Positions 1 to 64,000 of a stretch of DNA of 64,000 nucleotides are shown here, piece by piece; position 1 is the first letter of the stretch; each line of letters begins with the position of its first letter. The notes beneath the pieces are model-generated. The model saw only the letters and a list, made by a program, of their open reading frames with translations. It was not told where the DNA came from and searched no databases. Location of the stretch: assembly GCA_027490195.1 (NCBI GenBank), contig JAIXYN010000022.1:124001-188000 (forward strand), written 5' to 3'. Both the position numbers and the translations under genes were made by a program. The DNA comes from Verrucomicrobiaceae bacterium. Its GTDB lineage: Bacteria; Verrucomicrobiota; Verrucomicrobiia; Verrucomicrobiales; Verrucomicrobiaceae.

Positions 1-106
1 GCTGTCCTGGTGGGAAGTTACGGGTTTCGAGAGATTTGGAAGGACCGAAAAGCGCAATGCCGAAACGGCGATTGATTTTTTCGCGAGGACCTGTGTAGCG
101 TGCCAT
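1..106 (-). CDS. rpsD: 30S ribosomal protein S4 (5' part only)
   Basis: The minus strand encodes a start reading [20 protein letters not shown], the classic S4 N-terminus, running off the left edge of the window, so only about 35 residues are present. S4 binds 16S rRNA early in small-subunit assembly. In many bacteria it also represses its own operon by binding the leader of the S13 operon. It lies 27 bp downstream of rpsK and belongs to the same minus-strand operon. Confidence 0.93.
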
Positions 107-133
107 AGTGGGTAGGAGAAAGGAGCTGAAAAA

Positions 134-682
134 TTAGACGCGACGTGCTTTTGGCGGACGGCAGCCGTTGTGTGGGATGGGAGTCACGTCCTTGATGGTG
201 GTCACTTCGACACCGAGGGCCTGAACGGCACGCACAGCGGACTCACGGCCGGAGCCAGGACCACGAAGGCGGACTTCAGCTTCACGCAGGCCATGGCCCA
301 TCGCCTGACGGCAGGCATCCTGAGCAACCACCTGAGCGGCGTATGCAGTGCCTTTACGGGAACCACGGAAGCCCATCTTGCCAGCGGTGGACCAGCCGAT
401 CACACCACCCGCACGGTCAGTGATCGTGACGATGGTGTTGTTGAAGGTGGCGTAAACGTGGACGAGACCTTGGGAGACGTTTTTGGAACCCTTGGCCTTG
501 ACGACCTTCTGTTCGGCAGCTTCACCACCGATTTCGAGCCAGATGCTCTGGGAAACCTGCTTGTCACCACTGGTGGAAGCGCGCTGATCTACTGGAGCAG
601 CGGGAGTGCTAGGTGCAGGAGCTGCTGCGGCAGGGGCAGGAACTGCTGCTTCAGGTGCGGTGGGGGTCGTTTCTTCAGCCAT
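134..682 (-). CDS. rpsK: 30S ribosomal protein S11 with long Ala/Pro N-terminal extension
   Basis: The C-terminal ~125 residues are canonical S11: the [18 protein letters not shown] block, the [14 protein letters not shown] block and the [13 protein letters not shown] tail. S11 sits on the platform of the 30S subunit and contacts the 3' end of 16S rRNA. The protein is 182 aa against about 129 usual. The extra ~55 residues at the N-terminus are rich in Ala, Pro and Thr and look disordered. No internal start would give a conventional length cleanly, since the reading frame is open and the start at 682 follows rpsM closely. Same operon as rpsM and rpsD. Confidence 0.95.
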
Positions 683-715
683 GATATGTAGACGTGGTCG
701 TTGCTAAAATTCAGA

Positions 716-1090
716 TTACTTCGCCTTCTGGGCACCCACAGTCTTACGAGGACCTTTACGAGTACGAGCGTTGGTGTGCGTGCGCTGGCCGCGCACTGGC
801 AGACCACGACGATGACGATGAGCACGGTAGCAGTTGATACCAAGGATGCGCTTCATGTGCATCTGAAGCTCACGACGAAGGTCACCTTCGATCGGAATCT
901 TCATCCCCTGAACGGTCTGGGTGATCGCAGCGATTTGTTCGTCGCTCAATTCACCTGCCCGAATGTTCGGGTCGATATTGGTAGCAGCAAGAATCTTGCG
1001 GCTGACGGAAAGCCCAATGCCGTAGATATACGGAAGTGAGTATTCGATTTTCTTTTCGTTCGGGATTTCGACTCCAAGCAGGCGGGCCAT
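716..1090 (-). CDS. rpsM: 30S ribosomal protein S13
   Basis: 124 aa, normal length for S13. It begins MARLLGVEIPNEKKIEYSLP, contains the helix-hairpin-helix region (IYGIGLSVSRKIL) and ends in the basic RGLPVRGQRTHTNARTRKGP tail that enters the decoding region. S13 sits in the 30S head and bridges to the 50S subunit. It is located between rpmJ and rpsK, the usual order of the alpha-type ribosomal operon. Confidence 0.97.
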   Translation of the reverse strand: MARLLGVEIPNEKKIEYSLPYIYGIGLSVSRKILAATNIDPNIRAGELSDEQIAAITQTVQGMKIPIEGDLRRELQMHMKRILGINCYRAHRHRRGLPVRGQRTHTNARTRKGPRKTVGAQKAK

Positions 1091-1120
1091 AATTCAGTGT
1101 ATTGGGATTTAAAGAAAGGA

Positions 1121-1234
1121 TTAACCCTGACGCTGTTTATGGCGTGGATTTTTGCAGACAACACGGACAACACCTTTGCGGCGGATAACACGGCAAAGTT
1201 CGCAGAGAGGTTTAACGGAGGTACGGACGCGCAT
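1121..1234 (-). CDS. rpmJ: 50S ribosomal protein L36
   Basis: A 37-residue ORF on the minus strand reads [20 protein letters not shown] and continues to [11 protein letters not shown]. It has the zinc-binding C-x2-C ... C-x4-H pattern of zinc-containing L36 (Cys11, Cys14, Cys27, His32). The length matches the family exactly. It is the first gene of the operon here, 30 bp upstream of rpsM, as in many bacteria where rpmJ precedes rpsM. There is no infA or secY upstream, because the adjacent gene at 1406 is divergent, so transcription must start in the 170 bp between them. Confidence 0.95.
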
Positions 1235-1271
1235 ACAGGAGTAGTGAAAGAAGGTGAGTCTGGGGGAACTC

Positions 1272-1329
1272 AAAACCCTGCTTTTGGAGCAGGGGGCAGG
1301 ATGTCTAACACAGACGAAAAGAGGCGCAA
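1272..1329 (-). promoter_or_regulatory. Candidate promoter and leader hairpin of the ribosomal operon
   Basis: Read on the minus strand, a weak -35-like TTGCGC (1324-1329) and -10-like TAGACA (1302-1307) are 16 bp apart. Just downstream a 6-bp hairpin (CCCTGC/GCAGGG, arms 1289-1294 and 1276-1281) is followed by TTTTG, a terminator-like form about 40 bp before the rpmJ start. In E. coli the equivalent operon is controlled in its leader by S4. Whether this hairpin is an attenuator is inference. The promoter boxes are poor matches. Confidence 0.35.
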
Positions 1330-1405
1330 GCTGGAATTTGATGAGTTATTCACATTTGTGGAGAGCAGTTGCCCCCGCTTCGATGAAAGGCATCATGCAC
1401 GCCTG

Positions 1406-2062
1406 ATGAAAAACGTTCTCTGTTTTGGCGATTCTAACACCTGGGGCTTCAAGCCCGACAGCATCTCTCTCCCCTACCCCGAACGCCACCCGCATGACGT
1501 GCGCTGGACTGGAATTCTGGCCCGTGAACTCGGCACCAGTTTCCGCGTGATCGAAGAAGGACAAAACGGCCGCACCACGGTTCACGACGACCCTTTTGCC
1601 TTGGCACGTAATGGCAAGACGGTGCTGCCAGCCATCTTGGAATCCCACAAGCCGCTGGATCTGGTGGTGCTGATGCTTGGCACAAACGACCTCAAAGCAG
1701 TGTTTGGTGTTTCTCCCGGAGAGATCGCCACGGGTGTCAAAATGCTGGCTCAAATGATCTTGGGCAGCGATGCCGGCATCGGCAACAAAGCACCCAAATT
1801 ACTGCTACTCTGCCCGCCGGCTATCGGAGATCAACTGCACTTGCCAGACGTCGCCGCCAAATTCCCCACCGGTCAGAAAGACAGTCGCAGACTGCCCAAG
1901 TATTATGAGGCTGTTGCCAGTTCACTCGGCTGTGGCTTCCTCAATACGCAAACATTGATCGAGCCCGGCAGCGACGGCATTCATTTAGATGCAGCTGCGC
2001 ATGGACGGCTCGGCAAAGCCGTGGCAGCACTCGTGAAATCCATTCTCCCGCCTGACGCATGA
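1406..2062 (+). CDS. SGNH/GDSL-type esterase family protein
   Basis: 218 aa from the ATG at 1406. The open frame extends further upstream, but MKNVLCFGDSNTWGF is the natural start because the GDS motif of block I sits right at the N-terminus in this family. Block I (GDSN, Ser catalytic), block III (LMLGTNDLK) and block V (DGIHLD, with the catalytic Asp and His) are all visible. The family hydrolyses acyl esters such as sialic-acid or sugar acetyl groups or thioesters; the substrate is not evident. There is no signal peptide, so it is probably cytoplasmic. Its stop overlaps the pyrD start (ATGA), implying cotranscription. Confidence 0.85.
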   Translation: MKNVLCFGDSNTWGFKPDSISLPYPERHPHDVRWTGILARELGTSFRVIEEGQNGRTTVHDDPFALARNGKTVLPAILESHKPLDLVVLMLGTNDLKAVFGVSPGEIATGVKMLAQMILGSDAGIGNKAPKLLLLCPPAIGDQLHLPDVAAKFPTGQKDSRRLPKYYEAVASSLGCGFLNTQTLIEPGSDGIHLDAAAHGRLGKAVAALVKSILPPDA

Positions 2063-3084
2063 CCCTGATCGAATCCTTTTATCCCGTGCTGAAACCGTGG
2101 CTCTTCCGGCTCGATGCCGAGCGTGCCCACACACTCACGGTGAAGATGATGATCATCGCGCATCGTCTCGGCATGCTCAGGTCAGTGGTCACTGGACCCC
2201 AGCAATCACGCAGCGTGATGGGCCTTACCTTTCCAAACGCCCTCGGACTCGCAGCCGGCATGGACAAGTCCGCCAGCGCGGTGGAGGCATGGGGGGCTCT
2301 CGGGCTTGGTGCCGTCGAAGTCGGCACCCTAACGCCACGCCCGCAGCCGGGGAACCCGAAGCCCCGCCTGTTCCGCCTGCCGGAGCATGAAGCGCTGATC
2401 AACCGCATGGGTTTCAACAACCCCGGCATTCAGTCCGCCGTGGCGAAACTTAAGCATCGGCGCACCAAGGCCGTTGTTGGCGTCAACATCGGCAAGAACT
2501 TCGACACGCCGAATGAAGATGCCGTGAAGGATTATCTTATCTGCCTGAAGGCTGCTTATCCAGTCGCTGATTACATCGCGGTGAACATCTCCTCTCCGAA
2601 TACGAAAGGACTGCGCGATCTCCAGGCCGAGGGTGCGGTGCGTGAACTGATCTCTGCTCTGAAGAAAGAACAGGCCGTCTTGAAGCAGGAGCACGGCAAA
2701 CAGGTGCCGTTTCTTGTCAAGATAGCCCCAGACCTCAATGAAATGCAGATCGAAGCGCTCGCCCGTGTCTTCAATGAACAGAACATCGACGGCGTCATCG
2801 CTACGAATACAACCATCGATCGCACAGCCATCACAGGTCATCGCCTAGCGAATGAAACCGGCGGCCTGAGTGGTGCGCCAGTGCGCGAGCGCTCCAACCT
2901 TGTGCTGCAGGCCTTCCGTACGCTGCTGAAGGAGCAGATCCCGCTCATCGGTGTCGGTGGGATCCTTAGCGGAGCCGATGCGGTGGAGAAGATGAAGGCC
3001 GGAGCTGCCCTCGTTCAGGTTTACAGCGGCCTGGTCTATCGTGGACCAGGGCTGGTGCGTGATGTACTGGAGACGATCAAGTAG
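2059..3084 (+). CDS. pyrD: Dihydroorotate dehydrogenase, quinone-dependent (class 2)
   Basis: 341 aa, typical of the membrane-associated class 2 enzyme that oxidises dihydroorotate to orotate with FMN and passes electrons to quinone (pyrimidine biosynthesis). Visible motifs: NRMGFNNPG, VNIGKN, NISSPNTKGLR (Ser is the catalytic base in class 2), LVKIAPDL, ATNTTIDR and the FMN-phosphate loop GVGGI...YSGLVYRGP. The amphipathic N-terminus (FYPVLKPWLFRLDAERAH) is the membrane/quinone-binding extension. Translationally coupled to the SGNH hydrolase gene by a 4-bp overlap. Confidence 0.96.
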   Translation: MTLIESFYPVLKPWLFRLDAERAHTLTVKMMIIAHRLGMLRSVVTGPQQSRSVMGLTFPNALGLAAGMDKSASAVEAWGALGLGAVEVGTLTPRPQPGNPKPRLFRLPEHEALINRMGFNNPGIQSAVAKLKHRRTKAVVGVNIGKNFDTPNEDAVKDYLICLKAAYPVADYIAVNISSPNTKGLRDLQAEGAVRELISALKKEQAVLKQEHGKQVPFLVKIAPDLNEMQIEALARVFNEQNIDGVIATNTTIDRTAITGHRLANETGGLSGAPVRERSNLVLQAFRTLLKEQIPLIGVGGILSGADAVEKMKAGAALVQVYSGLVYRGPGLVRDVLETIK

Positions 3085-3146
3085 CAAAGATTCGTGAAGA
3101 AACGCAGCGCCTTGACCTTCGCGCCCCTTCTGCCAGATTCACCGAC

Positions 3147-3386
3147 ATGGAAAATCTTCCCAAAATCCACGAGAAACAACCCGTCGCTGTTGAACTGCCT
3201 GCTGGAGACCATTGGTGGTGTGCCTGCGGCTTGAGCGGCCATCAGCCAAACTGCGACGGCAGCCATAAAGGCACCGGTTTTGGCCCGAAGAAGTTCAATC
3301 TGCCTGAGGCCAAGAAGGTCTGGCTTTGCAACTGTAAGCAGACCAAGAACCCGCCTTTCTGCGATGGCAGCCATAAGGCGCTCTGA
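3147..3386 (+). CDS. Tandem CDGSH iron-sulfur domain protein
   Basis: 79 aa with two CDGSH units: CACGLSGHQPNCDGSH and CNCKQTKNPPFCDGSH. Each has the C-x-C-x(n)-C-x2-H ligand set for a 2Fe-2S cluster with three Cys and one His. This is the small prokaryotic mitoNEET-like class, thought to carry redox-labile clusters for electron or cluster transfer. No signal peptide, so cytoplasmic. It stands alone about 60 bp after pyrD and could be cotranscribed. Confidence 0.9.
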   Translation: MENLPKIHEKQPVAVELPAGDHWWCACGLSGHQPNCDGSHKGTGFGPKKFNLPEAKKVWLCNCKQTKNPPFCDGSHKAL

Positions 3387-3484
3387 GTCGTAGATCCTTT
3401 TTGAGCATTCATTTTTCGTGCAGCGCGCCGTGATGGGAATAACCCGCACGGCGCGTTCTCTTACCTGCCAATCCCTCCCCAATC

Positions 3485-5386
3485 ATGAATCGAAGCTGTT
3501 TCTTGTCACTCGCCGCCTTGCTACTCGCTGCCTCCGTCGCCTCTGCACAAACCTTTGGCCTAGGTGATGTCGCCGCCCCTAAGCAGCAGCGCGTCACGGC
3601 GGAATTGGTCGCCTCAGTGTCCGCCGCCGCACCCGGCCAGCCATTTCAGACTGCGGTCAAGCTCGTTCATGCGAAGGACTGCCACACCTATGGCAAGGTG
3701 CTGCCACCGGGCGTCATCGGCAAGCCCACCAAGCTCACCTGGACTCTGCCTGAGGGCTGGCAGATCGAGGAGTTGCCCTGGCCAGCCACCCATCAAGTAC
3801 CCTCCACTGACGGAGCGATCAGCGATGGCTATGACGGCACGGTGTACCTGCCGGTGAAAATCACCCCGCCAGCCAGTGCCACCGTAGGCAGCAACGCAGA
3901 GCTGAAAGCGAAAGTAAACGCTCTCGTGTGCGATCCGAAAAGCTGCCTGCCATTTGTCGAAGAAGTCACGCTCTCGCTTGGCATAGCCGCAACTCCCGTA
4001 GTCAATGAAGCGAACGCCGCCGCGTTTAGCAGCGGTCCTTCATCTGTCAAAAAAAGCGCTGATGCCGCAGACGTAGCGCCTGCGGCGAATGAATTGAAGC
4101 CCGCTAAGACGACTGCTGCCACATCAACAACAGCATCGGTCACCGCACCGAAATCCGTCCTCTCCTTTGCGCAACTTCTTCTCTACGCCTTCGTCGGCGG
4201 CTTGATCCTCAACATCATGCCCTGCGTGTTTCCTGTGCTCGGCATCAAGGTCACCAGCGTGGTGCAGCAGGCCGGTGAAGACCGCCGCAAGGTGGTGCTG
4301 CATGGCCTGATGTACACCGTGGGTGTGCTGCTCTCGTTCTGGGTGCTTGGCGGATTCGCCATCGCGCTGAACAAGGGCTGGGGCTCGCAGCTTCAATCAC
4401 CGGCTTTCAACTTTTTCCTGGCCGCATTCTTCCTCATCTTTGCCTTAAACATGGCGGGCCTGTTTGAGATTGGCACTTCAGCCATCGGCGTGGGCTCAGG
4501 TTTGCAGGCGAAGAGCGGCCTTGGTGGTTCGTTCTTTTCGGGGCTGCTGGCTACAGTGGTGGCAACGCCCTGCTCTGCTCCGTTTCTCGGCACTGCGCTG
4601 GGAGCCACGCTCGCGCTGCCAGCATCGCAGTCGATGCTGATCTTCACCCTCATCGGCCTCGGTCTCGCCAGTCCGTTTCTGCTGCTCTCCCTTTTCCCCG
4701 GCCTCATCTCCGCGCTGCCACGGCCCGGCGCGTGGATGGAAAGCTTCAAGCAGGGCATGTCCTTCCTACTCTTTGGCACTGTGGGCTTCATGCTCTATGT
4801 GCTGACCAATCAGATCGAAGGCCTGCCAGTGCTGTTCGCCATCCTTAGCCTCGTGCTCATTGCATTGGGTTGCTGGATCTACGGTCGCTGGGCCCTGCCG
4901 CATAAGCCCGCACGCACGCAGAACATCGCACGACTGCTCACACTCTTCACGGTGGCAGGCGGCCTCTGGTTCGGATTGCCGAGCGCCTCGGCCAAACGCT
5001 CGCATGCCGAAGAAGCCGTGAATCTCAAAGACCCCGATGCGCTGCATTGGGAAACATGGTCGCCGGGAAAAGTGGCCGCGCTGCGTGCCGCCAAGCAGCC
5101 CGTGTACATCGACTTCACCGCCTCCTGGTGCTGGACCTGCCAGGTCAACAAACGCGTCTATACCGACACCGGTCTGCGCGAGCTCTTCAAGCAGCACCAC
5201 GTCGCCACCCTCAAGGCCGACTGGTCGGATGAAAACGAAACCATCCGCCTCGCCCTCGAAGCCCTTGGCAAACGCGCTGTGCCAGTGAACGTGCTCTATA
5301 TCCCGGGTGCGGAGGAGCCTTTCATTTTGGATGAACTGCTCACGGTGGGGAATGTGACAGCGGCATTGAAGAAACTGGAGAAGTGA
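3485..5386 (+). CDS. DsbD-like thiol:disulfide interchange protein (cytochrome c biogenesis transmembrane family)
   Basis: 633 aa. A signal peptide (residues 1-22) is followed by a periplasmic DsbD-alpha/DsbC-like domain to about 165 with a Cys pair in CDPKSC (about 149-154). A low-complexity linker leads to a membrane domain of about eight helices (225-480) with the redox Cys motifs NIMPCVFP and TPCSAPF, and then a C-terminal thioredoxin-like domain with a CWTC active site (near 549-552). The architecture moves electrons from cytoplasmic thioredoxin to periplasmic thiol proteins. It is somewhat longer than E. coli DsbD (about 565 aa). No partner is adjacent. Confidence 0.9.
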   Translation: MNRSCFLSLAALLLAASVASAQTFGLGDVAAPKQQRVTAELVASVSAAAPGQPFQTAVKLVHAKDCHTYGKVLPPGVIGKPTKLTWTLPEGWQIEELPWPATHQVPSTDGAISDGYDGTVYLPVKITPPASATVGSNAELKAKVNALVCDPKSCLPFVEEVTLSLGIAATPVVNEANAAAFSSGPSSVKKSADAADVAPAANELKPAKTTAATSTTASVTAPKSVLSFAQLLLYAFVGGLILNIMPCVFPVLGIKVTSVVQQAGEDRRKVVLHGLMYTVGVLLSFWVLGGFAIALNKGWGSQLQSPAFNFFLAAFFLIFALNMAGLFEIGTSAIGVGSGLQAKSGLGGSFFSGLLATVVATPCSAPFLGTALGATLALPASQSMLIFTLIGLGLASPFLLLSLFPGLISALPRPGAWMESFKQGMSFLLFGTVGFMLYVLTNQIEGLPVLFAILSLVLIALGCWIYGRWALPHKPARTQNIARLLTLFTVAGGLWFGLPSASAKRSHAEEAVNLKDPDALHWETWSPGKVAALRAAKQPVYIDFTASWCWTCQVNKRVYTDTGLRELFKQHHVATLKADWSDENETIRLALEALGKRAVPVNVLYIPGAEEPFILDELLTVGNVTAALKKLEK

Positions 5387-5436
5387 ATAGGCAGCTCACA
5401 GAATTCAAATCTCCCGACGCACAATAGTCTTCTGAC

Positions 5437-5847
5437 ATGAGCCAAAAAGCGAATGCTGTGATTCACCGCCTTGCGATGGTGTCGCTGCTGTTAGTTGCCG
5501 TCATGAGCATCGTCGGAAGCTTGCGCCAATTTCCAAGAGCACCTGCGGAGATGACACTTGCACCGTTTTTCGGCATCGCCCTCTGGTCAGGCATACTTTG
5601 GAAAATTTGGAAACGCCCCCGCCAGTGGGGCCTCGGCGTCGGCATCTTCCTGTTTCTCATGATCGCTTTCCAAAGCTATCTTTGGTGGCTCAGCTTGAAC
5701 GATCCCGAGATCGCCAAGCTAGACCTTGATCGAAGCGTCATACACTTCGTTCTGTTTTATGAGCTTCCGATCTTCATCGCCGGAACCTTCTGCATTTTAT
5801 TAAAATTCTGCGAAGGAGCAACAACAGTGACCACCCCTCCCCGATGA
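5437..5847 (+). CDS. Small multi-pass membrane protein, unknown function
   Basis: 136 aa with four hydrophobic segments (about residues 11-28, 42-58, 64-86 and 98-124), so an inner-membrane protein. I do not recognise a family. The stop codon overlaps the start of the following VOC gene by 4 bp (ATGA), so the two are probably one transcript. No catalytic motif is visible. Confidence 0.7.
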   Translation: MSQKANAVIHRLAMVSLLLVAVMSIVGSLRQFPRAPAEMTLAPFFGIALWSGILWKIWKRPRQWGLGVGIFLFLMIAFQSYLWWLSLNDPEIAKLDLDRSVIHFVLFYELPIFIAGTFCILLKFCEGATTVTTPPR

Positions 5848-6194
5848 CTCCTGCATTGAACCTTGTCGTTCTTCGTTCTGCTGACCTTGAGCGCGCAGCA
5901 GTTTTCTATGAATGCCTGGGTTTGCAGATCACCCGCCATCGGCATGGCAGCGGACCGGAACACTTGTCTGCTGAACTTGGAGGTAGTGTCTTCGAGTTGT
6001 ATCCGCTTTCTCCGAATGGCGCTTCAACTCTTGGCACTCGCATCGGCTTCAGAGTTCCATCTCTTGAGACCGTGATCTCTGCTCTCAGCGACTATCCGGC
6101 GGCTATCATCTCCCCGCCACAAGACTCTCCTTGGGGCCGTCGCGCAGTCGTGGCTGATCCTGACGGGCATCGTATAGAGCTTGTACAGGTATAA
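5844..6194 (+). CDS. VOC (glyoxalase/bleomycin resistance) superfamily protein
   Basis: 116 aa, one vicinal-oxygen-chelate module. It has the opening LNLVVLRSADLERAAVFYECLG, a central ELGGSVFELYPL strand with a Glu ligand, and the closing signature WGRRAVVADPDGHRIELVQV. Members bind a divalent metal and act as isomerases, dioxygenases or drug-sequestering proteins; the substrate cannot be inferred here. Coupled by a 4-bp overlap to the membrane protein upstream. Confidence 0.85.
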   Translation: MTPALNLVVLRSADLERAAVFYECLGLQITRHRHGSGPEHLSAELGGSVFELYPLSPNGASTLGTRIGFRVPSLETVISALSDYPAAIISPPQDSPWGRRAVVADPDGHRIELVQV

Positions 6195-6250
6195 AGACAG
6201 CGCCCCACAATCTTAAGCAGGTGGACCCTTTGCTTCGCCATCAGCCCACC

Positions 6251-9200
6251 TCACACCTTCGTCAACTGCCTGCGCAGACTGAGTTCCACCGCAGCGATGA
6301 TCAGGGAGAGCGTAAACAGGATGACGATGCTGTTGATCCAAAGGGTGTTGTACTTGGTGCCCAGATACATTTTCCGCGTGCCGAAAAACACATTCGGGCT
6401 GGTTTTGCGGCGGTAGTCCTCGCGCTCCATCTCCGCCTTGGTCACGAGGTCGAGCACCTTGCGGTTCACGTAGATTTCTTCGGCGCTGACGCCGTCGTTT
6501 TGCTGCAGCATGCTGTCGAGCATGGGGGGCTCAATGCGGCCGCTGAGCACGGCATCGCGGATGGAGCCGAGGCGCTTGGAGATTTCGCGCGGGTTCTCGG
6601 CATAGAGGCCGGAGACGACCGCGAGGGACTGCTTGGTGAGTTCCAATTCATGGCGCTGCCGGTCGCTCATGTCCGCCCCCGAGGGAGGCAACAGCGACTG
6701 GATGCGTTCGTCGAGGAAATCCTGGTTACGCGTGAGCGGGTTGAGCTTGGACTGTGAGATGACCATGCCTTCATAGGACCAGCGCAACGGCATGAACTGA
6801 CAGATAAAGGGCACCTTGAGCTTGCTGGCATTTTCCTCATCATTGCCAGATTTTTTGAGCCACTTGCCCACGGAATAGACGAGGTCGAGATTCTTGTTCA
6901 TTTCCTCGTACTTGATCAGCGCACCACCGAGGATGATCTGCGGAATCAGGAGCAGCGGGATGGCATTCACCGCAGTCCGGTTGTCACTGACGATGCTGGA
7001 AATGAACAGCCCCAGGCAGACGCCGGTGAGAGAGGTGAGGAACATCCACCAGAGGTGAATCAGGAACATGTCGCGGATCTCCAGCACCCAATTGCCGATG
7101 AGCAGGTAGATCACACACTGGATGAGCGCAAAGGTGGAGAGCGAGATGATCTTGCCGCTGAGGTAATAAAAAGTGCGCAGGTTGTGATTGCGCTCTCGGC
7201 TCAGGGTATGGCGGTCACGGATGATTTCATCGGCGCTGTTGGTCAGCCCGAGAAACATCGCCACGACGAGGCTCATGAAGAGATAGGTCGGGATGTGGAA
7301 AGCAGTGGCAAAGGTGTAGTGCTCCTCCTCAGAGTACTTCAGAACGCTGGAAATGATCCAGGCAAGCAAAGGAGCCTCAAGCAGGGTCGTGAGCAGATTC
7401 GTACGGTTGCGCAGCTTGCTGAGGAAGGCGCGCTTCAGCAGGGTGAAGAAAAGAATGCTCTCTTCACGAAAGGTGTGTTTCGGCGGCTTGGGCGTGCTGC
7501 GCATGCGGCTGGCACTCTGACTTTCATCCCGTTTGGGCCGGGCGATGAGGCTGGTGCTGCCTGGGGCGGACTTCTGCTTGGCCATGCTCTCCATGATGAG
7601 ATGACGCTGATAAGAATCTCGCCAGAAGTTCGGCGGGAAGCGGCGCGCAGCCACGAGGTGCCCGTCCGCGCTGCGCTCATGAATGATGTCGCCGCTGATG
7701 TCGCGCAGCGGCGTTTCGAGAACATCGAAGACAAAATCCGGCGTGAGCTTTTCGGGCGGCTGAGCCTCGGCATCTCCCGACTGGCCGGTCTCGGTATGAT
7801 AAACGCGCCAGAAGTACTCGATCATGCCCTGCGGCGTGCCGAAGTAGGCCAGTTTGCCCCCCTTGTCGAGCAGCAGGGCCTTGTCGAACATCTGTAGCAG
7901 CCGTGAACTGGGCTGATGGATGGAGGTGATGACGATCTTGTTGCGCGCCAGACTGCGGATGATTTCGAGCACATGCTCGCTGTCCTTGGAGGAGAGGCCG
8001 GAGGTCGGCTCATCGAACAGGTACACGTCCGAGATGCCGATCATGTCGAGCCCCGCATTGAGACGCTTGCGCTCGCCACCGCTGAGAAACTTTTGCTGCG
8101 GCGTGCCGGCCAGGCGGTCACGCAGGTCGGCCAGGCCGAGTTCCGCGAGCTTCGCATCCACCCGTTTGCGCCGTTCCTCAGTTTTCAAATGCGGACAGCG
8201 CACCGCCACCGAAAAGTCGAGGTTTTCCTGCACCTTCAGCAAGGGATCAAAGGCATCCTCCTGCGGAATGTAGGCGATGTAGGGCGTCAGATTGTGCAGG
8301 TTGTCATACAGCGCCATGCCGTTCATCAGGACCTCGCCGCCCTTGGGTTTGAGCTGTCCGCCGAGAATGCGCAGCAGCGTGCTTTTGCCGCAGCCGCTGG
8401 GGCCCATGACGCAGATCATCTCGCCACGGCGGGCGAGGAAGCTCACGCCGTCCTGCGCCGTGTCGCGGCCGTCGAAACGATGGCTGAGTTCGCGCACCTC
8501 GATCTGGCGCACGGTGTTGCGCTCTTCCTCGATGATGCGGTCCGCAAAATGGCAGCGCAGGTACTGCCCCTCCCCCAGGGTGATGGTGTCGCCATCATTG
8601 AGGGTGATGCGGTCGCGCACCGGAATGATGCCAATGTAGAGCGGGCGCGAGGAGCGCAGCACTTCGAGCACGCCGGTTTTCTGCGCGTAGTTGCACTCAA
8701 TGCGCAGCAGGATTTCACCATCGGTGTCTTCAGAGAGCAGGATGTCGCCTTCGTCCAGCAGTTCGGGCTTGTTGGAAACGAGGTAGGTGTTGCGGCTGCC
8801 TTCCAGCCGGAACTGCCCGCCAAACTCCTGCGCACGCACGCGCAGATCGCGCAGCGAGATTTCCACTTCGCCGTGGGCGATGAGGCTATCCTCAATGCTG
8901 GCCTCCACCACCGTGCCGCTGCTGAGCACCACGCCATTGAGCGTGGCCTTGGTGGTGCGCAGCGCCTCCACCGTGACGCCCAGGCCAAAGCTGAGTCGCA
9001 GATTGGTGCCACGCGTCCGCTGCGGGGCGATTTCCGCGCTGCCGCTCTCCGTGAGGGTCAGGTAGATCTGCGTGCCTGAGAGGGTCTTCTTCGAGTTGAA
9101 GTAGGTGATCAGGTCATTGTAGTCCAGCGTCACGTCCTCCAGCACCACACGCTCTCCCGGGTAGAGCCGCGAGAACTCTCCCGGCGGCTGCCGCCGGCTG

Positions 9201-9913
9201 CGCACCAGGATGGAAATGCTGCCCGTGTTTTTCAGCAGCACGAGGTTTTGAAACCGGAACGCCACCACGGAGCAGTCCTCCGAAAGCGAACGCAGCAGCA
9301 CATCGCAGTTCTTCGTGGCACCAATGCGCAGCGTGTCCAGCGGCTGGCCGCCCTTGGTGGAAAAGCCCTCCTCCGGCGGTTTGTCTCCGGCATTGAGCTG
9401 ATAAACGATGTCGATGGCCTGGGCGGCGATGCCCAGGTTCGTCATGAAGAGGTAGAACTCCACCATCTGCCGCTGATTCTGCTGCGCGCGCGAGATGAGA
9501 AGATAGAGCTGCACGCCCAGCAGGATTTTTTGCTCCTGTGTGAGCTTCTGGCTCAGCTCCTTGGCACGTTGCGTCAGATCCTGCGGCTCCTGCAGCGCCT
9601 CAAAGTAGAGGCGGCGCATGTCGGCGTAGATCGCCTCCGGGTAGTCATAGCGCAGGTAGCCGAGGCTGGATTCGACTTCCTCTTCCTCGATGTTTCCATC
9701 CAGCTTGCTGAAGGCGGCGAAGACTTCGATCAGCACCGGCAGCATGGTGTTGGCCGTGGCAGCCGAGGCGGCGGACACTTGCGGCTCGCCGTTCCAAAGA
9801 TGGGCCCAACGATCTGGCGACCACCATGGCAGCTCCGCCGGACCATGAACTCCATTCGCAGAGGACTGCGGGTTAGTGTTCAACATTTTGGCGAGTTTTT
9901 TGACCAAGCTCAT
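6251..9913 (-). CDS. ABCG-type ABC transporter fusion: TerB-like helical domain, beta-rich region, ATPase, ABC-2 permease
   Basis: About 1220 aa from the ATG at 9913 (MSLVKKLAKML); an upstream in-frame ATG at 9991 gives an unlikely N-terminus. Residues ~40-160 form an all-helical region with an acidic FSKLDGNIEEEE loop like TerB/DjlA domains. Residues ~190-480 look beta-rich and FHA-like (TLRIGATKNCDVLL, RITLNDGDTITLG). The ATPase has Walker A GPSGCGKST (about 500), signature LSGGERKRLNAG, Walker B VYLFDEPTSGLSS and H-loop TSIHQPSS. The C-terminus has six hydrophobic helices, the first near 840 and the last near 1207. ATPase-before-permease order matches ABCG half transporters, which export lipids or polyketides. 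Unusually large; the substrate is unknown. Confidence 0.88.
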   Translation of the reverse strand: MSLVKKLAKMLNTNPQSSANGVHGPAELPWWSPDRWAHLWNGEPQVSAASAATANTMLPVLIEVFAAFSKLDGNIEEEEVESSLGYLRYDYPEAIYADMRRLYFEALQEPQDLTQRAKELSQKLTQEQKILLGVQLYLLISRAQQNQRQMVEFYLFMTNLGIAAQAIDIVYQLNAGDKPPEEGFSTKGGQPLDTLRIGATKNCDVLLRSLSEDCSVVAFRFQNLVLLKNTGSISILVRSRRQPPGEFSRLYPGERVVLEDVTLDYNDLITYFNSKKTLSGTQIYLTLTESGSAEIAPQRTRGTNLRLSFGLGVTVEALRTTKATLNGVVLSSGTVVEASIEDSLIAHGEVEISLRDLRVRAQEFGGQFRLEGSRNTYLVSNKPELLDEGDILLSEDTDGEILLRIECNYAQKTGVLEVLRSSRPLYIGIIPVRDRITLNDGDTITLGEGQYLRCHFADRIIEEERNTVRQIEVRELSHRFDGRDTAQDGVSFLARRGEMICVMGPSGCGKSTLLRILGGQLKPKGGEVLMNGMALYDNLHNLTPYIAYIPQEDAFDPLLKVQENLDFSVAVRCPHLKTEERRKRVDAKLAELGLADLRDRLAGTPQQKFLSGGERKRLNAGLDMIGISDVYLFDEPTSGLSSKDSEHVLEIIRSLARNKIVITSIHQPSSRLLQMFDKALLLDKGGKLAYFGTPQGMIEYFWRVYHTETGQSGDAEAQPPEKLTPDFVFDVLETPLRDISGDIIHERSADGHLVAARRFPPNFWRDSYQRHLIMESMAKQKSAPGSTSLIARPKRDESQSASRMRSTPKPPKHTFREESILFFTLLKRAFLSKLRNRTNLLTTLLEAPLLAWIISSVLKYSEEEHYTFATAFHIPTYLFMSLVVAMFLGLTNSADEIIRDRHTLSRERNHNLRTFYYLSGKIISLSTFALIQCVIYLLIGNWVLEIRDMFLIHLWWMFLTSLTGVCLGLFISSIVSDNRTAVNAIPLLLIPQIILGGALIKYEEMNKNLDLVYSVGKWLKKSGNDEENASKLKVPFICQFMPLRWSYEGMVISQSKLNPLTRNQDFLDERIQSLLPPSGADMSDRQRHELELTKQSLAVVSGLYAENPREISKRLGSIRDAVLSGRIEPPMLDSMLQQNDGVSAEEIYVNRKVLDLVTKAEMEREDYRRKTSPNVFFGTRKMYLGTKYNTLWINSIVILFTLSLIIAAVELSLRRQLTKV

Positions 9914-10019
9914 GCGGTGAATTTCGTGGCAGGCCGAGGCGGCTGCGGGGCGGACGCGACTATGGAGATCGTTTGCACAAACACAACTCACGAGACGCGA
10001 ATGCCTCTTTCAAAGGCAC

Positions 10020-10048
10020 AAAAAAAGCGGCCCGGGTGCCCGGGCCGC
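10020..10048 (-). terminator. Rho-independent terminator
   Basis: A perfect 10-bp GC stem (arms 10039-10048 and 10027-10036, loop of 2 nt by strict pairing) is followed on the minus strand by seven T (10020-10026). It ends transcription of the minus-strand repeat protein gene that stops at 10078 and separates it from the ABC transporter gene starting at 9913. Confidence 0.88.
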
Positions 10049-10077
10049 CATGCAATGGATTTTACCACGTGCCTGCC

Positions 10078-11346
10078 TCACACGCTGCGATCACGCCGAT
10101 CACCTTCGCGGCCCTGCTGATGCTGCATCGGCGGCGGTCCCTCTGGGGCACGCTCACCGCGCTGAGAAGGCGGCGCAAAGCGTGGACCGCCGTCATGCGG
10201 CGAAGGTCCCGGGCCACGGTCGCCGCCGTGCATGTCATTGGGCTGAGGTTGAGGCTTCGGCCCCTCGAAATGCTGAGGACCCATGCCATGGTGCTCGCCG
10301 CCGTGGTGATTTCCGAACGGCTGGGGGCCAGGGCCACGGCGCTGCTCAAAGCGGGGCGCAGGGCCGCGAGGGCCGCCGAATCTCGAACCTCCACGCGAAC
10401 TGCCGAACTGCTGCGGCTGCTGCCGTCCGCCAAAGCGATGCCCCATCCTGCCCTCTGGGCTGCGGCCCCGGTGCGCCTGCCCATCCTGCGGGCCGCCCTG
10501 CGGTGAGCGGAAACCTTCGCCGCCACGCGGTGCGCCAAAAGCTCCGCGCTGGGCAAAAGACTGCGGACCACGACCTTCCAAACGAGGCCGGAAACCGCCC
10601 TGCTCATTGCCACGCGGCCCTGGAGGTTGGCGGAAATGATCCTGACGGCCTGCATGCTCCTGCCCCCGGTGGCCTTCATGCGGTGGGTTCATCGCACCAC
10701 GATTGCCCTGCGGCTCTACGCGTTGTGGCTCTGCACGTTGCGGCTCTCCGCGCTGTGGCTCTCCGCGCTGTGGCTCTCCGCGTTGTGATTCTCCACGTTG
10801 CGGCTCTCTGCGTTGCGGCTCTCCACGTTGCGGCTCTCTGCGTTGCGGCTCTCCGCGTTGTGGCTCTCCGCGTTGTGGTTCTCCACGTTGTGGTTCTCCA
10901 CGTTGTGGTTCTCCACGTTGTGGTTCTCCACGTTGTGGTTCTCCACGTTGTGGCTCTGCGCGTTGTGGTTCTCCACGTTGTGGCTCGCCACCTTGCAGGC
11001 CATCCATGGGCGGACGGCGAAAGCCATCGCGGCCATGTTCAGGGCCGCGATTCTGCGGCGGATTCTCCGGTCCGCGCCGCCCATCGCGCTGCGGCTGCGC
11101 GCCATCGCGCGGACCTGCCATGTCCGGGCGGCGCTGAGGCTCAGGACGGGATGCATTGCCATCCCGCTGCTCGCCGGGGCGCGGCTGATTCTGCGGCGCA
11201 GGGGCGGGAGGAAGTGGGTCCTTCTGAGGGGCCGCCACCGGTGGCGGAGGCTGGTCTGCGGGCTTGGCATCCTGAGCTTGCAACGGCGCGACGCTGAGAG
11301 CGAGCGCACCACAAAGCCAGGAGAGTCGGTTGGTTTTGGATTTCAT
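10078..11346 (-). CDS. Secreted Pro/Gln/Arg/Gly-rich protein with GEPQR pentapeptide array
   Basis: 422 aa from the ATG at 11346; this start gives a clear signal peptide (MKSKTNRLSWLCGALALSVA, cleavage near LQAQ). The mature protein is low-complexity throughout. There is a Pro-rich segment, then a run of 18 consecutive five-residue units of consensus GEPQR (first position also A, R or V), and then a His/Gly/Arg/Gln-rich tail (GSRFGGPRGP, HHGGEHHGMG). No enzymatic domain is present. The composition suggests a strongly basic, disordered exported protein, perhaps binding anionic polymers at the cell surface; that is inference. A strong terminator follows at 10020-10048. Confidence 0.7.
   Translation of the reverse strand: MKSKTNRLSWLCGALALSVAPLQAQDAKPADQPPPPVAAPQKDPLPPAPAPQNQPRPGEQRDGNASRPEPQRRPDMAGPRDGAQPQRDGRRGPENPPQNRGPEHGRDGFRRPPMDGLQGGEPQRGEPQRAEPQRGEPQRGEPQRGEPQRGEPQRGEPQRGEPQRGEPQRREPQRGEPQRREPQRGESQRGEPQRGEPQRGEPQRAEPQRVEPQGNRGAMNPPHEGHRGQEHAGRQDHFRQPPGPRGNEQGGFRPRLEGRGPQSFAQRGAFGAPRGGEGFRSPQGGPQDGQAHRGRSPEGRMGHRFGGRQQPQQFGSSRGGSRFGGPRGPAPRFEQRRGPGPQPFGNHHGGEHHGMGPQHFEGPKPQPQPNDMHGGDRGPGPSPHDGGPRFAPPSQRGERAPEGPPPMQHQQGREGDRRDRSV
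10708..10989. repeat. 15-bp tandem repeat array (18 full units plus a partial)
   Basis: From 10720 the plus strand repeats a 15-bp unit of the form (a/g)cgttgtgg(c/t)tctcc without interruption to 10989, preceded by a 12-bp partial unit. On the minus strand each unit encodes GEPQR or a one-residue variant (AEPQR, REPQR, GESQR, VEPQ). The central units around 10870-10944 are nearly identical at DNA level, which points to recent slippage expansion. Confidence 0.92.
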
Positions 11347-11634
11347 GAGAGAGCTGTTTTGGTTGACTGCGGAAGCATAAACTCCCGTCAGTGGCAAGAG
11401 TTTCACACGCCTGCACCTCTCCGGTGAATCCGGGTTAAAAAACATCAGCAACGGCGCTGCACCAGGACCGCCAGCCCCCCCCCTCCAAATACCCCTTTCG
11501 CAGCGTTGAAATTGGTTGATTCTGCCTGCCAGCCGAGCCCTATTCTCCTTTTTGAGAATCTTGAATTGACTCAATCCTGCGAAACGTTTAGCTTATTTAA
11601 CAATCAACCATGCCTCTCACTTCACGAAATTAAT

Positions 11635-12990
11635 ATGGCTAAACTAGTAATCATAGACGACGAAGCCGCCATTCTCGAACTCATGACCAAGCTTTGCAAA
11701 GCTGCGGGTCACCAAGTTTTCGGCTGTACCACCGGCATTGACGGCATTGCGGCCATCCGTTCCAACCAGCCCGACCTCGTCATTGTGGACCTGCGCATCG
11801 GCGATGTGAATGGCCTAGATCTCGTCAGCATGTGCAAGGATCAGTTCCCCAATACGGCTGTCATCATGGTCACGGGCCATGGCAGCGTGGAAACTGCCGT
11901 GGAAGCCATGCGCCTCGGGGCCTTCGACTACCTTACCAAGCCCTTCGATCTGGGCGATCTGATCAAGACGGTGAATCAGGCCCTGCAGCGCAACGGCATC
12001 GCGGCCGCCACGCCCGCCAGCATTCCCAGCACCACGCTGCGCTCCGCCTCATCTTCGAAACTCATCGGTCACAGCGATGCGATTCAGCGCATTTTTGACA
12101 TCGTGCGCCGCGTGGCCAACAACGACAGCCCTGTCCTCCTTGAAGGCGAATTCGGCGTGGGCAAGCACATGGTCGCCCGCGCCCTGCATGAGGCCAGCCG
12201 CCGCAGCAACTCCCCTTATAAGGAGCTTCAGTGCAGCGCCATGCCGGAAGACGCGCTCGAAACCGAGCTCTTCAGCCAGACCGCCATCTTCAATCGCGCC
12301 TCCGGTGGCACCATCCATCTGGCAGAGGTCAATCAGCTCCCGGCCCGCATTCAGGCCCAGCTCAACACCTTTCTCGATGAAGCGCAGTCCAAGAAAGGCT
12401 GGGGCAACGGTTCCAGTGGCGTGGACTTCCGCCTCGTGGTCTCCAGCACGACCTCTCTCGAAGATGCCGTGAAGGCGGGCAAATTCCGCGAAGACTTGTA
12501 CTACAAGCTCTCTGTGGTGCCCCTCAAGATCCCGCCGCTGCGTGAGCGCCGCGTGGACGTGCGCCCGCTGGTCGAGCATTTCCTCAAAGACCTCGCCGAC
12601 CGCACCGACGCCAAGCCCAAGACCATCGACACCGGGGCCATCGAATTCCTGGAGAAGTACAATTGGCCCGGCAACGTCAGCGAGCTGCGCAATGCCATCG
12701 AGCGCGCCTGCGCCTTTGCGGAAAACGACCGCGTCCGCCCCTCCGACCTGCCGGCCAAAGTCACCCAGCAGATCGAGATTCCCACCCCTTCCACCACCGA
12801 GGGCATCACCAAGCTCCCCATCGGCTCCACGCTCGATGACTTCATCAAGGGCCAGGAGCGCGCCTTCATTCAGGAAACCCTCAAGTACAACAGTGGCTCC
12901 CGCGAAAAGACCGCCAGCATGCTCGGCGTCTCCATCGCCACCCTCTACCGCAAGATGGGCCTCAACGTCGAGCGCAAGACCACGTCATAG
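11635..12990 (+). CDS. NtrC-family response regulator lacking the sigma-54 contact motif
   Basis: 451 aa from the ATG at 11635. An N-terminal receiver domain (residues 3-118) has the acidic pair DDE, phospho-acceptor Asp52 (IVDLR), the Thr in MVTGHG and the Lys in YLTKPFD. The central AAA+ domain keeps Walker A GEFGVGKHM (about 170), the arginine-finger region (FREDLYYKLSVVPLKIPPLRER) and the NWPGNVSELRN sensor segment. The GAFTGA loop expected after ELF is absent (ELFSQTAIFNRASGG), and Walker B reads GTIHLAE instead of GTLFLDE. A Fis-type helix-turn-helix (KTASMLGVSIATLYRKMGL) ends the protein. It probably binds DNA but cannot engage sigma-54 in the normal way. No cognate kinase is adjacent; a terminator follows. 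Confidence 0.88.
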   Translation: MAKLVIIDDEAAILELMTKLCKAAGHQVFGCTTGIDGIAAIRSNQPDLVIVDLRIGDVNGLDLVSMCKDQFPNTAVIMVTGHGSVETAVEAMRLGAFDYLTKPFDLGDLIKTVNQALQRNGIAAATPASIPSTTLRSASSSKLIGHSDAIQRIFDIVRRVANNDSPVLLEGEFGVGKHMVARALHEASRRSNSPYKELQCSAMPEDALETELFSQTAIFNRASGGTIHLAEVNQLPARIQAQLNTFLDEAQSKKGWGNGSSGVDFRLVVSSTTSLEDAVKAGKFREDLYYKLSVVPLKIPPLRERRVDVRPLVEHFLKDLADRTDAKPKTIDTGAIEFLEKYNWPGNVSELRNAIERACAFAENDRVRPSDLPAKVTQQIEIPTPSTTEGITKLPIGSTLDDFIKGQERAFIQETLKYNSGSREKTASMLGVSIATLYRKMGLNVERKTTS

Positions 12991-13021
12991 GTCCGTTGCA
13001 GCAAAGTTCAGTCAGGGCATG

Positions 13022-13052
13022 AAGCCGGCCACAGGGCCGGCTTTGTGTTTTC
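13022..13052 (+). terminator. Rho-independent terminator
   Basis: A nine-base-pair stem (AAGCCGGCC / GGCCGGCTT, loop ACAG) is followed by a T-rich tail (TTGTGTTTT). It lies 32 bp after the stop of the NtrC-like regulator. Confidence 0.8.
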
Positions 13053-13248
13053 TGGCTTCTGACGTAACAGGGCCATTCCTGGCCCCTCCGGTCTTCTGGG
13101 TTGAGGGACAGAAGGTTTGAATTCCTTTGCTCTACATTCCTTTGCTAAAATCCCGGTGCGTTCGCGCATGAACCTGAAATAGTTCCTCCCGTGAAAGAGA
13201 TGGAGGCTCTGGCAGTATTCAGTTCAGGGGTTTGCCAGAAGTTGCAGA

Positions 13249-13641
13249 ATGGGCAAACTGCCCGCACACTGCCAGTCAGCCTTTTACCACCTCCTTTTGA
13301 GCCTACCAGCCACCATCCTCTACTGCCGCTGCGCCTACGCCCAGGTCGTTCCCACCGGCGTGAAAAACGAAGTCCTGCAGAAGCTCTGCGACTCCAACGC
13401 CAGCTTTGAAACCGTCTCTGATCTCTGCGAGATGGCCGCGCACCGCGATCCCCGCCTACAGGCCATCGCCGCCTGTGGCAAGCTCCGCATCGCCGCCTGC
13501 TACCCCCGCGCCGTGAAAGGCCTCTTCCAGCAGGCCGGTTTCCCCCTCCCCGCCGACACCGAGATCCTTAACATGCGCACGCAGACGGCGCAGGAGATTG
13601 CGGATGCGCTGCTGAGTGCCGCCCCCGCGACCGTGGCCTGA
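13249..13641 (+). CDS. Small Cys-containing protein beside a ferredoxin gene, unknown function
   Basis: Up to 130 aa. The N-terminal ~15 residues are doubtful because the conserved-looking part begins at ATILYCRCAYAQVVP; a TTG at 13297 is an alternative start. It has a C-x-C pair (YCRC), a Cys in SDLCEMAA and an IAACYPRAVKGLF segment. The CYPRAVK stretch recalls the Cys-Pro-Arg loop of HdrA-like (heterodisulfide reductase) proteins, but the protein is too short to be one. It lies about 170 bp upstream of the 4Fe-4S ferredoxin gene, separated by a palindromic repeat, and may be a redox partner of it. Confidence 0.6.
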   Translation: MGKLPAHCQSAFYHLLLSLPATILYCRCAYAQVVPTGVKNEVLQKLCDSNASFETVSDLCEMAAHRDPRLQAIAACGKLRIAACYPRAVKGLFQQAGFPLPADTEILNMRTQTAQEIADALLSAAPATVA

Positions 13642-13654
13642 CTCCGCCTCCGGC

Positions 13655-13783
13655 AGAATGACGAAACCAGAATGAGGAATGACGAATCAAGTTCCAATGA
13701 CTAAGCCCAAATCCAAAGCACAGCCTTCCATGCTTGGAGCTTCGTCATTCATTCGTCATTCGACATTCTGATTTCGTCATTCC
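13655..13783. repeat. Palindromic intergenic repeat (TTCGTCATTC family)
   Basis: The arm at 13655-13687 and the arm at 13751-13783 are reverse complements with 29 of 33 positions matching, separated by about 63 bp. Both are built from copies of the decamer GAATGACGAA and its complement, and a further copy lies at 13741-13750. The RNA would fold into a long imperfect hairpin. Shorter pieces of the same word occur at 23232, 32713, 33929 and 48491, so this is a dispersed family. Confidence 0.8.
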
Positions 13784-13812
13784 TTCTGCTCCCTTCACTA
13801 CCGTTCCCGCCC

Positions 13813-14658
13813 ATGATTACTCACACCCACCGCCCGCTCCGCGTCGTCCTCTACGAGGGAAATGGCAGCATCCAGCTTCCCGCCGAGTCCCGTGCCAAGG
13901 TCATGATGGCCCTGCTGGACAAAGGCTACACCGTCACCCGCAGCAGTCTCGGCGCGCCGGCCATGCCGCATGATGAGCGCAATCTGCTCGTGCTCGGCGC
14001 CTTTGAAGGAAAAGCCCCAGCGCTGGAAGACGCCACCGGCAAGATCACCATCGACACCTGCGACATCACCGGCCTGGAGCCCGACGCCATCGTCGCGCTG
14101 GTGGACAAATCCCGCGGCGAGAAAACCATGAACGAACCCGGCAAATGGAAGCCCTGGTTCCCCGTCATCGACTACTCCCGCTGCACCAACTGCATGCAGT
14201 GCCTCAGCTTCTGCCTCTTCGATGTCTATGGCGTCAGCGACGACAACAAGATCCAGGTGCAGAACAACGACAACTGCAAGACCAACTGCCCCGCCTGCTC
14301 CCGCGTCTGCCCGGAGGTCGCCATCATGTTCCCCAAATACCAGGCGGGACCGATCAACGGCGACGAAATCAACGAGCACGAAGCCGGTCGCGAAAAGATC
14401 AAAGTGGACATCTCCTCCCTCCTCGGCGGCGACATCTACTCCGCCCTCAAAGACCGCAGCGCCGCCGCCAAATCCCGCTTCAGCAAAGAACGCAGCCCCG
14501 ACAAGGCTTTGGATGAACGGAAGAAGTGTCTGACCAAGCTGGTGGGCGATGGGTTTATTCCAGCGGATGTGCTGGCCAGTTTGCCGAGCACGGAAGAGAT
14601 TTTGAAGAAAGCGGAGATTGCGAAGGCGAGGGCGGCGGCGGCGTTGGCGGCGCAGTAG
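13813..14658 (+). CDS. 4Fe-4S dicluster ferredoxin domain protein
   Basis: 281 aa. The N-terminal ~110 residues form an unrecognised alpha/beta region (RPLRVVLYEGNGSIQLP, NLLVLGAFEGK). The central part carries two clusters: CTNCMQCLSFC (C-x2-C-x2-C-x3-C) and CKTNCPACSRVC (C-x3-C followed by x2-C-x3-C), the second with an extra residue in its first spacing and CPEVAIMFPKY after it. The C-terminal ~80 residues are charged and helical (KKAEIAKARAAAA). A cytoplasmic electron-transfer protein. The partner may be the small Cys protein at 13249-13641. Confidence 0.85.
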   Translation: MITHTHRPLRVVLYEGNGSIQLPAESRAKVMMALLDKGYTVTRSSLGAPAMPHDERNLLVLGAFEGKAPALEDATGKITIDTCDITGLEPDAIVALVDKSRGEKTMNEPGKWKPWFPVIDYSRCTNCMQCLSFCLFDVYGVSDDNKIQVQNNDNCKTNCPACSRVCPEVAIMFPKYQAGPINGDEINEHEAGREKIKVDISSLLGGDIYSALKDRSAAAKSRFSKERSPDKALDERKKCLTKLVGDGFIPADVLASLPSTEEILKKAEIAKARAAAALAAQ

Positions 14659-14745
14659 CAAGTAGGCCGTTTTGTATCGAGAGAAGCCAATGAAATGACC
14701 ATTTACCGAAGTTACACGCCGGATAAAAGTCTACAGACTAGCTTC

Positions 14746-16731
14746 CTACACGCTCGCGAACTCAGGCCAGTCAGAAGGAACCAGCCTTTTCTCCGAGTGC
14801 CAATCCTCAGCCAACGTGACAGATCGCAGGCTGCCCCATACGCTTTCGGGCGCGTGGTCGAGGACAATCACCTGAAGCCTGCCTCGAGACTTTTCCACAA
14901 TATCACCGAGGAGTTCAAACACTTTTCGCACGGCTATGATGTCACCATCATTCTTCCAAACATCTTGCTCGGCACTTCCTTCATTCAACTTTTCAGGAAA
15001 ATAGACTTGGCTAGGCTGATCGAAGACCAAAAGTGCTGGCACGGCACTCCCGCCGCCTCCCTCTAGAAAAAATCGATGCAGCGCCAATAGCGTCGAAATA
15101 TGATATGAAAGGTGGTTTGATCCGCTCCCAATACTCCACAATGCACTTTGTCCTTCTGGCCCGCTAATGCGAAGTGTCAAATCAGCAACATCCAAACAAG
15201 CAGCATTAGAAGAATGGTCATTGTCAAGCCGAGGCATGTGCTGCGAGATGTAATTGCTCACTCTTTCCAAGGCTGCATCCTGCCGTTGCTTGATGCCGCC
15301 TTCATCAATGACTCGCATTAGCTCTTCAATTTTGACCCTTAATTGCGAAATTTCCTCCGGCAAATCCCCATCGTCTTGAACTTCATCATAAAGTGATATT
15401 GCTTGGCTTAGCTGGCCCAAAAAGTGTGCAACTGTTAGCGCCCGAAACTGCCGGTCAGAAGCCTCTTTTGAACCAGATGTAATGACTTTTTTTTGCTTTT
15501 TAATGTCTCTCAGCTTTTCAGCGATTTCATCGATGTCCCTATGAATATGTTGAGTCTCTCTATCTACAGCAAGTGGCATTTCGGCAATCTGCCCAGTAGC
15601 ATTCTCTATCATCGAAAGATTTTCCTTTAGCTCACTTAGCGTCTCCACATGCGATTGAATTAAATTGCCGCAAATGGGGCAATCCGCTTTCCCATCCGAA
15701 TGCATAGATAGCCAATCTGATACACCTATGCGATCTTTCTGAATCAAAAGCGCTTGGTGATAGCCTCCAGCTCCGTCCCTGAGTCGAGACAGTCCTTCTT
15801 GCCGACCTTTTAAATCTGCCAGCTCTGCAGCTAGCTTGTCTTCCCTCGCCTCTAGTGAAACTTGTCGCTCAACCGCATCTGATATTGTAGTGCTATCAAC
15901 ATGAAAGTCATCTGCAGTTTTCAACGCCACCTGGTGTAACAGGTCCAGTACCATTTCCGGACTAAGATTGTCCGGAGCGCTACCGGAATACAAGCCAAGT
16001 TCTTCCGCCTTCGCCAATTGAGCGGACATTTGTGATTCCCATCGCAAAGAAACTTTTTGAGCCCTCTCTAAGTCGCGCACTTTGCGACGCAGTTCTCTAT
16101 TAATTCTTTCGAGCTCATACCTAGCCGCCATAACAGATGGTGTTACTGCACCCAAAACATAAGGTAGAATATTGCGGGATAATTTCAGCTTATACTCAAG
16201 TTTCTCACACCGATAAAATAACACATCACGGTTAGCAACGACGTTCTGAGGCTGAAATACAAATGCCATCATGTCACGAAAGCTCATCCTGTGATCGATG
16301 GGATGCGACACCTCACCACCAGCAAAATCAAGCTGGCTTATACCAGTTAACTTATCCAGCTGACGTTTTACAATATCAAGACGGGCATTGCCCGTTGATA
16401 TTTTCCGAGGAATCTCAATATCATACCCTTCTAGGATGTACATCTCATCAACCGCATCCCTCTCGCCCGGGTTCTTGCGCGCAAGTAACTTGGGGCCTTC
16501 CAAAGTTTCGATAAGAACCCCAAACCATTCACACGATGAACGAATAACCTTCCGGGGTATCGCGCAAGAACTCGAACATAAACAATAGTCAATAATTGGA
16601 ATAAGCGCGGACTTCCCTGTGCGGGCCTTGCCGGTCAGTACATTTACCATTCCCGGCTCAAATGGAATTACGCGCGGCTGGAACTTTGAGTCCCAAGACC
16701 ATAAAACTACCGCTCGAATGTGAAATTTCAT
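14746..16731 (-). CDS. ABC-3C system ATPase, DUF3732 family (SMC/Rad50-like)
   Basis: 661 aa. The N-terminus has Walker A GKARTGKS (34-41) preceded by the Rad50-like start FHIRAVVLWSW. A long coiled-coil middle carries a zinc-hook-like CPICGN near residue 350 (only one CxxC; Rad50 hooks pair two). The C-terminus has an ABC-signature-like GSGSNHLSYHISTLLALH and Walker B PALLVFDQPSQVYFP, the hallmark of DUF3732. It forms the motor of the ABC three-component system and should couple DNA or nucleoprotein sensing to the effector upstream. Last gene of a three-gene minus-strand operon, 3 bp after the middle component. AT-richer than its neighbours. Confidence 0.9.
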   Translation of the reverse strand: MKFHIRAVVLWSWDSKFQPRVIPFEPGMVNVLTGKARTGKSALIPIIDYCLCSSSCAIPRKVIRSSCEWFGVLIETLEGPKLLARKNPGERDAVDEMYILEGYDIEIPRKISTGNARLDIVKRQLDKLTGISQLDFAGGEVSHPIDHRMSFRDMMAFVFQPQNVVANRDVLFYRCEKLEYKLKLSRNILPYVLGAVTPSVMAARYELERINRELRRKVRDLERAQKVSLRWESQMSAQLAKAEELGLYSGSAPDNLSPEMVLDLLHQVALKTADDFHVDSTTISDAVERQVSLEAREDKLAAELADLKGRQEGLSRLRDGAGGYHQALLIQKDRIGVSDWLSMHSDGKADCPICGNLIQSHVETLSELKENLSMIENATGQIAEMPLAVDRETQHIHRDIDEIAEKLRDIKKQKKVITSGSKEASDRQFRALTVAHFLGQLSQAISLYDEVQDDGDLPEEISQLRVKIEELMRVIDEGGIKQRQDAALERVSNYISQHMPRLDNDHSSNAACLDVADLTLRISGPEGQSALWSIGSGSNHLSYHISTLLALHRFFLEGGGGSAVPALLVFDQPSQVYFPEKLNEGSAEQDVWKNDGDIIAVRKVFELLGDIVEKSRGRLQVIVLDHAPESVWGSLRSVTLAEDWHSEKRLVPSDWPEFASV

Positions 16732-16734
16732 AAA

Positions 16735-17238
16735 TTAAAACCTGACGTGTAAAATGGTAGCGATTTCTAATAGGGATAGTGAAGCAAACCACCCCCCCAG
16801 TTTTTCGGCGAGGTTTGCTTGAGATCTAACAGCAGGCGAGTGCTTTGCAGGTTGCCAATCTTTGTCAAAAGCAAGAATCCCTCCTTTTAGTTCTAAGCGA
16901 AGAAGTCCACAACCGTGCGCCATACGTAAAGAGGCTAAAGTTTTGGATCGCCAACGAATCACCCGCTCATGAATGGTCACGAGTGCATCTAAGTTACTTT
17001 CTTTTGTATCGGTAAACTTGTCCGCAAAGGCGCGAAGACCAGACTTCTTTTGAGTCGAGGCCAGATTTCTTGCCGTATCCTCATGCCATACCATAGGCAA
17101 AACCAGAGCAGCAAGACATAAAGGAGCAGGAGAATGTGAAGATGAGGCCTCAGAATAAGCCCGAGCAAATCTCCAAAGAATCACAGCGCCAAGCGCCGGA
17201 TTTTGCACCATTCGCAACTCATGTCCAAGATCAGTCAT
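16735..17238 (-). CDS. ABC-3C system middle component
   Basis: 167 aa. The opening VQNPALGAVILWRFARAY followed by APLCLAALVLPMVWH, the STQKKSGLRAFADKF segment and RMAHGCGLLRLE are typical of the three-component ABC system middle component (MC) proteins. The MC is thought to link the ATPase to the effector-bearing subunit. Its start overlaps the stop of the upstream gene by 4 bp and its stop lies 3 bp before the ATPase start, so the three are translationally coupled. Cytoplasmic; no catalytic motif is seen. Confidence 0.85.
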   Translation of the reverse strand: MTDLGHELRMVQNPALGAVILWRFARAYSEASSSHSPAPLCLAALVLPMVWHEDTARNLASTQKKSGLRAFADKFTDTKESNLDALVTIHERVIRWRSKTLASLRMAHGCGLLRLELKGGILAFDKDWQPAKHSPAVRSQANLAEKLGGWFASLSLLEIATILHVRF

Positions 17239-18482
17239 GGGGTATTTTTAGCCAAGAGCGTTTCGAAGTTGGGGTGCCATCCGACCGAGAGATTATCGGC
17301 AAGATCGTGGTAGCATCCTGGTATAAAGTACTCGGGGACAATTTTTTGCTCCACTTTACATTTGTGGCTTTCGCACTTAGCCAACAATATGCGACCGCGC
17401 AGCTTTTCCTCCGTCCTCAAGGGATCTGAAAACACTTCTATTTTAAGATTTCTCCATGCGTGTTTTAATCCGTCTTCGAACTCCGATATATCCTCTTCAT
17501 TGACGAGCGCTTTACCTTGACTACTCCATTTAGTGCGAGCTGCACGTGCCTTAAATAGACACGTCATTGCCCATTTAAGACTTTCACTTTCAACTTCAAT
17601 AATATTCATTTGGCTAACAAAATTAGCATTCATTAGTCTCGCAACCTCAGCGGGACTAGGACCCTTGCCACCTAGATCCGGCAACATTCCTCCGGGTCTC
17701 ATCTTCGAGTATGAACCCTTCAAATTCCGCCAAAAATCCTCCGCCCGAATAACGGCAGGCTGGCCTTGTCGGAGTTGCTCAGCGACCAGAATTTTTACCC
17801 ACCCACAAACTTGAACACTAACCTCCGTGATAATGTCATCTTCTTCAAAGGGAAGTTTGTCTCTGACTAGTTGGTACAAATCACCCTCAGGGCTTTTCAA
17901 AGCACAGGTGAGCTGAAACCGTTGTATAATTGCTTGAAATGCATTGGGACTTAGCCCGAAAACCTCTTCGAGGTGAGGTCGAAGCGTTTCAGCCACTGCC
18001 TGCTTTTTCGAAAAATCAGGAGGTTTACCCCAAAGTAAATCGCGTGCTTTTTCGAATGCTTCTCGAGCAGTTGAGGGAGATGTTGCGCCGGCAAACAGTG
18101 CCACTAACTTTCCCGTGACTTTCCGGCTGACATAGATCTCAAAAAGAGTGTTTGAAGCTTTGAGGCGGTTTTCTCTTACCTCTCGCACCCAATTAGCAAA
18201 TGTTTTCCACATCTGGACACTTTTGTCAGAGACGGGATTTGTCTTCCGACAATCTTTGGATTGAACAGCTAAAACTTGATTGTCCGGCTTTTCCACAGCG
18301 ATATCGTCTAGCTTTTCCAAGCTGACCACTGACCCATCGGACGCTTCCATCAGCAATGATGCCATCCGGGTTTCCTGAGCTAGGAATCCTCGTAGCTGTT
18401 CTGGAACATTGCTGCTTTTCTTTTTAGCCACCTCTCGAATGATTACTAGGCAGAGAAGGTTCGCACAATCAAAACTTATCAT
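17235..18482 (-). CDS. ABC-3C system effector subunit: nuclease-like N-terminus with ABC-3C C-terminal domain
   Basis: 415 aa. Residues ~25-120 resemble the PD-(D/E)xK fold of Cap4/DUF4297-like nucleases: a helix with RGFLAQETRMASLL, then LEKLDDIAV (acidic pair) and AVQSKDC (the Q-x-K strand), then a Trp-rich helix (MWKTFANWVRE). The C-terminal part ends CYHDLADNLSVGWHPNFETLL, the conserved end of ABC-3C CTD proteins. Start: the ATG at 18482 is taken; a GTG about 55 bp inside (VAKKKSSNV) is possible. Predicted role is DNA cleavage when licensed by the ATPase, as in conflict systems. That is inference; catalytic residues were assigned by eye. Confidence 0.8.
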   Translation of the reverse strand: MISFDCANLLCLVIIREVAKKKSSNVPEQLRGFLAQETRMASLLMEASDGSVVSLEKLDDIAVEKPDNQVLAVQSKDCRKTNPVSDKSVQMWKTFANWVREVRENRLKASNTLFEIYVSRKVTGKLVALFAGATSPSTAREAFEKARDLLWGKPPDFSKKQAVAETLRPHLEEVFGLSPNAFQAIIQRFQLTCALKSPEGDLYQLVRDKLPFEEDDIITEVSVQVCGWVKILVAEQLRQGQPAVIRAEDFWRNLKGSYSKMRPGGMLPDLGGKGPSPAEVARLMNANFVSQMNIIEVESESLKWAMTCLFKARAARTKWSSQGKALVNEEDISEFEDGLKHAWRNLKIEVFSDPLRTEEKLRGRILLAKCESHKCKVEQKIVPEYFIPGCYHDLADNLSVGWHPNFETLLAKNTP

Positions 18483-18497
18483 CAGGGATCATTATTA

Positions 18498-18525
18498 ATT
18501 GTTCATATGAACAAATTCCAGTCAA
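18498..18525 (-). promoter_or_regulatory. Palindromic operator-like site in the promoter of the ABC-3C operon
   Basis: 18499-18514 is a perfect 16-bp palindrome, TTGTTCATATGAACAA. On the minus strand a good -35 (TTGACT, 18520-18525) and a plausible -10 (AACAAT, 18498-18503) are 16 bp apart, so the palindrome fills the spacer and overlaps the -10. It lies 16 bp before the effector start. Such placement suits a dimeric repressor. No regulator gene is adjacent. Confidence 0.5.
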
Positions 18526-18595
18526 AAACTCTTTTCTCCAAGGACCACTACTACCAGTGCGGGTCTCATTTAGAATGATGCCATTCGCCCTCCAA

Positions 18596-18973
18596 ATGAC
18601 CACCCGCCGATCCTTCCTCCGCGCCTCCGCGATCGCCCTCGGCTCCCCCGCCCTCTCCGCCTTCGCACAGACCGCCGCCCCACAGAAAACCGTACTCCTC
18701 CAATGCGGCTGGGCCACGAAGAACATCGGCGACATCGGCCACACGCCCGGCACGCTGCGCTTTCTGGAGCAGTATCTGCCGGAAGCGAAGGTCATCCTAT
18801 GGGCGATGAACACGAATGAAGCGGTGGATGCGATGCTGATGAAGCGGCTTCCCAAGCTGGAGATCGTGAAGGGCTTGCTTTCCAAAGAAGGCGGCGCGGT
18901 ACAGGAGGCGGTGAAACGCTGCGACTTTTTCCTGCAAGGGCCCGGCATGGGGCTGAATAAGTGGATTTATTGA
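18596..18973 (+). pseudogene. Truncated Tat-exported polysaccharide pyruvyl transferase family gene
   Basis: 125 aa from the ATG at 18596. The Tat signal is clear (TTRRSFLRASAIALG). The mature part VLLQCGWATKNIGDIGHTPG, through VILWAMNTNEAVDAML to CDFFLQGPGMGLNKW, matches the N-terminal half of the pyruvyl-transferase-like family found with Tat signals. These proteins are normally around 350-400 aa, so the reading frame is cut after about a third. The sequence that follows (18974-19500) does not continue the fold and contains a large palindromic element, suggesting disruption by insertion or deletion. It is divergent from the ABC-3C operon. Confidence 0.65.
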
Positions 18974-19260
18974 CGGTTGTGCAATAGACTGAGGCAATTG
19001 CAGTTCATGTGAAATATGGGGGCAGAGGCATGGTGCGCGAGACCCAGGACACAGCCACCATCGGCGCAAAGGCGGAGCAGACGCTGCTGGTACCCGGCGT
19101 CGTGTTGAGGGGTGCTGAGTTTGCTTCCCGGTTTGTCTGCCAGAACCCAGGGGAGCACTCGCTAAAGCTCGGCACCCGTGGGCTGTATTACGGAAGGCCG
19201 TTGGCCTTCAAGACAAGGATGCCAGTTTATTATGCAAGCCTCAATAATACCACGATTCAT

Positions 19261-19471
19261 TGAAAACGGGTCTGCATCTCATTCCAGCCAGAAAAAGCAT
19301 TCTGCGTGAGATCGTATCCGAGCCGGTCAGAACTCTCGCTGGCATCGCTACGCGATGCGAGTGCAGTCAGGGGTGATGCGTCGGCATACGAGGGGGGTCG
19401 CTGCGCTCACCCCCTCGCTACATGCTGGAATGGCTCTGCCATTCATCCCATCCGATGCAGACCTGTTTTCA
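19261..19471. repeat. Large palindromic element with nested hairpins
   Basis: The outer arms TGAAAACGGGTCTGCATC (19261-19278) and GATGCAGACCTGTTTTCA (19454-19471) are complementary except for one position. Inside, CATTCCAGC (19280-19288) pairs with GCTGGAATG (19424-19432). Two more hairpins are nested: GCATCG/CGATGC near 19350-19370 and GAGGGGG/CCCCCTC at about 19390-19416. The element has no ORF with recognisable function. Its structure is like a REP/MITE-type non-autonomous element. It lies just after the truncated pyruvyl transferase. Confidence 0.75.
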
Positions 19472-19538
19472 TTTGATTGTGGTATAAGCACGTTGAGCAT
19501 GCACAGCCATGTGATCTGCACGTCCTTCCCTTGACCGT

Positions 19539-21641
19539 TTACGCTCGCACCACCACTCGTGCATCCAGCGCTACGATACCTTCCGGCGTGGCCAGCAGCG
19601 GATTGATGTCCAGTTCCACGATGCGCCGTTCATGCTGCACCAGCCGTGCAAATTTCACCAGCACATCATCCAGTGCAGGCAGATCCACCGCAGGCTGACC
19701 GCGCACGCCCTGCAGTACTTTGGCGATCCGCGTCTGCCCCACCCAGCGGCGTGCCAGCGCGTGATTCAGCGGCGGCAGGGCCAGCGCGCGATCTTGCAGC
19801 ACCTCCACCAGCGTACCACCTGCACCGATGAGCAGCACCGGGCCGAACTGAGCGTCTGTGCTGGCACCGAGGATCAATTCGATGCCCTTCTGCGTGATCA
19901 TGCGCTGCACCGTCACCCCTTCAAAAGCGGCCAGGCCATGCAGGTGAGTGACGTTGTTATAGATCAGCCGCCAGGCTTGCTGCACTGCGGCGGCATTGAG
20001 CAAATTGAGCTGAACACCACCGCAGTCGCTCTTGTGAGTGATCGTGGATGAAAGCAGTTTGACCACCACCGGATAACCCAGCGCCTCCGCAGCAGCGATG
20101 GCCTCCTCTTCATCGTAGGCCGCGCGGGTGTCCACGATGGGTATGCCAGCCACTTGCAGCAGTTGCTTGGCTTCCTGCTCCGTCATCAGGGTGCGGCCGC
20201 TCTTGAGCACCGAGTCAATCATATCACCCACCAGCGGCAGCGCTTCGCCATCATCTTCTGCATGGGCGCTCAGTGTTTCGCTCAGCCAGATCAGGCGCAG
20301 GCGGTGCTCGCGCATGCGCACAAAAGCCAGCGCCGCTTCATCGGGGTAGTCATACGTGGGCACACCTGCCGCATTGAGAATGCCGCGCCCCTCCTGCACG
20401 CTTTGCGCGCCCATCCAGCTCGCCAGCAGCGGCTTCACGATCTCGCCAGCGATCCGCGCGACTTCTTGCGCCATGCTCGTGGGATGCGTCATGGCCTGCG
20501 GCGTCAAAATGGCCAGCACACCATCCACGGCGGCGTCCTTGGCCACGAGGCGCAGTGCCTGCACAAACCGCGCCGCGTCGGCATCGCCCAAAACATCGAC
20601 GGGATTGTGATGGCTCCAGCTCGCGGGCAGCAGCGCGTTCAGTTCTGACATCGTCTGCGCCGACAGCTCCGCCAACTCACCTTGTCCGAGCACCAGCGCA
20701 TCCGTGGCCAGCGCACCGGGACCACCCGCATTCGTCACGATCCCCAGCCTGCGTCCGGCGGGCAGCGGCTGCTTGGCCAGCACCTCAGCCATGTCGAAGA
20801 GCTCCTCGATCGTGTCCACGCGCAGCACGCCGCTTTGGCGCAGCGCCGCATCCAGCACGGCATCGCTGCCGGTCATCGCGCCCGTGTGGGAGGCCGCCAC
20901 ACGGGAGGCCTCCGCCGTGCGTCCGACCTTGATCACCACGATGGGCTTTTGCGCCGCCACCGCGCGTGCCGCCGCTAGGAATGCAGCCGCGTCATCCCCC
21001 ACGGACTCCATGTAGATCACGATGCTGCTCGTGTTCGGATCATCGCCAAAATGCCGGATCAGATCGCCCCAGCCCACATCGGCCATCGCGCCGGTGGAAA
21101 CAAACGCGCTGAAGCCCACATGCTGATCATGGCTCCAGTCGAGGATGGCCGTGCACAGCGCCCCGCTCTGGCTCAGAAACGCCACGCGTCCCGGCTGCGC
21201 CATGCTGCTGGCAAACGTCGCATTCATGCCTGCATGCGGATTCATCAGGCCGAGGCAGTTCGGCCCGATCAAGCGCACGCCATGCCGCTTGGCCGCTGCC
21301 TGCACTTCCGCTTCAAGTCTGGCGCCTTCCGGCCCCGTTTCCTTGAATCCTGCGGAGATCACCACCACCGCCTTCACGCCTGCCACACCCGCTTCTTCGA
21401 CCAGCTGCGGCACCGTGCTTGCAGGTGTCACGATGAGCACAAGCTCCGGCACCTCCGGCAGGGCTGCGACGTTTGGATAAGCCTTCACCCCGCCCACCTC
21501 CGCCCGCTTTGCATTCACCGGAAACACCGGGCCAGAAAAACAGCGCAGATTGTCCCAGATCGCACGGCCCACACTCCCGGCGCGATCCGTGGCTCCGACG
21601 AGAGCGATGCTGCGCGGCTGGAAGAAAGAGGAGAGTGACAT
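19539..21641 (-). CDS. Acetate/acyl-CoA synthetase, ADP-forming (NDP-forming CoA ligase) fusion
   Basis: 700 aa from the ATG at 21641 (MSLSSFFQPRSIALVGATDR); the open frame extends upstream without a natural start. Order: CoA-binding Rossmann domain (1-130), succinyl-CoA-ligase-like domains with the phospho-His loop region (SQSGALCTAILDWSHDQ, VTNAGGPGALATDA), and a C-terminal ATP-grasp domain (from ~470; ALGYPVVVKLLSSTITHKSD and ELDINPLLATPEGIVALDARVVV). It converts acyl-CoA, ADP and Pi to acyl acid and ATP, or the reverse. It is the alpha-beta fused form. A small Cys-rich ORF lies upstream on the same strand. Confidence 0.9.
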   Translation of the reverse strand: MSLSSFFQPRSIALVGATDRAGSVGRAIWDNLRCFSGPVFPVNAKRAEVGGVKAYPNVAALPEVPELVLIVTPASTVPQLVEEAGVAGVKAVVVISAGFKETGPEGARLEAEVQAAAKRHGVRLIGPNCLGLMNPHAGMNATFASSMAQPGRVAFLSQSGALCTAILDWSHDQHVGFSAFVSTGAMADVGWGDLIRHFGDDPNTSSIVIYMESVGDDAAAFLAAARAVAAQKPIVVIKVGRTAEASRVAASHTGAMTGSDAVLDAALRQSGVLRVDTIEELFDMAEVLAKQPLPAGRRLGIVTNAGGPGALATDALVLGQGELAELSAQTMSELNALLPASWSHHNPVDVLGDADAARFVQALRLVAKDAAVDGVLAILTPQAMTHPTSMAQEVARIAGEIVKPLLASWMGAQSVQEGRGILNAAGVPTYDYPDEAALAFVRMREHRLRLIWLSETLSAHAEDDGEALPLVGDMIDSVLKSGRTLMTEQEAKQLLQVAGIPIVDTRAAYDEEEAIAAAEALGYPVVVKLLSSTITHKSDCGGVQLNLLNAAAVQQAWRLIYNNVTHLHGLAAFEGVTVQRMITQKGIELILGASTDAQFGPVLLIGAGGTLVEVLQDRALALPPLNHALARRWVGQTRIAKVLQGVRGQPAVDLPALDDVLVKFARLVQHERRIVELDINPLLATPEGIVALDARVVVRA

Positions 21642-21751
21642 GCGGGAACCTAAGGGAGGAATGCGCGGCGTCTCAACGCATGTTGTGCTTTGTTGGGAGC
21701 ATTCTGCTGGTGGGGCAGAGCTCACGGAACGAGCTGAAGCTCTCGATTGCT

Positions 21752-21901
21752 TTATTCCTCCCCGGCGCAGCACGAACCGCAGGCGGCGTAGCATTCATCG
21801 CAGATGAACTCGTCGCCAAACTTTGTCGCTTCGGGTTTTCCACAGCGTTGGCAAGCAGCTTGCATTTGCTCAGCCGCCGTGGTGGTTGTCTCATCACTCA
21901 T
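21752..21901 (-). CDS. 49-residue Cys-rich zinc-ribbon-like protein
   Basis: A short minus-strand ORF from the ATG at 21899-21901 to TAA at 21752-21754. It reads MSDETTTTAAEQMQAACQRC, then GKPEATKFGDEFICDECYAA and CGSCCAGEE. C-x2-C, C-x2-C and C-x2-CC groups look like a treble-clef or zinc-ribbon metal site. It is 110 bp upstream of the acyl-CoA synthetase and in the same orientation. Its start overlaps the divergent secreted hydrolase start by 2 bp. It is easily missed because of its size, but the Cys spacing and a plausible start argue it is real. Confidence 0.6.
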   Translation of the reverse strand: MSDETTTTAAEQMQAACQRCGKPEATKFGDEFICDECYAACGSCCAGEE

Positions 21902-23123
21902 GCGTCATCTTCTCCTCGGTCTCTTCCTCGCGCAAATCGCCTGTGCTCAAAACAGCGATCCATTTCCCACACCTCCAAATCAGAAGGGCTTGCAGGTGCA
22001 GATGGTGGCGGATGCGCTGGCGCTCGGCATCCATCACGCAGGCATCAATGTGAACCTCACCGCCTTGTTTGATCCCAAATCGAAGCCCGAAGCTGGTGAG
22101 TTTGTGTTCAATCAGAATTACCTCACGTCACTGGACCGCCAGATCAAGCCGCTCTCCGACAAGGGCGTGCTCGTTTACCTCATCATCATCGCCTACCCTT
22201 CGAAGAACCCGGCCATCGACGCCGTGGTGCTGCATCCGGGACATCGCAAAGATTACAAGTTCAGCGTCGGCGCCGCAAACACGACGAGTGGTTTTCTAAG
22301 TGCCGTCATGAGCATGCTCGCCGAGCGCTGGAGCGGTGCGCATCCTGAACATGGCCGGGCATGGGGCTGGATCATTGGCAACGAGGTCAACTCGCACTTC
22401 CTCTGGAACAACATGGGCCTCGTGCCGCTGGAGACTGCCGCCAGCGAGTATGAGAAGGCCTACCGCATCATGCACACTGCCATTCGCAAGCATTCGCAAA
22501 ATGCCCGTACCTACCTCTCGTTTGATCATCACTGGAGCAGCAGCATGCACAACGTCAGCCCGCAGGAAGCCACGCCAGGTCGCGACTTCCTCGACACCTT
22601 TGCCCGGCTGGTGCGTGAGCGTGGCGACTTTGACTGGAACGTGGCCTGGCACCCCTACCCCGAAGACCTCAACAATCCACGCGCATGGGCGGACAAAACC
22701 GTCACGCACGATGACAACAGCAACAAGGTCACCTTCAAGAACCTCGACGTGCTGCCAAAGCATCTGGAGCGCCCTGAACTTCTCTTCCGTGGCAAGCCGC
22801 GCCGAATCATCCTCAGCGAGCAGGGTTTCCAAACGCTGCTCAAGCCCGAGGGAGAACAGCTTCAAGCCGCAGCGTATGCGTATGCCTGGGAGAAAATTCA
22901 GACGCTGCCCACGGTCGATGCCTTCATTTACCACCGGCATGTGGATCATGCCCACGAGGGCGGTCTGCGACTTGGCTTGTGGCGCAATGCACCAAACTCT
23001 GTCGCTGATCCATACAGCAAGAAACTCATCTACGAACTCTTTCAAAAAGCAGGCACTCCGTCATGGCGAGCCGCTGCTGATGCGCTGCTGCCAGTGACAG
23101 GCTTGCACGCCTGGGGCCAATAG
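21900..23123 (+). CDS. Secreted DUF5722-type glycoside-hydrolase-like protein
   Basis: 407 aa from the ATG at 21900, which yields a signal peptide (MRHLLLGLFLAQIACAQ). The body resembles a GH-A clan TIM barrel: GIHHAGINVNLTALFDPK, WGWIIGNEVNSHFLWNN (NE is typical of the acid/base on strand 4), HPYPEDL and RIILSEQGFQT (Glu typical of the nucleophile on strand 7). This pattern fits DUF5722. Substrate unknown, presumably polysaccharide. Divergent from the small zinc-ribbon gene and probably sharing its promoter region. Confidence 0.8.
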   Translation: MRHLLLGLFLAQIACAQNSDPFPTPPNQKGLQVQMVADALALGIHHAGINVNLTALFDPKSKPEAGEFVFNQNYLTSLDRQIKPLSDKGVLVYLIIIAYPSKNPAIDAVVLHPGHRKDYKFSVGAANTTSGFLSAVMSMLAERWSGAHPEHGRAWGWIIGNEVNSHFLWNNMGLVPLETAASEYEKAYRIMHTAIRKHSQNARTYLSFDHHWSSSMHNVSPQEATPGRDFLDTFARLVRERGDFDWNVAWHPYPEDLNNPRAWADKTVTHDDNSNKVTFKNLDVLPKHLERPELLFRGKPRRIILSEQGFQTLLKPEGEQLQAAAYAYAWEKIQTLPTVDAFIYHRHVDHAHEGGLRLGLWRNAPNSVADPYSKKLIYELFQKAGTPSWRAAADALLPVTGLHAWGQ

Positions 23124-23260
23124 GGGGGGCGAACCTTCACGCATGCCGCTGATCAGACACCTGCACACTGTGGTTTAAAACGACTCATCCTTCTGCGGCT
23201 TCGTGTCGGCGGGGATGATCCAGCCCTGCTGTTCGTCATTCGAAAATCTGACAACAAATC

Positions 23261-23282
23261 AGCCGGGCAGGAATGCCCGGCT
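23261..23282 (-). terminator. Hairpin terminator of the peroxidase gene
   Basis: A nine-bp stem (AGCCGGGCA / TGCCCGGCT, 4-nt loop) starts about 30 bp after the stop of the minus-strand peroxidase gene, followed on that strand by a modest T-containing tail (GATTTGTTGT). The T-run is weak. Confidence 0.6.
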
Positions 23283-23311
23283 GACGAGAGAATTCGGAAC
23301 GGACCGCACGC

Positions 23312-24334
23312 TTACGCCTTGGGCGTATCGGCAGTGCTTTCAGGCAGCTTCGGAGCCTTGATGTATTCGGTGGGAAGATCACCTTTCAAGGCCTTGAGGA
23401 AGGTGATGATGGAGGCGGTTTCCTCATCGCTGAGCGTCTTGCCGAGCTGGTATTCCGCCATCTTTTTGACCATCTCGTCCAGCGTCTTGACAGAACCGTC
23501 ATGGAGGTAAGGTGCGGTCTCGGTGATGTTGCGCAGGCTGGGCACTTTGAAAAAGCTCTTTTCACCATCGTTTTTGGTAACGTCAGAGCGGCCATTGTCT
23601 GTCAGGCCAGGCCAGGGCTTCACAAGTCCGAGCTTCTGATACATCATGCCACCCACGGCTACACCGTTGTGGCAGGTGACACAGCCTGTTTTGGCAAAGG
23701 TGGCGAATCCCTTCTTCTCCTCGGCACTGAGAGCCATCTTGTCGCCTTTGAGATAAGCGTCCCACTTGGAAGGCGTGAGCAGCTTGCGCTCAAAGGCACC
23801 GACAGCCTTCCCAAAGTTGTTGTAGGTAACGGGGTCAGCCTCACCAGGGAAAGCAGCCTTGAAGCCTTCCACATAGCCGGGCATGCTCTTGAGTACTTTG
23901 ATGACAAACGCCTCGTCGGGCGCCCCCATTTCGATCGGATTAAGCACAGGGCCTTTGGCCTGCTCCTCAACACTCGGCGCACGGCCATCCCAGAACTGCG
24001 CGATGTGCAGCGCCGCATTAAAAACCGAAGGTGAACTGCGACCACCGAGCTTGCCTTCGTGTCCAGGAGAGAATGGGAGGTTGTCGTTGCCGTATTTGTC
24101 CAGCACATGGCAGGAGTTGCACGACATTTTCCCGCCTTTGGAGATGCGCGTCTCAAAGTAGAGCTGACGACCAAGATTGATCTTCGCTTCCGTGAGTTCG
24201 TTGGTCGCTGAAGCGACCTCAGCAGGCAACGGCATGAACATCGGAAGGAATGCGTCGGAGAAATCCGCCTGCGCCAAAGCGGAGGTGGTGCTCAATCCGA
24301 GGACAAGTGCAAATCTGCGTAAAGTTGGATTCAT
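23312..24334 (-). CDS. Di-haem cytochrome c peroxidase (CcpA/MauG family)
   Basis: 340 aa from the ATG at 24334 (MNPTLRRFALVLGLSTTSALAQ is a good signal peptide; the in-frame upstream extension is unlikely). Two c-type haem motifs are visible: CNSCH near residue 72 and CVTCH near 215. Family blocks SPSVFNAALHIAQFWDGRAPSVEEQ, NPIEMG and FKVPSLRNITETAPYLHDGS are present. The last includes the Met/His haem-ligand region of bacterial peroxidases. It acts in the periplasm, reducing H2O2 with electrons from cytochromes, or oxidising other substrates as MauG does. Confidence 0.92.
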   Translation of the reverse strand: MNPTLRRFALVLGLSTTSALAQADFSDAFLPMFMPLPAEVASATNELTEAKINLGRQLYFETRISKGGKMSCNSCHVLDKYGNDNLPFSPGHEGKLGGRSSPSVFNAALHIAQFWDGRAPSVEEQAKGPVLNPIEMGAPDEAFVIKVLKSMPGYVEGFKAAFPGEADPVTYNNFGKAVGAFERKLLTPSKWDAYLKGDKMALSAEEKKGFATFAKTGCVTCHNGVAVGGMMYQKLGLVKPWPGLTDNGRSDVTKNDGEKSFFKVPSLRNITETAPYLHDGSVKTLDEMVKKMAEYQLGKTLSDEETASIITFLKALKGDLPTEYIKAPKLPESTADTPKA

Positions 24335-24481
24335 GAGTGAATATTGGGATGGCAGGTCGATACGTCGCGTGGAAGGCAAGGGTTGCAATTTATTGCAATC
24401 TAATACGGACTTCGACGGTTTCTCAACTCCCACAGCAGCTTCAAATTGACGAAAACCCCGGCTCACCGCTAGGCTGAACAA

Positions 24482-25843
24482 ATGTTACCAAAATCTTTTC
24501 TTCTGCTGCTAACCGCAACAACCATGGCGCTGGCACAGGAGCCTGTAGGTGACGGCAAGACGGATGACACCGCGGCAATTCAACACATGTTTGACACTCT
24601 CGGGAGTGTGAAGCTGCCAAAGGGCACCTACCTCCTGACTCAGACCGTCAAGATCGACCTGTCGAAGACCGGTTTCGCGGCGCTGACTAGTGACGGCACC
24701 GTGCGCCTGATCATGGCGGGGTCTGGACCCGCCCTTCTTTTCACCGGCACGCATGAAGGCACGGCAGCGCCGGAGTCGTTCAAACCAGAAGTCTGGGAAA
24801 ACCAGCGCACCCCCATGGTGGAGGGCATCGAAATCGTGGGAGCACATGCGGAGGCTGATGGGATTGAGGCCTCTGGCACCATGCAGATCACCCTCAGCCG
24901 CGTCGTCATCCGTGAATGCCGACACGCCGTTCATTTATCTACACGCAACCGCAACGTGCTCATCTCTGCCTGTCATTTTTACCACAACACGGGCATCGGC
25001 GTCTTTTACGACCATGTGAATCTGCATCAGTCAAACATCGTCGGCAGCCACATCAGCTACAATGGTGGTGGCGGTGTCGTTTCCGTCGGCGGCAACGTTC
25101 GCAATCTCCACATCGGCACCTGCGACATCGAGGGCAATCACGCCAAGGACGGCCCGCCCAGTGCCAATGTCATGCTCGATTCACGCGGTGGCTCCATCGG
25201 CGAAGTGGCCATCACCGGCTGCACCCTACAGCACACCCACAAGTCGCCTGATTCAGCCAATATCCGCATCATCGGCTCCGGCACGGATCCCTCTCTGCTG
25301 CGTCGCAATGGCCGTGAGACCACGCGCGAAGGCAATGTCACCATCACAGGCAATGTGTTCAGCGATGTGCAGGTCAATGTGGAGGTTCAGCATTCGCGCG
25401 GTGTGACCATCACCGGCAACACCTTCTGGGAAGGCTTTCAGCACGATCTGACCGTGACAGACAGCGACAACGTCGTCATAACAGGCAACAACTTCGACCG
25501 CAATCCGCGCTACCTCGTGAATGGCAACGACAATGCGGAGAAAAACGGCATCGTCTTCCAGCGCTGCACCGACAGCATCTTCAGCAACAACGTGATCAGC
25601 GGCGTGTGGAAGCATCGCGCTGCCGTTGACATCGAATCCTGCAACCGCCTGCAGATCTGCCACAACAGCGTTCTGGATTCCGATGGTGTTGGACTCCGCC
25701 TGGAGCAGGTGACCAATAGCATGGTCACTGGAAACATCATCCGGGATGACCGTGAGGAAGAAAAGCGCAGCAAAGAATCCTCGCTAACCACTGTCGGAGG
25801 CAAAGACAACGTGATTGAGCAGAATGTGCTCGGCAACAAATAA
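24482..25843 (+). CDS. Secreted right-handed parallel beta-helix protein
   Basis: 453 aa. Signal peptide (residues 1-18, ending ALAQ), then the pectate-lyase-superfamily opening PVGDGKTDDTAAIQHMFD. The rest has regular NxxxxNTF/GNxF-type turns (ITGNVFSDVQ, ITGNTFWEG, ITGNNFDRN, FSNNVISG, VTGNIIRDD), the ladder of a parallel beta-helix. Such proteins are polysaccharide lyases or hydrolases; catalytic residues could not be assigned. It stands between the peroxidase (divergent) and an ABC-2 permease 15 bp downstream. Confidence 0.85.
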   Translation: MLPKSFLLLLTATTMALAQEPVGDGKTDDTAAIQHMFDTLGSVKLPKGTYLLTQTVKIDLSKTGFAALTSDGTVRLIMAGSGPALLFTGTHEGTAAPESFKPEVWENQRTPMVEGIEIVGAHAEADGIEASGTMQITLSRVVIRECRHAVHLSTRNRNVLISACHFYHNTGIGVFYDHVNLHQSNIVGSHISYNGGGGVVSVGGNVRNLHIGTCDIEGNHAKDGPPSANVMLDSRGGSIGEVAITGCTLQHTHKSPDSANIRIIGSGTDPSLLRRNGRETTREGNVTITGNVFSDVQVNVEVQHSRGVTITGNTFWEGFQHDLTVTDSDNVVITGNNFDRNPRYLVNGNDNAEKNGIVFQRCTDSIFSNNVISGVWKHRAAVDIESCNRLQICHNSVLDSDGVGLRLEQVTNSMVTGNIIRDDREEEKRSKESSLTTVGGKDNVIEQNVLGNK

Positions 25844-25858
25844 CGTGGGCACCAAGGC

Positions 25859-27580
25859 ATGACCACCGCATCTGCCACATGGCTTCTGGCCCGAACACAC
25901 GGGCGCATGCTGCAGCACAAGCTGCGCTTTGGCATGCGGGAAAACAAGCTGCTCAGCCTAACAGTCGGCGCGTTTCTCGGACTCTACAGCCTCGCGGCCT
26001 ACCTCCTGATTGGCCGTGGTCTGGATTTCCTGCTGAAGCTACCCTTGATCGGCCCGCTGCTCACGGAGCGTCTGGTGTTTCTGCTCTTCTTTTTCTTCTT
26101 TGTGATGCTGATCATCTCCAATGCCACCATCACCGGCATGAGCCTGTTCCGGCGCAAGGACATGGAATGGCAGATCGCGCTGCCACTGCCACCACGCAGC
26201 CTGGTGTTGTGGAAAACTCTGGAGGGCATGCTGCTGGCAAGCTGGGGGCTGCTGCTGCTCAGCACGCCCATCCTGCTGGCACTGGCCCAGACCTACAAAG
26301 CGGACGCCAGATTCATGCTTGCAGTACTGCCCGCAGTGATTGCCTTGGTGACGATCGCCGCCAATGTTTCGACCTGGTTGCTGATTGCCCTGGTGCTCTG
26401 GGCCAAACGATGGATGTGGAAGCCCGCAATCGCGGTCGTTTTGCTGCTGCTGATCCAAACCCTGCCCATCTGGCATTCCAGCGTCGAGTCGCTGAATACA
26501 GGCGACTTGAGCGCGAGTTTGAACCAGATCCTGCGTCACACAGAGATCTGCATGCACCCGCTTTTGCCCAGCTCATGGGTGGCTGAAACGATTCAGGCAG
26601 CCGGACGCGGAACCTTTGAGAGAACTGTCTTCTTCAACCTCGTGCTCCTGGCCAATGCGCTGATGAGCATTCTGATCACAACGCGGGTCGCGAGCGCCTT
26701 CTATTACCCCGCTTGGAATCGCATCATGAGTGCGGCACCCGGAGTCGTCAGCAAGGTCAAAACACCCGTCTCGCGTGCAAATCCCGGACGCCTGAGCCAT
26801 TGGCTGCGCCGTATTCTGGCACTTGATCGTGCCTCCTTTGCGCTGCTCGTGAAGGAAGTCCGCACCTTTCTGCGCGAACCGGTGCAGTGGGGTCAGTCGG
26901 CGATCATCTTTGGCCTCCTGCTGATCTATTCGATGAATCTTCGTAAGCTGGGCTACGATCTGCAGAGCCCCTTTTGGATCACCGTCGTGAGTCATTTGAA
27001 CCTGCTGGTCTGCTGCCTCGCTCTTTCCACTCTGACCACCCGTTTCATCTATCCGCAGTTCAGCCTGGAGGGGCAGCGACTGTGGATATTGGGACTCTCC
27101 CCTTTGCCGCTGCACCGTGTCCTGGCCTTGAAACTGCGCCTGAGTGCCAGCGTACTCGCCCTCGTCATGGTGACGCTTGTCGTAGTCTCGGGTATTTCCC
27201 TCGGCCTGCCAGGGCAGCGCATACTGTATTTCAGCGCTTCTATTTTAATGCTCAGCTACGGACTGACCTCACTGGCGCTTTCCCTCGGCGCTCTGGTGCC
27301 CAACTTCCGAGAGTCCAATCCCGCGCGCATCGTCTCCGGTTTTGGCGGCACAGTCTGCCTGATCGCAAGTTTCGTTTATATCGTGGGCGGGATGGTGCTG
27401 CTGCTGATCCCATCCTGGCAAAATCTCAGGCAGGATGCCGTGGCCTTGGTGGGGTACAATGGCAAAATTGAACTCGCAGCATTGGGTGGACTGGCTGTGC
27501 TAACCGTGGCTTTTGGAGGCATTCCCTATTTTTTTGCCAAACGGCAGACGAAAAATCTGGAATATTTAAGACATCTGTAG
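25859..27580 (+). CDS. ABC-2-type permease-like membrane protein
   Basis: 573 aa with about 12 hydrophobic helices in two groups of six, split by a soluble segment around residues 280-340 (KVKTPVSRANPGRLSHWLRR). The pattern and the LTTRFIYPQFSLEGQRLWILG block are typical of ABC-2 exporter permeases with duplicated bundles. No ATPase gene lies next to it, which is unusual for this class. It is 15 bp after the beta-helix gene and 35 bp before the coiled-coil gene, so it is probably in one transcript with them. Confidence 0.75.
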   Translation: MTTASATWLLARTHGRMLQHKLRFGMRENKLLSLTVGAFLGLYSLAAYLLIGRGLDFLLKLPLIGPLLTERLVFLLFFFFFVMLIISNATITGMSLFRRKDMEWQIALPLPPRSLVLWKTLEGMLLASWGLLLLSTPILLALAQTYKADARFMLAVLPAVIALVTIAANVSTWLLIALVLWAKRWMWKPAIAVVLLLLIQTLPIWHSSVESLNTGDLSASLNQILRHTEICMHPLLPSSWVAETIQAAGRGTFERTVFFNLVLLANALMSILITTRVASAFYYPAWNRIMSAAPGVVSKVKTPVSRANPGRLSHWLRRILALDRASFALLVKEVRTFLREPVQWGQSAIIFGLLLIYSMNLRKLGYDLQSPFWITVVSHLNLLVCCLALSTLTTRFIYPQFSLEGQRLWILGLSPLPLHRVLALKLRLSASVLALVMVTLVVVSGISLGLPGQRILYFSASILMLSYGLTSLALSLGALVPNFRESNPARIVSGFGGTVCLIASFVYIVGGMVLLLIPSWQNLRQDAVALVGYNGKIELAALGGLAVLTVAFGGIPYFFAKRQTKNLEYLRHL

Positions 27581-27614
27581 TATTTGGATGCTGGAAATAA
27601 TTTCCAGTAATCCC

Positions 27615-28301
27615 ATGATCACCCGCAAAGCACCCGCTCTCGCCACGGCCAACGGCCACGATGAGGACAATTTCCTCGTTTTTGAAGATGCTCCCGAATT
27701 CATGGACGGGCACGCTGTTGCCTCCTCGCTGGAGAATGTCGATTCCAAAGTGAAGGCAGCTCAGGAGCAGTTGCAGGAACTACGGCGCCAGCAGGAAGAG
27801 ATCGAACGCCAGAAGCAGCATCTCGAAGCCCTGCGCATCAAGCAGGAGCGTTTCGTTGCCGGAAAGCGTGATCTTGTCGAGAAAATCACCCGGTCTGCCA
27901 GCTTGGTCGAGCGTGAACTCTATGACGCGCAGAAGCGTGTCGAAGACCTCGCCGCCATTCATGACGAATTCCGCCGCCATCAGGAAATTTTGAAATCCCT
28001 CCAACCGGAAAAATGGCATCGCTCTCAGGTGAGTGAAGAGCTCGACGGCGCTCTTGCCGCTATTGATGACGCTGAAGGCGACTATGCCAAAGGCATCCGC
28101 CGTCTGCATGCCATGGGACCGCAAGAAGGCGTGTCTGCCGGAGGCCCCATCCATCTTGACGACGCCAATGCGCCTGTGATGTCCGCTTTCGGTTCCCATG
28201 CCGATGACCTTCAGACCTGGCTGCGCCGCGGCTTTGCCTTCACCCTTCCGCTGATGGGCACAGTGATCGTCGCCATCGTTCTGATCCGCCTGATGTTCTG
28301 A
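27615..28301 (+). CDS. Coiled-coil protein with C-terminal membrane anchor
   Basis: 228 aa from the ATG at 27615; an ATG at 27588 (MLEIISSNP) would add nine residues, and neither has a clear ribosome site. Residues ~35-110 are a heptad-rich coiled coil (VDSKVKAAQEQLQELRRQQEEI). The last ~22 residues form a single membrane helix (TLPLMGTVIVAIVLIRLMF), so it is tail-anchored with its coil in the cytoplasm. I do not recognise a family. It lies in a cluster with an ABC-2 permease and a second small anchored protein, perhaps acting as a cell-envelope or division scaffold; that is speculative. Confidence 0.65.
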   Translation: MITRKAPALATANGHDEDNFLVFEDAPEFMDGHAVASSLENVDSKVKAAQEQLQELRRQQEEIERQKQHLEALRIKQERFVAGKRDLVEKITRSASLVERELYDAQKRVEDLAAIHDEFRRHQEILKSLQPEKWHRSQVSEELDGALAAIDDAEGDYAKGIRRLHAMGPQEGVSAGGPIHLDDANAPVMSAFGSHADDLQTWLRRGFAFTLPLMGTVIVAIVLIRLMF

Positions 28302-28329
28302 TTTCGCGAACCCCTCATATCTCATCCTT

Positions 28330-28710
28330 ATGGCTCTGTTTTCTGGCAATCGCAAAGTCCGCTCACGTCGTCCAAAGCCCGTCCAGGCATTGAAGGAGGA
28401 GGCATCGCCCCGGCGCAAATCACGCAGCCTGACCAAACGCTCGGATGAACTAAACAGTGAGATTCACCGCTTGGAATGCTTCATCACAGCTGCTCCGCGC
28501 ATTGAGCGTCAGCGCCGCTTGGCAAACGTGAACATGGTTCCCCCCATGGAGCTTTCATCCCCTGCCCCGCGTCATCGTCGCGTCCCCATCGCCAAACAGC
28601 GCGCACGCCGCAGCGAGCGCCTACGTATGTTCACCGAAGGCATGCTTGTCCTCGGTTCCATCGCTGCCGTTGTCGGATGGCTAAACCAATGGTTCCACTT
28701 TTGGGGCTGA
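28330..28710 (+). CDS. Small basic protein with C-terminal membrane helix
   Basis: 126 aa. The N-terminal 95 residues are very rich in Arg and Lys (NRKVRSRRPKPVQ, RRKSRSLTKRSDELN, KQRARRSERLR). The C-terminus is a short hydrophobic stretch ending WLNQWFHFWG. No recognised family. It is 29 bp after the coiled-coil membrane protein and shares its tail-anchored layout, so the two may form a pair. A hairpin at 28732 follows the stop. Confidence 0.55.
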   Translation: MALFSGNRKVRSRRPKPVQALKEEASPRRKSRSLTKRSDELNSEIHRLECFITAAPRIERQRRLANVNMVPPMELSSPAPRHRRVPIAKQRARRSERLRMFTEGMLVLGSIAAVVGWLNQWFHFWG

Positions 28711-28731
28711 GCCCAGCTCCGCAGAAGCTTT

Positions 28732-28752
28732 ACGGCGGCAACCGCCGTTTAT
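28732..28752 (+). terminator. Weak hairpin terminator
   Basis: A seven-bp stem ACGGCGG/CCGCCGT with loop CAA is followed by TTATG, and lies 22 bp after the stop of the small basic protein gene. The T-run is short, so termination efficiency is uncertain. Confidence 0.45.
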
Positions 28753-28825
28753 GATTGTTGACGGCAACTCATTCCGAATCATCGGATCTGAAGCAACCGT
28801 CAACCACTGTCAACCTCAGTTCAAC

Positions 28826-29734
28826 TCACGCCTTACCCCAGTACTTCAACAACGTGGTAGCCATGTCCGCAGGTGAGTCGGAAACGGCAATGCCGCATTC
28901 AGCAAGGATCTTCTTCTTCGCAGCTGCAGTGTCATCTGCGCCACCGATGATGGCACCAGCGTGGCCCATGCGACGTCCGGGAGGAGCTGTGGCTCCGGCG
29001 ATGAAGGCGGCAATCGGCTTTTTGCAGTTATCCTTGGCCCAGAGACCCGCCTCGACTTCGGCGTTGCCGCCGATTTCGCCGATCATGATGATGGCTTCGG
29101 TCTCAGGATCATCGTTGAACATCTTGAGCACGTCGAGATGGTTGGTGCCGTTCACCGGATCACCACCAATGCCGACGCAGGTGCTCTGACCATAACCACG
29201 CGTCGTGAGCTGCCACACGGCTTCATAAGTGAGCGTGCCGGAACGGCTGACGACGCCAACGTTGCCGCGCTTGTGAATGTACCCTGGAGCGATGCCGATA
29301 CGGCAGCCGCCATGCGATTTGTCGCCAAAGCCAGGAGTCACAAGACCAGGGCAGTTGGGGCCGATCAGGCGGGTCTTGCTGCCTTTCATTGCGGCCTTGA
29401 CCTTGATCATGTCATTGACTGGAATACCTTCGGTGATGGCCACCACGAGGTCGAGCCCGGCGTCCACGCCTTCAAGGATCGCATCCGCTGCGAATGGAGG
29501 TGGGACAAAGATCACACTCACCGTCGCGCCGGTTTCACGGGCAGCTTCGGCAACGGTATCAAAAACCGGCACCTTCTTGCCACTGTGCTCAAAAACTTGA
29601 CCACCTTTGCCAGGTGTCACGCCAGCCACCAGTTGTGTGCCATAGTCGATGGAAGCCTTGGCATGGCGCGAACCGAAATCTCCGGTGATACCTTGAACAA
29701 GAATGCGGGTGTCAGTTTCAACGAGAATGGCCAT
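28826..29734 (-). CDS. sucD: Succinyl-CoA synthetase alpha subunit
   Basis: 302 aa, normal length. Motifs: N-terminal [22 protein letters not shown] (CoA-binding Rossmann), the [11 protein letters not shown] block, [19 protein letters not shown] and [17 protein letters not shown], and the phospho-histidine region GHAGAIIGG (His-Ala-Gly). Alpha and beta subunits together interconvert succinyl-CoA and succinate with ATP or GTP formation in the TCA cycle. The beta subunit gene sucC, normally directly upstream, is not here; the upstream gene is diacylglycerol kinase. Confidence 0.95.
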
Positions 29735-29825
29735 CGGGATGAATTCGGTAAAAGTTTTGGGGGTGCGTGAACGCGCCGCATCATAGAAGTGTGCTTCGCT
29801 GCGTCAAGGCGGCGGCGGAATATTC

Positions 29826-30194
29826 TCAAAGCAAGCGCCAGAGTTTCGGCCAAAAGACCACCATACCCACGCCCAGTGCCGCAAGCGCGGCCAACAGCAC
29901 CGCCGCTGCAGCAGCATCCTTCACCCGGCGGATGGGCTCCTCGCGCTCCTTGCTCACGCGATCCGCCAGCACTTCGAGTGCAGTATTCAGCAACTCTGCC
30001 GCCCACACCAGCCCCACCGCCAGCAACACCACACACCACTCCCAGTCCACCAGTTGCAGCCATAGGCCAAAGCCACCCACCACTACTGTGGCGATGGCAT
30101 GCACCTGAAGATTGCGCTGAGTTTTCAGCGACCATGCCAAGCCTGCGAGCGCAGGACCAAAGCTGCGGAGCACTGATGCAAGCCAGCGGGTCAT
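29826..30194 (-). CDS. dgkA: Diacylglycerol/undecaprenol kinase (DgkA family)
   Basis: 122 aa with three membrane helices. Conserved residues: LKTQRNLQVHA in the N-terminal part, and AAELLNTALEVLADRVSKEREEPIRRVKDAAAAAVLL, read here in two pieces, with the catalytic Glu and the Asn-Asp substrate-binding set. It phosphorylates diacylglycerol or undecaprenol at the inner membrane, recycling lipid carriers for the envelope. Located 14 bp after the secreted protein gene on the same strand, hence probably cotranscribed. Confidence 0.9.
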   Translation of the reverse strand: MTRWLASVLRSFGPALAGLAWSLKTQRNLQVHAIATVVVGGFGLWLQLVDWEWCVVLLAVGLVWAAELLNTALEVLADRVSKEREEPIRRVKDAAAAAVLLAALAALGVGMVVFWPKLWRLL

Positions 30195-30208
30195 GTGGGG
30201 TGAAACCG

Positions 30209-31276
30209 CTATTGCGCTCCAGCAGGTTTCTCCACCGGTTCTTCCGTGGGCTCGGAAACTGATTTGACCAGTTCGCGAAATTCCTTCAGCCAGTTCATGG
30301 CGTCCGGATGACTCGGGTGGGCCTGGATCAGTTTCAACATGTCTGCCAGTGCCATGACCGGGCTGACGTTGTTCTGCACGAGGTAGTTGTTCTTCTCCCA
30401 GGTCATGCGCGGGCCGGCTTCTTTATAAAACTCATTGAACTCGGTTTCACTCTTGATGGCCTTTTGCATGGCAACCTCTGCACTGATGCGGGAATCCCAC
30501 TGCACAGGCAGGTCTGTGGGCTTTTCCGCAAGGTAATAAGGGAAAACAATCTTGGAATAGATACCCCTGACATTCAGCGGTTGATATTCCCATTCTTCCC
30601 GCTTCAAAAAGTCTTCCAGCGAGTAAGCCTTGGCAAATTCAGAATTTGCCACGGACTGCCTCAGGGTGCCCATGATGTCTCCTGCGGGTGCACCGCCTCC
30701 TCCACCTCCTTTACGCCCGCCACCCCCGCCTCCTTTAGCGTCTTTGTCCGCCACGGCTCCTGAGGCCGAATGCGTGGTGGCACCCTGAACGGCAGAGATG
30801 GCCTTGACCAAAAAAGCCTGCGCTGAGGCTACGATCGGCGCCATTTTTCTCGGTTCATCGATCTCCTGCGCCTGAATCGTCAGCACAAGGTACTCAAGTT
30901 GCAGCGACAGCGCCTGCTTGAAATCCTCATCCTTAAGATTTGCCTCATTCCTGTTCCGCCAGTCCATGAAATCTGTCTGCTTCAAATTCTTGCGGTCGAA
31001 ATGCTCCAGCTTGTAGCAGTCCAAATACAGCGCCAAAGCAGCCGCCGGGCTTGCCATTCCCTCACGGAATTTCGCCAAGGCCGCACCAAAGACAGAGTCC
31101 CTGCCTTTGCCAATCTGCGACTCCACCTTCTCCAGTTCTTTAAGGATATGCTCCGTTTGAGCTGGAGTGAGAAGCACCTTACTTGCGGGTTTCTCAGGTT
31201 CAGCAGCAGGAGTTTGCGCACTGGCAGGGTATGCAAGCACCAAGGCCAGAAGAGGCAACAGTTGGGTCAATTTCAT
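30209..31276 (-). CDS. Secreted protein with Gly-rich linker, unknown function
   Basis: 355 aa from the ATG at 31276, which gives a signal peptide (MKLTQLLPLLALVLAYPASA). The open frame runs on upstream without a plausible start. The N-terminal half is helical (QTEHILKELEKVESQIG). A Gly-rich stretch follows (GGGGGRKGGGGGGAP, about residue 180), and then a helical C-terminal half with WEKNNYLVQNNVSPV. Probably periplasmic. I do not recognise a family. It is followed 14 bp later by dgkA. Confidence 0.65.
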   Translation of the reverse strand: MKLTQLLPLLALVLAYPASAQTPAAEPEKPASKVLLTPAQTEHILKELEKVESQIGKGRDSVFGAALAKFREGMASPAAALALYLDCYKLEHFDRKNLKQTDFMDWRNRNEANLKDEDFKQALSLQLEYLVLTIQAQEIDEPRKMAPIVASAQAFLVKAISAVQGATTHSASGAVADKDAKGGGGGGRKGGGGGGAPAGDIMGTLRQSVANSEFAKAYSLEDFLKREEWEYQPLNVRGIYSKIVFPYYLAEKPTDLPVQWDSRISAEVAMQKAIKSETEFNEFYKEAGPRMTWEKNNYLVQNNVSPVMALADMLKLIQAHPSHPDAMNWLKEFRELVKSVSEPTEEPVEKPAGAQ

Positions 31277-31417
31277 GGTTGGAAAAATAAACACGGCAAA
31301 ATGCAAATGGATGCAGGAAAAATCTTTATCTGAAAAATTCCTCCTTAACAACGTTTCATACCAGCAGAAACTTGGACTTGGCTGTACAAAGTCATCGTAT
31401 ATCTGTTTCCACCCCAC

Positions 31418-31747
31418 ATGCTTATGACTCGCTCCGCTTTCTTTTTCGCCCTTTTGGCCCTCTTTGCAGTCCCCGCCATGGCCGCAGACGCCCCCGTCAC
31501 CTACATCGCCGAAATGACCGGCATGGTCTGCGCCGGCTGCAAGGACCACGTCACCGCATCCTTCACCAAGCTCGAAGGCGTCTCCAAGGTGCTCATTGTT
31601 CCCGGAGACAAACCCGGCACCCAAAAAGTCACCGTCACCTCTAATTCCCCCTCCTTGACCAAGGAAAAAGCCGTCACCGCACTCGGCACCTCCGCCGCAA
31701 CATACATCGTGCATGACTGGAAGAAGTCGGACCAGCCAGCCAACTGA
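31418..31747 (+). CDS. Exported heavy-metal-associated (HMA) domain protein
   Basis: 109 aa. Signal peptide (FFFALLALFAVPAMAAD), then one ferredoxin-like HMA domain with the metal motif GMVCAGC (M-x-C-x2-C) and a VTVTSNSPSL strand. It probably binds Cu(I) or similar in the periplasm. An ATG two codons inside (31424) is an equal start candidate. It is a stand-alone gene upstream of tRNA-Ser. Confidence 0.8.
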   Translation: MLMTRSAFFFALLALFAVPAMAADAPVTYIAEMTGMVCAGCKDHVTASFTKLEGVSKVLIVPGDKPGTQKVTVTSNSPSLTKEKAVTALGTSAATYIVHDWKKSDQPAN

Positions 31748-31831
31748 GTTTAAATCAGCAGGCAAAATCGCTTGCCAGTCTCCCCGACTGCGCCACACTC
31801 CGCGCTCTCCTTTTGCCGGAGCAAGAAATTT

Positions 31832-31921
31832 GGACAGGTGTCAGAGTGGTCTAATGAGCACGCCTGGAAAGCGTGTGTACCTTAATCGGTACCGAGGGTT
31901 CGAATCCCTCCCTGTCCGCCA
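31832..31921 (+). tRNA. tRNA-Ser (anticodon GGA)
   Basis: A 90-nt cloverleaf including an encoded CCA. The acceptor stem GGACAGG pairs with CCTGTCC. The anticodon stem CACGC/GCGTG holds the loop CTGGAAA with anticodon GGA (31866-31868). The T-arm GAGGGTTCGAATCCCTC is perfect. A long variable arm (GTACCTTAATCGGTAC) confirms a class II serine tRNA. Reads UCC and UCU. Confidence 0.95.
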
Positions 31922-32070
31922 TTCTTCGTTCGCAAAGAGGCAAAAACTGTTTTGTGTAGTTGGCTGAACAAATCAAAAGCCACATTTCTCACAGTGTCCA
32001 AATGGCACCGAGTCCCACAAATATCAGGCTTGTGTTCTAAATCGTAGCGTTTCTGAAGCGTCCGAGAAGT

Positions 32071-32100
32071 AAACGAAAAACCACGTCCTAACGAACGTGG
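32071..32100 (-). terminator. Rho-independent terminator of the suf-like operon
   Basis: On the minus strand, CCACGT/ACGTGG form a six-bp stem with an 8-nt loop, followed by TTTTTCG. It lies 49 bp after the sufT stop. The T-run and position are good, though the stem is short. The rest of the 31922-32148 spacer holds nothing else I can see. Confidence 0.7.
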
Positions 32101-32148
32101 CTGCTTATCGTATTTGCGTTCGCCAGAGCGCGCAGGCTTGCACAGCGA

Positions 32149-32706
32149 TTAGATCATTCCCAGCTTCATCTTGCCCTCGACGCTGATCATTCCCTGATTC
32201 CAAGCGGGGTCCCACACGAGTTCAACGGCGGCGTCATCCATGTCTTCGATCGTCATGATTCGGCTTTGCGCATCGGCGGCAATCGTCGGACCCATGCCGC
32301 AACCGGGCGCGGTGAGGGTCATCTTCACGACCGCCTTGTTTTTGCCATCGGCATCCGCTTCGACCTTACAGTCATAGACGAGGCCGAGATCAACAATGTT
32401 GACCGGGATTTCCGGGTCATAGACGTTTTTGAGCTGGTTCCACACTTGCCCTTCTAGATCGCTGACATCGCCTGGGATGTTCGATGAGGTGCTGTCCTGC
32501 TCCTTCTTGCTGGCCTCAGGATCGATACCCAGAGCATCCACATCACCTGACTGAATACGGGCGAGACCGAAGTCCGTGGCCACGGTGTAGGTGCCGCCGA
32601 GCGACTGTGTGATGATGACCTTCATGCCGAGTGGCAGTTTGATCAGATCACCACTGGGAATCTGGACGGCATCGACTTCGCGTTTGAGTTCAAGGGAGGA
32701 GTGCAT
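32149..32706 (-). CDS. sufT: Fe-S cluster assembly protein SufT (MIP18/DUF59 domain)
   Basis: 185 aa. The N-terminal half is the SufT-type leader (LKREVDAVQIPSGDLIKLP, VIITQSLGGTYTVATDFGLARI). The C-terminal half is a DUF59/MIP18 domain with VWNQLKNVYDPEIPVNIVDL, the TLTAPGCGMGPTIAADAQSR Cys motif and VWDPAWNQGMIS. SufT proteins help maturation of Fe-S enzymes together with the SUF machinery. It is the last gene of a minus-strand operon after sufU, with a TTCGTCATTC-family repeat in the 30-bp gap. Confidence 0.9.
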   Translation of the reverse strand: MHSSLELKREVDAVQIPSGDLIKLPLGMKVIITQSLGGTYTVATDFGLARIQSGDVDALGIDPEASKKEQDSTSSNIPGDVSDLEGQVWNQLKNVYDPEIPVNIVDLGLVYDCKVEADADGKNKAVVKMTLTAPGCGMGPTIAADAQSRIMTIEDMDDAAVELVWDPAWNQGMISVEGKMKLGMI

Positions 32707-32712
32707 AGAGAA

Positions 32713-32730
32713 AATGAGGAATGACGAATG
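32713..32730. repeat. Short copy of the GAATGACGAA repeat between sufU and sufT
   Basis: ATGAGGAATGACGAATG matches the core of the palindromic repeat at 13655-13783 and fills most of the 30-bp gap between sufU and sufT. Confidence 0.6.
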
Positions 32731-32736
32731 AGCGGA

Positions 32737-33219
32737 CTAGCTCGTGAGGACGATTTTGATTTTGCCCTGGGTTTTGCCAGCGGCGGTCAGTGCATCGGCC
32801 AAAGTGCCGGATTGATCGGATACCAAAGGAGCGGCAGAATTAGCAGCAGGTTTGTTTTCAGCCTCAAGAGCAGCACGCAGCGCACCTTCGACCATCTGGC
32901 CGCAGTGGATCTTCATGGGCGGCAGCGGTCCGAGCGGCTTGCTGAGTTCCTCGGCAGACATGGAGAGCGCCTCTTCCTTCGTTTTGCCACGGATCAATTC
33001 AGTAGCGATACTGGCGACGGCAATGGCCGTCTGGCAGCCAAAGCTCTGAAAGCTGGCCTTGTCGATGACCTTCTTGCCGTCCTTCTCTTTGTATTTGATC
33101 CACAGGCGCACCATGTCCCCGCAGTCTGGGCTGCCCACCGTGCCCACGGCATCGGCGTCGGGCATTTCTCCCAAGTTCTGGGTGTCCGTGAGGGCTTGCT
33201 GGAGTGCGGCTTCGTCCAT
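32737..33219 (-). CDS. sufU: SufU/IscU-like Fe-S scaffold
   Basis: 160 aa. The three scaffold cysteines are present: GSPDCGDMV, QSFGCQTAIA and KIHCGQMVEGALRAAL, as in NifU-N/IscU/SufU. Residues beyond ~122 form a non-conserved tail (ENKPAANSAAPLVSDQ...). It receives sulfur and builds or delivers Fe-S clusters. Sits 9 bp after the rhodanese-like gene and upstream of sufT. The other suf genes (B, C, D, S) are not in the window. Confidence 0.88.
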   Translation of the reverse strand: MDEAALQQALTDTQNLGEMPDADAVGTVGSPDCGDMVRLWIKYKEKDGKKVIDKASFQSFGCQTAIAVASIATELIRGKTKEEALSMSAEELSKPLGPLPPMKIHCGQMVEGALRAALEAENKPAANSAAPLVSDQSGTLADALTAAGKTQGKIKIVLTS

Positions 33220-33228
33220 GGTCGTGAT

Positions 33229-33792
33229 TCAATCTTCGATTTCGATACGATAGCGCGGCAGGCTTGGATCAACCTCACTGCTGTAGGCGTCGATCCCGCC
33301 GGTGAGACATTTCGTTTCCCCAAACCCATGGCCGATGAAATACGCCGCCGCATCGAGCGAGCGCGAGCCAGTGTGGTCATACAAAACCACCGTCTGCGTC
33401 TTATCTCCGCTGGTGAAAATTTCCTGCACCAGCTCCTGAGTCAGCAATCGAGCGCCGGGCAGCTTCACCGCCTCATGCTCTTCCCGCGTGCGGACGTCAA
33501 GAAGCACAAGATCCGGCTTGTTGCGCAGCAGCACTTCCAGTTCCTGCGGAGAGATTTGCAGCGAGGCATCGCCTTGATGGCTTTCCTGAATGTGCCCCAC
33601 GGCCTCAGCCACGGGAATATTTTCATTCCGCTCGCACACCTGCGCGAGCGTCTCGCCCGGCTGAAAACCGCAGCTGCGGCAGCCGCCGATGTGGTAGCGC
33701 GCAAACAAAGCCCGCTGCGCTCCAGGATAGGCCTGGAGCACCTGGCTCATAGTCATGTCGCCGGACAGCGGCGGAAGTTCAGCAGTGGGCAT
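33229..33792 (-). CDS. DUF1858-type plus rhodanese-like domain protein, catalytic Cys replaced
   Basis: 187 aa. An N-terminal DUF1858/ScdA-N-like segment (MTMSQVLQAYPGAQRALFARYHIGGC...CGF, about 13-50) is followed by a rhodanese fold (LVLLDVRTREEHEAVKLPGA). At the active loop the usual C-R-S-G-x-R-S is Y-D-H-T-G-S-R-S, so the persulfide Cys is Asp. It may bind sulfur carriers or act structurally rather than transfer sulfur. First gene of the rhodanese-sufU-sufT operon. Confidence 0.8.
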   Translation of the reverse strand: MPTAELPPLSGDMTMSQVLQAYPGAQRALFARYHIGGCRSCGFQPGETLAQVCERNENIPVAEAVGHIQESHQGDASLQISPQELEVLLRNKPDLVLLDVRTREEHEAVKLPGARLLTQELVQEIFTSGDKTQTVVLYDHTGSRSLDAAAYFIGHGFGETKCLTGGIDAYSSEVDPSLPRYRIEIED

Positions 33793-33928
33793 GGTGGAAA
33801 ACGGTCGGTCAAAGCACGCAACGCTAGAGTTGGGTTAGATGGGTTAGATCCAGCAATCCTAAGCGCGTATAATGCCATAATGGCAAAACCACCCAATGCA
33901 AGCCGGAGGACTATCCCCCGTGTCCACC

Positions 33929-33962
33929 ATTTCGGCATTCGACATTCAGCATTCTGCATTCA
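33929..33962. repeat. Short palindromic-family repeat upstream of pssA
   Basis: The stretch TTCGGCATTCGACATTCAGC and the following ATTCTGCATTC match the TTCGTCATTCGACATTC core of the repeat at 13655-13783, with two more variant copies in tandem. It is right before the pssA start. Confidence 0.55.
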
Positions 33963-33973
33963 CCTTAGCTCCC

Positions 33974-34870
33974 ATGTCTCATGAACTAGAGCCACGCATC
34001 CCGGTCCTGCCCACACTGATGACAGCGGGGAACATTCTCTGCGGTTTCGTTGCCATCCTGCAGATTTTTGACGGAAGGCATCTGGCGATGAACCAGCATT
34101 ACCATTATGCCATCGTGTTCATCCTGCTGGCCTGCCTGTTTGATGCTCTGGATGGCCGCGTGGCACGCATGGGCGGCACGGAAAGCCCGTTTGGACGGGA
34201 ACTGGACTCATTGGCTGACATCGTCTCTTTTGGCGTAGCACCAGCGCTGCTAGTGCATGACATCGTGCTGAAGGAAATCGACACGCCCAAAGGTCTCGGC
34301 TGGCTCATTTCGTGCGTTTACCTGGTATGTGGAGCCATGCGACTGGCGCGGTTCAACTGTCTGGCGGCAGCGGATGTCAAAAGCAGCATGAAGGGCTTTC
34401 GCGGATGCCCGATCCCGGCAGCAGCTGGCGTCATCTCATCTCTGACACTGCTGATCATCTGGCTGGACAGCAACGAGAAGGAGATTGGCAACTGGAAGTA
34501 CGTGCTGGCGGGGCTGATGGCGCTGCTCTCCTACCTGATGGTGAGCAATCTGGAATACCCGAGCTTCAAGGCGGTAAACTGGCGCACAAAGCGCTCCTTC
34601 CACTGGGTGCTGGTCACCATCTTTGTCATCGCCTTCACGGTGATGAACTGGCACTGGATGCCCGCCGTGCTTTTTGTGAGCTACCTGATGTATGGGCTGA
34701 TCCGCCCTTGGGTTTCGCGCAAATGGCGGCAGGAAATCGAGATCGAGGCGGAAACGGTGGAGATCGATCCTGAAATGGAAACTCTGGCGCTCAATGGCGA
34801 CGAACTTGGCAAGCCCAAACAGCAGCAATCTTCGCCAGAGCGAAATAGCGACAGCACAGTGCAGATTTGA
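33974..34870 (+). CDS. pssA: CDP-diacylglycerol-serine O-phosphatidyltransferase
   Basis: 298 aa from the ATG at 33974 (MSHELEPRIPVLPTLMTAGN). The CDP-alcohol phosphotransferase signature is complete: FDALDGRVARMGGTESPFGR followed by ELDSLADIVSFG, with the D-G-x2-A-R...G-x3-D-x3-D residues. About eight membrane helices. It makes phosphatidylserine from CDP-DAG and serine, the precursor of phosphatidylethanolamine. The C-terminal ~50 residues are an acidic tail (EIEIEAETVEIDPEMETLALN). No psd gene is adjacent. Confidence 0.92.
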   Translation: MSHELEPRIPVLPTLMTAGNILCGFVAILQIFDGRHLAMNQHYHYAIVFILLACLFDALDGRVARMGGTESPFGRELDSLADIVSFGVAPALLVHDIVLKEIDTPKGLGWLISCVYLVCGAMRLARFNCLAAADVKSSMKGFRGCPIPAAAGVISSLTLLIIWLDSNEKEIGNWKYVLAGLMALLSYLMVSNLEYPSFKAVNWRTKRSFHWVLVTIFVIAFTVMNWHWMPAVLFVSYLMYGLIRPWVSRKWRQEIEIEAETVEIDPEMETLALNGDELGKPKQQQSSPERNSDSTVQI

Positions 34871-34927
34871 ACATTTTCGTTTCACGCAGCGCGCGGCCTG
34901 TGTAATTGAGAGGCTTCTCCAACCTCC

Positions 34928-36151
34928 ATGGCAGATTTTTACCAGCACGCGCGCGTGCCCACCCTCCACCACTTGGCTCATGCGGACAGTTCCACCCGCG
35001 AAACTGAGATGCTGGACTGGGCGCGAGACAAACCGGTGGCCCTGCTGCTGCCCGCCCTCTATGCCGAGTGCGAGCGCCCCGCCCTGCCTCGTATCCTTGA
35101 GGAGGTCTCGCAGGCTGGTCACATCTCCGAGGTGATCCTGAGCATGAATGGCATGGACGCCGCCGAACACGAGCGCGCCCTGATGCTGATCCGCAAAAAC
35201 CTGCGAGGCAAAACTGCCCACGTCCTTTGGAATGACGGGCCGCAGCTCACAGAAGTTTACCATCGCATGGATCAGGCCGGACTCGCCGGACCCCATGCAG
35301 GCAAAGGCTCAAACATCTGGATGGGCATCGCCTACCTTCATGCGCGCAGTTTTGGCGGCGTCATCGTCAGCCATGACACGGACATCCTGAACTACAGCCG
35401 TGATCTGCTCTGGCGGCTCTGCTACCCGCTGCTTCATCCGCGCATGAATTATCGGTTTGCCAAAGGCTACTACAGCCGTGTGTCGGATCGACTTTACGGC
35501 CGGGTGACGCGGCTGCTGATCTTTCCCCTGATCCAGGCCTGCCGAGATGTGCTGGGCTCGAAGCCGCTGCTCGAACACCTCGACAGCTTTCGCTACCCGC
35601 TCTCGGGTGAATTTGCAGCCGACATGCAGGCACTGGAGTGTTTCAGCCTGCCCGGCGGTTGGGGCTTGGAAATTGCCATACTCTCCGAAGCCTTCCGTCA
35701 TCTGCCCGGTGAGCAGCAGTGCCAGGTAGATCTGGGATTTCATTTCGAACACCGCCACCGCAGCCTCGCTCACGACCAGATCGGGGTGAACGAACCGGGA
35801 CTGATCACCGCTGCGGCAGATGTCGCACGCTGCCTCGTCTATCAGGTGCTGCGCGAAGCCGAACCCCGTTCGGCCGAAAGCCTCATGCGCCTGATCATTG
35901 AGCGCTACCGCCCACGCGCCAACGAATGGCTTCAGCGCTATGAACACGTGGCACTGCTCAACGGCTTGCGTCATGACGCAGCAGAGGAAAGCGCCGCTGT
36001 TACGGCGTTCGGCCAGGCCCTGGACCGTCTCCTCCACAGCCTGGGCAAAGACACGCTGCATGTGCCGGCTCTGCGCGACACCCCCGCCAGGACCCTCGCG
36101 AAGATTCCTGGCCTCGCTGCGGAGATTGCGGCAAGCGCCATCGTCTTGTGA
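34928..36151 (+). CDS. GT81-like glycosyltransferase (glucosyl-3-phosphoglycerate synthase-like)
   Basis: 407 aa. Resembles GpgS (GT81): a GKGSNIWMGIAYLHAR block, SHDTDI in place of the usual DSD metal motif, FAKGYYSRVSDRLYGRVTRL, the PLSGEFAADMQAL segment and GGWGLEIAILSEAF, followed by QVDLGFHFEHRHRSL. These correspond to the metal-binding, acceptor and C-terminal motifs of GpgS. The product would be glucosyl-3-phosphoglycerate or a related solute, or an envelope sugar. No phosphatase (GpgP) is adjacent, so the pathway is uncertain. Starts 57 bp after pssA. Confidence 0.75.
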   Translation: MADFYQHARVPTLHHLAHADSSTRETEMLDWARDKPVALLLPALYAECERPALPRILEEVSQAGHISEVILSMNGMDAAEHERALMLIRKNLRGKTAHVLWNDGPQLTEVYHRMDQAGLAGPHAGKGSNIWMGIAYLHARSFGGVIVSHDTDILNYSRDLLWRLCYPLLHPRMNYRFAKGYYSRVSDRLYGRVTRLLIFPLIQACRDVLGSKPLLEHLDSFRYPLSGEFAADMQALECFSLPGGWGLEIAILSEAFRHLPGEQQCQVDLGFHFEHRHRSLAHDQIGVNEPGLITAAADVARCLVYQVLREAEPRSAESLMRLIIERYRPRANEWLQRYEHVALLNGLRHDAAEESAAVTAFGQALDRLLHSLGKDTLHVPALRDTPARTLAKIPGLAAEIAASAIVL

Positions 36152-36186
36152 GTGGCCAGCCATCCTGCTTGCTTAGCTCCTGACCC

Positions 36187-39100
36187 ATGGATAAGATTGG
36201 GTCTGTTCAAACCAGCGACTGCATTTTTTGCATGAAGAAATCTCCCCAGACGGCAGCTAGGCGTAAAGCCCTGGCAGTTGCTAAATCACTCGCGCAGGGA
36301 GGTGAATCTGTCGCCACGGCCGAACAGCTCGCTCAGTTTTACAACAACGCCGACGCCGCCCTCTTCAGCCTCGTCGTGGAGCCGGGAAAGCAGTTGCGCC
36401 TTCAATTTGCCAACCGCCGTTTTCTCGCCACCGCAGGACTAAAACAACAGCAGGTAATCAGCAAACGGATCGAACAAATCATCCCGGAGCCGTCCTGCAA
36501 ACGCCTGCTGAAGGAGTGCCGCAAATCTATCCGCAGCCGTCAGATCGTCCGCTGGGATGAGACCTTCACACATCCATCAGGCATTAAATATGGTAAGATT
36601 TCCGTGACTCCGATCATGGATGCCAAGGGCCGCGTAACACACTTGTCCGGCAGCATTAATGACATCACCAAACGCCGCCATTCAGAACTGGCACTGCATG
36701 AAAGCGAGGAACGTTACCGCCGCATCGTGCAGACCGCCGAGGAGGGCATCTGGACGATCAATGCCCGCTCCCTCACCGACTACGTCAATCCCAAGATGGC
36801 GAAGATGATGGGTTACAAGGCGGAGGAAATGATCGGACGACCAATCAGCGACTTCCTGGATGATGAGGGCAAGGCCCTGCTGGCCATGCACCTCAAAAAC
36901 CGGAAGAAAGGAATTTCAGATCAGTTCGAGTTCAAATACATTCGCAAAGACGGCACTCCCTTATGGGCGTTTGTCTCCACCAATCCCATCACCAACAACC
37001 AAGGCGTTTATGTGGGGGCCTTGGCGCTACTGACAGACACTTCAGCGCGCAGAGCAGCCGAAGCCGCCATGCAGGAAAGCAATGCTCAGTTTCGTGCCAT
37101 CTTTGAGCAGGCCGCCGTTGGTGTCGCCTTGATCGACAGCAGAACCTTCCGTTTCCTCAACGTCAATCAACGGGCCTGCGACATCGCCAGGCTGACACGC
37201 AGGCAGATGATGGCCACAACCTTCATGCACATCGCCCATCCAGACGATTCGCGGGCGAATCTGGAACAAATGGACAAGCTAAGGGCAGGAAAGATCCAAA
37301 CCTTCACAATGGAGAAACGCCACCTTCATGCTGATGGCAGCATCACCTGGATCAACCTCACGGTATCCCCCATGTGGAAAGAAGGCGAGCCCCCTTCGCG
37401 GCACATCGCCATCATGCAGGACATTACGGAACGCAAACAGGTCGAGCAATCGCTGGCCCGGACGACCGAACTGCTGGAGCGCACCGGAGAAATGGCTAAA
37501 ATTGGCGGCTGGGAGCTGGATATAGCCTCAAAGAAGCTCTTCTGGTCGCTCGAAACCTGCCGGCTGTTTGAGATCGAAATCAATACGGCACCAACACTGA
37601 AGCAAGCAATCGAGTTCTACGCCCCGAAGGAGCAGTCGGTCATCCGCGCGGCCGTGCAAGCTGCCATCGAGCACGGCAGGACCTATGATCTGGAACTGCC
37701 GGTCCTCACCGCCAAAGGCCGTCGCTTCTGGGCGCGAACCCAGGGTTTTGCCATTCGAAGGAACGGCAAAACCGTCCAACTGATCGGAACTTTTCAGGAC
37801 ATCACTGAGCGCAAGCAGGCGGAGCAGGCTTTGATCGAAAGCGAGGTGCGTTTCCGCACAGTCTTCGAGCAGGCTGTCGTGGGTGTCGGCCTAGTAGATT
37901 TCACCACAGGCCGCTTTGTGGACGTCAACCGACGTTTCTGCACCATCACCGGCAGGTCCCACAAGGACATGCTGAAGATTGCCTTTGATGCGATCATACA
38001 CCCGGATGACTGCGCCAAGAACCATCATCTGCACAAACAGCTCAAAGCAGCCAAGTCCTCCGAGTTTCAAGTGGAGCAGCGCTTTATGCGTGCAGATGGC
38101 TCCGTGGTCTGGGTGAATCTCAATGCCTCACTGCTCAGTACAATGAGCGGACGCCCCAACCAGATGCTCGTCATGGTCGAGGACATCACCAGCCGCAAGC
38201 TCGCAGAGGCGAACTACCGCCGGGAGCTCGGCTTCAATGAAATCCTTGCCAGTCACACCTCGGCCATCATCATCCTGCTGGACCGTAACGGCAATCTGAT
38301 CCACGCCAACGAAGCCACCCTGCAAATGCTCGGTTACAAACTGAAGGATCTCGTCGGCAAGCAACCACCTTGGAAGTCTGATCTTATGGATCCTGCGGAA
38401 AAAATCCGTTCGCATGAGCGATTCAAAGAAATGCTGACCGGAAAAAACCTTCCCACCAGAGAGGTCACTCTCATCGGCAAAGACCGCAATCAGCATGTCG
38501 TCACGCTTTCCAGCATCATCACGCGTACGCCCGAAGGGATGGTGGATCGTATCATTGTCACCGGCACCGACCTGACGGAGCGCAACCGGCTGCAAAAAGA
38601 AATTCTCAAAATCTCCGAGCAGGAGCAGGCGCGCATCGGTCATAACCTGCATGACGGCATTGGCCAGACGATGACCGGAGTGTCCAGCCTCATCGAAGCA
38701 CTCGAAAGCGAACTCTCCGGTGATCAGCGCCAGAGTGCCTCACGCATTCACCATCTCATTCAGGAGGCCATTCAGGAAGTCCGGCGCATGTCCCACAGTC
38801 TCTCACCAGCATCCGTGAAAAATCGTGGTCTGGGCGGTGCACTTCATCTGCTGGCCGAAACCATCCGCACCAATCATCGCACCGCCTGCACTTGTGAGGT
38901 CAATCCCGACATTAGAATCGAAGACTCGGAAAAGGAGACTCACGTCTACCGCATCGCTCAGGAAGCCGCCAACAACGCCCTGCGCCACGGCCACCCTTCT
39001 AGCATCAAGCTTTCCCTCCAACTTCTAGGAGAACACGAAGCCGTGCTGAAGATCGAAGACAACGGCGCAGGCCTAGGCAAACGCACCCACGAACATCCAG

Positions 39101-39228
39101 GCATCGGCCTGCGCGTCATGGATTACCGGGCCAATCTCATCGACGGCAACCTCACGATCAAATCCAGAGCCCGTGGCGGTGTCAGCGTCGTCTGCCGCTT
39201 TCCATACAACGGCAGCAAGCAGGGTTGA
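36187..39228 (+). CDS. Sensor histidine kinase with six PAS domains (HisKA_3/NarL type)
   Basis: 1013 aa (an ATG at 36232 is an alternative start that would drop 15 residues). About six PAS/PAC units follow each other, approximately at 40-165, 170-295, 300-420, 425-545, 548-675 and 680-805 (for example EERYRRIVQTAEEGIW, VRFRTVFEQAVVGVG, FNEILASHTSAIIILLDRNG). Then HisKA_3 with H-box IGHNLHDGIGQTMTGV and the HATPase (YRIAQEAANNALRHG, LKIEDNGAGLG, GIGLRVMDYRANLIDG). No transmembrane segment is evident, so it looks cytosolic. No LuxR-type partner regulator is next to it. Confidence 0.9.
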   Translation: MDKIGSVQTSDCIFCMKKSPQTAARRKALAVAKSLAQGGESVATAEQLAQFYNNADAALFSLVVEPGKQLRLQFANRRFLATAGLKQQQVISKRIEQIIPEPSCKRLLKECRKSIRSRQIVRWDETFTHPSGIKYGKISVTPIMDAKGRVTHLSGSINDITKRRHSELALHESEERYRRIVQTAEEGIWTINARSLTDYVNPKMAKMMGYKAEEMIGRPISDFLDDEGKALLAMHLKNRKKGISDQFEFKYIRKDGTPLWAFVSTNPITNNQGVYVGALALLTDTSARRAAEAAMQESNAQFRAIFEQAAVGVALIDSRTFRFLNVNQRACDIARLTRRQMMATTFMHIAHPDDSRANLEQMDKLRAGKIQTFTMEKRHLHADGSITWINLTVSPMWKEGEPPSRHIAIMQDITERKQVEQSLARTTELLERTGEMAKIGGWELDIASKKLFWSLETCRLFEIEINTAPTLKQAIEFYAPKEQSVIRAAVQAAIEHGRTYDLELPVLTAKGRRFWARTQGFAIRRNGKTVQLIGTFQDITERKQAEQALIESEVRFRTVFEQAVVGVGLVDFTTGRFVDVNRRFCTITGRSHKDMLKIAFDAIIHPDDCAKNHHLHKQLKAAKSSEFQVEQRFMRADGSVVWVNLNASLLSTMSGRPNQMLVMVEDITSRKLAEANYRRELGFNEILASHTSAIIILLDRNGNLIHANEATLQMLGYKLKDLVGKQPPWKSDLMDPAEKIRSHERFKEMLTGKNLPTREVTLIGKDRNQHVVTLSSIITRTPEGMVDRIIVTGTDLTERNRLQKEILKISEQEQARIGHNLHDGIGQTMTGVSSLIEALESELSGDQRQSASRIHHLIQEAIQEVRRMSHSLSPASVKNRGLGGALHLLAETIRTNHRTACTCEVNPDIRIEDSEKETHVYRIAQEAANNALRHGHPSSIKLSLQLLGEHEAVLKIEDNGAGLGKRTHEHPGIGLRVMDYRANLIDGNLTIKSRARGGVSVVCRFPYNGSKQG

Positions 39229-39396
39229 ATGAGACTGGGGTCTTGCAACCGCAAAACACTCTTTAACTGCCTGACAAAGAACAGCGCGCTCGGGACGAGG
39301 CTCATCCCCCCTCCACATCGGCCATTATGGGCTAAGTGGAGTACGCGTTGACGATTTAGTCCGTGAGGTGAGGCTGGCTGGCACCGTAGAGATGTC

Positions 39397-40404
39397 ATGG
39401 TCATCACCTCTCTCGAATTGGACAAACGGGGCAAGCAACAGGGCTTCCTTCAAGTCCCCTACTCACACAACCTTGGCGGCTGGGCGAATGTCATGATCCC
39501 GATCACCATCGTCGCCCGCGGCAAAGGACCGACCGTTCTCGTGCTCGGCGGCAATCATGGTGACGAATACCAGGGCCAGATCGCCGCCATGAAACTCGCG
39601 CGCGAGCTCACGCCGGAGAAGGTCACCGGCCGCATCATCCTGATCCCCTCGCTGAATCTGCCAGCAGCCCGTGCGGCCACGCGTCTTTCACCGCTCGATG
39701 GAATGAACATGAACCGCGCCTTTCCCGGCGACGCCGAAGGCCCGGTCACCAGCCAGATCGCGCATTACCTGCGCACCGTTCTGTTTCCGCTCAGCGATGT
39801 CGTCATCGACATGCACTCCGGTGGTCGCAGCATGGAGTTCGTGCCCTGCTCGCACATGCACCTTGTGCCGGACCGTGAGCAGCGCGCCCGCATGTTTGCC
39901 GCCATGCTCGCCTGGGGCACGGAATTCTGCTTCATCTACGCGGACATCGCCGGCACTGGCCTGCTCCCGGTGGAGGCCGAGAACCAGGGCAAGCTCGTCA
40001 TCACCACCGAACTCGGCGGCGGAGAATGCATTCCTGCCAGCGTGCACCGCATCACCCAAAGCGGATTGAAGAACGTGCTCATACACGTCGGCGCGCTCAA
40101 AGGCCGCATGCAGCCGCGCAAAGCCCCCGCCATCATCACGCAGGCCACCAATCGCGAGGACTACATCCTCGCGCCTGAGTCCGGCATCTTTGAGGTCACT
40201 GTCGATCTCGGTGCAAAGATCAAGAAAGGTCAGACCGTCGGCCACATCCACCACCTGGAGCGGCCGGATCGTGCGCCGGAGCCGATCATCGCAAAGAGCG
40301 CCGGTTATCTCATCACCATGCGCGCTCCATGCCTCACCCAGCAGGGCGATTGCGTGGCCGTCATCGCCCGGCAAGTCAGCGAACGTGAAGTGCTGCGCGC
40401 ATGA
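39397..40404 (+). CDS. Succinylglutamate desuccinylase/aspartoacylase (M14-like) family deacylase
   Basis: 335 aa. Zinc-site motifs LGGNHGDEYQGQ (H-x2-E) and VIDMHSGGRSMEF (His) match the AstE/AspA/DoeB-type family, with the NMNRAFPG substrate block. The C-terminal SGIFEVTVDLGAKIKKGQTV segment is the extra barrel-like domain of this family. Expected to remove an acyl group from an N-acyl amino acid or amine; substrate unknown. First gene of the catabolic operon; the MFS gene start overlaps its stop (ATGA). Confidence 0.85.
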   Translation: MVITSLELDKRGKQQGFLQVPYSHNLGGWANVMIPITIVARGKGPTVLVLGGNHGDEYQGQIAAMKLARELTPEKVTGRIILIPSLNLPAARAATRLSPLDGMNMNRAFPGDAEGPVTSQIAHYLRTVLFPLSDVVIDMHSGGRSMEFVPCSHMHLVPDREQRARMFAAMLAWGTEFCFIYADIAGTGLLPVEAENQGKLVITTELGGGECIPASVHRITQSGLKNVLIHVGALKGRMQPRKAPAIITQATNREDYILAPESGIFEVTVDLGAKIKKGQTVGHIHHLERPDRAPEPIIAKSAGYLITMRAPCLTQQGDCVAVIARQVSEREVLRA

Positions 40405-41636
40405 ATCCGGCACCTCCGAAGCTTGCGACCAGCGCCATGGCGCTCGTCGCCCTCATGTGGTTCGCGTATTTCCTCAACTACTGCGACCGCCAGGCCGTGT
40501 TCGCGATGTTTCCTTCGCTAAAAACCGGTCTCAGCATGAGCGACCAGCAACTCGGTTTGGTAGGAACCGTTTTCCTGTGGGTCTATGCCATCGGCTGCCC
40601 GATCTCCGGCTACCTCGGCGATCGCTTCTCCAAACGCCTGCTCGTGGTGCTCAGCCTCGTCGTGTGGAGCCTCATCACCATCGGCACCGGGCTCGTGGCC
40701 TCCGGCGCGGCACTGCTCGCCATGCGCGCGGCCATGGGTGTCTCCGAGTCCCTTTACATGTCGAGTGCGGTCGCACTCACGGCGGGCGCATATCCCGCTG
40801 CGCTGCGCTCGCGCGCTGTGTCGGTGCTCATGACCGGTCAAATCGCCGGTACCGTGGCAGGTAGCTGGTTCGGCGGCTGGATGGCGGATCGCGGCCAGTG
40901 GCGCGAAGCCTTCTTCGCGCTTGGCGCGGTGGGCGTGCTCTATGCGCTGCCCTACTTCGCCTTTCTTCGTCGCGTCGAGGAACCGAAGGCAGACAAGGTC
41001 GCCACCACAGCGGGCATCACCTTCAGCGCCATCGCACGGTCACGCACCTTCGTCCTGCTCTGTCTGGTGTTTCCGGTGTTCGTCTTCGGCATCTGGCTGC
41101 TCTATGGCTGGCTCCCGGCCTTCCTGCACGACAAGTTCCACCTCAATCAGGCCGACGCCGCCTTCAATGCCACCGTTTTCCTGCAGACCGCAACCTTTGT
41201 CGGTGTGATCGGTGGCGGCATGCTCGCCGATGCGCTTTACCATCGCACCAAAGCCGCGCGTTTCTGGCTCATGGTCTGTGGCCTCGTGCTTTCCGCGCCT
41301 TGCATTCATGCGCTGGGGAACAGCGACACCCTTCTCGTCACGCGCATCGCCGCCACCGGCTTCGGCTTGTTCAGCGGGCTCTTCATCGCCAACATTTTCT
41401 CTGCCACCTTCGACATCATCTCCGCCACCGCACGCGCCACAGCCGTAGGCATGCTTAATTTCTTCGGTGCCATCACCTCAGGCTTCGCCACGCTCTTTGG
41501 CGGCATGTGGAAGCAGACGCTCGGCATCGACCGCCTGCTCTCCATCACCTCACTCGCCTATCTCGTGGCAGGCGCCGCCCTGATCATCGGCATCAAGTTC
41601 TTGTTTCCACGCGACATCGCCACCACTCCGGCGTGA
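40401..41636 (+). CDS. MFS transporter
   Basis: 411 aa, 12 membrane helices in two sixes. The loop between helices 2 and 3 has the MFS motif GYLGDRFSKRLLVV, and an acidic-aromatic start YFLNYCDRQAVFAMFP is shared with sugar-acid/H+ symporters of the ACS type. It is probably a carrier for the substrate handled by the neighbouring deacylase, aminotransferase and enolase-superfamily enzymes. Coupled by a 4-bp overlap to the deacylase. Confidence 0.9.
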   Translation: MNPAPPKLATSAMALVALMWFAYFLNYCDRQAVFAMFPSLKTGLSMSDQQLGLVGTVFLWVYAIGCPISGYLGDRFSKRLLVVLSLVVWSLITIGTGLVASGAALLAMRAAMGVSESLYMSSAVALTAGAYPAALRSRAVSVLMTGQIAGTVAGSWFGGWMADRGQWREAFFALGAVGVLYALPYFAFLRRVEEPKADKVATTAGITFSAIARSRTFVLLCLVFPVFVFGIWLLYGWLPAFLHDKFHLNQADAAFNATVFLQTATFVGVIGGGMLADALYHRTKAARFWLMVCGLVLSAPCIHALGNSDTLLVTRIAATGFGLFSGLFIANIFSATFDIISATARATAVGMLNFFGAITSGFATLFGGMWKQTLGIDRLLSITSLAYLVAGAALIIGIKFLFPRDIATTPA

Positions 41637-41661
41637 GCCCAGACAACTTGTTTAACACCCC

Positions 41662-42582
41662 ATGAACGAACCTGTCGTCTATCTGAACACCGGCTTCCTG
41701 CCTGCCTCGCAGGCCAAGCTGAACATCTATGATCTCGGCATCGTCCTCGGCGCGACGCTCACCGAGATGACCCGCACCTTCCGGCATAAGCCCTATCGCG
41801 CCAAGGATCATGTCGCGCGACTCTACCGCTCATTGAAGTATGCCGGCATCACGCTGCCCTTGTCCCAGGAGGAGATGCTGGCAAAAACGAACGAACTGGC
41901 AGAAGCGAACTGCAAGCTGCTGCGTCCGGACGAGGATCTTGGCATCGTCCATTTCGTCACCCCTGGAGAAAACGCGCTCTATGCCGGCTCCGCAGGAGTT
42001 GCAGGCCCCATGACGCCGACGATCTGCATTCACTCCTTCCCACTGCGCTTCAGCATGTGGCGGCATCTGTTTGTCGAAGGCGCACACGTCGTCACCCCAT
42101 CCATCCGCCACATCCCGCCGCAATGCGTGGAGCCCAAAATGAAGAACCGCAGCCGCCTACACTGGTTCCTCGCCGACAAGCAGTCTCAGGCTGTCGATCC
42201 GCGCGCCATCACCCTGCTCCTCGATCTCGATGGCAACGTCACCGAATGCGCTGGCTCAAACTTCGTCATCATCAAAGACAGCACCATCATCTCTCCCACA
42301 ACGCGCAATATCCTTTGGGGCGTCAGCCTGCAAACCGTGAGGGAGCTCGCAAAAGACATCGGAATGCAGTTCATTGAAAAAGACTTCCAGCCCTATGATG
42401 TGATCAATGCCGACGAAGCCTGGCTCACCACCACGCCTTACTGCCTCGCCCCCTGCACAAAGATCAACAACATCCCCATCGGCACCGGCAAACCCGGCCT
42501 CTGGTTGAATACCATGCAGTCGGCCTGGAGCGAGCGCGTTGGCATGGACATCGAAACCCAGATCATGCGTTCCGCCCTTTGA
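41662..42582 (+). CDS. Class IV aminotransferase (BCAT/D-amino acid transaminase-like)
   Basis: 306 aa. PLP fold class IV: LNTGFLPASQAKLNIYDLGI, CVEPKMKNRSRLHWFLADKQ (a Lys in MKNRS is placed as the PLP Lys), LLLDLDGNVTECAGSNFVII and the phosphate loop TTRNILWGVS. It transfers an amino group to or from a 2-oxo acid; the choice of L- or D-substrate cannot be read here. Follows the MFS gene by 25 bp and belongs to the catabolic operon. Confidence 0.85.
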   Translation: MNEPVVYLNTGFLPASQAKLNIYDLGIVLGATLTEMTRTFRHKPYRAKDHVARLYRSLKYAGITLPLSQEEMLAKTNELAEANCKLLRPDEDLGIVHFVTPGENALYAGSAGVAGPMTPTICIHSFPLRFSMWRHLFVEGAHVVTPSIRHIPPQCVEPKMKNRSRLHWFLADKQSQAVDPRAITLLLDLDGNVTECAGSNFVIIKDSTIISPTTRNILWGVSLQTVRELAKDIGMQFIEKDFQPYDVINADEAWLTTTPYCLAPCTKINNIPIGTGKPGLWLNTMQSAWSERVGMDIETQIMRSAL

Positions 42583-42587
42583 ATCTC

Positions 42588-45224
42588 ATGAAGCTGCTTC
42601 TTCTCTTCACCCTTATGCAGCTGTCGGCACTGGCCGCTCTGCATGCCGAACCGCAGGACATCGCCTTCAAATCCAAGCTCGATGGCTCCGAGCAGCGCTA
42701 CGTGGAACTGCTTCCAGAATCCTTTGAGCCCATGATGGCGCACGATGTGCTGATCGCTTTTCACGGTCACGGCTCCGACCGTTGGCAGTTCATCAAGGAT
42801 CAGCGCGGCGAGTGTAAAGGACTGCGCGATGTGGCAAAAACGTTTGGCCTGATCTTCGTCTCGCCTGACTACCGTGCCAAAACCTCATGGATGGGCCCCG
42901 CAGCGGAGGCCGATTTGGTGCAGATCATTGGCGAATTAAAATCGCGCTATCATGTGAACCGTGTCTTCATCGCAGGTGGCTCCATGGGCGGCACCGCCGT
43001 ACTGACCTTTGCCGCGTTGCATCCGGAGCTAGTGGCTGGTGTGTGCAGCCTCAATGGCATCGCGAACCTCGTGGAATATGAAAAATTCCAGGACGCCCGC
43101 ACCGCTTCCTATGGCGGCTCGAGGACAGAGAAGCCCGATGAATACAAAAAACGCAGCGCAGAACTCTGGCCGGATAAGTTCACCATGCCAGTAAGTTTCA
43201 CCACCGGCGGCAAAGATGACGTCGTGCCACCGCAGAGTGTGCTGCGACTTGCCGAGACGTTGAAGCAATCCAAACGCAGGGTGCTAAGCCTCCACCGCGA
43301 AGCAGGCGGACACTCGACGACTTATGAAGACACCGTCGCCGCAATGGAGTTTGTGCTCCGTGAAGCAGGCTCACTAACGTTTGAACAAAAAGCTTCGTGG
43401 GTGGCGCAATTGTCCCCCCCTACAGTGATCAAACGCTCCAACGATGAACGAGAGCGATTGAAGGCAGACATGGGGCTTTTCTCCGCAGGCGTGGGCCACG
43501 CACTGTCCTTCGACACCGCTTTTTCACCGACCGACATCCGGCTCATCGAACGCGCCATCGAGCGGAACACCGAACGTGCCGTGTCTGCGACGGCCCCGTG
43601 GACCACCAAACACGGCAAATTCATTCGCGGCTTCATCTCCGTCATCGACGGCTCCACCCAGCCCTACGGCGTGATCATCCCCAAGAACTACGACGGCTCC
43701 AAACCCATGCGGCTCGATGTCGTGCTGCACGGCAGTTCCAAACCCGTCGGCATGAGCGAGCTGAAGTTCATCAGCCGTTTCGATGAAGGCGACGAGGACA
43801 AAGCCAGCGCACCCGATGTGGACTACATCGAGCTTCATCCGCTCGGCCGCGTGGAAAACTGCTACCGCTGGGCGGGCGAGACGGATGTGTTTGAAGCCAT
43901 CGAGGCCGTCTGCCGGAACTACAGGATTGATCGCGATCGCATCGTGCTGCGCGGCATGTCAATGGGCGCTTCCGGCACCTGGCACCTCGGTTTGAAGCAC
44001 CCGGACCGCTTCGTCGCCATCGGTCCGTATTGCGGTTACGTGGACACGCATCGCTTCTCGGAAACACCGATCCCCGGCTTCATCAAGGTCGGCCCGCTGC
44101 CAGCGCATCAGGAGATCGGCCTGCACATGCTCGACTCCGTGGACTACGCCGCAAACGCCACCATGGTTCCCGAGATCGCCTGCATCGGCGACAAGGACAC
44201 CTTCTTCCAGGCGCACGTCATCATGGGCCAGGCCTTCGCCAAAGAGGGCGTTACCTTCACCAATCTCATCTCACAGGGCACGGGGCACGTCATTGATCCC
44301 AAGACACACGCCGAGCAGATGCGCCGCATCGCCGAGTTCGCGGCAAAGGGACTCGATCACGATCCTAAGCAGCTTCGCTTCGTCACCTGGACGCTCAAAT
44401 ACAACCGCTGCCACTGGCTCGAACTTCTCAGCCTCGGCAGGCACTACGAACGCGCCGAGTTCCGCGCCAGCATCACCGCCGATGCCATCGAAGTCAGCGA
44501 GATTCGCAACATCACCCGCTTTGCCATTCATCGCCCCGTGAACAAGATGCGCATCGCCGGTGCCGACATCACTCTGCCACCGCGCGCCGCTACTGACGCC
44601 CTCGTCTTCACCAAGTCCGGCGACACCTGGCGCTGCGATGGGCCGCGCAAAGAGATCAAGCTCACCGGCAAGCAGCCCGGCCTTCAAGGTCCCATCGACG
44701 ACGCCTTTGCCACCCCCTTCCTCTGCGTCCGCGGCACCGGCAAACCCTGGAACCCAGCCATCAACACCTGGGCCGCCGCCGAATTGCAGCGCTTCGAATA
44801 CGAATGGGCTCGCTACATGCGCGGCCCCCTGCCCTTGAAGGATGACACAGAAGTCACCGAGGCCGATGTGCGGGACAAGCACCTTATCCTTTTCGGGGAT
44901 CCCGGCAGCAATTCATGGATCGCCAAAGCGCTGCCGCAGCTCCCGCTAACATGGACACGCGAGGAGCTTCGCCTTGGCGCAGAAGCACAATCCGCACAAG
45001 ATCATTCGCCGGCCTTCATTACCGCCAGTCCGCTGGCCAAAGATCGTTACATGGTCATCAACAGCGGCCACACTTTTCACGAGAAGGAGTTCTCCGCTTT
45101 CAACTACCTGCTTTTCCCACGTCTCGGCGACTGGGCGGTGATCAAAGTGGGCGCAGAGGAGAAAATCATCCGCGCAGGATACTTTGACGAGGAATGGCGG
45201 AAGGCTGGCGTTGTTGCACCGTAG
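42588..45224 (+). CDS. Secreted tandem alpha/beta-hydrolase (prolyl oligopeptidase-like)
   Basis: 878 aa from the ATG at 42588; a TTG at 42579 is less likely. The signal peptide (MKLLLLFTLMQLSALAALHA) shows export. Two alpha/beta-hydrolase domains follow: residues ~25-260 with the nucleophile elbow AGGSMGGTAV, and ~340-600 with LRGMSMGASGTW. A further ~250 residues resemble the C-terminal parts of secreted peptidases. Two nucleophile elbows in one chain is uncommon. It probably cleaves ester or peptide bonds outside the cytoplasm, supplying substrate to the operon. Confidence 0.8.
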   Translation: MKLLLLFTLMQLSALAALHAEPQDIAFKSKLDGSEQRYVELLPESFEPMMAHDVLIAFHGHGSDRWQFIKDQRGECKGLRDVAKTFGLIFVSPDYRAKTSWMGPAAEADLVQIIGELKSRYHVNRVFIAGGSMGGTAVLTFAALHPELVAGVCSLNGIANLVEYEKFQDARTASYGGSRTEKPDEYKKRSAELWPDKFTMPVSFTTGGKDDVVPPQSVLRLAETLKQSKRRVLSLHREAGGHSTTYEDTVAAMEFVLREAGSLTFEQKASWVAQLSPPTVIKRSNDERERLKADMGLFSAGVGHALSFDTAFSPTDIRLIERAIERNTERAVSATAPWTTKHGKFIRGFISVIDGSTQPYGVIIPKNYDGSKPMRLDVVLHGSSKPVGMSELKFISRFDEGDEDKASAPDVDYIELHPLGRVENCYRWAGETDVFEAIEAVCRNYRIDRDRIVLRGMSMGASGTWHLGLKHPDRFVAIGPYCGYVDTHRFSETPIPGFIKVGPLPAHQEIGLHMLDSVDYAANATMVPEIACIGDKDTFFQAHVIMGQAFAKEGVTFTNLISQGTGHVIDPKTHAEQMRRIAEFAAKGLDHDPKQLRFVTWTLKYNRCHWLELLSLGRHYERAEFRASITADAIEVSEIRNITRFAIHRPVNKMRIAGADITLPPRAATDALVFTKSGDTWRCDGPRKEIKLTGKQPGLQGPIDDAFATPFLCVRGTGKPWNPAINTWAAAELQRFEYEWARYMRGPLPLKDDTEVTEADVRDKHLILFGDPGSNSWIAKALPQLPLTWTREELRLGAEAQSAQDHSPAFITASPLAKDRYMVINSGHTFHEKEFSAFNYLLFPRLGDWAVIKVGAEEKIIRAGYFDEEWRKAGVVAP

Positions 45225-45236
45225 AATAGCTTTCTC

Positions 45237-46736
45237 ATGCCCCGAATCCTCATCGCTGAATGCAAACAGGAAGTCTCCACCTTCAATCCCTTCTTGAGCG
45301 GATACGACGACTTTACGCTTCGTCACGGCCAGTCCATTCTCGACTACCACCGCCAGGTCCGCAGTGAAGTCGGCGGAGCATTGAGCGTGTTCGATGCAAC
45401 GCCCGGCGTGGAGCTCGTTCCCACCTGCAGCGCCCATTTCATCACCTCCGGCGGCACGCTCTCGGATGCAGCCTTTGAGCGCATCGCGGACGAACTTCTC
45501 TCCAGCATCAAGTCAGCGCCGCCCGTGGATGGCATCTACTTTTCCCTCCATGGGGCGATGGCAACGCAGACCATCGACGATCCCGAAGGCTGGCTCCTGC
45601 AGCAGACGCGCAAGATCGTCGGCGAGCACGTGCCCATCGTCATCTCGCTCGATCTCCACGGCATCCTCACCGATCTCATGCTTGAGCAGAGCGATGCCGC
45701 CGTGGCCTTTCACACCTACCCGCATGTCGATTTCTTCAGCACCGGCGAGCGTTCCGCGCGCCTGCTGCTGCGCATCGTCGCTGGCGAAGTGAAACCCGTC
45801 ACGGCTAAGGTCCGTGTGCCCGCCCTCGTGCGTGGCGATGAACTCATCACCGCCTCCGGCTCCATTCGTCACGCGGTGAATGCAGCGATGCAGGTCGAGC
45901 AAAGCCCGAGCGGACTCTCCGCCGCGATGATGTGGGGCAATCCCTTCACCGATGTGCCCGCGCTCGCATCCAACAGCTTGGTCGTGACAAACAACGATCC
46001 CGCCCTCGCAGAATACGAAGCTCTGCGCATCGCTGGTATGTTCTGGGAGCATCACGAAAAGATGCAGGTGCCTCTTACCAACCTCGCGGATGCCGCACGT
46101 CAGACAAAAGAGAATACCTCCGGCACAGTGGTCCTGGTGGATGCCGCAGATGCCACAAGCTCCGGTGCCTCCGGCGACAGCAATGCCATCCTCTGCGCAT
46201 TGCTCGACGCTGGCTATGCAGGCACCGCCTTGATCCCCATCGTCGATCCCGCTGCGGTGGACGCCGCCTTCAGCGCCGGTATTGGCCATGAACTCAAAAC
46301 CACCGTCGGCGGTGCTCTCGATGCTGGACGCTTCTTACCCCTTCCAATCGAAGGACGCGTTCGCATGCTCTCAGATGGCTGGTTTCACAGCGAGACCACG
46401 CGCGAGCTCTGGCAGGCCGGACCCACCGCCGTGATTCAGTCCGGCAACATCACCCTCATCGTCACCACTCGCGCGGTCAGCCTCTATGATCGCGCACTCT
46501 TCCTCGCACATGGCTGCGATCCGCAGCACTTCGGCGCTGTCGTGGTGAAGTCCCCGCAATGCGAGCGTCATATGTTCAAAGACTGGGCCGCGCTCTACAT
46601 CGATGTCGATGCGCCCGGCTCCACCAGCGCCAATCTCCGCAGCCTCGGCCACACCCGCTGCGCACGCCCCATCTTCCCGCTCGATTCAGGAGTCACCTTT
46701 CAACCTCAAGCCAAGCTCTTCCAACGTCACCCATGA
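45237..46736 (+). CDS. M81 family metallopeptidase (MlrC-like)
   Basis: 499 aa. N-terminal signature AECKQEVSTFNPFLSGYDDF, then SLHGAMATQ, SLDLHGILTDLML (His-containing zinc motif) and FHTYPHVDFFSTGERSARLL, all as in M81/microcystinase-C-like proteins. Family members open linear microcystin or handle other unusual amide compounds; in a non-cyanotoxin context the substrate is unknown. It starts 12 bp after the hydrolase and overlaps the enolase-superfamily gene by 4 bp. Confidence 0.85.
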   Translation: MPRILIAECKQEVSTFNPFLSGYDDFTLRHGQSILDYHRQVRSEVGGALSVFDATPGVELVPTCSAHFITSGGTLSDAAFERIADELLSSIKSAPPVDGIYFSLHGAMATQTIDDPEGWLLQQTRKIVGEHVPIVISLDLHGILTDLMLEQSDAAVAFHTYPHVDFFSTGERSARLLLRIVAGEVKPVTAKVRVPALVRGDELITASGSIRHAVNAAMQVEQSPSGLSAAMMWGNPFTDVPALASNSLVVTNNDPALAEYEALRIAGMFWEHHEKMQVPLTNLADAARQTKENTSGTVVLVDAADATSSGASGDSNAILCALLDAGYAGTALIPIVDPAAVDAAFSAGIGHELKTTVGGALDAGRFLPLPIEGRVRMLSDGWFHSETTRELWQAGPTAVIQSGNITLIVTTRAVSLYDRALFLAHGCDPQHFGAVVVKSPQCERHMFKDWAALYIDVDAPGSTSANLRSLGHTRCARPIFPLDSGVTFQPQAKLFQRHP

Positions 46737-47866
46737 AAATCCGAGAAATCCGCTGCGCAGGTTTGCGCGGAGCCACCCCCGAAGGCGGCTGGAGCAACGA
46801 ACTCCGCCCCGAAGACTGCGTCCACACCCTCATCGCCGTTCACACGGATGAAGGTGCCATCGGCCTCGGCAGCGTCTTCACCAACGATGCACTCGTCCGT
46901 TCCGCACTTGCCGTGCTGGAGCCGCTCTATCGTGGCGAGAACGCCCTCGAACCCGAGCGCGTGAGCGAGAAGCTGCACCAAAACATGTTCTGGCTCGGTC
47001 GCGGTGGCTCCATCACCCACACCATCAGCGGCATCGACATCGCCCTGTGGGATCTCCTTGGCAAAGCCACGGGGCAGCCCGTCGGCCGCCTGCTCGGCGG
47101 TCGTTATCGCGAGCGCGTGCAGCCCTATGCCTCGCTCCTCATGGACGAGCCCGAGAAACTCCGCGATCATCTTCTCCAAGTGAAAGCCCAGGGCTTCCGC
47201 GCCTTCAAAATCGGCTGGGGCCCCTTTGGTCGGCGCAATGCCGCCACCGATGAAGCAATCGTCAAAGCCGCACGCGAAGCCGTGGGGCCGGACAACAAGC
47301 TCATGGTCGATGCCGGTGGCAGCGACGCCCATTGGACGAATGGCTACAAGTGGGCCATCAACACCGCCAAGATGCTCGCCGATTACGACGTGCACTGGTT
47401 TGAAGAAGCCCTCACACCCGACTCGCTCGAAGACTTCGCCAAACTCCGCGAGCACTCCCCAGTACAGATCAGCGGCGGCGAGGTCCTCACACGCCGCCAG
47501 GCCTTTCAGCCCTTCCTCGAAGCCCGCGCCTTCGACATCATCCAGCCCGATGTCACTAAAGTCGGCGGCATCAGCGAAGAGCGCCGCATCGCCTGGATGG
47601 CGCAGGAGCACGGCGTGCAGTTCATCCCGCATGGCTGGAACACCGCCGTTGGCCTCGCCGCAGATCTCCACCTCGCCTCCGCATTCCCCGGCACCGATCT
47701 CGTGGAATACCTCACCGGCTCCCCCTTCATCGATGAAATCACCCTCGGTGGCTGGACCCTCGATGCCGACGGCATGCTCGCCATCCCCACCACCCCCGGC
47801 CTCGGCCTCAAACTCGATCCCGACGTCGTGAAAAAATACACCGGCGGCGAGAAGCTCCTGGATTGA
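46733..47866 (+). CDS. Mandelate racemase/muconate-lactonizing enzyme family (enolase superfamily)
   Basis: 377 aa from the ATG at 46733. N-terminal capping domain (MKIREIRCAGLRG) and TIM barrel. Metal ligands: VDAGGSDAH (Asp), HWFEEALTPDS (Glu) and ISGGEVLTRRQAF (Glu). The second-strand motif reads FKIGWG, so the usual K-x-K is K-x-G. The active-site His appears as FIPHGWNTAVG. This resembles acid-sugar dehydratase-like members. It ends the operon. Confidence 0.85.
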   Translation: MKIREIRCAGLRGATPEGGWSNELRPEDCVHTLIAVHTDEGAIGLGSVFTNDALVRSALAVLEPLYRGENALEPERVSEKLHQNMFWLGRGGSITHTISGIDIALWDLLGKATGQPVGRLLGGRYRERVQPYASLLMDEPEKLRDHLLQVKAQGFRAFKIGWGPFGRRNAATDEAIVKAAREAVGPDNKLMVDAGGSDAHWTNGYKWAINTAKMLADYDVHWFEEALTPDSLEDFAKLREHSPVQISGGEVLTRRQAFQPFLEARAFDIIQPDVTKVGGISEERRIAWMAQEHGVQFIPHGWNTAVGLAADLHLASAFPGTDLVEYLTGSPFIDEITLGGWTLDADGMLAIPTTPGLGLKLDPDVVKKYTGGEKLLD

Positions 47867-47935
47867 TCCACGTTGCCATCGTTCGATGGTCGCATGCGTG
47901 TGCTACGCAGGTAAATTTAGGCGCATTCAGTGCCA

Positions 47936-47959
47936 CCACCTCTTCAAATCAAGAGGTGG
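47936..47959 (-). terminator. Hairpin directly after tRNA-Phe
   Basis: CCACCTCTT and AAGAGGTGG (nine bp, perfect, 6-nt loop) begin inside the last bases of the tRNA. It is a likely terminator or processing signal, but there is no U-run. Confidence 0.55.
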
Positions 47960-48029
47960 CTCGGGACGGAATCGAACCGCCGACACGGGGATTTTCAATC
48001 CCCTGCTCTACCGACTGAGCTACCGAGCC
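47957..48029 (-). tRNA. tRNA-Phe (anticodon GAA)
   Basis: 73 nt on the minus strand. The acceptor stem GGCTCGG pairs with CCGAGCC. The anticodon stem GGGGA/TCCCC holds the loop TTGAAAA with anticodon GAA. The D-arm (TAGCTCAGTCGGTAGAGC) and T-arm (GGCGGTTCGATTCCGTC) are canonical. CCA is not fully encoded (ACCT follows). The plus-strand reading of this tRNA is responsible for a false ORF across it. Confidence 0.95.
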
Positions 48030-48112
48030 TCTGACTTGAAGGGCCGGTATAGGAGCAAGCTCCAATCATGGCGCAACGTGTTTTTCACAGACCGTGAAGA
48101 TTGCTCAGGTTT

Positions 48113-48487
48113 CTATTTTCCTTTTGCAGACATCGCGATCAAAACCCAGGCGGCCATGAAGCTCAATCCACCCAGCGGCGTGACGGCTCCCAGCCATTTC
48201 GTACCAGTGTAGGCCAGCAGGTAAAGTGACCCGCTGAAAAGCAGAATACCCACAAAAAAAAGACGCCAAGCCCAAACCATGAGCGGTTTGGCGCTGGCCA
48301 GCAACGTCAGCAGCAACAGCACAACGGCATTTGGCAGGTGATACTGCACCGCCGTCTCCCAATGGGCGAGCTCACCTGCCGCCATGAGTTTGTCATGCAC
48401 AGGCCCATGGGCACCCGAAGCCCCCAGAGCGACAGCAAGGAAGCCCATGAGGGCGGAAAGGCGAAGGCGGAAGGGGTCGGGCTGCAT
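48113..48487 (-). CDS. DUF423 family inner-membrane protein
   Basis: 124 aa from the ATG at 48487 (MQPDPFRLRLSALMGFLAVALG). Four hydrophobic helices and the DUF423 signatures GASGAHGPV, WETAVQYHL and GSLYLLAYTG, with the C-terminal GGLSFMAAWVLIAMSA. Function unknown in general (YgdD-like). The open frame continues upstream through a TTCGTCATTC-family repeat, so the shorter start is preferred. Confidence 0.85.
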   Translation of the reverse strand: MQPDPFRLRLSALMGFLAVALGASGAHGPVHDKLMAAGELAHWETAVQYHLPNAVVLLLLTLLASAKPLMVWAWRLFFVGILLFSGSLYLLAYTGTKWLGAVTPLGGLSFMAAWVLIAMSAKGK

Positions 48488-48489
48488 AG

Positions 48490-48530
48490 GAAATGACGAA
48501 TGAAGGAATGTAGAATGACGAAGGGCGTGG
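48490..48530. repeat. GAATGACGAA-family repeat before the DUF423 gene
   Basis: AAATGACGAATGAAGGAATG then TAGAATGACGAAGG gives two copies of the same decamer as the element at 13655-13783, located within a few bp of the DUF423 start codon. Confidence 0.6.
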
Positions 48531-48667
48531 GATGCACAAGCGCTCTGTTCTCCGTTTCCAGTGGGATCACGAAGCCAATCCGCGCCGCCGCAGCATAATC
48601 GCCCCCGCCCTCGAACCCAGCTCTCCTCAATCAAATTCGAAGCCCCAAACCTAGCCACTCGCCCCAC

Positions 48668-49360
48668 TCACACCTCTTCCTTCGCATCAATCACTTCACT
48701 ATCCCCTGCTCTCCACCCGTCCCGCGCTTCAGCAATAAACCGTGCGACTTGCATCAAATCCTTGCTGCCGGGCAGCGACTCCACACCGCTGGCCACATCG
48801 ACAGCGATGAGCTGGGTCTGCTCCACCGCCAAACGCACGTTGTCAGGGGTCAGACCACCGGAGAGCAGGAACTGCTTGGCTGAAAACATCTCTTTGGCAC
48901 GCACGGCAAGCTCCCACGGAAAGGCATGCCCGCCACCGCCATAGGTACCCGGATTGTAGGCATCAAGCAGGATCGATTCGCAGGGAAACTCGCCGATCTG
49001 CGTCAATGAAGACACATCGCGCACCTGCAGTGCCTTGATGACATTGACACCGCGTTTCATCAACCGCTCCACCTCCGCCGGTGTTTCATCACCGTGCAGT
49101 TGCAGCGCTTGAAACAACTGGCTGGAGATCGCCGCATCCAACAGCGCCGCGTCAGGATTCACCAGCACGGCCACGAGCGCGTGTTTGGCCGCAACATTCT
49201 GCAACGAATTCACCGCCACCTCCAACGGCAAGTGGCGTTTTGACTTGGGCCAGAGATTGATCCCCACGGCATCCGCACCCAGCCCAAAAATCACCGCCGC
49301 CTGCTGGGGCTGTGTGATGCCACAAATCTTGACACTGCGACGCTGGGGGTCAGGGAACAT
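48668..49360 (-). CDS. trpF: Phosphoribosylanthranilate isomerase
   Basis: 230 aa TIM barrel catalysing the Amadori rearrangement of N-(5-phosphoribosyl)anthranilate in tryptophan synthesis. Signatures: SVKICGITQPQQAA (Cys general base), FQALQLHGDE, LLDAYNPGTYGGGG (catalytic Asp) and FLLSGGLTPDNV, with VDVASGVESLPGSKD in the phosphate-binding end. It overlaps the 3' end of the upstream receiver-like gene by 11 bp. No other trp genes are adjacent. Confidence 0.93.
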   Translation of the reverse strand: MFPDPQRRSVKICGITQPQQAAVIFGLGADAVGINLWPKSKRHLPLEVAVNSLQNVAAKHALVAVLVNPDAALLDAAISSQLFQALQLHGDETPAEVERLMKRGVNVIKALQVRDVSSLTQIGEFPCESILLDAYNPGTYGGGGHAFPWELAVRAKEMFSAKQFLLSGGLTPDNVRLAVEQTQLIAVDVASGVESLPGSKDLMQVARFIAEARDGWRAGDSEVIDAKEEV

Positions 49361-49814
49361 GAGGTGGAGAAGAAAACGGTGAAAAGGCCAGCCCCTGGCG
49401 CTCTGGCAGCAGGGATGCTGTCACGGACAGTAGCACATCCAGCTTGGGCGGCAGCGGCATGCTGCCGCGCACCCGCACATCACGCTGCAGTTCCTGAAAG
49501 CGCAGCGTATCCGTCGGCTGAATCAGGAAAATGACCGGCGGCGCTGTGTGCACGCCGGGATGCACCATTGGGTAGGCCTTGCTCAGCAGGCGGTCCAGCA
49601 TGTCCCCCGTCATGTCCGGCAACGGCAGCGAAAACAAAAACAGCGAGTATTCCCGCCGCAGCGCCATCTCAAAGGCGCGTTCCCCGCTCGGGGCATCGTC
49701 CACCTCGCACATGCGGAAAGCCAGCAGAGCCTCACGGATCACCCGCCGGTAAGGCAGACTCTCCTCTGCCAGCAGGACTCGTGGAACGGCAGGTGCAACC
49801 GGGGCAGTTGTCAT
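49350..49814 (-). CDS. Receiver-like (CheY-fold) protein lacking the phosphorylatable Asp
   Basis: 154 aa. RVLLAEESLPYRRVIREAL fits the first strand and helix of a receiver, but the second acidic residue is Glu. Where strand 3 should carry the acceptor Asp the sequence is FLFSLPLPDMTGDML (Ser). The later Thr/Lys marks are not clear. No DNA-binding domain. Likely a phosphorylation-independent receiver or a misread relative. Upstream of and overlapping trpF. Confidence 0.55.
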   Translation of the reverse strand: MTTAPVAPAVPRVLLAEESLPYRRVIREALLAFRMCEVDDAPSGERAFEMALRREYSLFLFSLPLPDMTGDMLDRLLSKAYPMVHPGVHTAPPVIFLIQPTDTLRFQELQRDVRVRGSMPLPPKLDVLLSVTASLLPERQGLAFSPFSSPPHVP

Positions 49815-49824
49815 GAAAAGCAGT

Positions 49825-50358
49825 TCAGCTTTCGGGGTACACCGCCACCGCCATGACGCCTTCGCTTGGCAGCCAGCCGACCACTTCCACCCGCTGCAGC
49901 GGTTTTGCGGAAGATCCCATGCCTTTGCGCACGGTTTCCAAAACTTTCTTCTGTGTATCCTCGGTCACCGTCGAGCCAAACAGCCCGGCCAGATCAGAAA
50001 GCATAGGCGCAGGTGCATTCCCACCGCCAGCCATGGTCACCGGCGTACGGGTCTGACCGCAGGCCAGAATGGTGTCACGAATCGCTTCCGGCGTCATCGT
50101 CCCCGACACCACCACCAGACGGCGCAGGCGGGTCTCAGCAGTCGGCGACTGCACGATCGCAGGCGCAGGCACGGCCGCAGTGGCGGCGCTCACCGGTGGT
50201 TTGATCGACTTGGACGGCTTCAGAAAGCCACGCGGTCCGTCCGAATGATTCAACGAAGCCCCCATACCCAGAGCCTGCGGCAGCATGGGCTCTTCCCCGC
50301 TCAAAGCAGCGGCAGAGACAAGGAAAACAGCAACCAGTCGAAAGGCAGGAAAATTCAC
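49825..50358 (-). CDS. Secreted protein, unknown function
   Basis: About 177 aa if translation starts at the GTG at 50358, giving the signal peptide VNFPAFRLVAVFLVSAAALS. An upstream in-frame ATG at 50460 would add 34 residues without a clear purpose. The mature part is Pro/Gly-poor and contains LVVVSGTMTPEAIRDTILAC and VEVVGWLPSEGVMAVAVYP. I do not recognise a family. It precedes the receiver-like gene on the same strand by 10 bp. Confidence 0.5.
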   Translation of the reverse strand: MNFPAFRLVAVFLVSAAALSGEEPMLPQALGMGASLNHSDGPRGFLKPSKSIKPPVSAATAAVPAPAIVQSPTAETRLRRLVVVSGTMTPEAIRDTILACGQTRTPVTMAGGGNAPAPMLSDLAGLFGSTVTEDTQKKVLETVRKGMGSSAKPLQRVEVVGWLPSEGVMAVAVYPES

Positions 50359-50522
50359 GAAGACGCTTTTTTTATCATGTCGACTCTGAAGTGACAATGA
50401 TAAAAACATCAAAGTCCCATAAAGATTCCCGAGGCCGATTGGCGCCACCCTAGAATTCAACTCCCTTTTCTCACCAACGTCAGGGCTTGATCGTCCTCAC
50501 TCAAGGCAACATGCTCTTGCAG

Positions 50523-52007
50523 ATGAACCGCCGCCGACTGATCCAATCCGCTGTTGTCGCACTCTGCCCAGCGGCATGCAGCCAGAAGCACCGCGCTCCC
50601 CTACCCTTTGCCACCCTCACCGATCTCTCAGCCATGCTCAAAGCGGGGGAAACCACACCCTTGCTTCTGGTGGAGCATAATTTAGAACGCATCGTGCAGC
50701 TCGATAAATCAGGACCTCAGCTCAATGCCGTAATGGAATTGAATCCTGCGGCGAAATCGCTCGCCGCAGCCTGTAAATCCGGCCCGCTGCACGGCCTACC
50801 CATCCTGATCAAGGACAACATCGAGACCGCCGATGCCATGCAGACCACCGCAGGCTCACTGGCCCTGCGTGATCACAAGCCGAAGCAGGATGCCACCCTC
50901 GTCACTCGATTGCGTGAAGCCGGAGCCATCATCCTTGGCAAAACCAATCTCAGCGAATGGGCCAACATCCGCTCGCCCAATTCCACCAGCGGCTGGAGCG
51001 CGCGCGGCGGCCTCACGCGCAATCCCCACCGCCTCACCCACAGCGCCAGCGGCTCCAGTTCGGGCTCCGCCGCCGCCGTGGCCGCCGGACTCGCACCCGC
51101 AGCCATCGGCACGGAGACGAACGGCTCCATCGTCAGCCCCGCCAGCGCCTGTGGCATCGTCGGTTTCAAGCCCACCGTCGGCCTCATCAGCGGCAGCGGC
51201 ATCATCCCCATCACTCATCATCAGGACACCGCCGGTCCCATGACCCTCACTGTGCGCGATGCGGCCCTCCTCTTGCAGGTCCTCGCCACAAACTTCACCG
51301 TCGATCTAAAATCAGACGCCCTCAAAGGCGCACGACTCGGCGTCGCACGCGGTCAGTGCGGCAAAAACCCACAGGTCCTCGCCCTTTTTGAAACCGCCCT
51401 GCAAAAACTGCGCAATGCTGGAGCCATCATCATCGACCCCGTAGAACTGCCCAACATGCGCGAAGCCGGTGCCCTCGCCTGGAAAGCCATGCTCATCGAG
51501 CTGCGTCAGGATTTAAACACTTACCTCGAACAGCGCACCGGCGATGTTCGATCCCTCGCCGAACTCATCGCCTTCAACGAACAGCACCGCGACACCGAAA
51601 TGCCGCACTTCGCTCAGGAATTTTTTGAGCAGGCAGAACAACTCGGCGCGCCAGAGATCATCGCCGCAGGAGCCGCTGCCCGCGAGCACGCCCGCCGTCT
51701 CGCCGGCCCCGAAGGCATCGATGCCGCCCTGCAAGCCCACCAGCTCGATGCCTTGATCTTCCCCACCAATGATCCCGTGGGCCCCATCGACCTCGCCCAT
51801 GGCGATACCAACGAACGCGTCGCCAGCACCCCCGCCGCCGTCGCCGGCTATCCCCATCTCACCGTACCTCTAGGCTTCGTGGACGGCCTTCCCGTCGGTT
51901 TCTCCTTCATCAGCACCGCCCATGCAGATGCCCGCATACTGGCCCTCGGCCACGCATTTGAAGAGATCACGAAGGCGCGGCGCGCACCGGAGTTCCGGCC
52001 AAAGTAG
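50523..52007 (+). CDS. Amidase (amidase-signature family), exported
   Basis: 494 aa from the ATG at 50523. The N-terminus (MNRRRLIQSAVVALCPAACS) is a signal or lipoprotein-like leader with a Cys at the end (PAAC). Amidase-signature catalysis is present: Lys in ILIKDNIE, the Ser-Gly rich SASGSSSGSAAAVA and the nucleophile Ser in GTETNGSIVSPAS. The long C-terminus has AGYPHLTVPLGF. It hydrolyses an amide outside or at the membrane; substrate unknown. Upstream in-frame ATGs are less convincing. Confidence 0.9.
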   Translation: MNRRRLIQSAVVALCPAACSQKHRAPLPFATLTDLSAMLKAGETTPLLLVEHNLERIVQLDKSGPQLNAVMELNPAAKSLAAACKSGPLHGLPILIKDNIETADAMQTTAGSLALRDHKPKQDATLVTRLREAGAIILGKTNLSEWANIRSPNSTSGWSARGGLTRNPHRLTHSASGSSSGSAAAVAAGLAPAAIGTETNGSIVSPASACGIVGFKPTVGLISGSGIIPITHHQDTAGPMTLTVRDAALLLQVLATNFTVDLKSDALKGARLGVARGQCGKNPQVLALFETALQKLRNAGAIIIDPVELPNMREAGALAWKAMLIELRQDLNTYLEQRTGDVRSLAELIAFNEQHRDTEMPHFAQEFFEQAEQLGAPEIIAAGAAAREHARRLAGPEGIDAALQAHQLDALIFPTNDPVGPIDLAHGDTNERVASTPAAVAGYPHLTVPLGFVDGLPVGFSFISTAHADARILALGHAFEEITKARRAPEFRPK

Positions 52008-52063
52008 TCGCGAGCTTCAGCTCACTCTGGAAAACGTGCCTGCCACACAGAGCAATCTAGAGA

Positions 52064-52306
52064 TCACTCGCCATCAGCGAGGCCTTCTTCCCAAATTCCG
52101 AAGTTAGGTTGCATTTTTGAGATCATTTTCCTGGGGGAGGCGGGCGCTAAGGAGGCGTCTTCGGCGAATTTCGTTTTCGACGCTCCAACAACTTGTCCAT
52201 CAAAGGCTTGTGTCAGTCGGTGCCGCCCCAATATTGGGCGAAATTCGCTGCGTTTGCCGATGGCTTGTTGGTAGGTCGCGGACGGGAGCGGAAAACGGAG
52301 TGCCAT
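52064..52306 (-). CDS. Short hypothetical ORF in a gene-poor stretch
   Basis: 80 aa from the ATG at 52306 (MALRFPLPSATYQQAIGKRS), ending GIWEEGLADGE. No known domain. The rest of 52008-52506 has no other gene I can support. The ORF has a plausible start but no clear ribosome site. It may be a repeat-derived or spurious ORF. Confidence 0.3.
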   Translation of the reverse strand: MALRFPLPSATYQQAIGKRSEFRPILGRHRLTQAFDGQVVGASKTKFAEDASLAPASPRKMISKMQPNFGIWEEGLADGE

Positions 52307-52506
52307 GTCCTCTCCATCGTGTAGTGCATGGTCCTTGGGGGGACTTGTTTGTTCGCATTCCCAAGCAACCACGCTTTGAGCGCCAAACGATGCCTTTTTT
52401 AACTTCGGAATCAGGGTTCAAAGCAGCACCGGCAATTAGGTCGCATAGACCCCATAAGGCCTATTCCCCTCTGCCCTTTTCACTTATCTCTTTTAACTTC
52501 TGCCAA

Positions 52507-52935
52507 TCACTTCCCCGCCCGCTGAATCCGTGCCGGCACATCGTTGATGCTGTACCCCGCCTCCCTCAGCGCGTCCCACACCTTCACCAGATTTCCCAGC
52601 GCCGCCGTCGTATCCGCCTGCAGCTCCAGCTTCAGCCCGGGCTTCGCTTCCTTCATCGTCGTGATCGCCGCCGCCAGTTGCTCCAGCTCCACCGGCTTCC
52701 CGTCCAGAAACACATGCTGCTGCTCATCAATGCTGATCGCCACGCGCACCTCCGGCGTCGTCGCCGCCCCCCCGAGAGTTTTCGACTCCGGCAGCGTGAT
52801 CTTCATCCGCGTCTTGTCCTTCTCAAACGTCGTCGTCGCCACAAAGAAGATCAGCAAAATCACCATGATGTCGATCAACGACACAATGGGGATCGTCGGT
52901 ACCGGGCGGCGTTTGGGGCGCAGATTCATGGCCAT
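52507..52935 (-). CDS. exbD: ExbD/TolR-type biopolymer transport protein
   Basis: 142 aa. One N-terminal membrane helix (IPIVSLIDIMVILLIFFVATT) carries the conserved protonatable Asp in SLIDIM. The periplasmic domain follows (ITLPESKTLGG, VRVAISIDEQQHVFLDGKPV). It works with ExbB to power TonB from the proton gradient. The last gene of the tonB-tonB-exbB-exbD cluster, 38 bp after exbB. Confidence 0.9.
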   Translation of the reverse strand: MAMNLRPKRRPVPTIPIVSLIDIMVILLIFFVATTTFEKDKTRMKITLPESKTLGGAATTPEVRVAISIDEQQHVFLDGKPVELEQLAAAITTMKEAKPGLKLELQADTTAALGNLVKVWDALREAGYSINDVPARIQRAGK

Positions 52936-52973
52936 GGCGTGCAGTAGGTGGGGCTAAGGTCTCGCTCACACAC

Positions 52974-53720
52974 TCAGTTCGCCGGACGCTGCACTTCAAA
53001 GTGCTGGTAAAAATGCTGGATCGTCTCCTGCATGATCGACTCTACCCGCACCGCCAGCGCATCCAGCCGCCGTGAAAAATACGTGTGCGCCAGCACCGAC
53101 GGCACCGCCACAAACAAACCCGCGATCGTACACCGCAGCGCCACGCCGATCTCCTGCGCGATCGCCGTCGTGTCCGGCCCGCCACCCGCGCCAAACGCCG
53201 AGAACATCCCCACTAGGCCCACCGTCGTGCCCAGCAGCCCCAGCAGCGGCGCCACAGACACCATCACCTCCAGCAGCGGGATCCCGCTCTCCAGCCGGTG
53301 GATCTCCTCCCGTGCCTTGATCGCGCACGCATCATGGCACTCCTGCTTGCTCGTAAAGGCCCCGCTGATCGCCATGCTGCCCAGCCGCGCAAGCATCGAT
53401 CCATCATGCACCAGAAATTCCTGCAGCGGCCGGATGTCCCCCTTCAGCGCATAGTTCGGGATCGCTCGCAGCTGGCTTACCACCCCGCTGGGCATGATCA
53501 CCTGCTCCCGCAGTTGCAGCCACGCCATGATCGACGCCCCGATGGCCGACATCGAACAGATCACGATCAGCCCCATCACAAAGCCCCCCGTCGAGAGAAA
53601 TTCATAAACCAACTGCAGCCCCGAGGGCGCAGCCTTTTCAGTGGCATCCGCAGCAGCGGTGGCGGCAGCCGCAAGCATGGGTGTTGCAGAGGCGAGGAGT
53701 TCAGTAAATAAGGGCATCAT
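52974..53720 (-). CDS. exbB: ExbB/TolQ/MotA-type proton channel
   Basis: 248 aa. Three membrane helices: about 37-59 (STGGFVMGLIVICSMSAIG), and two in the C-terminal half with LLGLLGTTVGLVGMFSAFG and LRCTIAGLFVAVPSVLAHTY. The Thr-containing TVGLVGMF and the Pro in AVPSV are conserved. It forms the proton channel with ExbD that energises TonB. Its start at 53720 lies 20 bp inside the end of the short TonB gene. Confidence 0.92.
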   Translation of the reverse strand: MMPLFTELLASATPMLAAAATAAADATEKAAPSGLQLVYEFLSTGGFVMGLIVICSMSAIGASIMAWLQLREQVIMPSGVVSQLRAIPNYALKGDIRPLQEFLVHDGSMLARLGSMAISGAFTSKQECHDACAIKAREEIHRLESGIPLLEVMVSVAPLLGLLGTTVGLVGMFSAFGAGGGPDTTAIAQEIGVALRCTIAGLFVAVPSVLAHTYFSRRLDALAVRVESIMQETIQHFYQHFEVQRPAN

Positions 53721-54252
53721 AATGGATTTTCAGGCGCTCCCGGTCTTCCACCGGGAGTAAAGGGATCACGTCAGCGGGCATGGGTGGTATCTCCGCATCC
53801 TTGATCGCCTGCAAGGTGATTTCGGCGAGGAGCGGGGTGGATTCCTTGTCGTTGATGACCTTCAGGCCCTCCACCTTGCCCTTCTTGTTCACGTAAAAAA
53901 CAAGCTGTAAATACCCATCGGTCACGCCTGCACGCCGCAGCTTCAGGTAAACGTGCCACTTCTTTTCCACCTCCCCCGTCACCTGCCGGTAGTAGCGCCC
54001 CAGCGGCGTATTTGCCGCATCCACGGAGACCTCCTTGCCGCGATTGGAATTGCTGCCCTTCGTCTCCTGCTTGCGCGTGAAGGGCGTGTAGGCATTCGGG
54101 GCCTCGTTCCCCTTCGTCCGCTTCACTGGCTCATCGTCCGCCACGGGCAGCGCTTTGGGAATGGGCTTCTCCGGCCGAGCAGCGGAGGCAGAGAACATGC
54201 ACAGCAGACCCAGCAGCGATGCGACCATGGCCACACGCGCCCCCCCCTTCAT
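53701..54252 (-). CDS. Short TonB-like protein (duplicated C-terminal module)
   Basis: 183 aa if started at 54252 (MKGGARVAMVASLLGLLCMF, a signal peptide or anchor); a longer frame with an upstream ATG at 54360 would overlap the previous gene. The C-terminal ~150 residues are about 80% identical by eye to the end of the neighbouring long TonB (EKPIPKALPV, NAYTPFTRKQETKGS, LGRYYRQVTG, KWHVYL). It lacks the long Pro-rich spacer. An eight-G run just after the start codon (54240-54247 on the plus strand) could cause frameshifting. Confidence 0.75.
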   Translation of the reverse strand: MKGGARVAMVASLLGLLCMFSASAARPEKPIPKALPVADDEPVKRTKGNEAPNAYTPFTRKQETKGSNSNRGKEVSVDAANTPLGRYYRQVTGEVEKKWHVYLKLRRAGVTDGYLQLVFYVNKKGKVEGLKVINDKESTPLLAEITLQAIKDAEIPPMPADVIPLLPVEDRERLKIHYDALIY

Positions 54253-54334
54253 ACACACCAGCATCGACGCACCAGCGGTGCCCAGTGCCGTAATCACCGT
54301 GAGCCCCTTGTCGTATCCCCTGGCCGCGTGCAGA

Positions 54335-55669
54335 TCAGTAAATGAGCGCATCGTATTCAACTTTCAGCCGTTCCTGATCATTCATTGGCAGCGAAGGAAT
54401 CACATTAGCAGGCATCGGCGGGATCTCCGCATCCTGGATCGCCCGCACGGTCAGCTCCGTGAGGATCGGGTTGGATTCCTTGGAGTTCACGACCCGCAGG
54501 CCCTCCACCTTGCCCCTTTTATTAACGTAAAAAACGATCTGCAGGTATCCGGGCGACGCGCCATCACGCCGCAGGTGCAGGTAAACATGCCACTTCTTTT
54601 CCACCTGCCCCGTCACCTGCCGGTAGTAGCGCCCCAGCGGCGTATCCGCTGCATCCACGGAGGCCTCCTTGCCGCGATTGGAAATGCTGCCCTTCGTCTC
54701 CTGCTTGCGTGTGAAGGGCGTGTAGGCGTTCGGGTCCTGGTTGTTCGTCGTGCGCTTCACCGCCTCATCTTCCACCACCGGCAGAGCCTTGGGGATGGGC
54801 TTCTCCTGCGGAGCCGGCGGCGGCATTTCCTCCGCAGTCTCCAGCTTCTTCGGAACGGGTTCAGTCTTCGGCGGCGCGTCAGGTGCCTTCTCCATCGGGT
54901 CAGGTTTCTTCACCTCCAGCGGCAGCCGGTTCATGTCCACCTTCGCCAGCTCCTTGTCCGCCTCCTCCATCATCTTGGTCAGCGGCGTCTTATCAGGCTC
55001 CACCTTGGCCATCTTTTGCGTGTCCACCGGCGGCTCCTTTTCGGGGTTCTTCAACTCCGGCTTGGGCACCTCCGGGGCCAGTTCCATCGGCTTGGGCGGC
55101 GGCGGCGGTGCGGCATCCTTCGGTTTCAGGATCGAAGGCGGTGTAAGGGGGCTCGGAGGTGCCTGCGGCTGCGGTGTCAGCATCGCCACCGATGGCGGAT
55201 GCGTCATTGGCCGCGCATCGTCCTTAAGGTCTCCATTCTTAAAGTCCCGGTCCGCAAGCTCGCGCCCAGGGAGCTTCAGCCCGTCCATTGAGGGCAGAGG
55301 CTCCGTCGCGTCAGGAGACGGCGCCTTCACCGTTGCCGCAAGCGTGTTCCGATCCGCGATGAACGCCGGATTCTTCGGTGCCGTGTCCGAGCCCTCATTC
55401 TGCGAAGTGCGGATATACACCTGCGGCTTCGGCGGCGGTGGTGGCGTCAGGAACTGATCCGGGAAAAGCAGCACCTCTTCCTCCTTCACCTCCTCCTTGG
55501 GCGGCTGGTGCGCCTCCAGCCACATCCGATGCGCCGCCTCGCTCGCAAACACGAAAGCCAGCAGCACCAGCAGTAGCGCATGCACCACCACCGTACCGGT
55601 GATGGCAATGCGCAGATTGCTGCTGCGTCGATGGTCGATGGGATAAAATTCAGTCACAATGCCGGGCAA
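54335..55669 (-). CDS. TonB-family energy transducer, long form
   Basis: 444 aa. An N-terminal membrane helix (about 21-43, IAITGTVVVHALLLVLLAFV) is followed by a very long Pro/Lys/Glu-rich periplasmic spacer (PPPPPKPQV, PPSILKPKDAAPPPPPKP). The TonB C-terminal domain (GYLQIVFYVNKRGKVEGLRV) ends the protein. The spacer (~290 residues) would span a wide periplasm. It transmits the ExbB/ExbD proton-driven energy to outer-membrane TonB-dependent transporters. First gene of the operon. Confidence 0.88.
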   Translation of the reverse strand: MPGIVTEFYPIDHRRSSNLRIAITGTVVVHALLLVLLAFVFASEAAHRMWLEAHQPPKEEVKEEEVLLFPDQFLTPPPPPKPQVYIRTSQNEGSDTAPKNPAFIADRNTLAATVKAPSPDATEPLPSMDGLKLPGRELADRDFKNGDLKDDARPMTHPPSVAMLTPQPQAPPSPLTPPSILKPKDAAPPPPPKPMELAPEVPKPELKNPEKEPPVDTQKMAKVEPDKTPLTKMMEEADKELAKVDMNRLPLEVKKPDPMEKAPDAPPKTEPVPKKLETAEEMPPPAPQEKPIPKALPVVEDEAVKRTTNNQDPNAYTPFTRKQETKGSISNRGKEASVDAADTPLGRYYRQVTGQVEKKWHVYLHLRRDGASPGYLQIVFYVNKRGKVEGLRVVNSKESNPILTELTVRAIQDAEIPPMPANVIPSLPMNDQERLKVEYDALIY

Positions 55670-56030
55670 ACGGGAGGAGGAACGCCTACCCCCATTATAG
55701 TGCTCTCCCAGCCTTGAGAATCAAATGCTGATTGAGCAGGCTCACACCCTCAGTCCCCACCACACCCAGCGCTGGTAGGGGACGCGTTTTGCGCGTCCCT
55801 AAATTCCTTCGTCCCACCGCCCCCAGCCAGGCCACCCGCTCTCCCCCTTCCCTCAAGCCCCCGCCATCCATTCCTCCACCATTCATTCGCTGCGCCCCCC
55901 CCCCCACTGAGCACACTCCGTTCGTCCACCTCGCCACACTCGGTTCCGCCCCTGCAGTAATCCTGAAATTCTGCCATCCTGTTAATCCTGTCCATCTACA
56001 CCGCCACGAACTCCACCACTCCACCGCCCC
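55670..56030. other. Gene-free stretch between tonB and hppA
   Basis: No supported gene. It contains a hairpin GGGACGCG/CGCGTCCC near 55778-55798 and an 11-C run at 55905-55915. The sequence is Pro/Thr-codon-like low-complexity (many CCACC). The candidate promoter of tonB would lie just above 55669. Confidence 0.6.
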
Positions 56031-56032
56031 AC

Positions 56033-56067
56033 CAAAAAAAGAGCCCCCATCTCTGGAGGCCCTTTCA
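56033..56067 (-). terminator. Rho-independent terminator of hppA
   Basis: On the minus strand, AGGGCCTCC and GGGGGCTCT form a nine-bp stem (with two G-U pairs) around AGAGAT, followed by TTTTTTT. It lies about 60 bp after the hppA stop. Confidence 0.8.
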
Positions 56068-56124
56068 ACTTGAAACCTTAAACTTGAGCCGAGTCTGCGA
56101 GACAGGCGAAGCCAAACTTCATCC

Positions 56125-58185
56125 TCACTTCGCCATCGCCTTAAACGCGATCGGAATGATCAAAATCGCCAAGATGTTCACCACCTTGATCATCGGGTTC
56201 ACCGCAGGACCTGCCGTGTCCTTGTAAGGATCACCCACTGTGTCGCCCGTCACCGCCGCCTGATGCGCAAAGCTGCCCTTGCCGCCGTGGTTGCCTTCTT
56301 CGATGAACTTCTTCGCATTGTCCCACGCGCCACCGGCGCTCGTCATCGAAATGCCCACAAACAGACCCGTCACGATCGTGCCAATCAGCACCCCGCCCAG
56401 CGCTTCCATGCCCAGGAACGACACCGCGATCACAAAGATCAGCGGCAGCAGCGCCGGCACAATCATCTGGCCCAGAGCCGCCTTCGTCACGATGTCCACG
56501 CACTGCGCATAGTCTGGCGTGTCCGCACCCGTCAGGATGCCAGGCTTCGCCGTGATCTGGCGGCGCACCTCGCGCACCACCGCACCCGCCGCATTGCCCA
56601 CCGCGCTCATGCAGAAAGACGTAAACAGGAACGGCAGCAGCCCGCCGATGAACATCCCGATCACCACCCGGTGGTCCATCAGGTCAAAGCTCACCTTGTG
56701 CCCCACAAACGCCTGCAAATCTTCCACATACGAGCCAAACAGCACCATCGCCGCCAAGCCCGCGCTCGCGATTGCATAGCCCTTCGTCACCGCCTTCATC
56801 GTGTTGCCCACGGCATCCAGTTCGTCCGTGATCTTGCGCACGCTCTCCGGCAGACCCGCCATCACCGCAATGCCGCCCGCGTTATCCGTGATCGGACCAA
56901 ACGCGTCCAATGAAATCACAATGCCCGACAGCGACAGCATCGACACCACCGCGATAGCGATGCCATACAGCCCCGCCAGATCATAGCAGCCCCAGATCGC
57001 CGCAGCGATGGCCAGCACTGGCAGCAGCGTCGCCTGGTTCCCGATGCTGATCCCCGCGATGATGTTCGTCGCCGGGCCCGTTTCGGAAGCCTTCGCAATC
57101 AGGCGCACCGGCTTGTGGTGCGTGCTCGTGTAGTAGTTTGTGATCCACACCACCAGCAGCGTCATCACCAGACCCACCGCCGCGCAGTAAAACAAGTTCG
57201 TGCTCGAAACCGCCAGCGCACCGATCTTGATCCCCTCAGGAAAGATCGCCGCCGTGGACCACCAGAACAGCGCCGAAGACACGATGCCAGAAACCGCCAC
57301 CCCACACACCAGAGACGCCGTCGCCTCCTGCTTGACAAAATTCACCCAGCCAATGCCAATAAGAGACGCAATGATCGCCAGACCGCACAGCACAAACGGG
57401 TAAACCACCGCCGCCTCTGTGCCCACCGTCAGGTGGCCCACCAGCACGCCGCCGATCAAGCTCACCGCATACGTTTCGAAAACATCCGCCGCCATCCCAG
57501 CGCAGTCACCCACGTTGTCGCCCACGTTATCCGCAATGGTAGCCGGATTGCGCGGATCATCCTCATTCAGATTCTGCTCATTCTTGCCCACCAAGTCCGC
57601 GCCCACGTCAGCCGCCTTGGTATAAATACCGCCGCCCAGACGTGCAAACACACTGATCAGCGAGCTGCCCAGCGCCAGCCCCACCAGCGAATCAATCGCA
57701 TGCTTCGCGTGCGCCCCCGTGCCGCGCACCACCAGGTAAAACACTCCCACAGACAGCAGTCCCAGCGCCACCACCAGCAAACCCGTCACCGCACCACCAT
57801 TAAAGGCCACCTTCAGCGCCGAATGACTGCTCACCGAGGCAGCCTGCGCCGTGCGCACGTTCGCCCTCACCGCGATCATCATCCCGATGTAACCCGCCGC
57901 CAGCGAGCACACCGCGCCCACCACAAAACCCGCCGCCGTCAGGCCGCCGCGCAGCCACCACACCGCCGCAAACACCACCACCGCGATCAGGCTCACCGCC
58001 ATCACCTGCCGGTTCAGGTAGGCCTTCGCCCCCTGCTGGATCGCGAGTGCGATCTCCGTCATCTTCTCATTCCCCGCATCCGCCCCCACGACCTTCTTGA
58101 TCAGGATGAAAGCAAAAACAAGCCCCACAATAGAGAGGGCGATAGCAAGGGCGATGCCGTTGGTCAGCAAAAAAGATGGAAGCAT
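56125..58185 (-). CDS. hppA: Membrane-bound proton-translocating pyrophosphatase
   Basis: 686 aa, 16 or so membrane helices. The pyrophosphate site motifs are present: [37 protein letters not shown], and a conserved DNAGGIA segment. The K+-switch position reads [12 protein letters not shown] (Lys), as in K+-independent H+-PPases, rather than the Ala of K+-dependent ones. It hydrolyses PPi and exports H+. The coupling ion was not tested. A terminator follows at 56033. Confidence 0.96.
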
Positions 58186-58756
58186 GAGTTAAGGTGGGTC
58201 GGGTGGTGGGTCCGTGGCGGATAAAGCCGCGCACTTTAGCAAGTCGCAATTTACAGGCAAGAACTTGCTCCGAGTTTTCTGCCGTCCTCTCTTTTCCCCT
58301 CTCCCGGCCTCTGCGAGCGCCGCCGCTCTCGAAGCATCCGCCGGCCATCAAACCGTCGTGCACCGCCTTCACAGAGCCCAATTTACAATTCCCAGTTTTA
58401 AGTTCCCAGCTGGCCCAAAGAATCAAACGCTCCGAGTTTATCCCGCCCCGCCCACGAATACTTAAAGAGGAGCAGATATCATTCGGTCCGATCCACTCGT
58501 TTCGGCTTTCATCGGTTAGACACACGTCCATTCGAACACACTACAATCTGGACACCTCATTTTTGGGCAACCAAGCGGCGCAGTTTGTGTGATGCTCTAA
58601 CCGTCCCCCTTCGCCCGTTATTTAGCCCCCTGCTTTGATGCAGGAAAAACGCCTATTCAGAAACGGCACCCAAGCCAATACCAGATCTGCGCAGCTATGG
58701 CATCGTGCGCTTGTCCCTTGAATCAACTCACATTCATTCACCCCCCACATACGAAT
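58186..58756. other. Gene-free stretch, upstream of hppA
   Basis: About 570 bp with no ORF that looks genuine on either strand. No tRNA or strong hairpin is seen. It should hold the hppA promoter near its left end and that of the small plus-strand gene at 58757 at its right end. Confidence 0.5.
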
Positions 58757-58930
58757 ATGAAATCAAGCCGCCACTACTACCTCGAGGCCTTCATCGCCAA
58801 AATGTCCATGGACGACGCCAAAGCACACCGGGAAATGGGCTATGCCACCGCGCCCAAAGGGGCGCATGCAAGCAAGGAGGTCTCCAACCACAGCAAGACC
58901 GCCGCCGGACGCGAGCCCTTTTCCCGCTAG
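58757..58930 (+). CDS. Small hydrophilic protein, unknown function
   Basis: 57 aa from the ATG at 58757 (MKSSRHYYLEAFIAKMSMDD), ending KTAAGREPFSR. Upstream in-frame extension through MASCACPLNQ is less natural. No domain is recognised; it is charged and soluble. It lacks neighbours on the same strand. Possibly a stress-type small protein. Confidence 0.45.
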   Translation: MKSSRHYYLEAFIAKMSMDDAKAHREMGYATAPKGAHASKEVSNHSKTAAGREPFSR

Positions 58931-59228
58931 AAAAAGAGGCCTTGCATAAATGGCGCTCGGCGAAGGGCATGCTGCGTGGTTTTGGGTTGTTGGTCGCACC
59001 AAAGCCACGCGGCAGTCTGTCCTGGGATCGCTGGTTTCGTAACCAGCTCTGGCGCTGACCCCTGACGAACGAAGCTCCACCAGCTCAGCTGGCCATCCCA
59101 GAACTAGAAAACGAGGCAGCTCCCAAGTTCAAAAGCGAAAGTGCGACAAGCACGGCTGGAAGCTGCAGAGAAACCACCGAAGACGGTGCTCACTCTGCGC
59201 CATTCATGCCTGACCTTTGCTTTTGCAC

Positions 59229-59429
59229 TTAGTTGCAGCAGGATGAACAGCCCTTGATGGCCTTTTCGATCGCTTCACGGCTTTCACCCGTGCGCTTTTG
59301 GATGCGGCCAACAAGTTCGTCCTGCTTGCCTTCAAGGAATTGAAGATCGTCGTCCGTGAGTTTGGCTCTTTGCTGCTTCAGCTTGCCTTTGGTGATGTTC
59401 CAGTCGCCTTTGATTTCGAGTGTTGTCAT
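59229..59429 (-). CDS. CsbD-family stress protein
   Basis: 66 aa. CsbD core: [20 protein letters not shown], with [20 protein letters not shown]. The family is induced by general stress in many bacteria, of unknown mechanism. It ends with an unusual Cys-rich tail (CSSCCN). Confidence 0.9.
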
Positions 59430-59720
59430 GGTGGTGTTGGTTTGATGTGGGTTATTCTGCGAAATAAGTTTTCCGCAGATTCACAGGCCTCCACTCTTTG
59501 CCAGCTTGAGACAGCAGACGATGGGGTGTAACCCGACTTGAGTCAGCCTCAGTGCATGGGAACGAGCCCTGCAGCCCCCCCTAGGGTCACTCTCACCAGT
59601 CTCCGCAGCAAAAACTCCGCCACAAGCTCAGCTCCCCTCCGAAGACGACCTTACTCATGCATCAAACTTTAATCTTGTAACTTACCCCTCCTCACGCTGT
59701 CATCTCCCCCACACTCACAG

Positions 59721-60170
59721 ATGAAAGCCATCTCCCTCACCCTTCTGACCTTCCTCTGCCTGGCCCTCAGCACCCAGGCACGCATCGGTGAAACACTGGA
59801 CGAATGCATCAAACGTTACGGCGAGCCCGCCCAGCGCCCCCAGCCCAAGACCCTGCTCTTTCACAAGTCCGGCATCGCCATCACCTGCTTCTTTGTCGAT
59901 GGGCTCTGCGTGGAGATCAGCTACAAAAAACTCGACTCAGGCGCCCGCTTCAATGAACGCGAAGTGGAGATCCTTCGGATGGCCAATGGCAGCATGTGGC
60001 AGTTGCGCCCAGACGACAACCACAATCCCATCATCTACTGGCGCAATGAAGTCTGCGAGTGCCAGTGGGACCGCAACACAGGTCTGCTCCATTTCGAGAC
60101 GCTGGCGGAGAGGAAACGAAAAGCAGCCGAGATGCGCAACGAGGAAAAGAAGCAGCTCGAAGGCTTCTAG
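59721..60170 (+). CDS. Small secreted protein, unknown function
   Basis: 149 aa. Signal peptide (MKAISLTLLTFLCLALSTQA). The mature part contains RIGETLDECIKRYGEP and a strand-rich middle (SGIAITCFFVDGLCVEISYK), ending in a Lys/Glu-rich helix (ERKRKAAEMRNEEKK). I do not recognise a family. The region 59430-59720 upstream holds no supported gene. Confidence 0.65.
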   Translation: MKAISLTLLTFLCLALSTQARIGETLDECIKRYGEPAQRPQPKTLLFHKSGIAITCFFVDGLCVEISYKKLDSGARFNEREVEILRMANGSMWQLRPDDNHNPIIYWRNEVCECQWDRNTGLLHFETLAERKRKAAEMRNEEKKQLEGF

Positions 60171-60215
60171 ACTTCCTGCCTCTTCACATCGCAAAGACAC
60201 GCTATACCCCTGCGC

Positions 60216-61211
60216 CTACTCAGCCCCCATTCGCTGAATGTCCGCCGCTTCACGCAGTTCCTTCAATCGTTTCTCAATCCTTCCCAGACTCACCTCATCA
60301 ATGAGCGATTTCGTCACTTCATCCTTCACGCTTTCAAACGGCTTCGGATCACCCTCCTGACGGTCATCCACACGCACGATGATGAAGGCGTCCAGTTGTT
60401 CGATCACCTCGGTGATCTCACCCTTTTTCGTAGTCGATACGACCTCGCTCACCGTGCCGGTGAGATCAGAAAGGTAAATCCACTTCCACGCACCCCCGCG
60501 TGCCGCATGGCTGTCCGCGCTGCTCTTGCGGGCGATCTCCTCAAAGTCGCCGCCATCGGCTAGCTTCGCGTGCACGCTCTCCGCCACACTTCGGGCGTCA
60601 GCGGTTGTCTTGCTGATTGTCACCGTGTGCAGTTTCACCTTTTCCGCACCGCTCCAGAGACGCAGATTCTTTTCATAGTGCTCCCGCACCCTCGCCTCCG
60701 AGACCTCCACCTTGCCCGCGATTCGCGCACGCATCACATTCATGATCAGCATCCGCTCCCTCAGTTCGCGAAACTTCTCCAAGGCCAGTCCGTTTTTAGC
60801 CAGGTCCGCCAGGAAGGCCTCGCGGTTCCCCCTGAAACCCAGCTGAATGATCTGCGTCAAATCCTGCTCCAAAAACTCAGGCTGCATGACGCCGCCGATT
60901 TTGTAAAACTCATCCGCCAATAGCTGGCAGTCGATGAGTGTATCGAGCGCATTCAGCTTCACTGCCGCCATCTCATTCGCCAGCTTCGTGGGATCATCCG
61001 CAAACTGGTGCCGGATCACCTGCGCTTGCGCTGCAGCCACCTGATTGAGATCCGAGACCATGATCGGCGCTCCGTTCACCTTAGCCACCATCCGGTCCTG
61101 TGTTTTTTCCTGGGGTTCCTGCGCACAGGCTGCCACGCCTCCCGCCAGCGTCATAAGCAGCCAAGTGCCGCAGGCACACACGGGCAGGAATAGATCGTGG
61201 AAGATTTTCAT
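60216..61211 (-). CDS. SurA-like parvulin-type peptidyl-prolyl isomerase, possible lipoprotein
   Basis: 331 aa from the ATG at 61211 (MKIFHDLFLPVCACGTWLLM). The leader ends GVAAC, a possible lipobox. SurA-N-like helical region (MVAKVNGAPIMVSDLNQVAA) and a PPIC rotamase domain (GGDFEEIARKSSADSHAARG, GEITEVIEQLDAFIIVRVDD). It should assist outer-membrane protein folding in the periplasm. Convergent with the small secreted gene upstream in coordinates. Confidence 0.88.
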   Translation of the reverse strand: MKIFHDLFLPVCACGTWLLMTLAGGVAACAQEPQEKTQDRMVAKVNGAPIMVSDLNQVAAAQAQVIRHQFADDPTKLANEMAAVKLNALDTLIDCQLLADEFYKIGGVMQPEFLEQDLTQIIQLGFRGNREAFLADLAKNGLALEKFRELRERMLIMNVMRARIAGKVEVSEARVREHYEKNLRLWSGAEKVKLHTVTISKTTADARSVAESVHAKLADGGDFEEIARKSSADSHAARGGAWKWIYLSDLTGTVSEVVSTTKKGEITEVIEQLDAFIIVRVDDRQEGDPKPFESVKDEVTKSLIDEVSLGRIEKRLKELREAADIQRMGAE

Positions 61212-61521
61212 GAAGCTGGCTGTGGCTGCTAGAATGTTGGCAGCGTGGCAGGAGGCAAGTCGAATGTGTCTCATCCTCAGTTGGGACTGCGGCTTTGAAA
61301 AATAGCACTCACTTCGCCGCGCACGCAAGGCCGCCTCCGGCCAGACTTGTAAGCAGCCATGCCCATACACAGAGCGCTCGTGATCTTCTTAGATTTGAAT
61401 AGGCATATTAGACATCTTTGGATGTGCTATCTTAGGTGACCATTCCGCCCCATGAACTATTCGCAAAACGAGAGTGGCGGTGGCTTCGCAAACCTTTGCC
61501 GCAAATGCTTAGTGGCCGGTT

Positions 61522-61576
61522 GTGGGGGTCCGAAGCTTCGGGTCCGTGACGTCGCGGGTGCTCAAAAAGGTCCGCC
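61522..61576. repeat. Dispersed repeat, left copy (inverted relative to 63637-63692)
   Basis: The segment GTGGGGGTCCGAAGCTTCGG through GCTCAAAAAGGTCCGCC aligns at most positions to the reverse complement of 63637-63692 (GTCCGAAGTTTCG ... GCTCAAAAAGGTGCGCC). A few dozen bases to its left also align. Confidence 0.6.
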
Positions 61577-61706
61577 GTCTATGGAATGCGGGCCGTTGCT
61601 GCGATGGTTTCTAGGTGTGGTGTCATACCACGATACATTGTTTTCCAAGGCAGTCGAAGGAGTCGGCAACGGCGGCCCTGTGCAGAGCCGCCGCGCCGTG
61701 TATGAA

Positions 61707-63035
61707 TCAATTCCTGAAGGGAGTGATATCGAAGAGCTCTTTCGCCTCGATCACGCCGGTTGTTATGTTACGGGCCTGCATCTCAATGTGAGTGAGGTTG
61801 GCCACGTTGAAGCCGCGGATTCTCGCATCATAGGTCGCTGCGCCGGTAAGCGGATCGATCGCCATTGCAACGTTGAATTCGCGCCTTGTCTGTACACCGG
61901 TAGGAGGTGTGCTGATCAGGACAGCGACGAGGCGGACGCCCTGCGGCTTGTCCACCGTGCCACGCCAGCGCGATTCATTGGCTGCAACACGAATGTTGAA
62001 TCTGTCCGCAGTGATGTGGATGCCGGCGTTTGGATCGGTGAACTCGGTCAGGACTTCCTGCACAAAAATCACGTGTTCGCTGATCATGTGGCCGATGACA
62101 TCAATATTGGTCTGGCCTGTGACGACCTGCTTGAAGAACTCTTCGCGAGGGATCACCGCCTCACCGAGGCCAAGCACTTCGGCGCTGAATCGTGGATCCT
62201 GGTTGAACACCAGCAGCAAATCACCAATGACGAAAGAGTCTGGGCGCGTGCCATTGCCACGTGCAACGGAAGTGACCACGCCTGAGGCGACGTTTTCGGC
62301 TAGTTCGATCACGACTTCAATGTCTGGGACAAAGTATTCGTTGCCCTGCGCATCGACATAGACATGACCCGCTGACTTCAGAGTACCGCCAGTAGTGACT
62401 GGATAGGTCCAACCCGCCGGATCAGTGCCACGGAAGCCTACCCGGTCGAGGAAGTCTGCTGGCAGAGCTGCTGCGTTGGCTTGGTAGCATTGCTGCACGA
62501 TCTGGAAGTAATTCTGCTCAATTGCGGCCTGCGCCGCGGGATCGCGCAGCAGCCCTGGGGCGCTGGCCATGTCACGGCGAGCTTCCAAGGTGTTGAAAAC
62601 TGAACGTGTGGCACCTAGACGACGTGGGCCGAGATTCGCAGAGACCTGAGCTACATCACGGTCAAAGCCTATGGCATGCGTGTCGGCGAGGCGTTCAAAC
62701 TCTGCCGCACCGATACCGGTGTGCGCTTCGCCATCCTGCCCGATGACTGAGGAGCCGCTGATCAAAAGCGGCGTTCCGTTTACCGTGGCGGGGATGGTGA
62801 TCTTCTTGCCGGTTACGAAGATGCCCTGATTGGCTATGTCGAGATTCCAGATCGGTCCTTCCGTCGCAAACAACGACAGTGGCACCTTTTGCGTGAGCAC
62901 ACGGCCATCCAGCATGACGGCTGTCTGCGCAGAGGCTAAAGCACCGAGAGAGCAGAGTGCGGCTAGAGCGGCGGTTCTCGCCCGATTGATGTAACTGCGC
63001 CGATTTAGGCGAGTCTGATTGCTTTCGTTTTTCAT
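61707..63035 (-). CDS. Secreted protein of unknown function with a Pro-Phe-Arg C-terminus
   Basis: 442 aa. N-terminal signal-like leader (RRSYINRARTAALAALCSLG, ending ALASAQ). The mature part has SGSSVIGQDGEAHTGIGAAE, a repeated-looking helical middle (NYFQIVQQCYQANAAALP) and a strand-rich end (MAIDPLTGAATYDARIRGFN) closing with DITPFRN. I do not recognise a family. A poly-C tract (11 nt on the minus strand) lies 31 bp upstream of its start. A probable paralogue ends at the window edge. Confidence 0.7.
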   Translation of the reverse strand: MKNESNQTRLNRRSYINRARTAALAALCSLGALASAQTAVMLDGRVLTQKVPLSLFATEGPIWNLDIANQGIFVTGKKITIPATVNGTPLLISGSSVIGQDGEAHTGIGAAEFERLADTHAIGFDRDVAQVSANLGPRRLGATRSVFNTLEARRDMASAPGLLRDPAAQAAIEQNYFQIVQQCYQANAAALPADFLDRVGFRGTDPAGWTYPVTTGGTLKSAGHVYVDAQGNEYFVPDIEVVIELAENVASGVVTSVARGNGTRPDSFVIGDLLLVFNQDPRFSAEVLGLGEAVIPREEFFKQVVTGQTNIDVIGHMISEHVIFVQEVLTEFTDPNAGIHITADRFNIRVAANESRWRGTVDKPQGVRLVAVLISTPPTGVQTRREFNVAMAIDPLTGAATYDARIRGFNVANLTHIEMQARNITTGVIEAKELFDITPFRN

Positions 63036-63066
63036 CTTTGGTTTGTTTTTTATTTTGTTTTTTCCT

Positions 63067-63077
63067 GGGGGGGGGGG
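63067..63077. repeat. 11-bp homopolymeric G/C tract upstream of the secreted protein gene
   Basis: Eleven consecutive G on the plus strand (poly-C on the coding strand), 31 bp before the start codon at 63035. Such tracts can slip and alter transcription or translation of the downstream gene. Confidence 0.8.
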
Positions 63078-63568
63078 AATTGAGTCACTTATGTGAGGCG
63101 GGACGCGTCGGTGCCGTGAGAGGAGCGGACTTGTTCTGGAGCGTGTGGCTGTGGGCTGGAGTTGTGGGTGGTCGCAGGTGGTTACTGTCCAAAAGCCGAG
63201 TTAAATAATCTCCATAACATTCAGGATTAAATACATTTGATTTAGGACTGCGTAATTTTAATTGGGTCTAACTTATGCTATATCTATGACTGTTAAGACT
63301 CATATTTGCTAATCATCGATTGAGTTACCTCAATTTATCGAAGCGATCCCTCTGTCTGAGGTGCGGGAAAGAGTCCCCGTTGAAGCATTGCCCAAAGGCG
63401 CACGCTCAGCGGCCATGGGCATGGCGTTTGGTTTGGCTCATGTCGTGAGCAAGAACGCGGGTCAAAGCCGAACGGCGAAGAAGGCCATGTTGCTGCGCGA
63501 GGACTTTGCTGCGTCAGATGCACGGCCAGACAAGCGAAGGAGCTGTACTGAATTGCTTCCTCCCAGCC

Positions 63569-63822
63569 TGGGCTGCTGCATCAGCGCTGCCACCTTTCAA
63601 AAGTCTCCGACTAGTGCTGTCGAAAGCCCGAAGGAAGGCGCACCTTTTTGAGCGCCTGCGAGCAACACAGAAACGAAACTTCGGACCCGCACAGCGGTTC
63701 CCTACCAGCTTTGTGGCACGCGTTGCTCTGGATGGTGGGGATGCGCTGTGCTCGTCCTTGATGTGCTTCGTGGCAGCGTGGGCTGCTGCATCAGCGCTGT
63801 CCACTTTTTCAAAAGCCTCCGC
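63569..63822. repeat. Direct repeat pair in the gene-free right end
   Basis: TGGGCTGCTGCATCAGCGCT at 63569 and the same 20-mer at 63779 start near-identical 42-44-bp copies (CCACCTTTCAAAAGTCTCCG versus CCACTTTTTCAAAAGCCTCC). The stretch 63078-63984 has no other supported gene; the ORFs there run through these repeats. Confidence 0.7.
63637..63692. repeat. Dispersed repeat, right copy
   Basis: Inverted partner of 61522-61576; together they flank the secreted protein gene at about 2.1 kb. Confidence 0.6.
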
Positions 63823-63946
63823 CCCGAGGGCACGTCATCTGGATCTGAAAAATGCCGTGAGCCGTTTCGAGTGCAGAGGCTACACTAGCCAAGGGAATGA
63901 CCTGTTTTCAGCGGGTCGTGATCTCATCAGCCAGTTCCATGAGCAT

Positions 63947-64000
63947 TGGCGGCGGCTCCGCATGAAGCCGCCACCGTGCATGAATCATTCCCTGAAGGGA
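63947..64000 (-). other. Hairpin and tail of a probable paralogue of the 61707-63035 gene
   Basis: At 63985-64000 the minus strand reads TCCCTTCAGGGAATGA, ending P-F-R-E-stop, like the P-F-R-N-stop of 61707-63035. The flank (GCATGAATCATTCCCTGAAG versus GTATGAATCAATTCCTGAAG, plus strand) is also similar. A seven-bp hairpin (TGGCGGC/GCCGCCA, 63947-63973) sits downstream, matching a six-bp hairpin at 61671-61692. Only the last codons are in the window. Confidence 0.4.

What the first reader, a model, noticed from the sequence alone, without database searches (positions are those of the whole stretch)
11635..12990. NtrC-like regulator without the GAFTGA loop and with altered Walker B
After ELF the sequence jumps to SQTAIFNRASGGTIHLAE, so the sigma-54 contact loop is missing and the Walker B Asp is Ala. 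Walker A, receiver Asp52 and the Fis-type HTH remain. This suggests a sigma-54-independent regulator evolved from an activator, as in a few known cases (NtrC of Rhodobacter, TyrR, HupR).
Basis: partly seen in the sequence, partly recalled or inferred. Interest (0 to 1): 0.6.

Follow-up and report, generated by a model that had tools for sequence, protein, structure and literature searches.

The report
Sigma-54 activator that abandoned sigma-54
This gene switch descends from a motor-type activator that works only with the special sigma-54 form of RNA polymerase; in one bacterial order it lost the motor and the sigma-54 contact but seems to have kept its DNA address, here found beside an ordinary promoter, so it offers a natural before-and-after comparison of how a regulator changes polymerase partner.

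Summary
The 451-aa response regulator (11635-12990 +) lacks the sigma-54 contact loop GAFTGA and has Walker B Asp changed to Ala; sensor I Asn, second Arg finger and sensor II Arg are also replaced. 92 of 92 distinct orthologues lack GAFTGA; 51 of 51 relatives outside the clade keep it. The degenerate proteins form one clade inside a phylum-wide family of normal sigma-54 activators. Receiver, Walker A and HTH are conserved under purifying selection.

New here: a 20-bp palindrome (window 11541-11560) precedes 50 of 71 degenerate orthologues upstream of -75, in 41 of these 4-7 bp before a sigma-70-like -35. Outside the training set, the palindrome accompanies sigma-54 promoters of 11 of 23 pilin genes beside GAFTGA-bearing relatives, and precedes an ATPase-like gene in 22 of 37 and 6 of 20 loci of two families, against 0 of 12 in a family without a detected regulator. 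Best reading: a PilR-like activator became, once, a sigma-54-independent regulator that kept its operator. GAFTGA-less NtrC-like regulators are known, so this is a new variant. Binding and sign are untested.

The parts
11635..12990 (+). GAFTGA-less, probably ATPase-dead NtrC-type response regulator (451 aa)
11641..11988 (+). receiver domain, phosphorylation site D52 at 11788-11790; D8, D9, T80, K102 conserved
12145..12165 (+). Walker A GEFGVGK (Lys in 92 of 93 rows)
12265..12288 (+). junction ELF-SQTAI where loop 1 / GAFTGA is missing
12322..12327 (+). Walker B: Asp replaced by Ala230, Glu231 kept
12484..12507 (+). Arg-finger segment FREDLYYK: first Arg kept, second is Lys
12664..12687 (+). 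sensor II segment WPGNVSEL: Arg replaced by Ser
12856..12963 (+). Fis-type HTH with nearly invariant recognition helix SIATLYRKM
11541..11560 (.). palindromic putative operator TATTCTCCTTTTTGAGAATC
   Evidence: score 17.2; next best place in the 64-kb window 11.4
11566..11571 (+). putative -35 TTGACT, 5 bp after the palindrome
   Evidence: consensus match only
11589..11594 (+). putative -10 TAGCTT, 17-bp spacer
   Evidence: consensus match only

Best explanation
An orphan response regulator of Verrucomicrobiales, derived once from a PilR-like sigma-54 activator. Shown by sequence: its AAA+ domain lost the sigma-54-contact loop and most hydrolysis and sensing residues but kept Walker A; receiver and HTH are intact and conserved; in most members a palindrome lies upstream of its own gene, usually 4-7 bp before a sigma-70-type -35, and in part of the genomes also upstream of an ATPase-like gene; the same palindrome is the apparent enhancer of sigma-54 pilin promoters beside GAFTGA-bearing relatives. 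Inferred: an unknown kinase phosphorylates D52; the AAA+ domain serves, perhaps with bound but unhydrolysed ATP, as an oligomerisation scaffold; the HTH dimer binds the palindrome centred near -50 and regulates the housekeeping polymerase directly, more likely as an activator (weak -10, site not over -35, fixed phasing) than as a repressor. The target set looks small.
For: GAFTGA 0 of 92 against 51 of 51; over 93 rows (window counted twice) Walker B Asp kept in 3, sensor I Asn in 3, sensor II Arg in 0, against 51, 48 and 51 of 51. One clade 100/100; with canonical L173/L174 100/100; inside canonical phylum relatives 99/88; loop and Walker B columns left out. Palindrome: EM on 71 upstreams; 50 of 71 score >=12 upstream of -75; in 41 of the 50 TTG followed by A, C or G starts 4-7 bp later and a TA follows at a 15-19-bp spacer, shuffles 6% and 1.3%. 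Score >=16: 75 hits in 1.2 Mb of overlapping orthologue loci, training promoters included, all in the regulator promoter, 0 in the reversed control. Out of sample: 11 of 23 pilin genes near canonical relatives have palindrome and sigma-54 promoter, shuffles 0; 17 of 35 canonical phylum relatives have the palindrome within 300 bp of their own start, shuffles 1%, and 0 of 16 non-phylum relatives; ATPase-gene upstreams 22 of 37 (f1), 6 of 20 (f3), 0 of 12 (f2) at or above the 99th percentile of shuffles. dN/dS.
Against: The genome has rpoN and three activators with GSFTGA, so absence of sigma-54 is no argument. Sigma-54-like sites are rare upstream of the gene in degenerate (0 of 118) but also in canonical relatives (1 of 35 phylum, 0 of 16 others), so the own-gene promoter does not itself show a switch. 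21 of 71 upstreams lack a palindrome >=12 upstream of -75, and in 9 of the 61 first counted above threshold the best hit is the -10 region. Own-genome TTCTC-N6-GAGAA sites barely exceed the control (10 against 8). 24 pilin-like loci of the own genome: best palindrome 14.7, AT-rich; sigma-54-like sites scoring 10 in 6 of the 24 (some overlapping) 3-kb loci, not placed relative to the genes. ATPase-gene palindrome missing in 15 of 37 and 14 of 20 loci. Binding of this protein to the palindrome is inferred. Many rows are close relatives.
Confidence: 0.76

Rival explanations
1. Dedicated (auto)repressor: same sigma-54-independent origin and operator, but binding next to -35 blocks the housekeeping polymerase.
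For: The autoregulatory site is the most regular one; a position near -35 does not decide the sign; GAFTGA-less Caulobacter NtrC represses some sigma-70 promoters (PMC10274813 passages).
Against: Palindrome ends 4-7 bp before -35 rather than over it, with fixed phasing and a poor -10, more usual for activation (recalled rule of thumb).
Confidence: 0.35
2. The palindrome belongs to another regulator; the GAFTGA-less protein works elsewhere.
For: No binding experiment; 21 of 71 orthologue promoters lack a clear palindrome upstream of -75.
Against: It recurs at the regulator's own gene in degenerate and canonical lineages, near sigma-54 pilin promoters beside canonical orthologues, and is absent upstream of ATPase homologues in 12 of 12 genomes of family f2, a family with no genome among the 119 that matched the regulator. 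The HTH is nearly invariant.
Confidence: 0.12
3. Still a sigma-54 regulator in hetero-oligomers with a canonical activator, or an inhibitor of one.
For: Three GSFTGA activators in the genome; Walker A and first Arg finger kept.
Against: GAFTGA and most ATPase residues gone; no strong sigma-54-like site upstream of the gene in 118 loci, although canonical relatives lack it there too.
Confidence: 0.07
4. Decaying pseudogene or assembly error.
For: No match in 70 of 189 genomes of the order at E <= 1e-90; two members have an in-frame stop in the match; L123 is strongly eroded.
Against: 92 distinct orthologues with the same loss, dN/dS well under 1.
Confidence: 0.01

Closest known systems
PilR-like canonical sigma-54 response regulators of the same phylum (35 loci among L062-L092 and L173-L192)
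   Same: one clade with the degenerate proteins (99/88), same receiver-AAA-HTH order, closely similar recognition helix, same palindrome
   Different: they keep GAFTGA, Walker B Asp and sensor II Arg; 16 of the 51 canonical loci have pilin-like genes within 3 kb downstream. The name PilR-like is mine, from the neighbours
NtrC of Rhodobacter capsulatus and of Caulobacter (PMC10274813, passages read)
   Same: loop with GAFTGA deleted; reported or inferred to act at sigma-70 promoters; receiver Asp used
   Different: Caulobacter Walker A Lys and Walker B Asp are reported as needed; here Walker B Asp is mostly lost; NtrC model score 316.6 against cut-off 558.6
NtrX of Brucella (PDB 5m7n/5m7o/5m7p)
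   Same: best structural match by Foldseek, shortened loop in place of GAFTGA (alignment)
   Different: NtrX keeps Walker B DE in that alignment; NtrX model score 303.3 against cut-off 600
HupR, TyrR, DhaR, VpsR (PMC3162934, passages read)
   Same: GAFTGA defective; HupR, TyrR and DhaR reported sigma-70 dependent
   Different: other phyla (recalled); kinship to this family not tested by tree here; TyrR model 191.8 of 576 bits

Membership tests
sigma-54-dependent enhancer-binding proteins (NtrC family) | AAA+ Sigma54_activat domain | tested here: met
   PF00158 E 2.4e-36
sigma-54-dependent enhancer-binding proteins (NtrC family) | GAFTGA loop | tested here: not met
   absent; 0 of 92 distinct orthologues
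sigma-54-dependent enhancer-binding proteins (NtrC family) | ATPase residues: Walker B Asp, sensor I Asn, second Arg finger, sensor II Arg | tested here: not met
   Ala, Thr, Lys, Ser in the window; (motif roles recalled)
sigma-54-dependent enhancer-binding proteins (NtrC family) | targets with -24/-12 promoters | tested here: inconclusive
   0 of 118 own upstreams score >=10, but canonical relatives only 1 of 35; full target set unknown
GAFTGA-less, sigma-54-independent NtrC-like regulators | loss of the sigma-54 loop conserved among orthologues | tested here: met
GAFTGA-less, sigma-54-independent NtrC-like regulators | control of sigma-70-type promoters | tested here: inconclusive
   palindrome phased to a -35/-10-like pair in 41 of 50, shuffles 1.3%; no experiment
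NtrC / NtrX orthologues | curated model cut-off | tested here: not met
   316.6 of 558.6 and 303.3 of 600 bits
phylum-wide PilR-like clade | tree placement with canonical phylum relatives | tested here: met
   99/88
phylum-wide PilR-like clade | palindrome at type IV pilin-like genes | tested here: not met
   24 pilin-like loci of the own genome, no palindrome >=15; other degenerate genomes and regulation itself not tested

The most novel reading that the evidence does not exclude
A regulator changed sigma-factor dependence while keeping its operator: the ancestor was bifunctional, with the palindrome at its own sigma-70-type promoter as well as at sigma-54 pilin promoters, so loss of GAFTGA only removed the sigma-54 half, and the freed protein gained a new target, an uncharacterised ATPase-like gene. 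Support for the ancestral sigma-70 role is modest: of 17 GAFTGA-bearing relatives with the palindrome at their own gene, 3 have a TTG 5-6 bp after it (L178 and the near-identical L079 and L083) and 2 have one at its edge (L179, L187).
Probability: 0.42. Interest if true: 0.72.

Novelty: new variant of a known kind. Interest (0 to 1): 0.6.

Why it matters
GAFTGA-less NtrC-like regulators are known case by case; how an obligate sigma-54 activator turns into a sigma-54-independent one is, to my knowledge, little understood. Here both states coexist in one phylum with a shared operator, a single loss placed on the tree, and a sister (L173/L174) that still has GAFTGA. That makes the change directly testable: one DNA site, two protein states, two promoter classes. 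Pfam labels the domain a sigma-54 interaction domain, so automatic naming may mislead; PMC3162934 reports such misnaming for other GAFTGA-less proteins.

Tried and rejected
Absence of rpoN as proof of sigma-54 independence: useless, rpoN was found in 182 of 189 genomes of the order. Lack of a sigma-54 site at the own gene as proof: useless too, canonical relatives lack it as well (only 1 of 35 has one). Neighbour genes as function clue: an exopolysaccharide polymerase / WecA-type / glycosyltransferase run lies upstream in up to 16 of 50 loci and an ECF sigma factor is divergent in 9 of 50; genes that look like rnd, rho and coaE lie downstream in 14-16 loci of both kinds (named by eye). I treat the gene as an orphan and these as weak leads. 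Pilin targets in the own genome: 24 PF07963 loci, none convincing. Exact-pattern site search in the own genome: 10 sites against 8 in the control; I looked at the 9 sites other than the window's own, most inside genes. Only the ATPase-gene site (C28:75082) held up across relatives. Wider genus scan: 34 of 39 genomes match, by my sum 79 strand hits against 37 in the control; by coordinates the regulator and ATPase places recur in several genomes, and I did not inspect the new loci L307-L335. The ATPase-like gene has no family above cut-off and no solved relative, so its role is unknown. AlphaFold model: mean pLDDT 78, pTM 0.52, so domain arrangement is not interpreted. Papers: no held paper has the words GAFTGA and Verrucomicrobia, but PMC12316311 has GAFTGA and Verrucomicrobiota; the passages seen show that it kept only GAFTGA-bearing proteins, so it would not have seen this family. 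One paper has Verrucomicrobia, sigma54 and 'enhancer binding protein', titled on methane monooxygenase (listing only); none has Prosthecobacter, 'response regulator' and 'type IV pili'.

Rows dropped: near-identical upstreams (91 to 71); one f1 locus without upstream sequence (L250, 37 of 38 kept); in the careful tree 22 of 80 rows, long branches and redundant ones. For one search I fetched only part of the 133 genomes with the ATPase-like gene (38 f1, 20 f3, 12 f2).

Full report
What is there. The ORF at 11635-12990 (+) encodes 451 aa: receiver, AAA+ domain of the sigma-54-activator type, lid and Fis-type HTH. Between ELF and GGT a short stretch replaces the part where canonical proteins carry GAFTGA, and Walker B reads IHLAEV. 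Three more residues that canonical relatives hold are changed: sensor I Asn to Thr, the second Arg finger to Lys, sensor II Arg to Ser (motif roles are recalled knowledge).

Is it real and conserved? A scan of named genome contigs returned 80 loci (the best 80 of 565 stretches encoding relatives, itself a capped list): 49 (L013-L061, 45-98% identity) share the loss and 31 (L062-L092) have GAFTGA. In whole genomes of the same order 119 of 189 have a match at E <= 1e-90, one each; no genome of family f2 is among these 119. Pooling the fetched loci, 92 distinct degenerate sequences from 119 loci, the window's sequence among them, have GAFTGA in 0 of 92, against 51 of 51 canonical sequences. Over 93 rows (the window counted twice) the Walker B Asp position reads Ala 47, Glu 36, Thr 3, Asp 3, Gly 2, Ser 1, Cys 1; the next Glu is in 93 of 93; the sensor I position keeps Asn in 3; sensor II is never Arg; the second Arg finger is Lys in 79 and Arg in 14; the first Arg finger is in 93 of 93; Walker A Lys in 92; receiver D52 in 93. 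Whole-gene dN/dS of the window against five relatives is 0.044-0.131, the fifth with dS above 2; a sixth pair was saturated. An assembly error or pseudogene is excluded for the window copy. Eroded copies exist elsewhere: L123, and two matches with an in-frame stop.

Where it comes from. In the phylum outside this order, 20 of 20 fetched best matches have GAFTGA (L173-L192). A careful tree of 58 of 80 rows, without the loop and Walker B columns, puts the 22 degenerate rows in one clade (100/100), with canonical L173/L174 as sister (100/100), and both within the canonical relatives of the phylum (99/88). A quick tree of all 80 rows agreed. One loss, before the split of the families examined, is the simplest history. 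The gap is 12 residues in the window's close relatives and 7-11 in most others.

The DNA site. Motif search by EM on 71 non-redundant 250-bp upstream stretches found a 20-bp palindrome, naTTcTCAaATtTGAgAAtn. 61 of 71 upstreams score above the 99th percentile of shuffles, but in 9 of these the best hit lies over the -10 region instead; a hit >=12 starting more than 75 bp upstream is present in 50 of 71. In 41 of these 50, TTG followed by A, C or G starts 4-7 bp after the palindrome and a TA follows at a 15-19-bp spacer; shuffles give 6% and 1.3%. In the window this is TTGACT-N17-TAGCTT. In 1.2 Mb of orthologue loci (overlapping sets, training promoters included) all 75 hits >=16 lie within 300 bp upstream of the regulator, none elsewhere and none in the reversed control; at >=11, 122 of 129 do, with 3 in the control.

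Out-of-sample tests. The matrix was trained on degenerate promoters only. Around the 51 GAFTGA-bearing loci I found 23 type IV pilin-like genes within 3 kb downstream, in 16 loci: 11 have the palindrome >=12, 19 a sigma-54 promoter >=10, 11 both; shuffles gave 0.017, 0.023 and 0 per gene. In 9 of the 11 the palindrome centre is 50-112 bp upstream of the -24 element, a usual enhancer distance (recalled); in the other two 244 and 269 bp. In L176 the neighbours are T2SSE (pilB-type), T2SSF (pilC-type) and an N_methyl pilin. 17 of 35 canonical phylum relatives have the palindrome >=12 within 300 bp of their own start (shuffles 1%), against 0 of 16 non-phylum relatives. Second, the palindrome precedes a gene of about 750-800 aa with a GYGK motif and only a sub-threshold AAA_16 match. 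For homologues of that gene, the best score upstream reaches the 99th percentile in 22 of 37 loci of the window's family, 6 of 20 of family f3 (19 of these 20 genomes matched the regulator) and 0 of 12 of family f2, whose genomes did not. These loci are not independent, were taken best-first for f1, and the f2 homologues are distant.

Results against, or neutral. Sigma-54-like sites are absent upstream of the gene in 118 of 118 degenerate loci, but also in 34 of 35 canonical phylum relatives, so the own-gene promoter shows no switch by itself; the contrast lies in the protein and in the pilin targets. The own genome has rpoN and three activators with GSFTGA. Its 24 pilin-like loci carry no convincing palindrome. 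In the genus scan palindrome-pattern hits are only about twice the control.

How it probably works. Shown: sequence losses, conservation, the palindrome, promoter geometry by consensus. Inferred: phosphorylation of D52 by an unknown kinase changes the oligomer; the AAA+ domain, with Walker A kept, is a scaffold that may bind ATP without using it; the HTH dimer binds the palindrome around -50 and touches the housekeeping polymerase. Fixed phasing, no overlap with -35 and a poor -10 lean towards activation, but repression is a serious rival. A few GAFTGA-bearing relatives already have a TTG close after the palindrome at their own gene (L178, L079, L083 at 5-6 bp; L179, L187 at its edge; 5 of 17), which hints that a sigma-70 role preceded the loss.

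Compared with what is known. A survey listed TyrR, DhaR and HupR as GAFTGA-defective and sigma-70 dependent and judged VpsR and YplP probably not sigma-54 dependent (PMC3162934, passages read). Caulobacter and Rhodobacter NtrC lack the motif and are reported to act at sigma-70 promoters; in Caulobacter Walker A and B residues are still needed (PMC10274813, passages read). NtrX of Brucella is the best structural match. The present family meets neither the NtrC nor the NtrX cut-off and has mostly lost the Walker B Asp as well. It works like them but belongs to a PilR-like clade (my name, from its neighbours). I rate it a new variant of a known kind.

Limits. No experiment; promoters by consensus only; G genomes unnamed; many rows closely related; target set incomplete.

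Noticed in passing
L023, L026, L027, L028, L029, L030, L031, L032, L036, L047, L050, L120: about 125 to 40 bp upstream of the regulator: A long inverted repeat embraces the -35 region; its letters differ between species yet stay paired, with an inner stem. Could be a terminator of the upstream gene or a promoter-embracing hairpin; pairing judged from single-sequence folds by eye, no covariation test run.
   Followed up: partly
L234:4197-6578 (+): ATPase-like gene of 794 aa; 133 of 189 genomes of the order have a match; no family above cut-off; shares the regulator's palindrome in part of the loci.
   Followed up: partly
L173 and L174, about 0.6 kb downstream of the GAFTGA-bearing sister gene: rpoN lies close downstream of the sister regulator (Pfam confirmed for L173; L174 by similar sequence).
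   Followed up: partly
L038, L043, L048, L051, L052, L054, L055, L058, L060 upstream of the regulator: Divergent gene that looks like an ECF-type sigma factor next to the regulator, followed by a conserved gene that might be its anti-sigma factor (by eye).
   Followed up: no
window 10078-11574 (-): Long low-complexity ORF with many GEPQR-type tandem repeats; its mechanical start overlaps the regulator's promoter; similar ORF in the five closest loci.
   Followed up: no
L123 (G116): Strongly eroded copy of the regulator with almost the whole loop region gone, in a genome of the same genus code.
   Followed up: no
window 6251-9991 (-): Large ABC-transporter-like protein, 96-98% identical in the five closest loci beside the regulator (naming by eye).
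   Followed up: no
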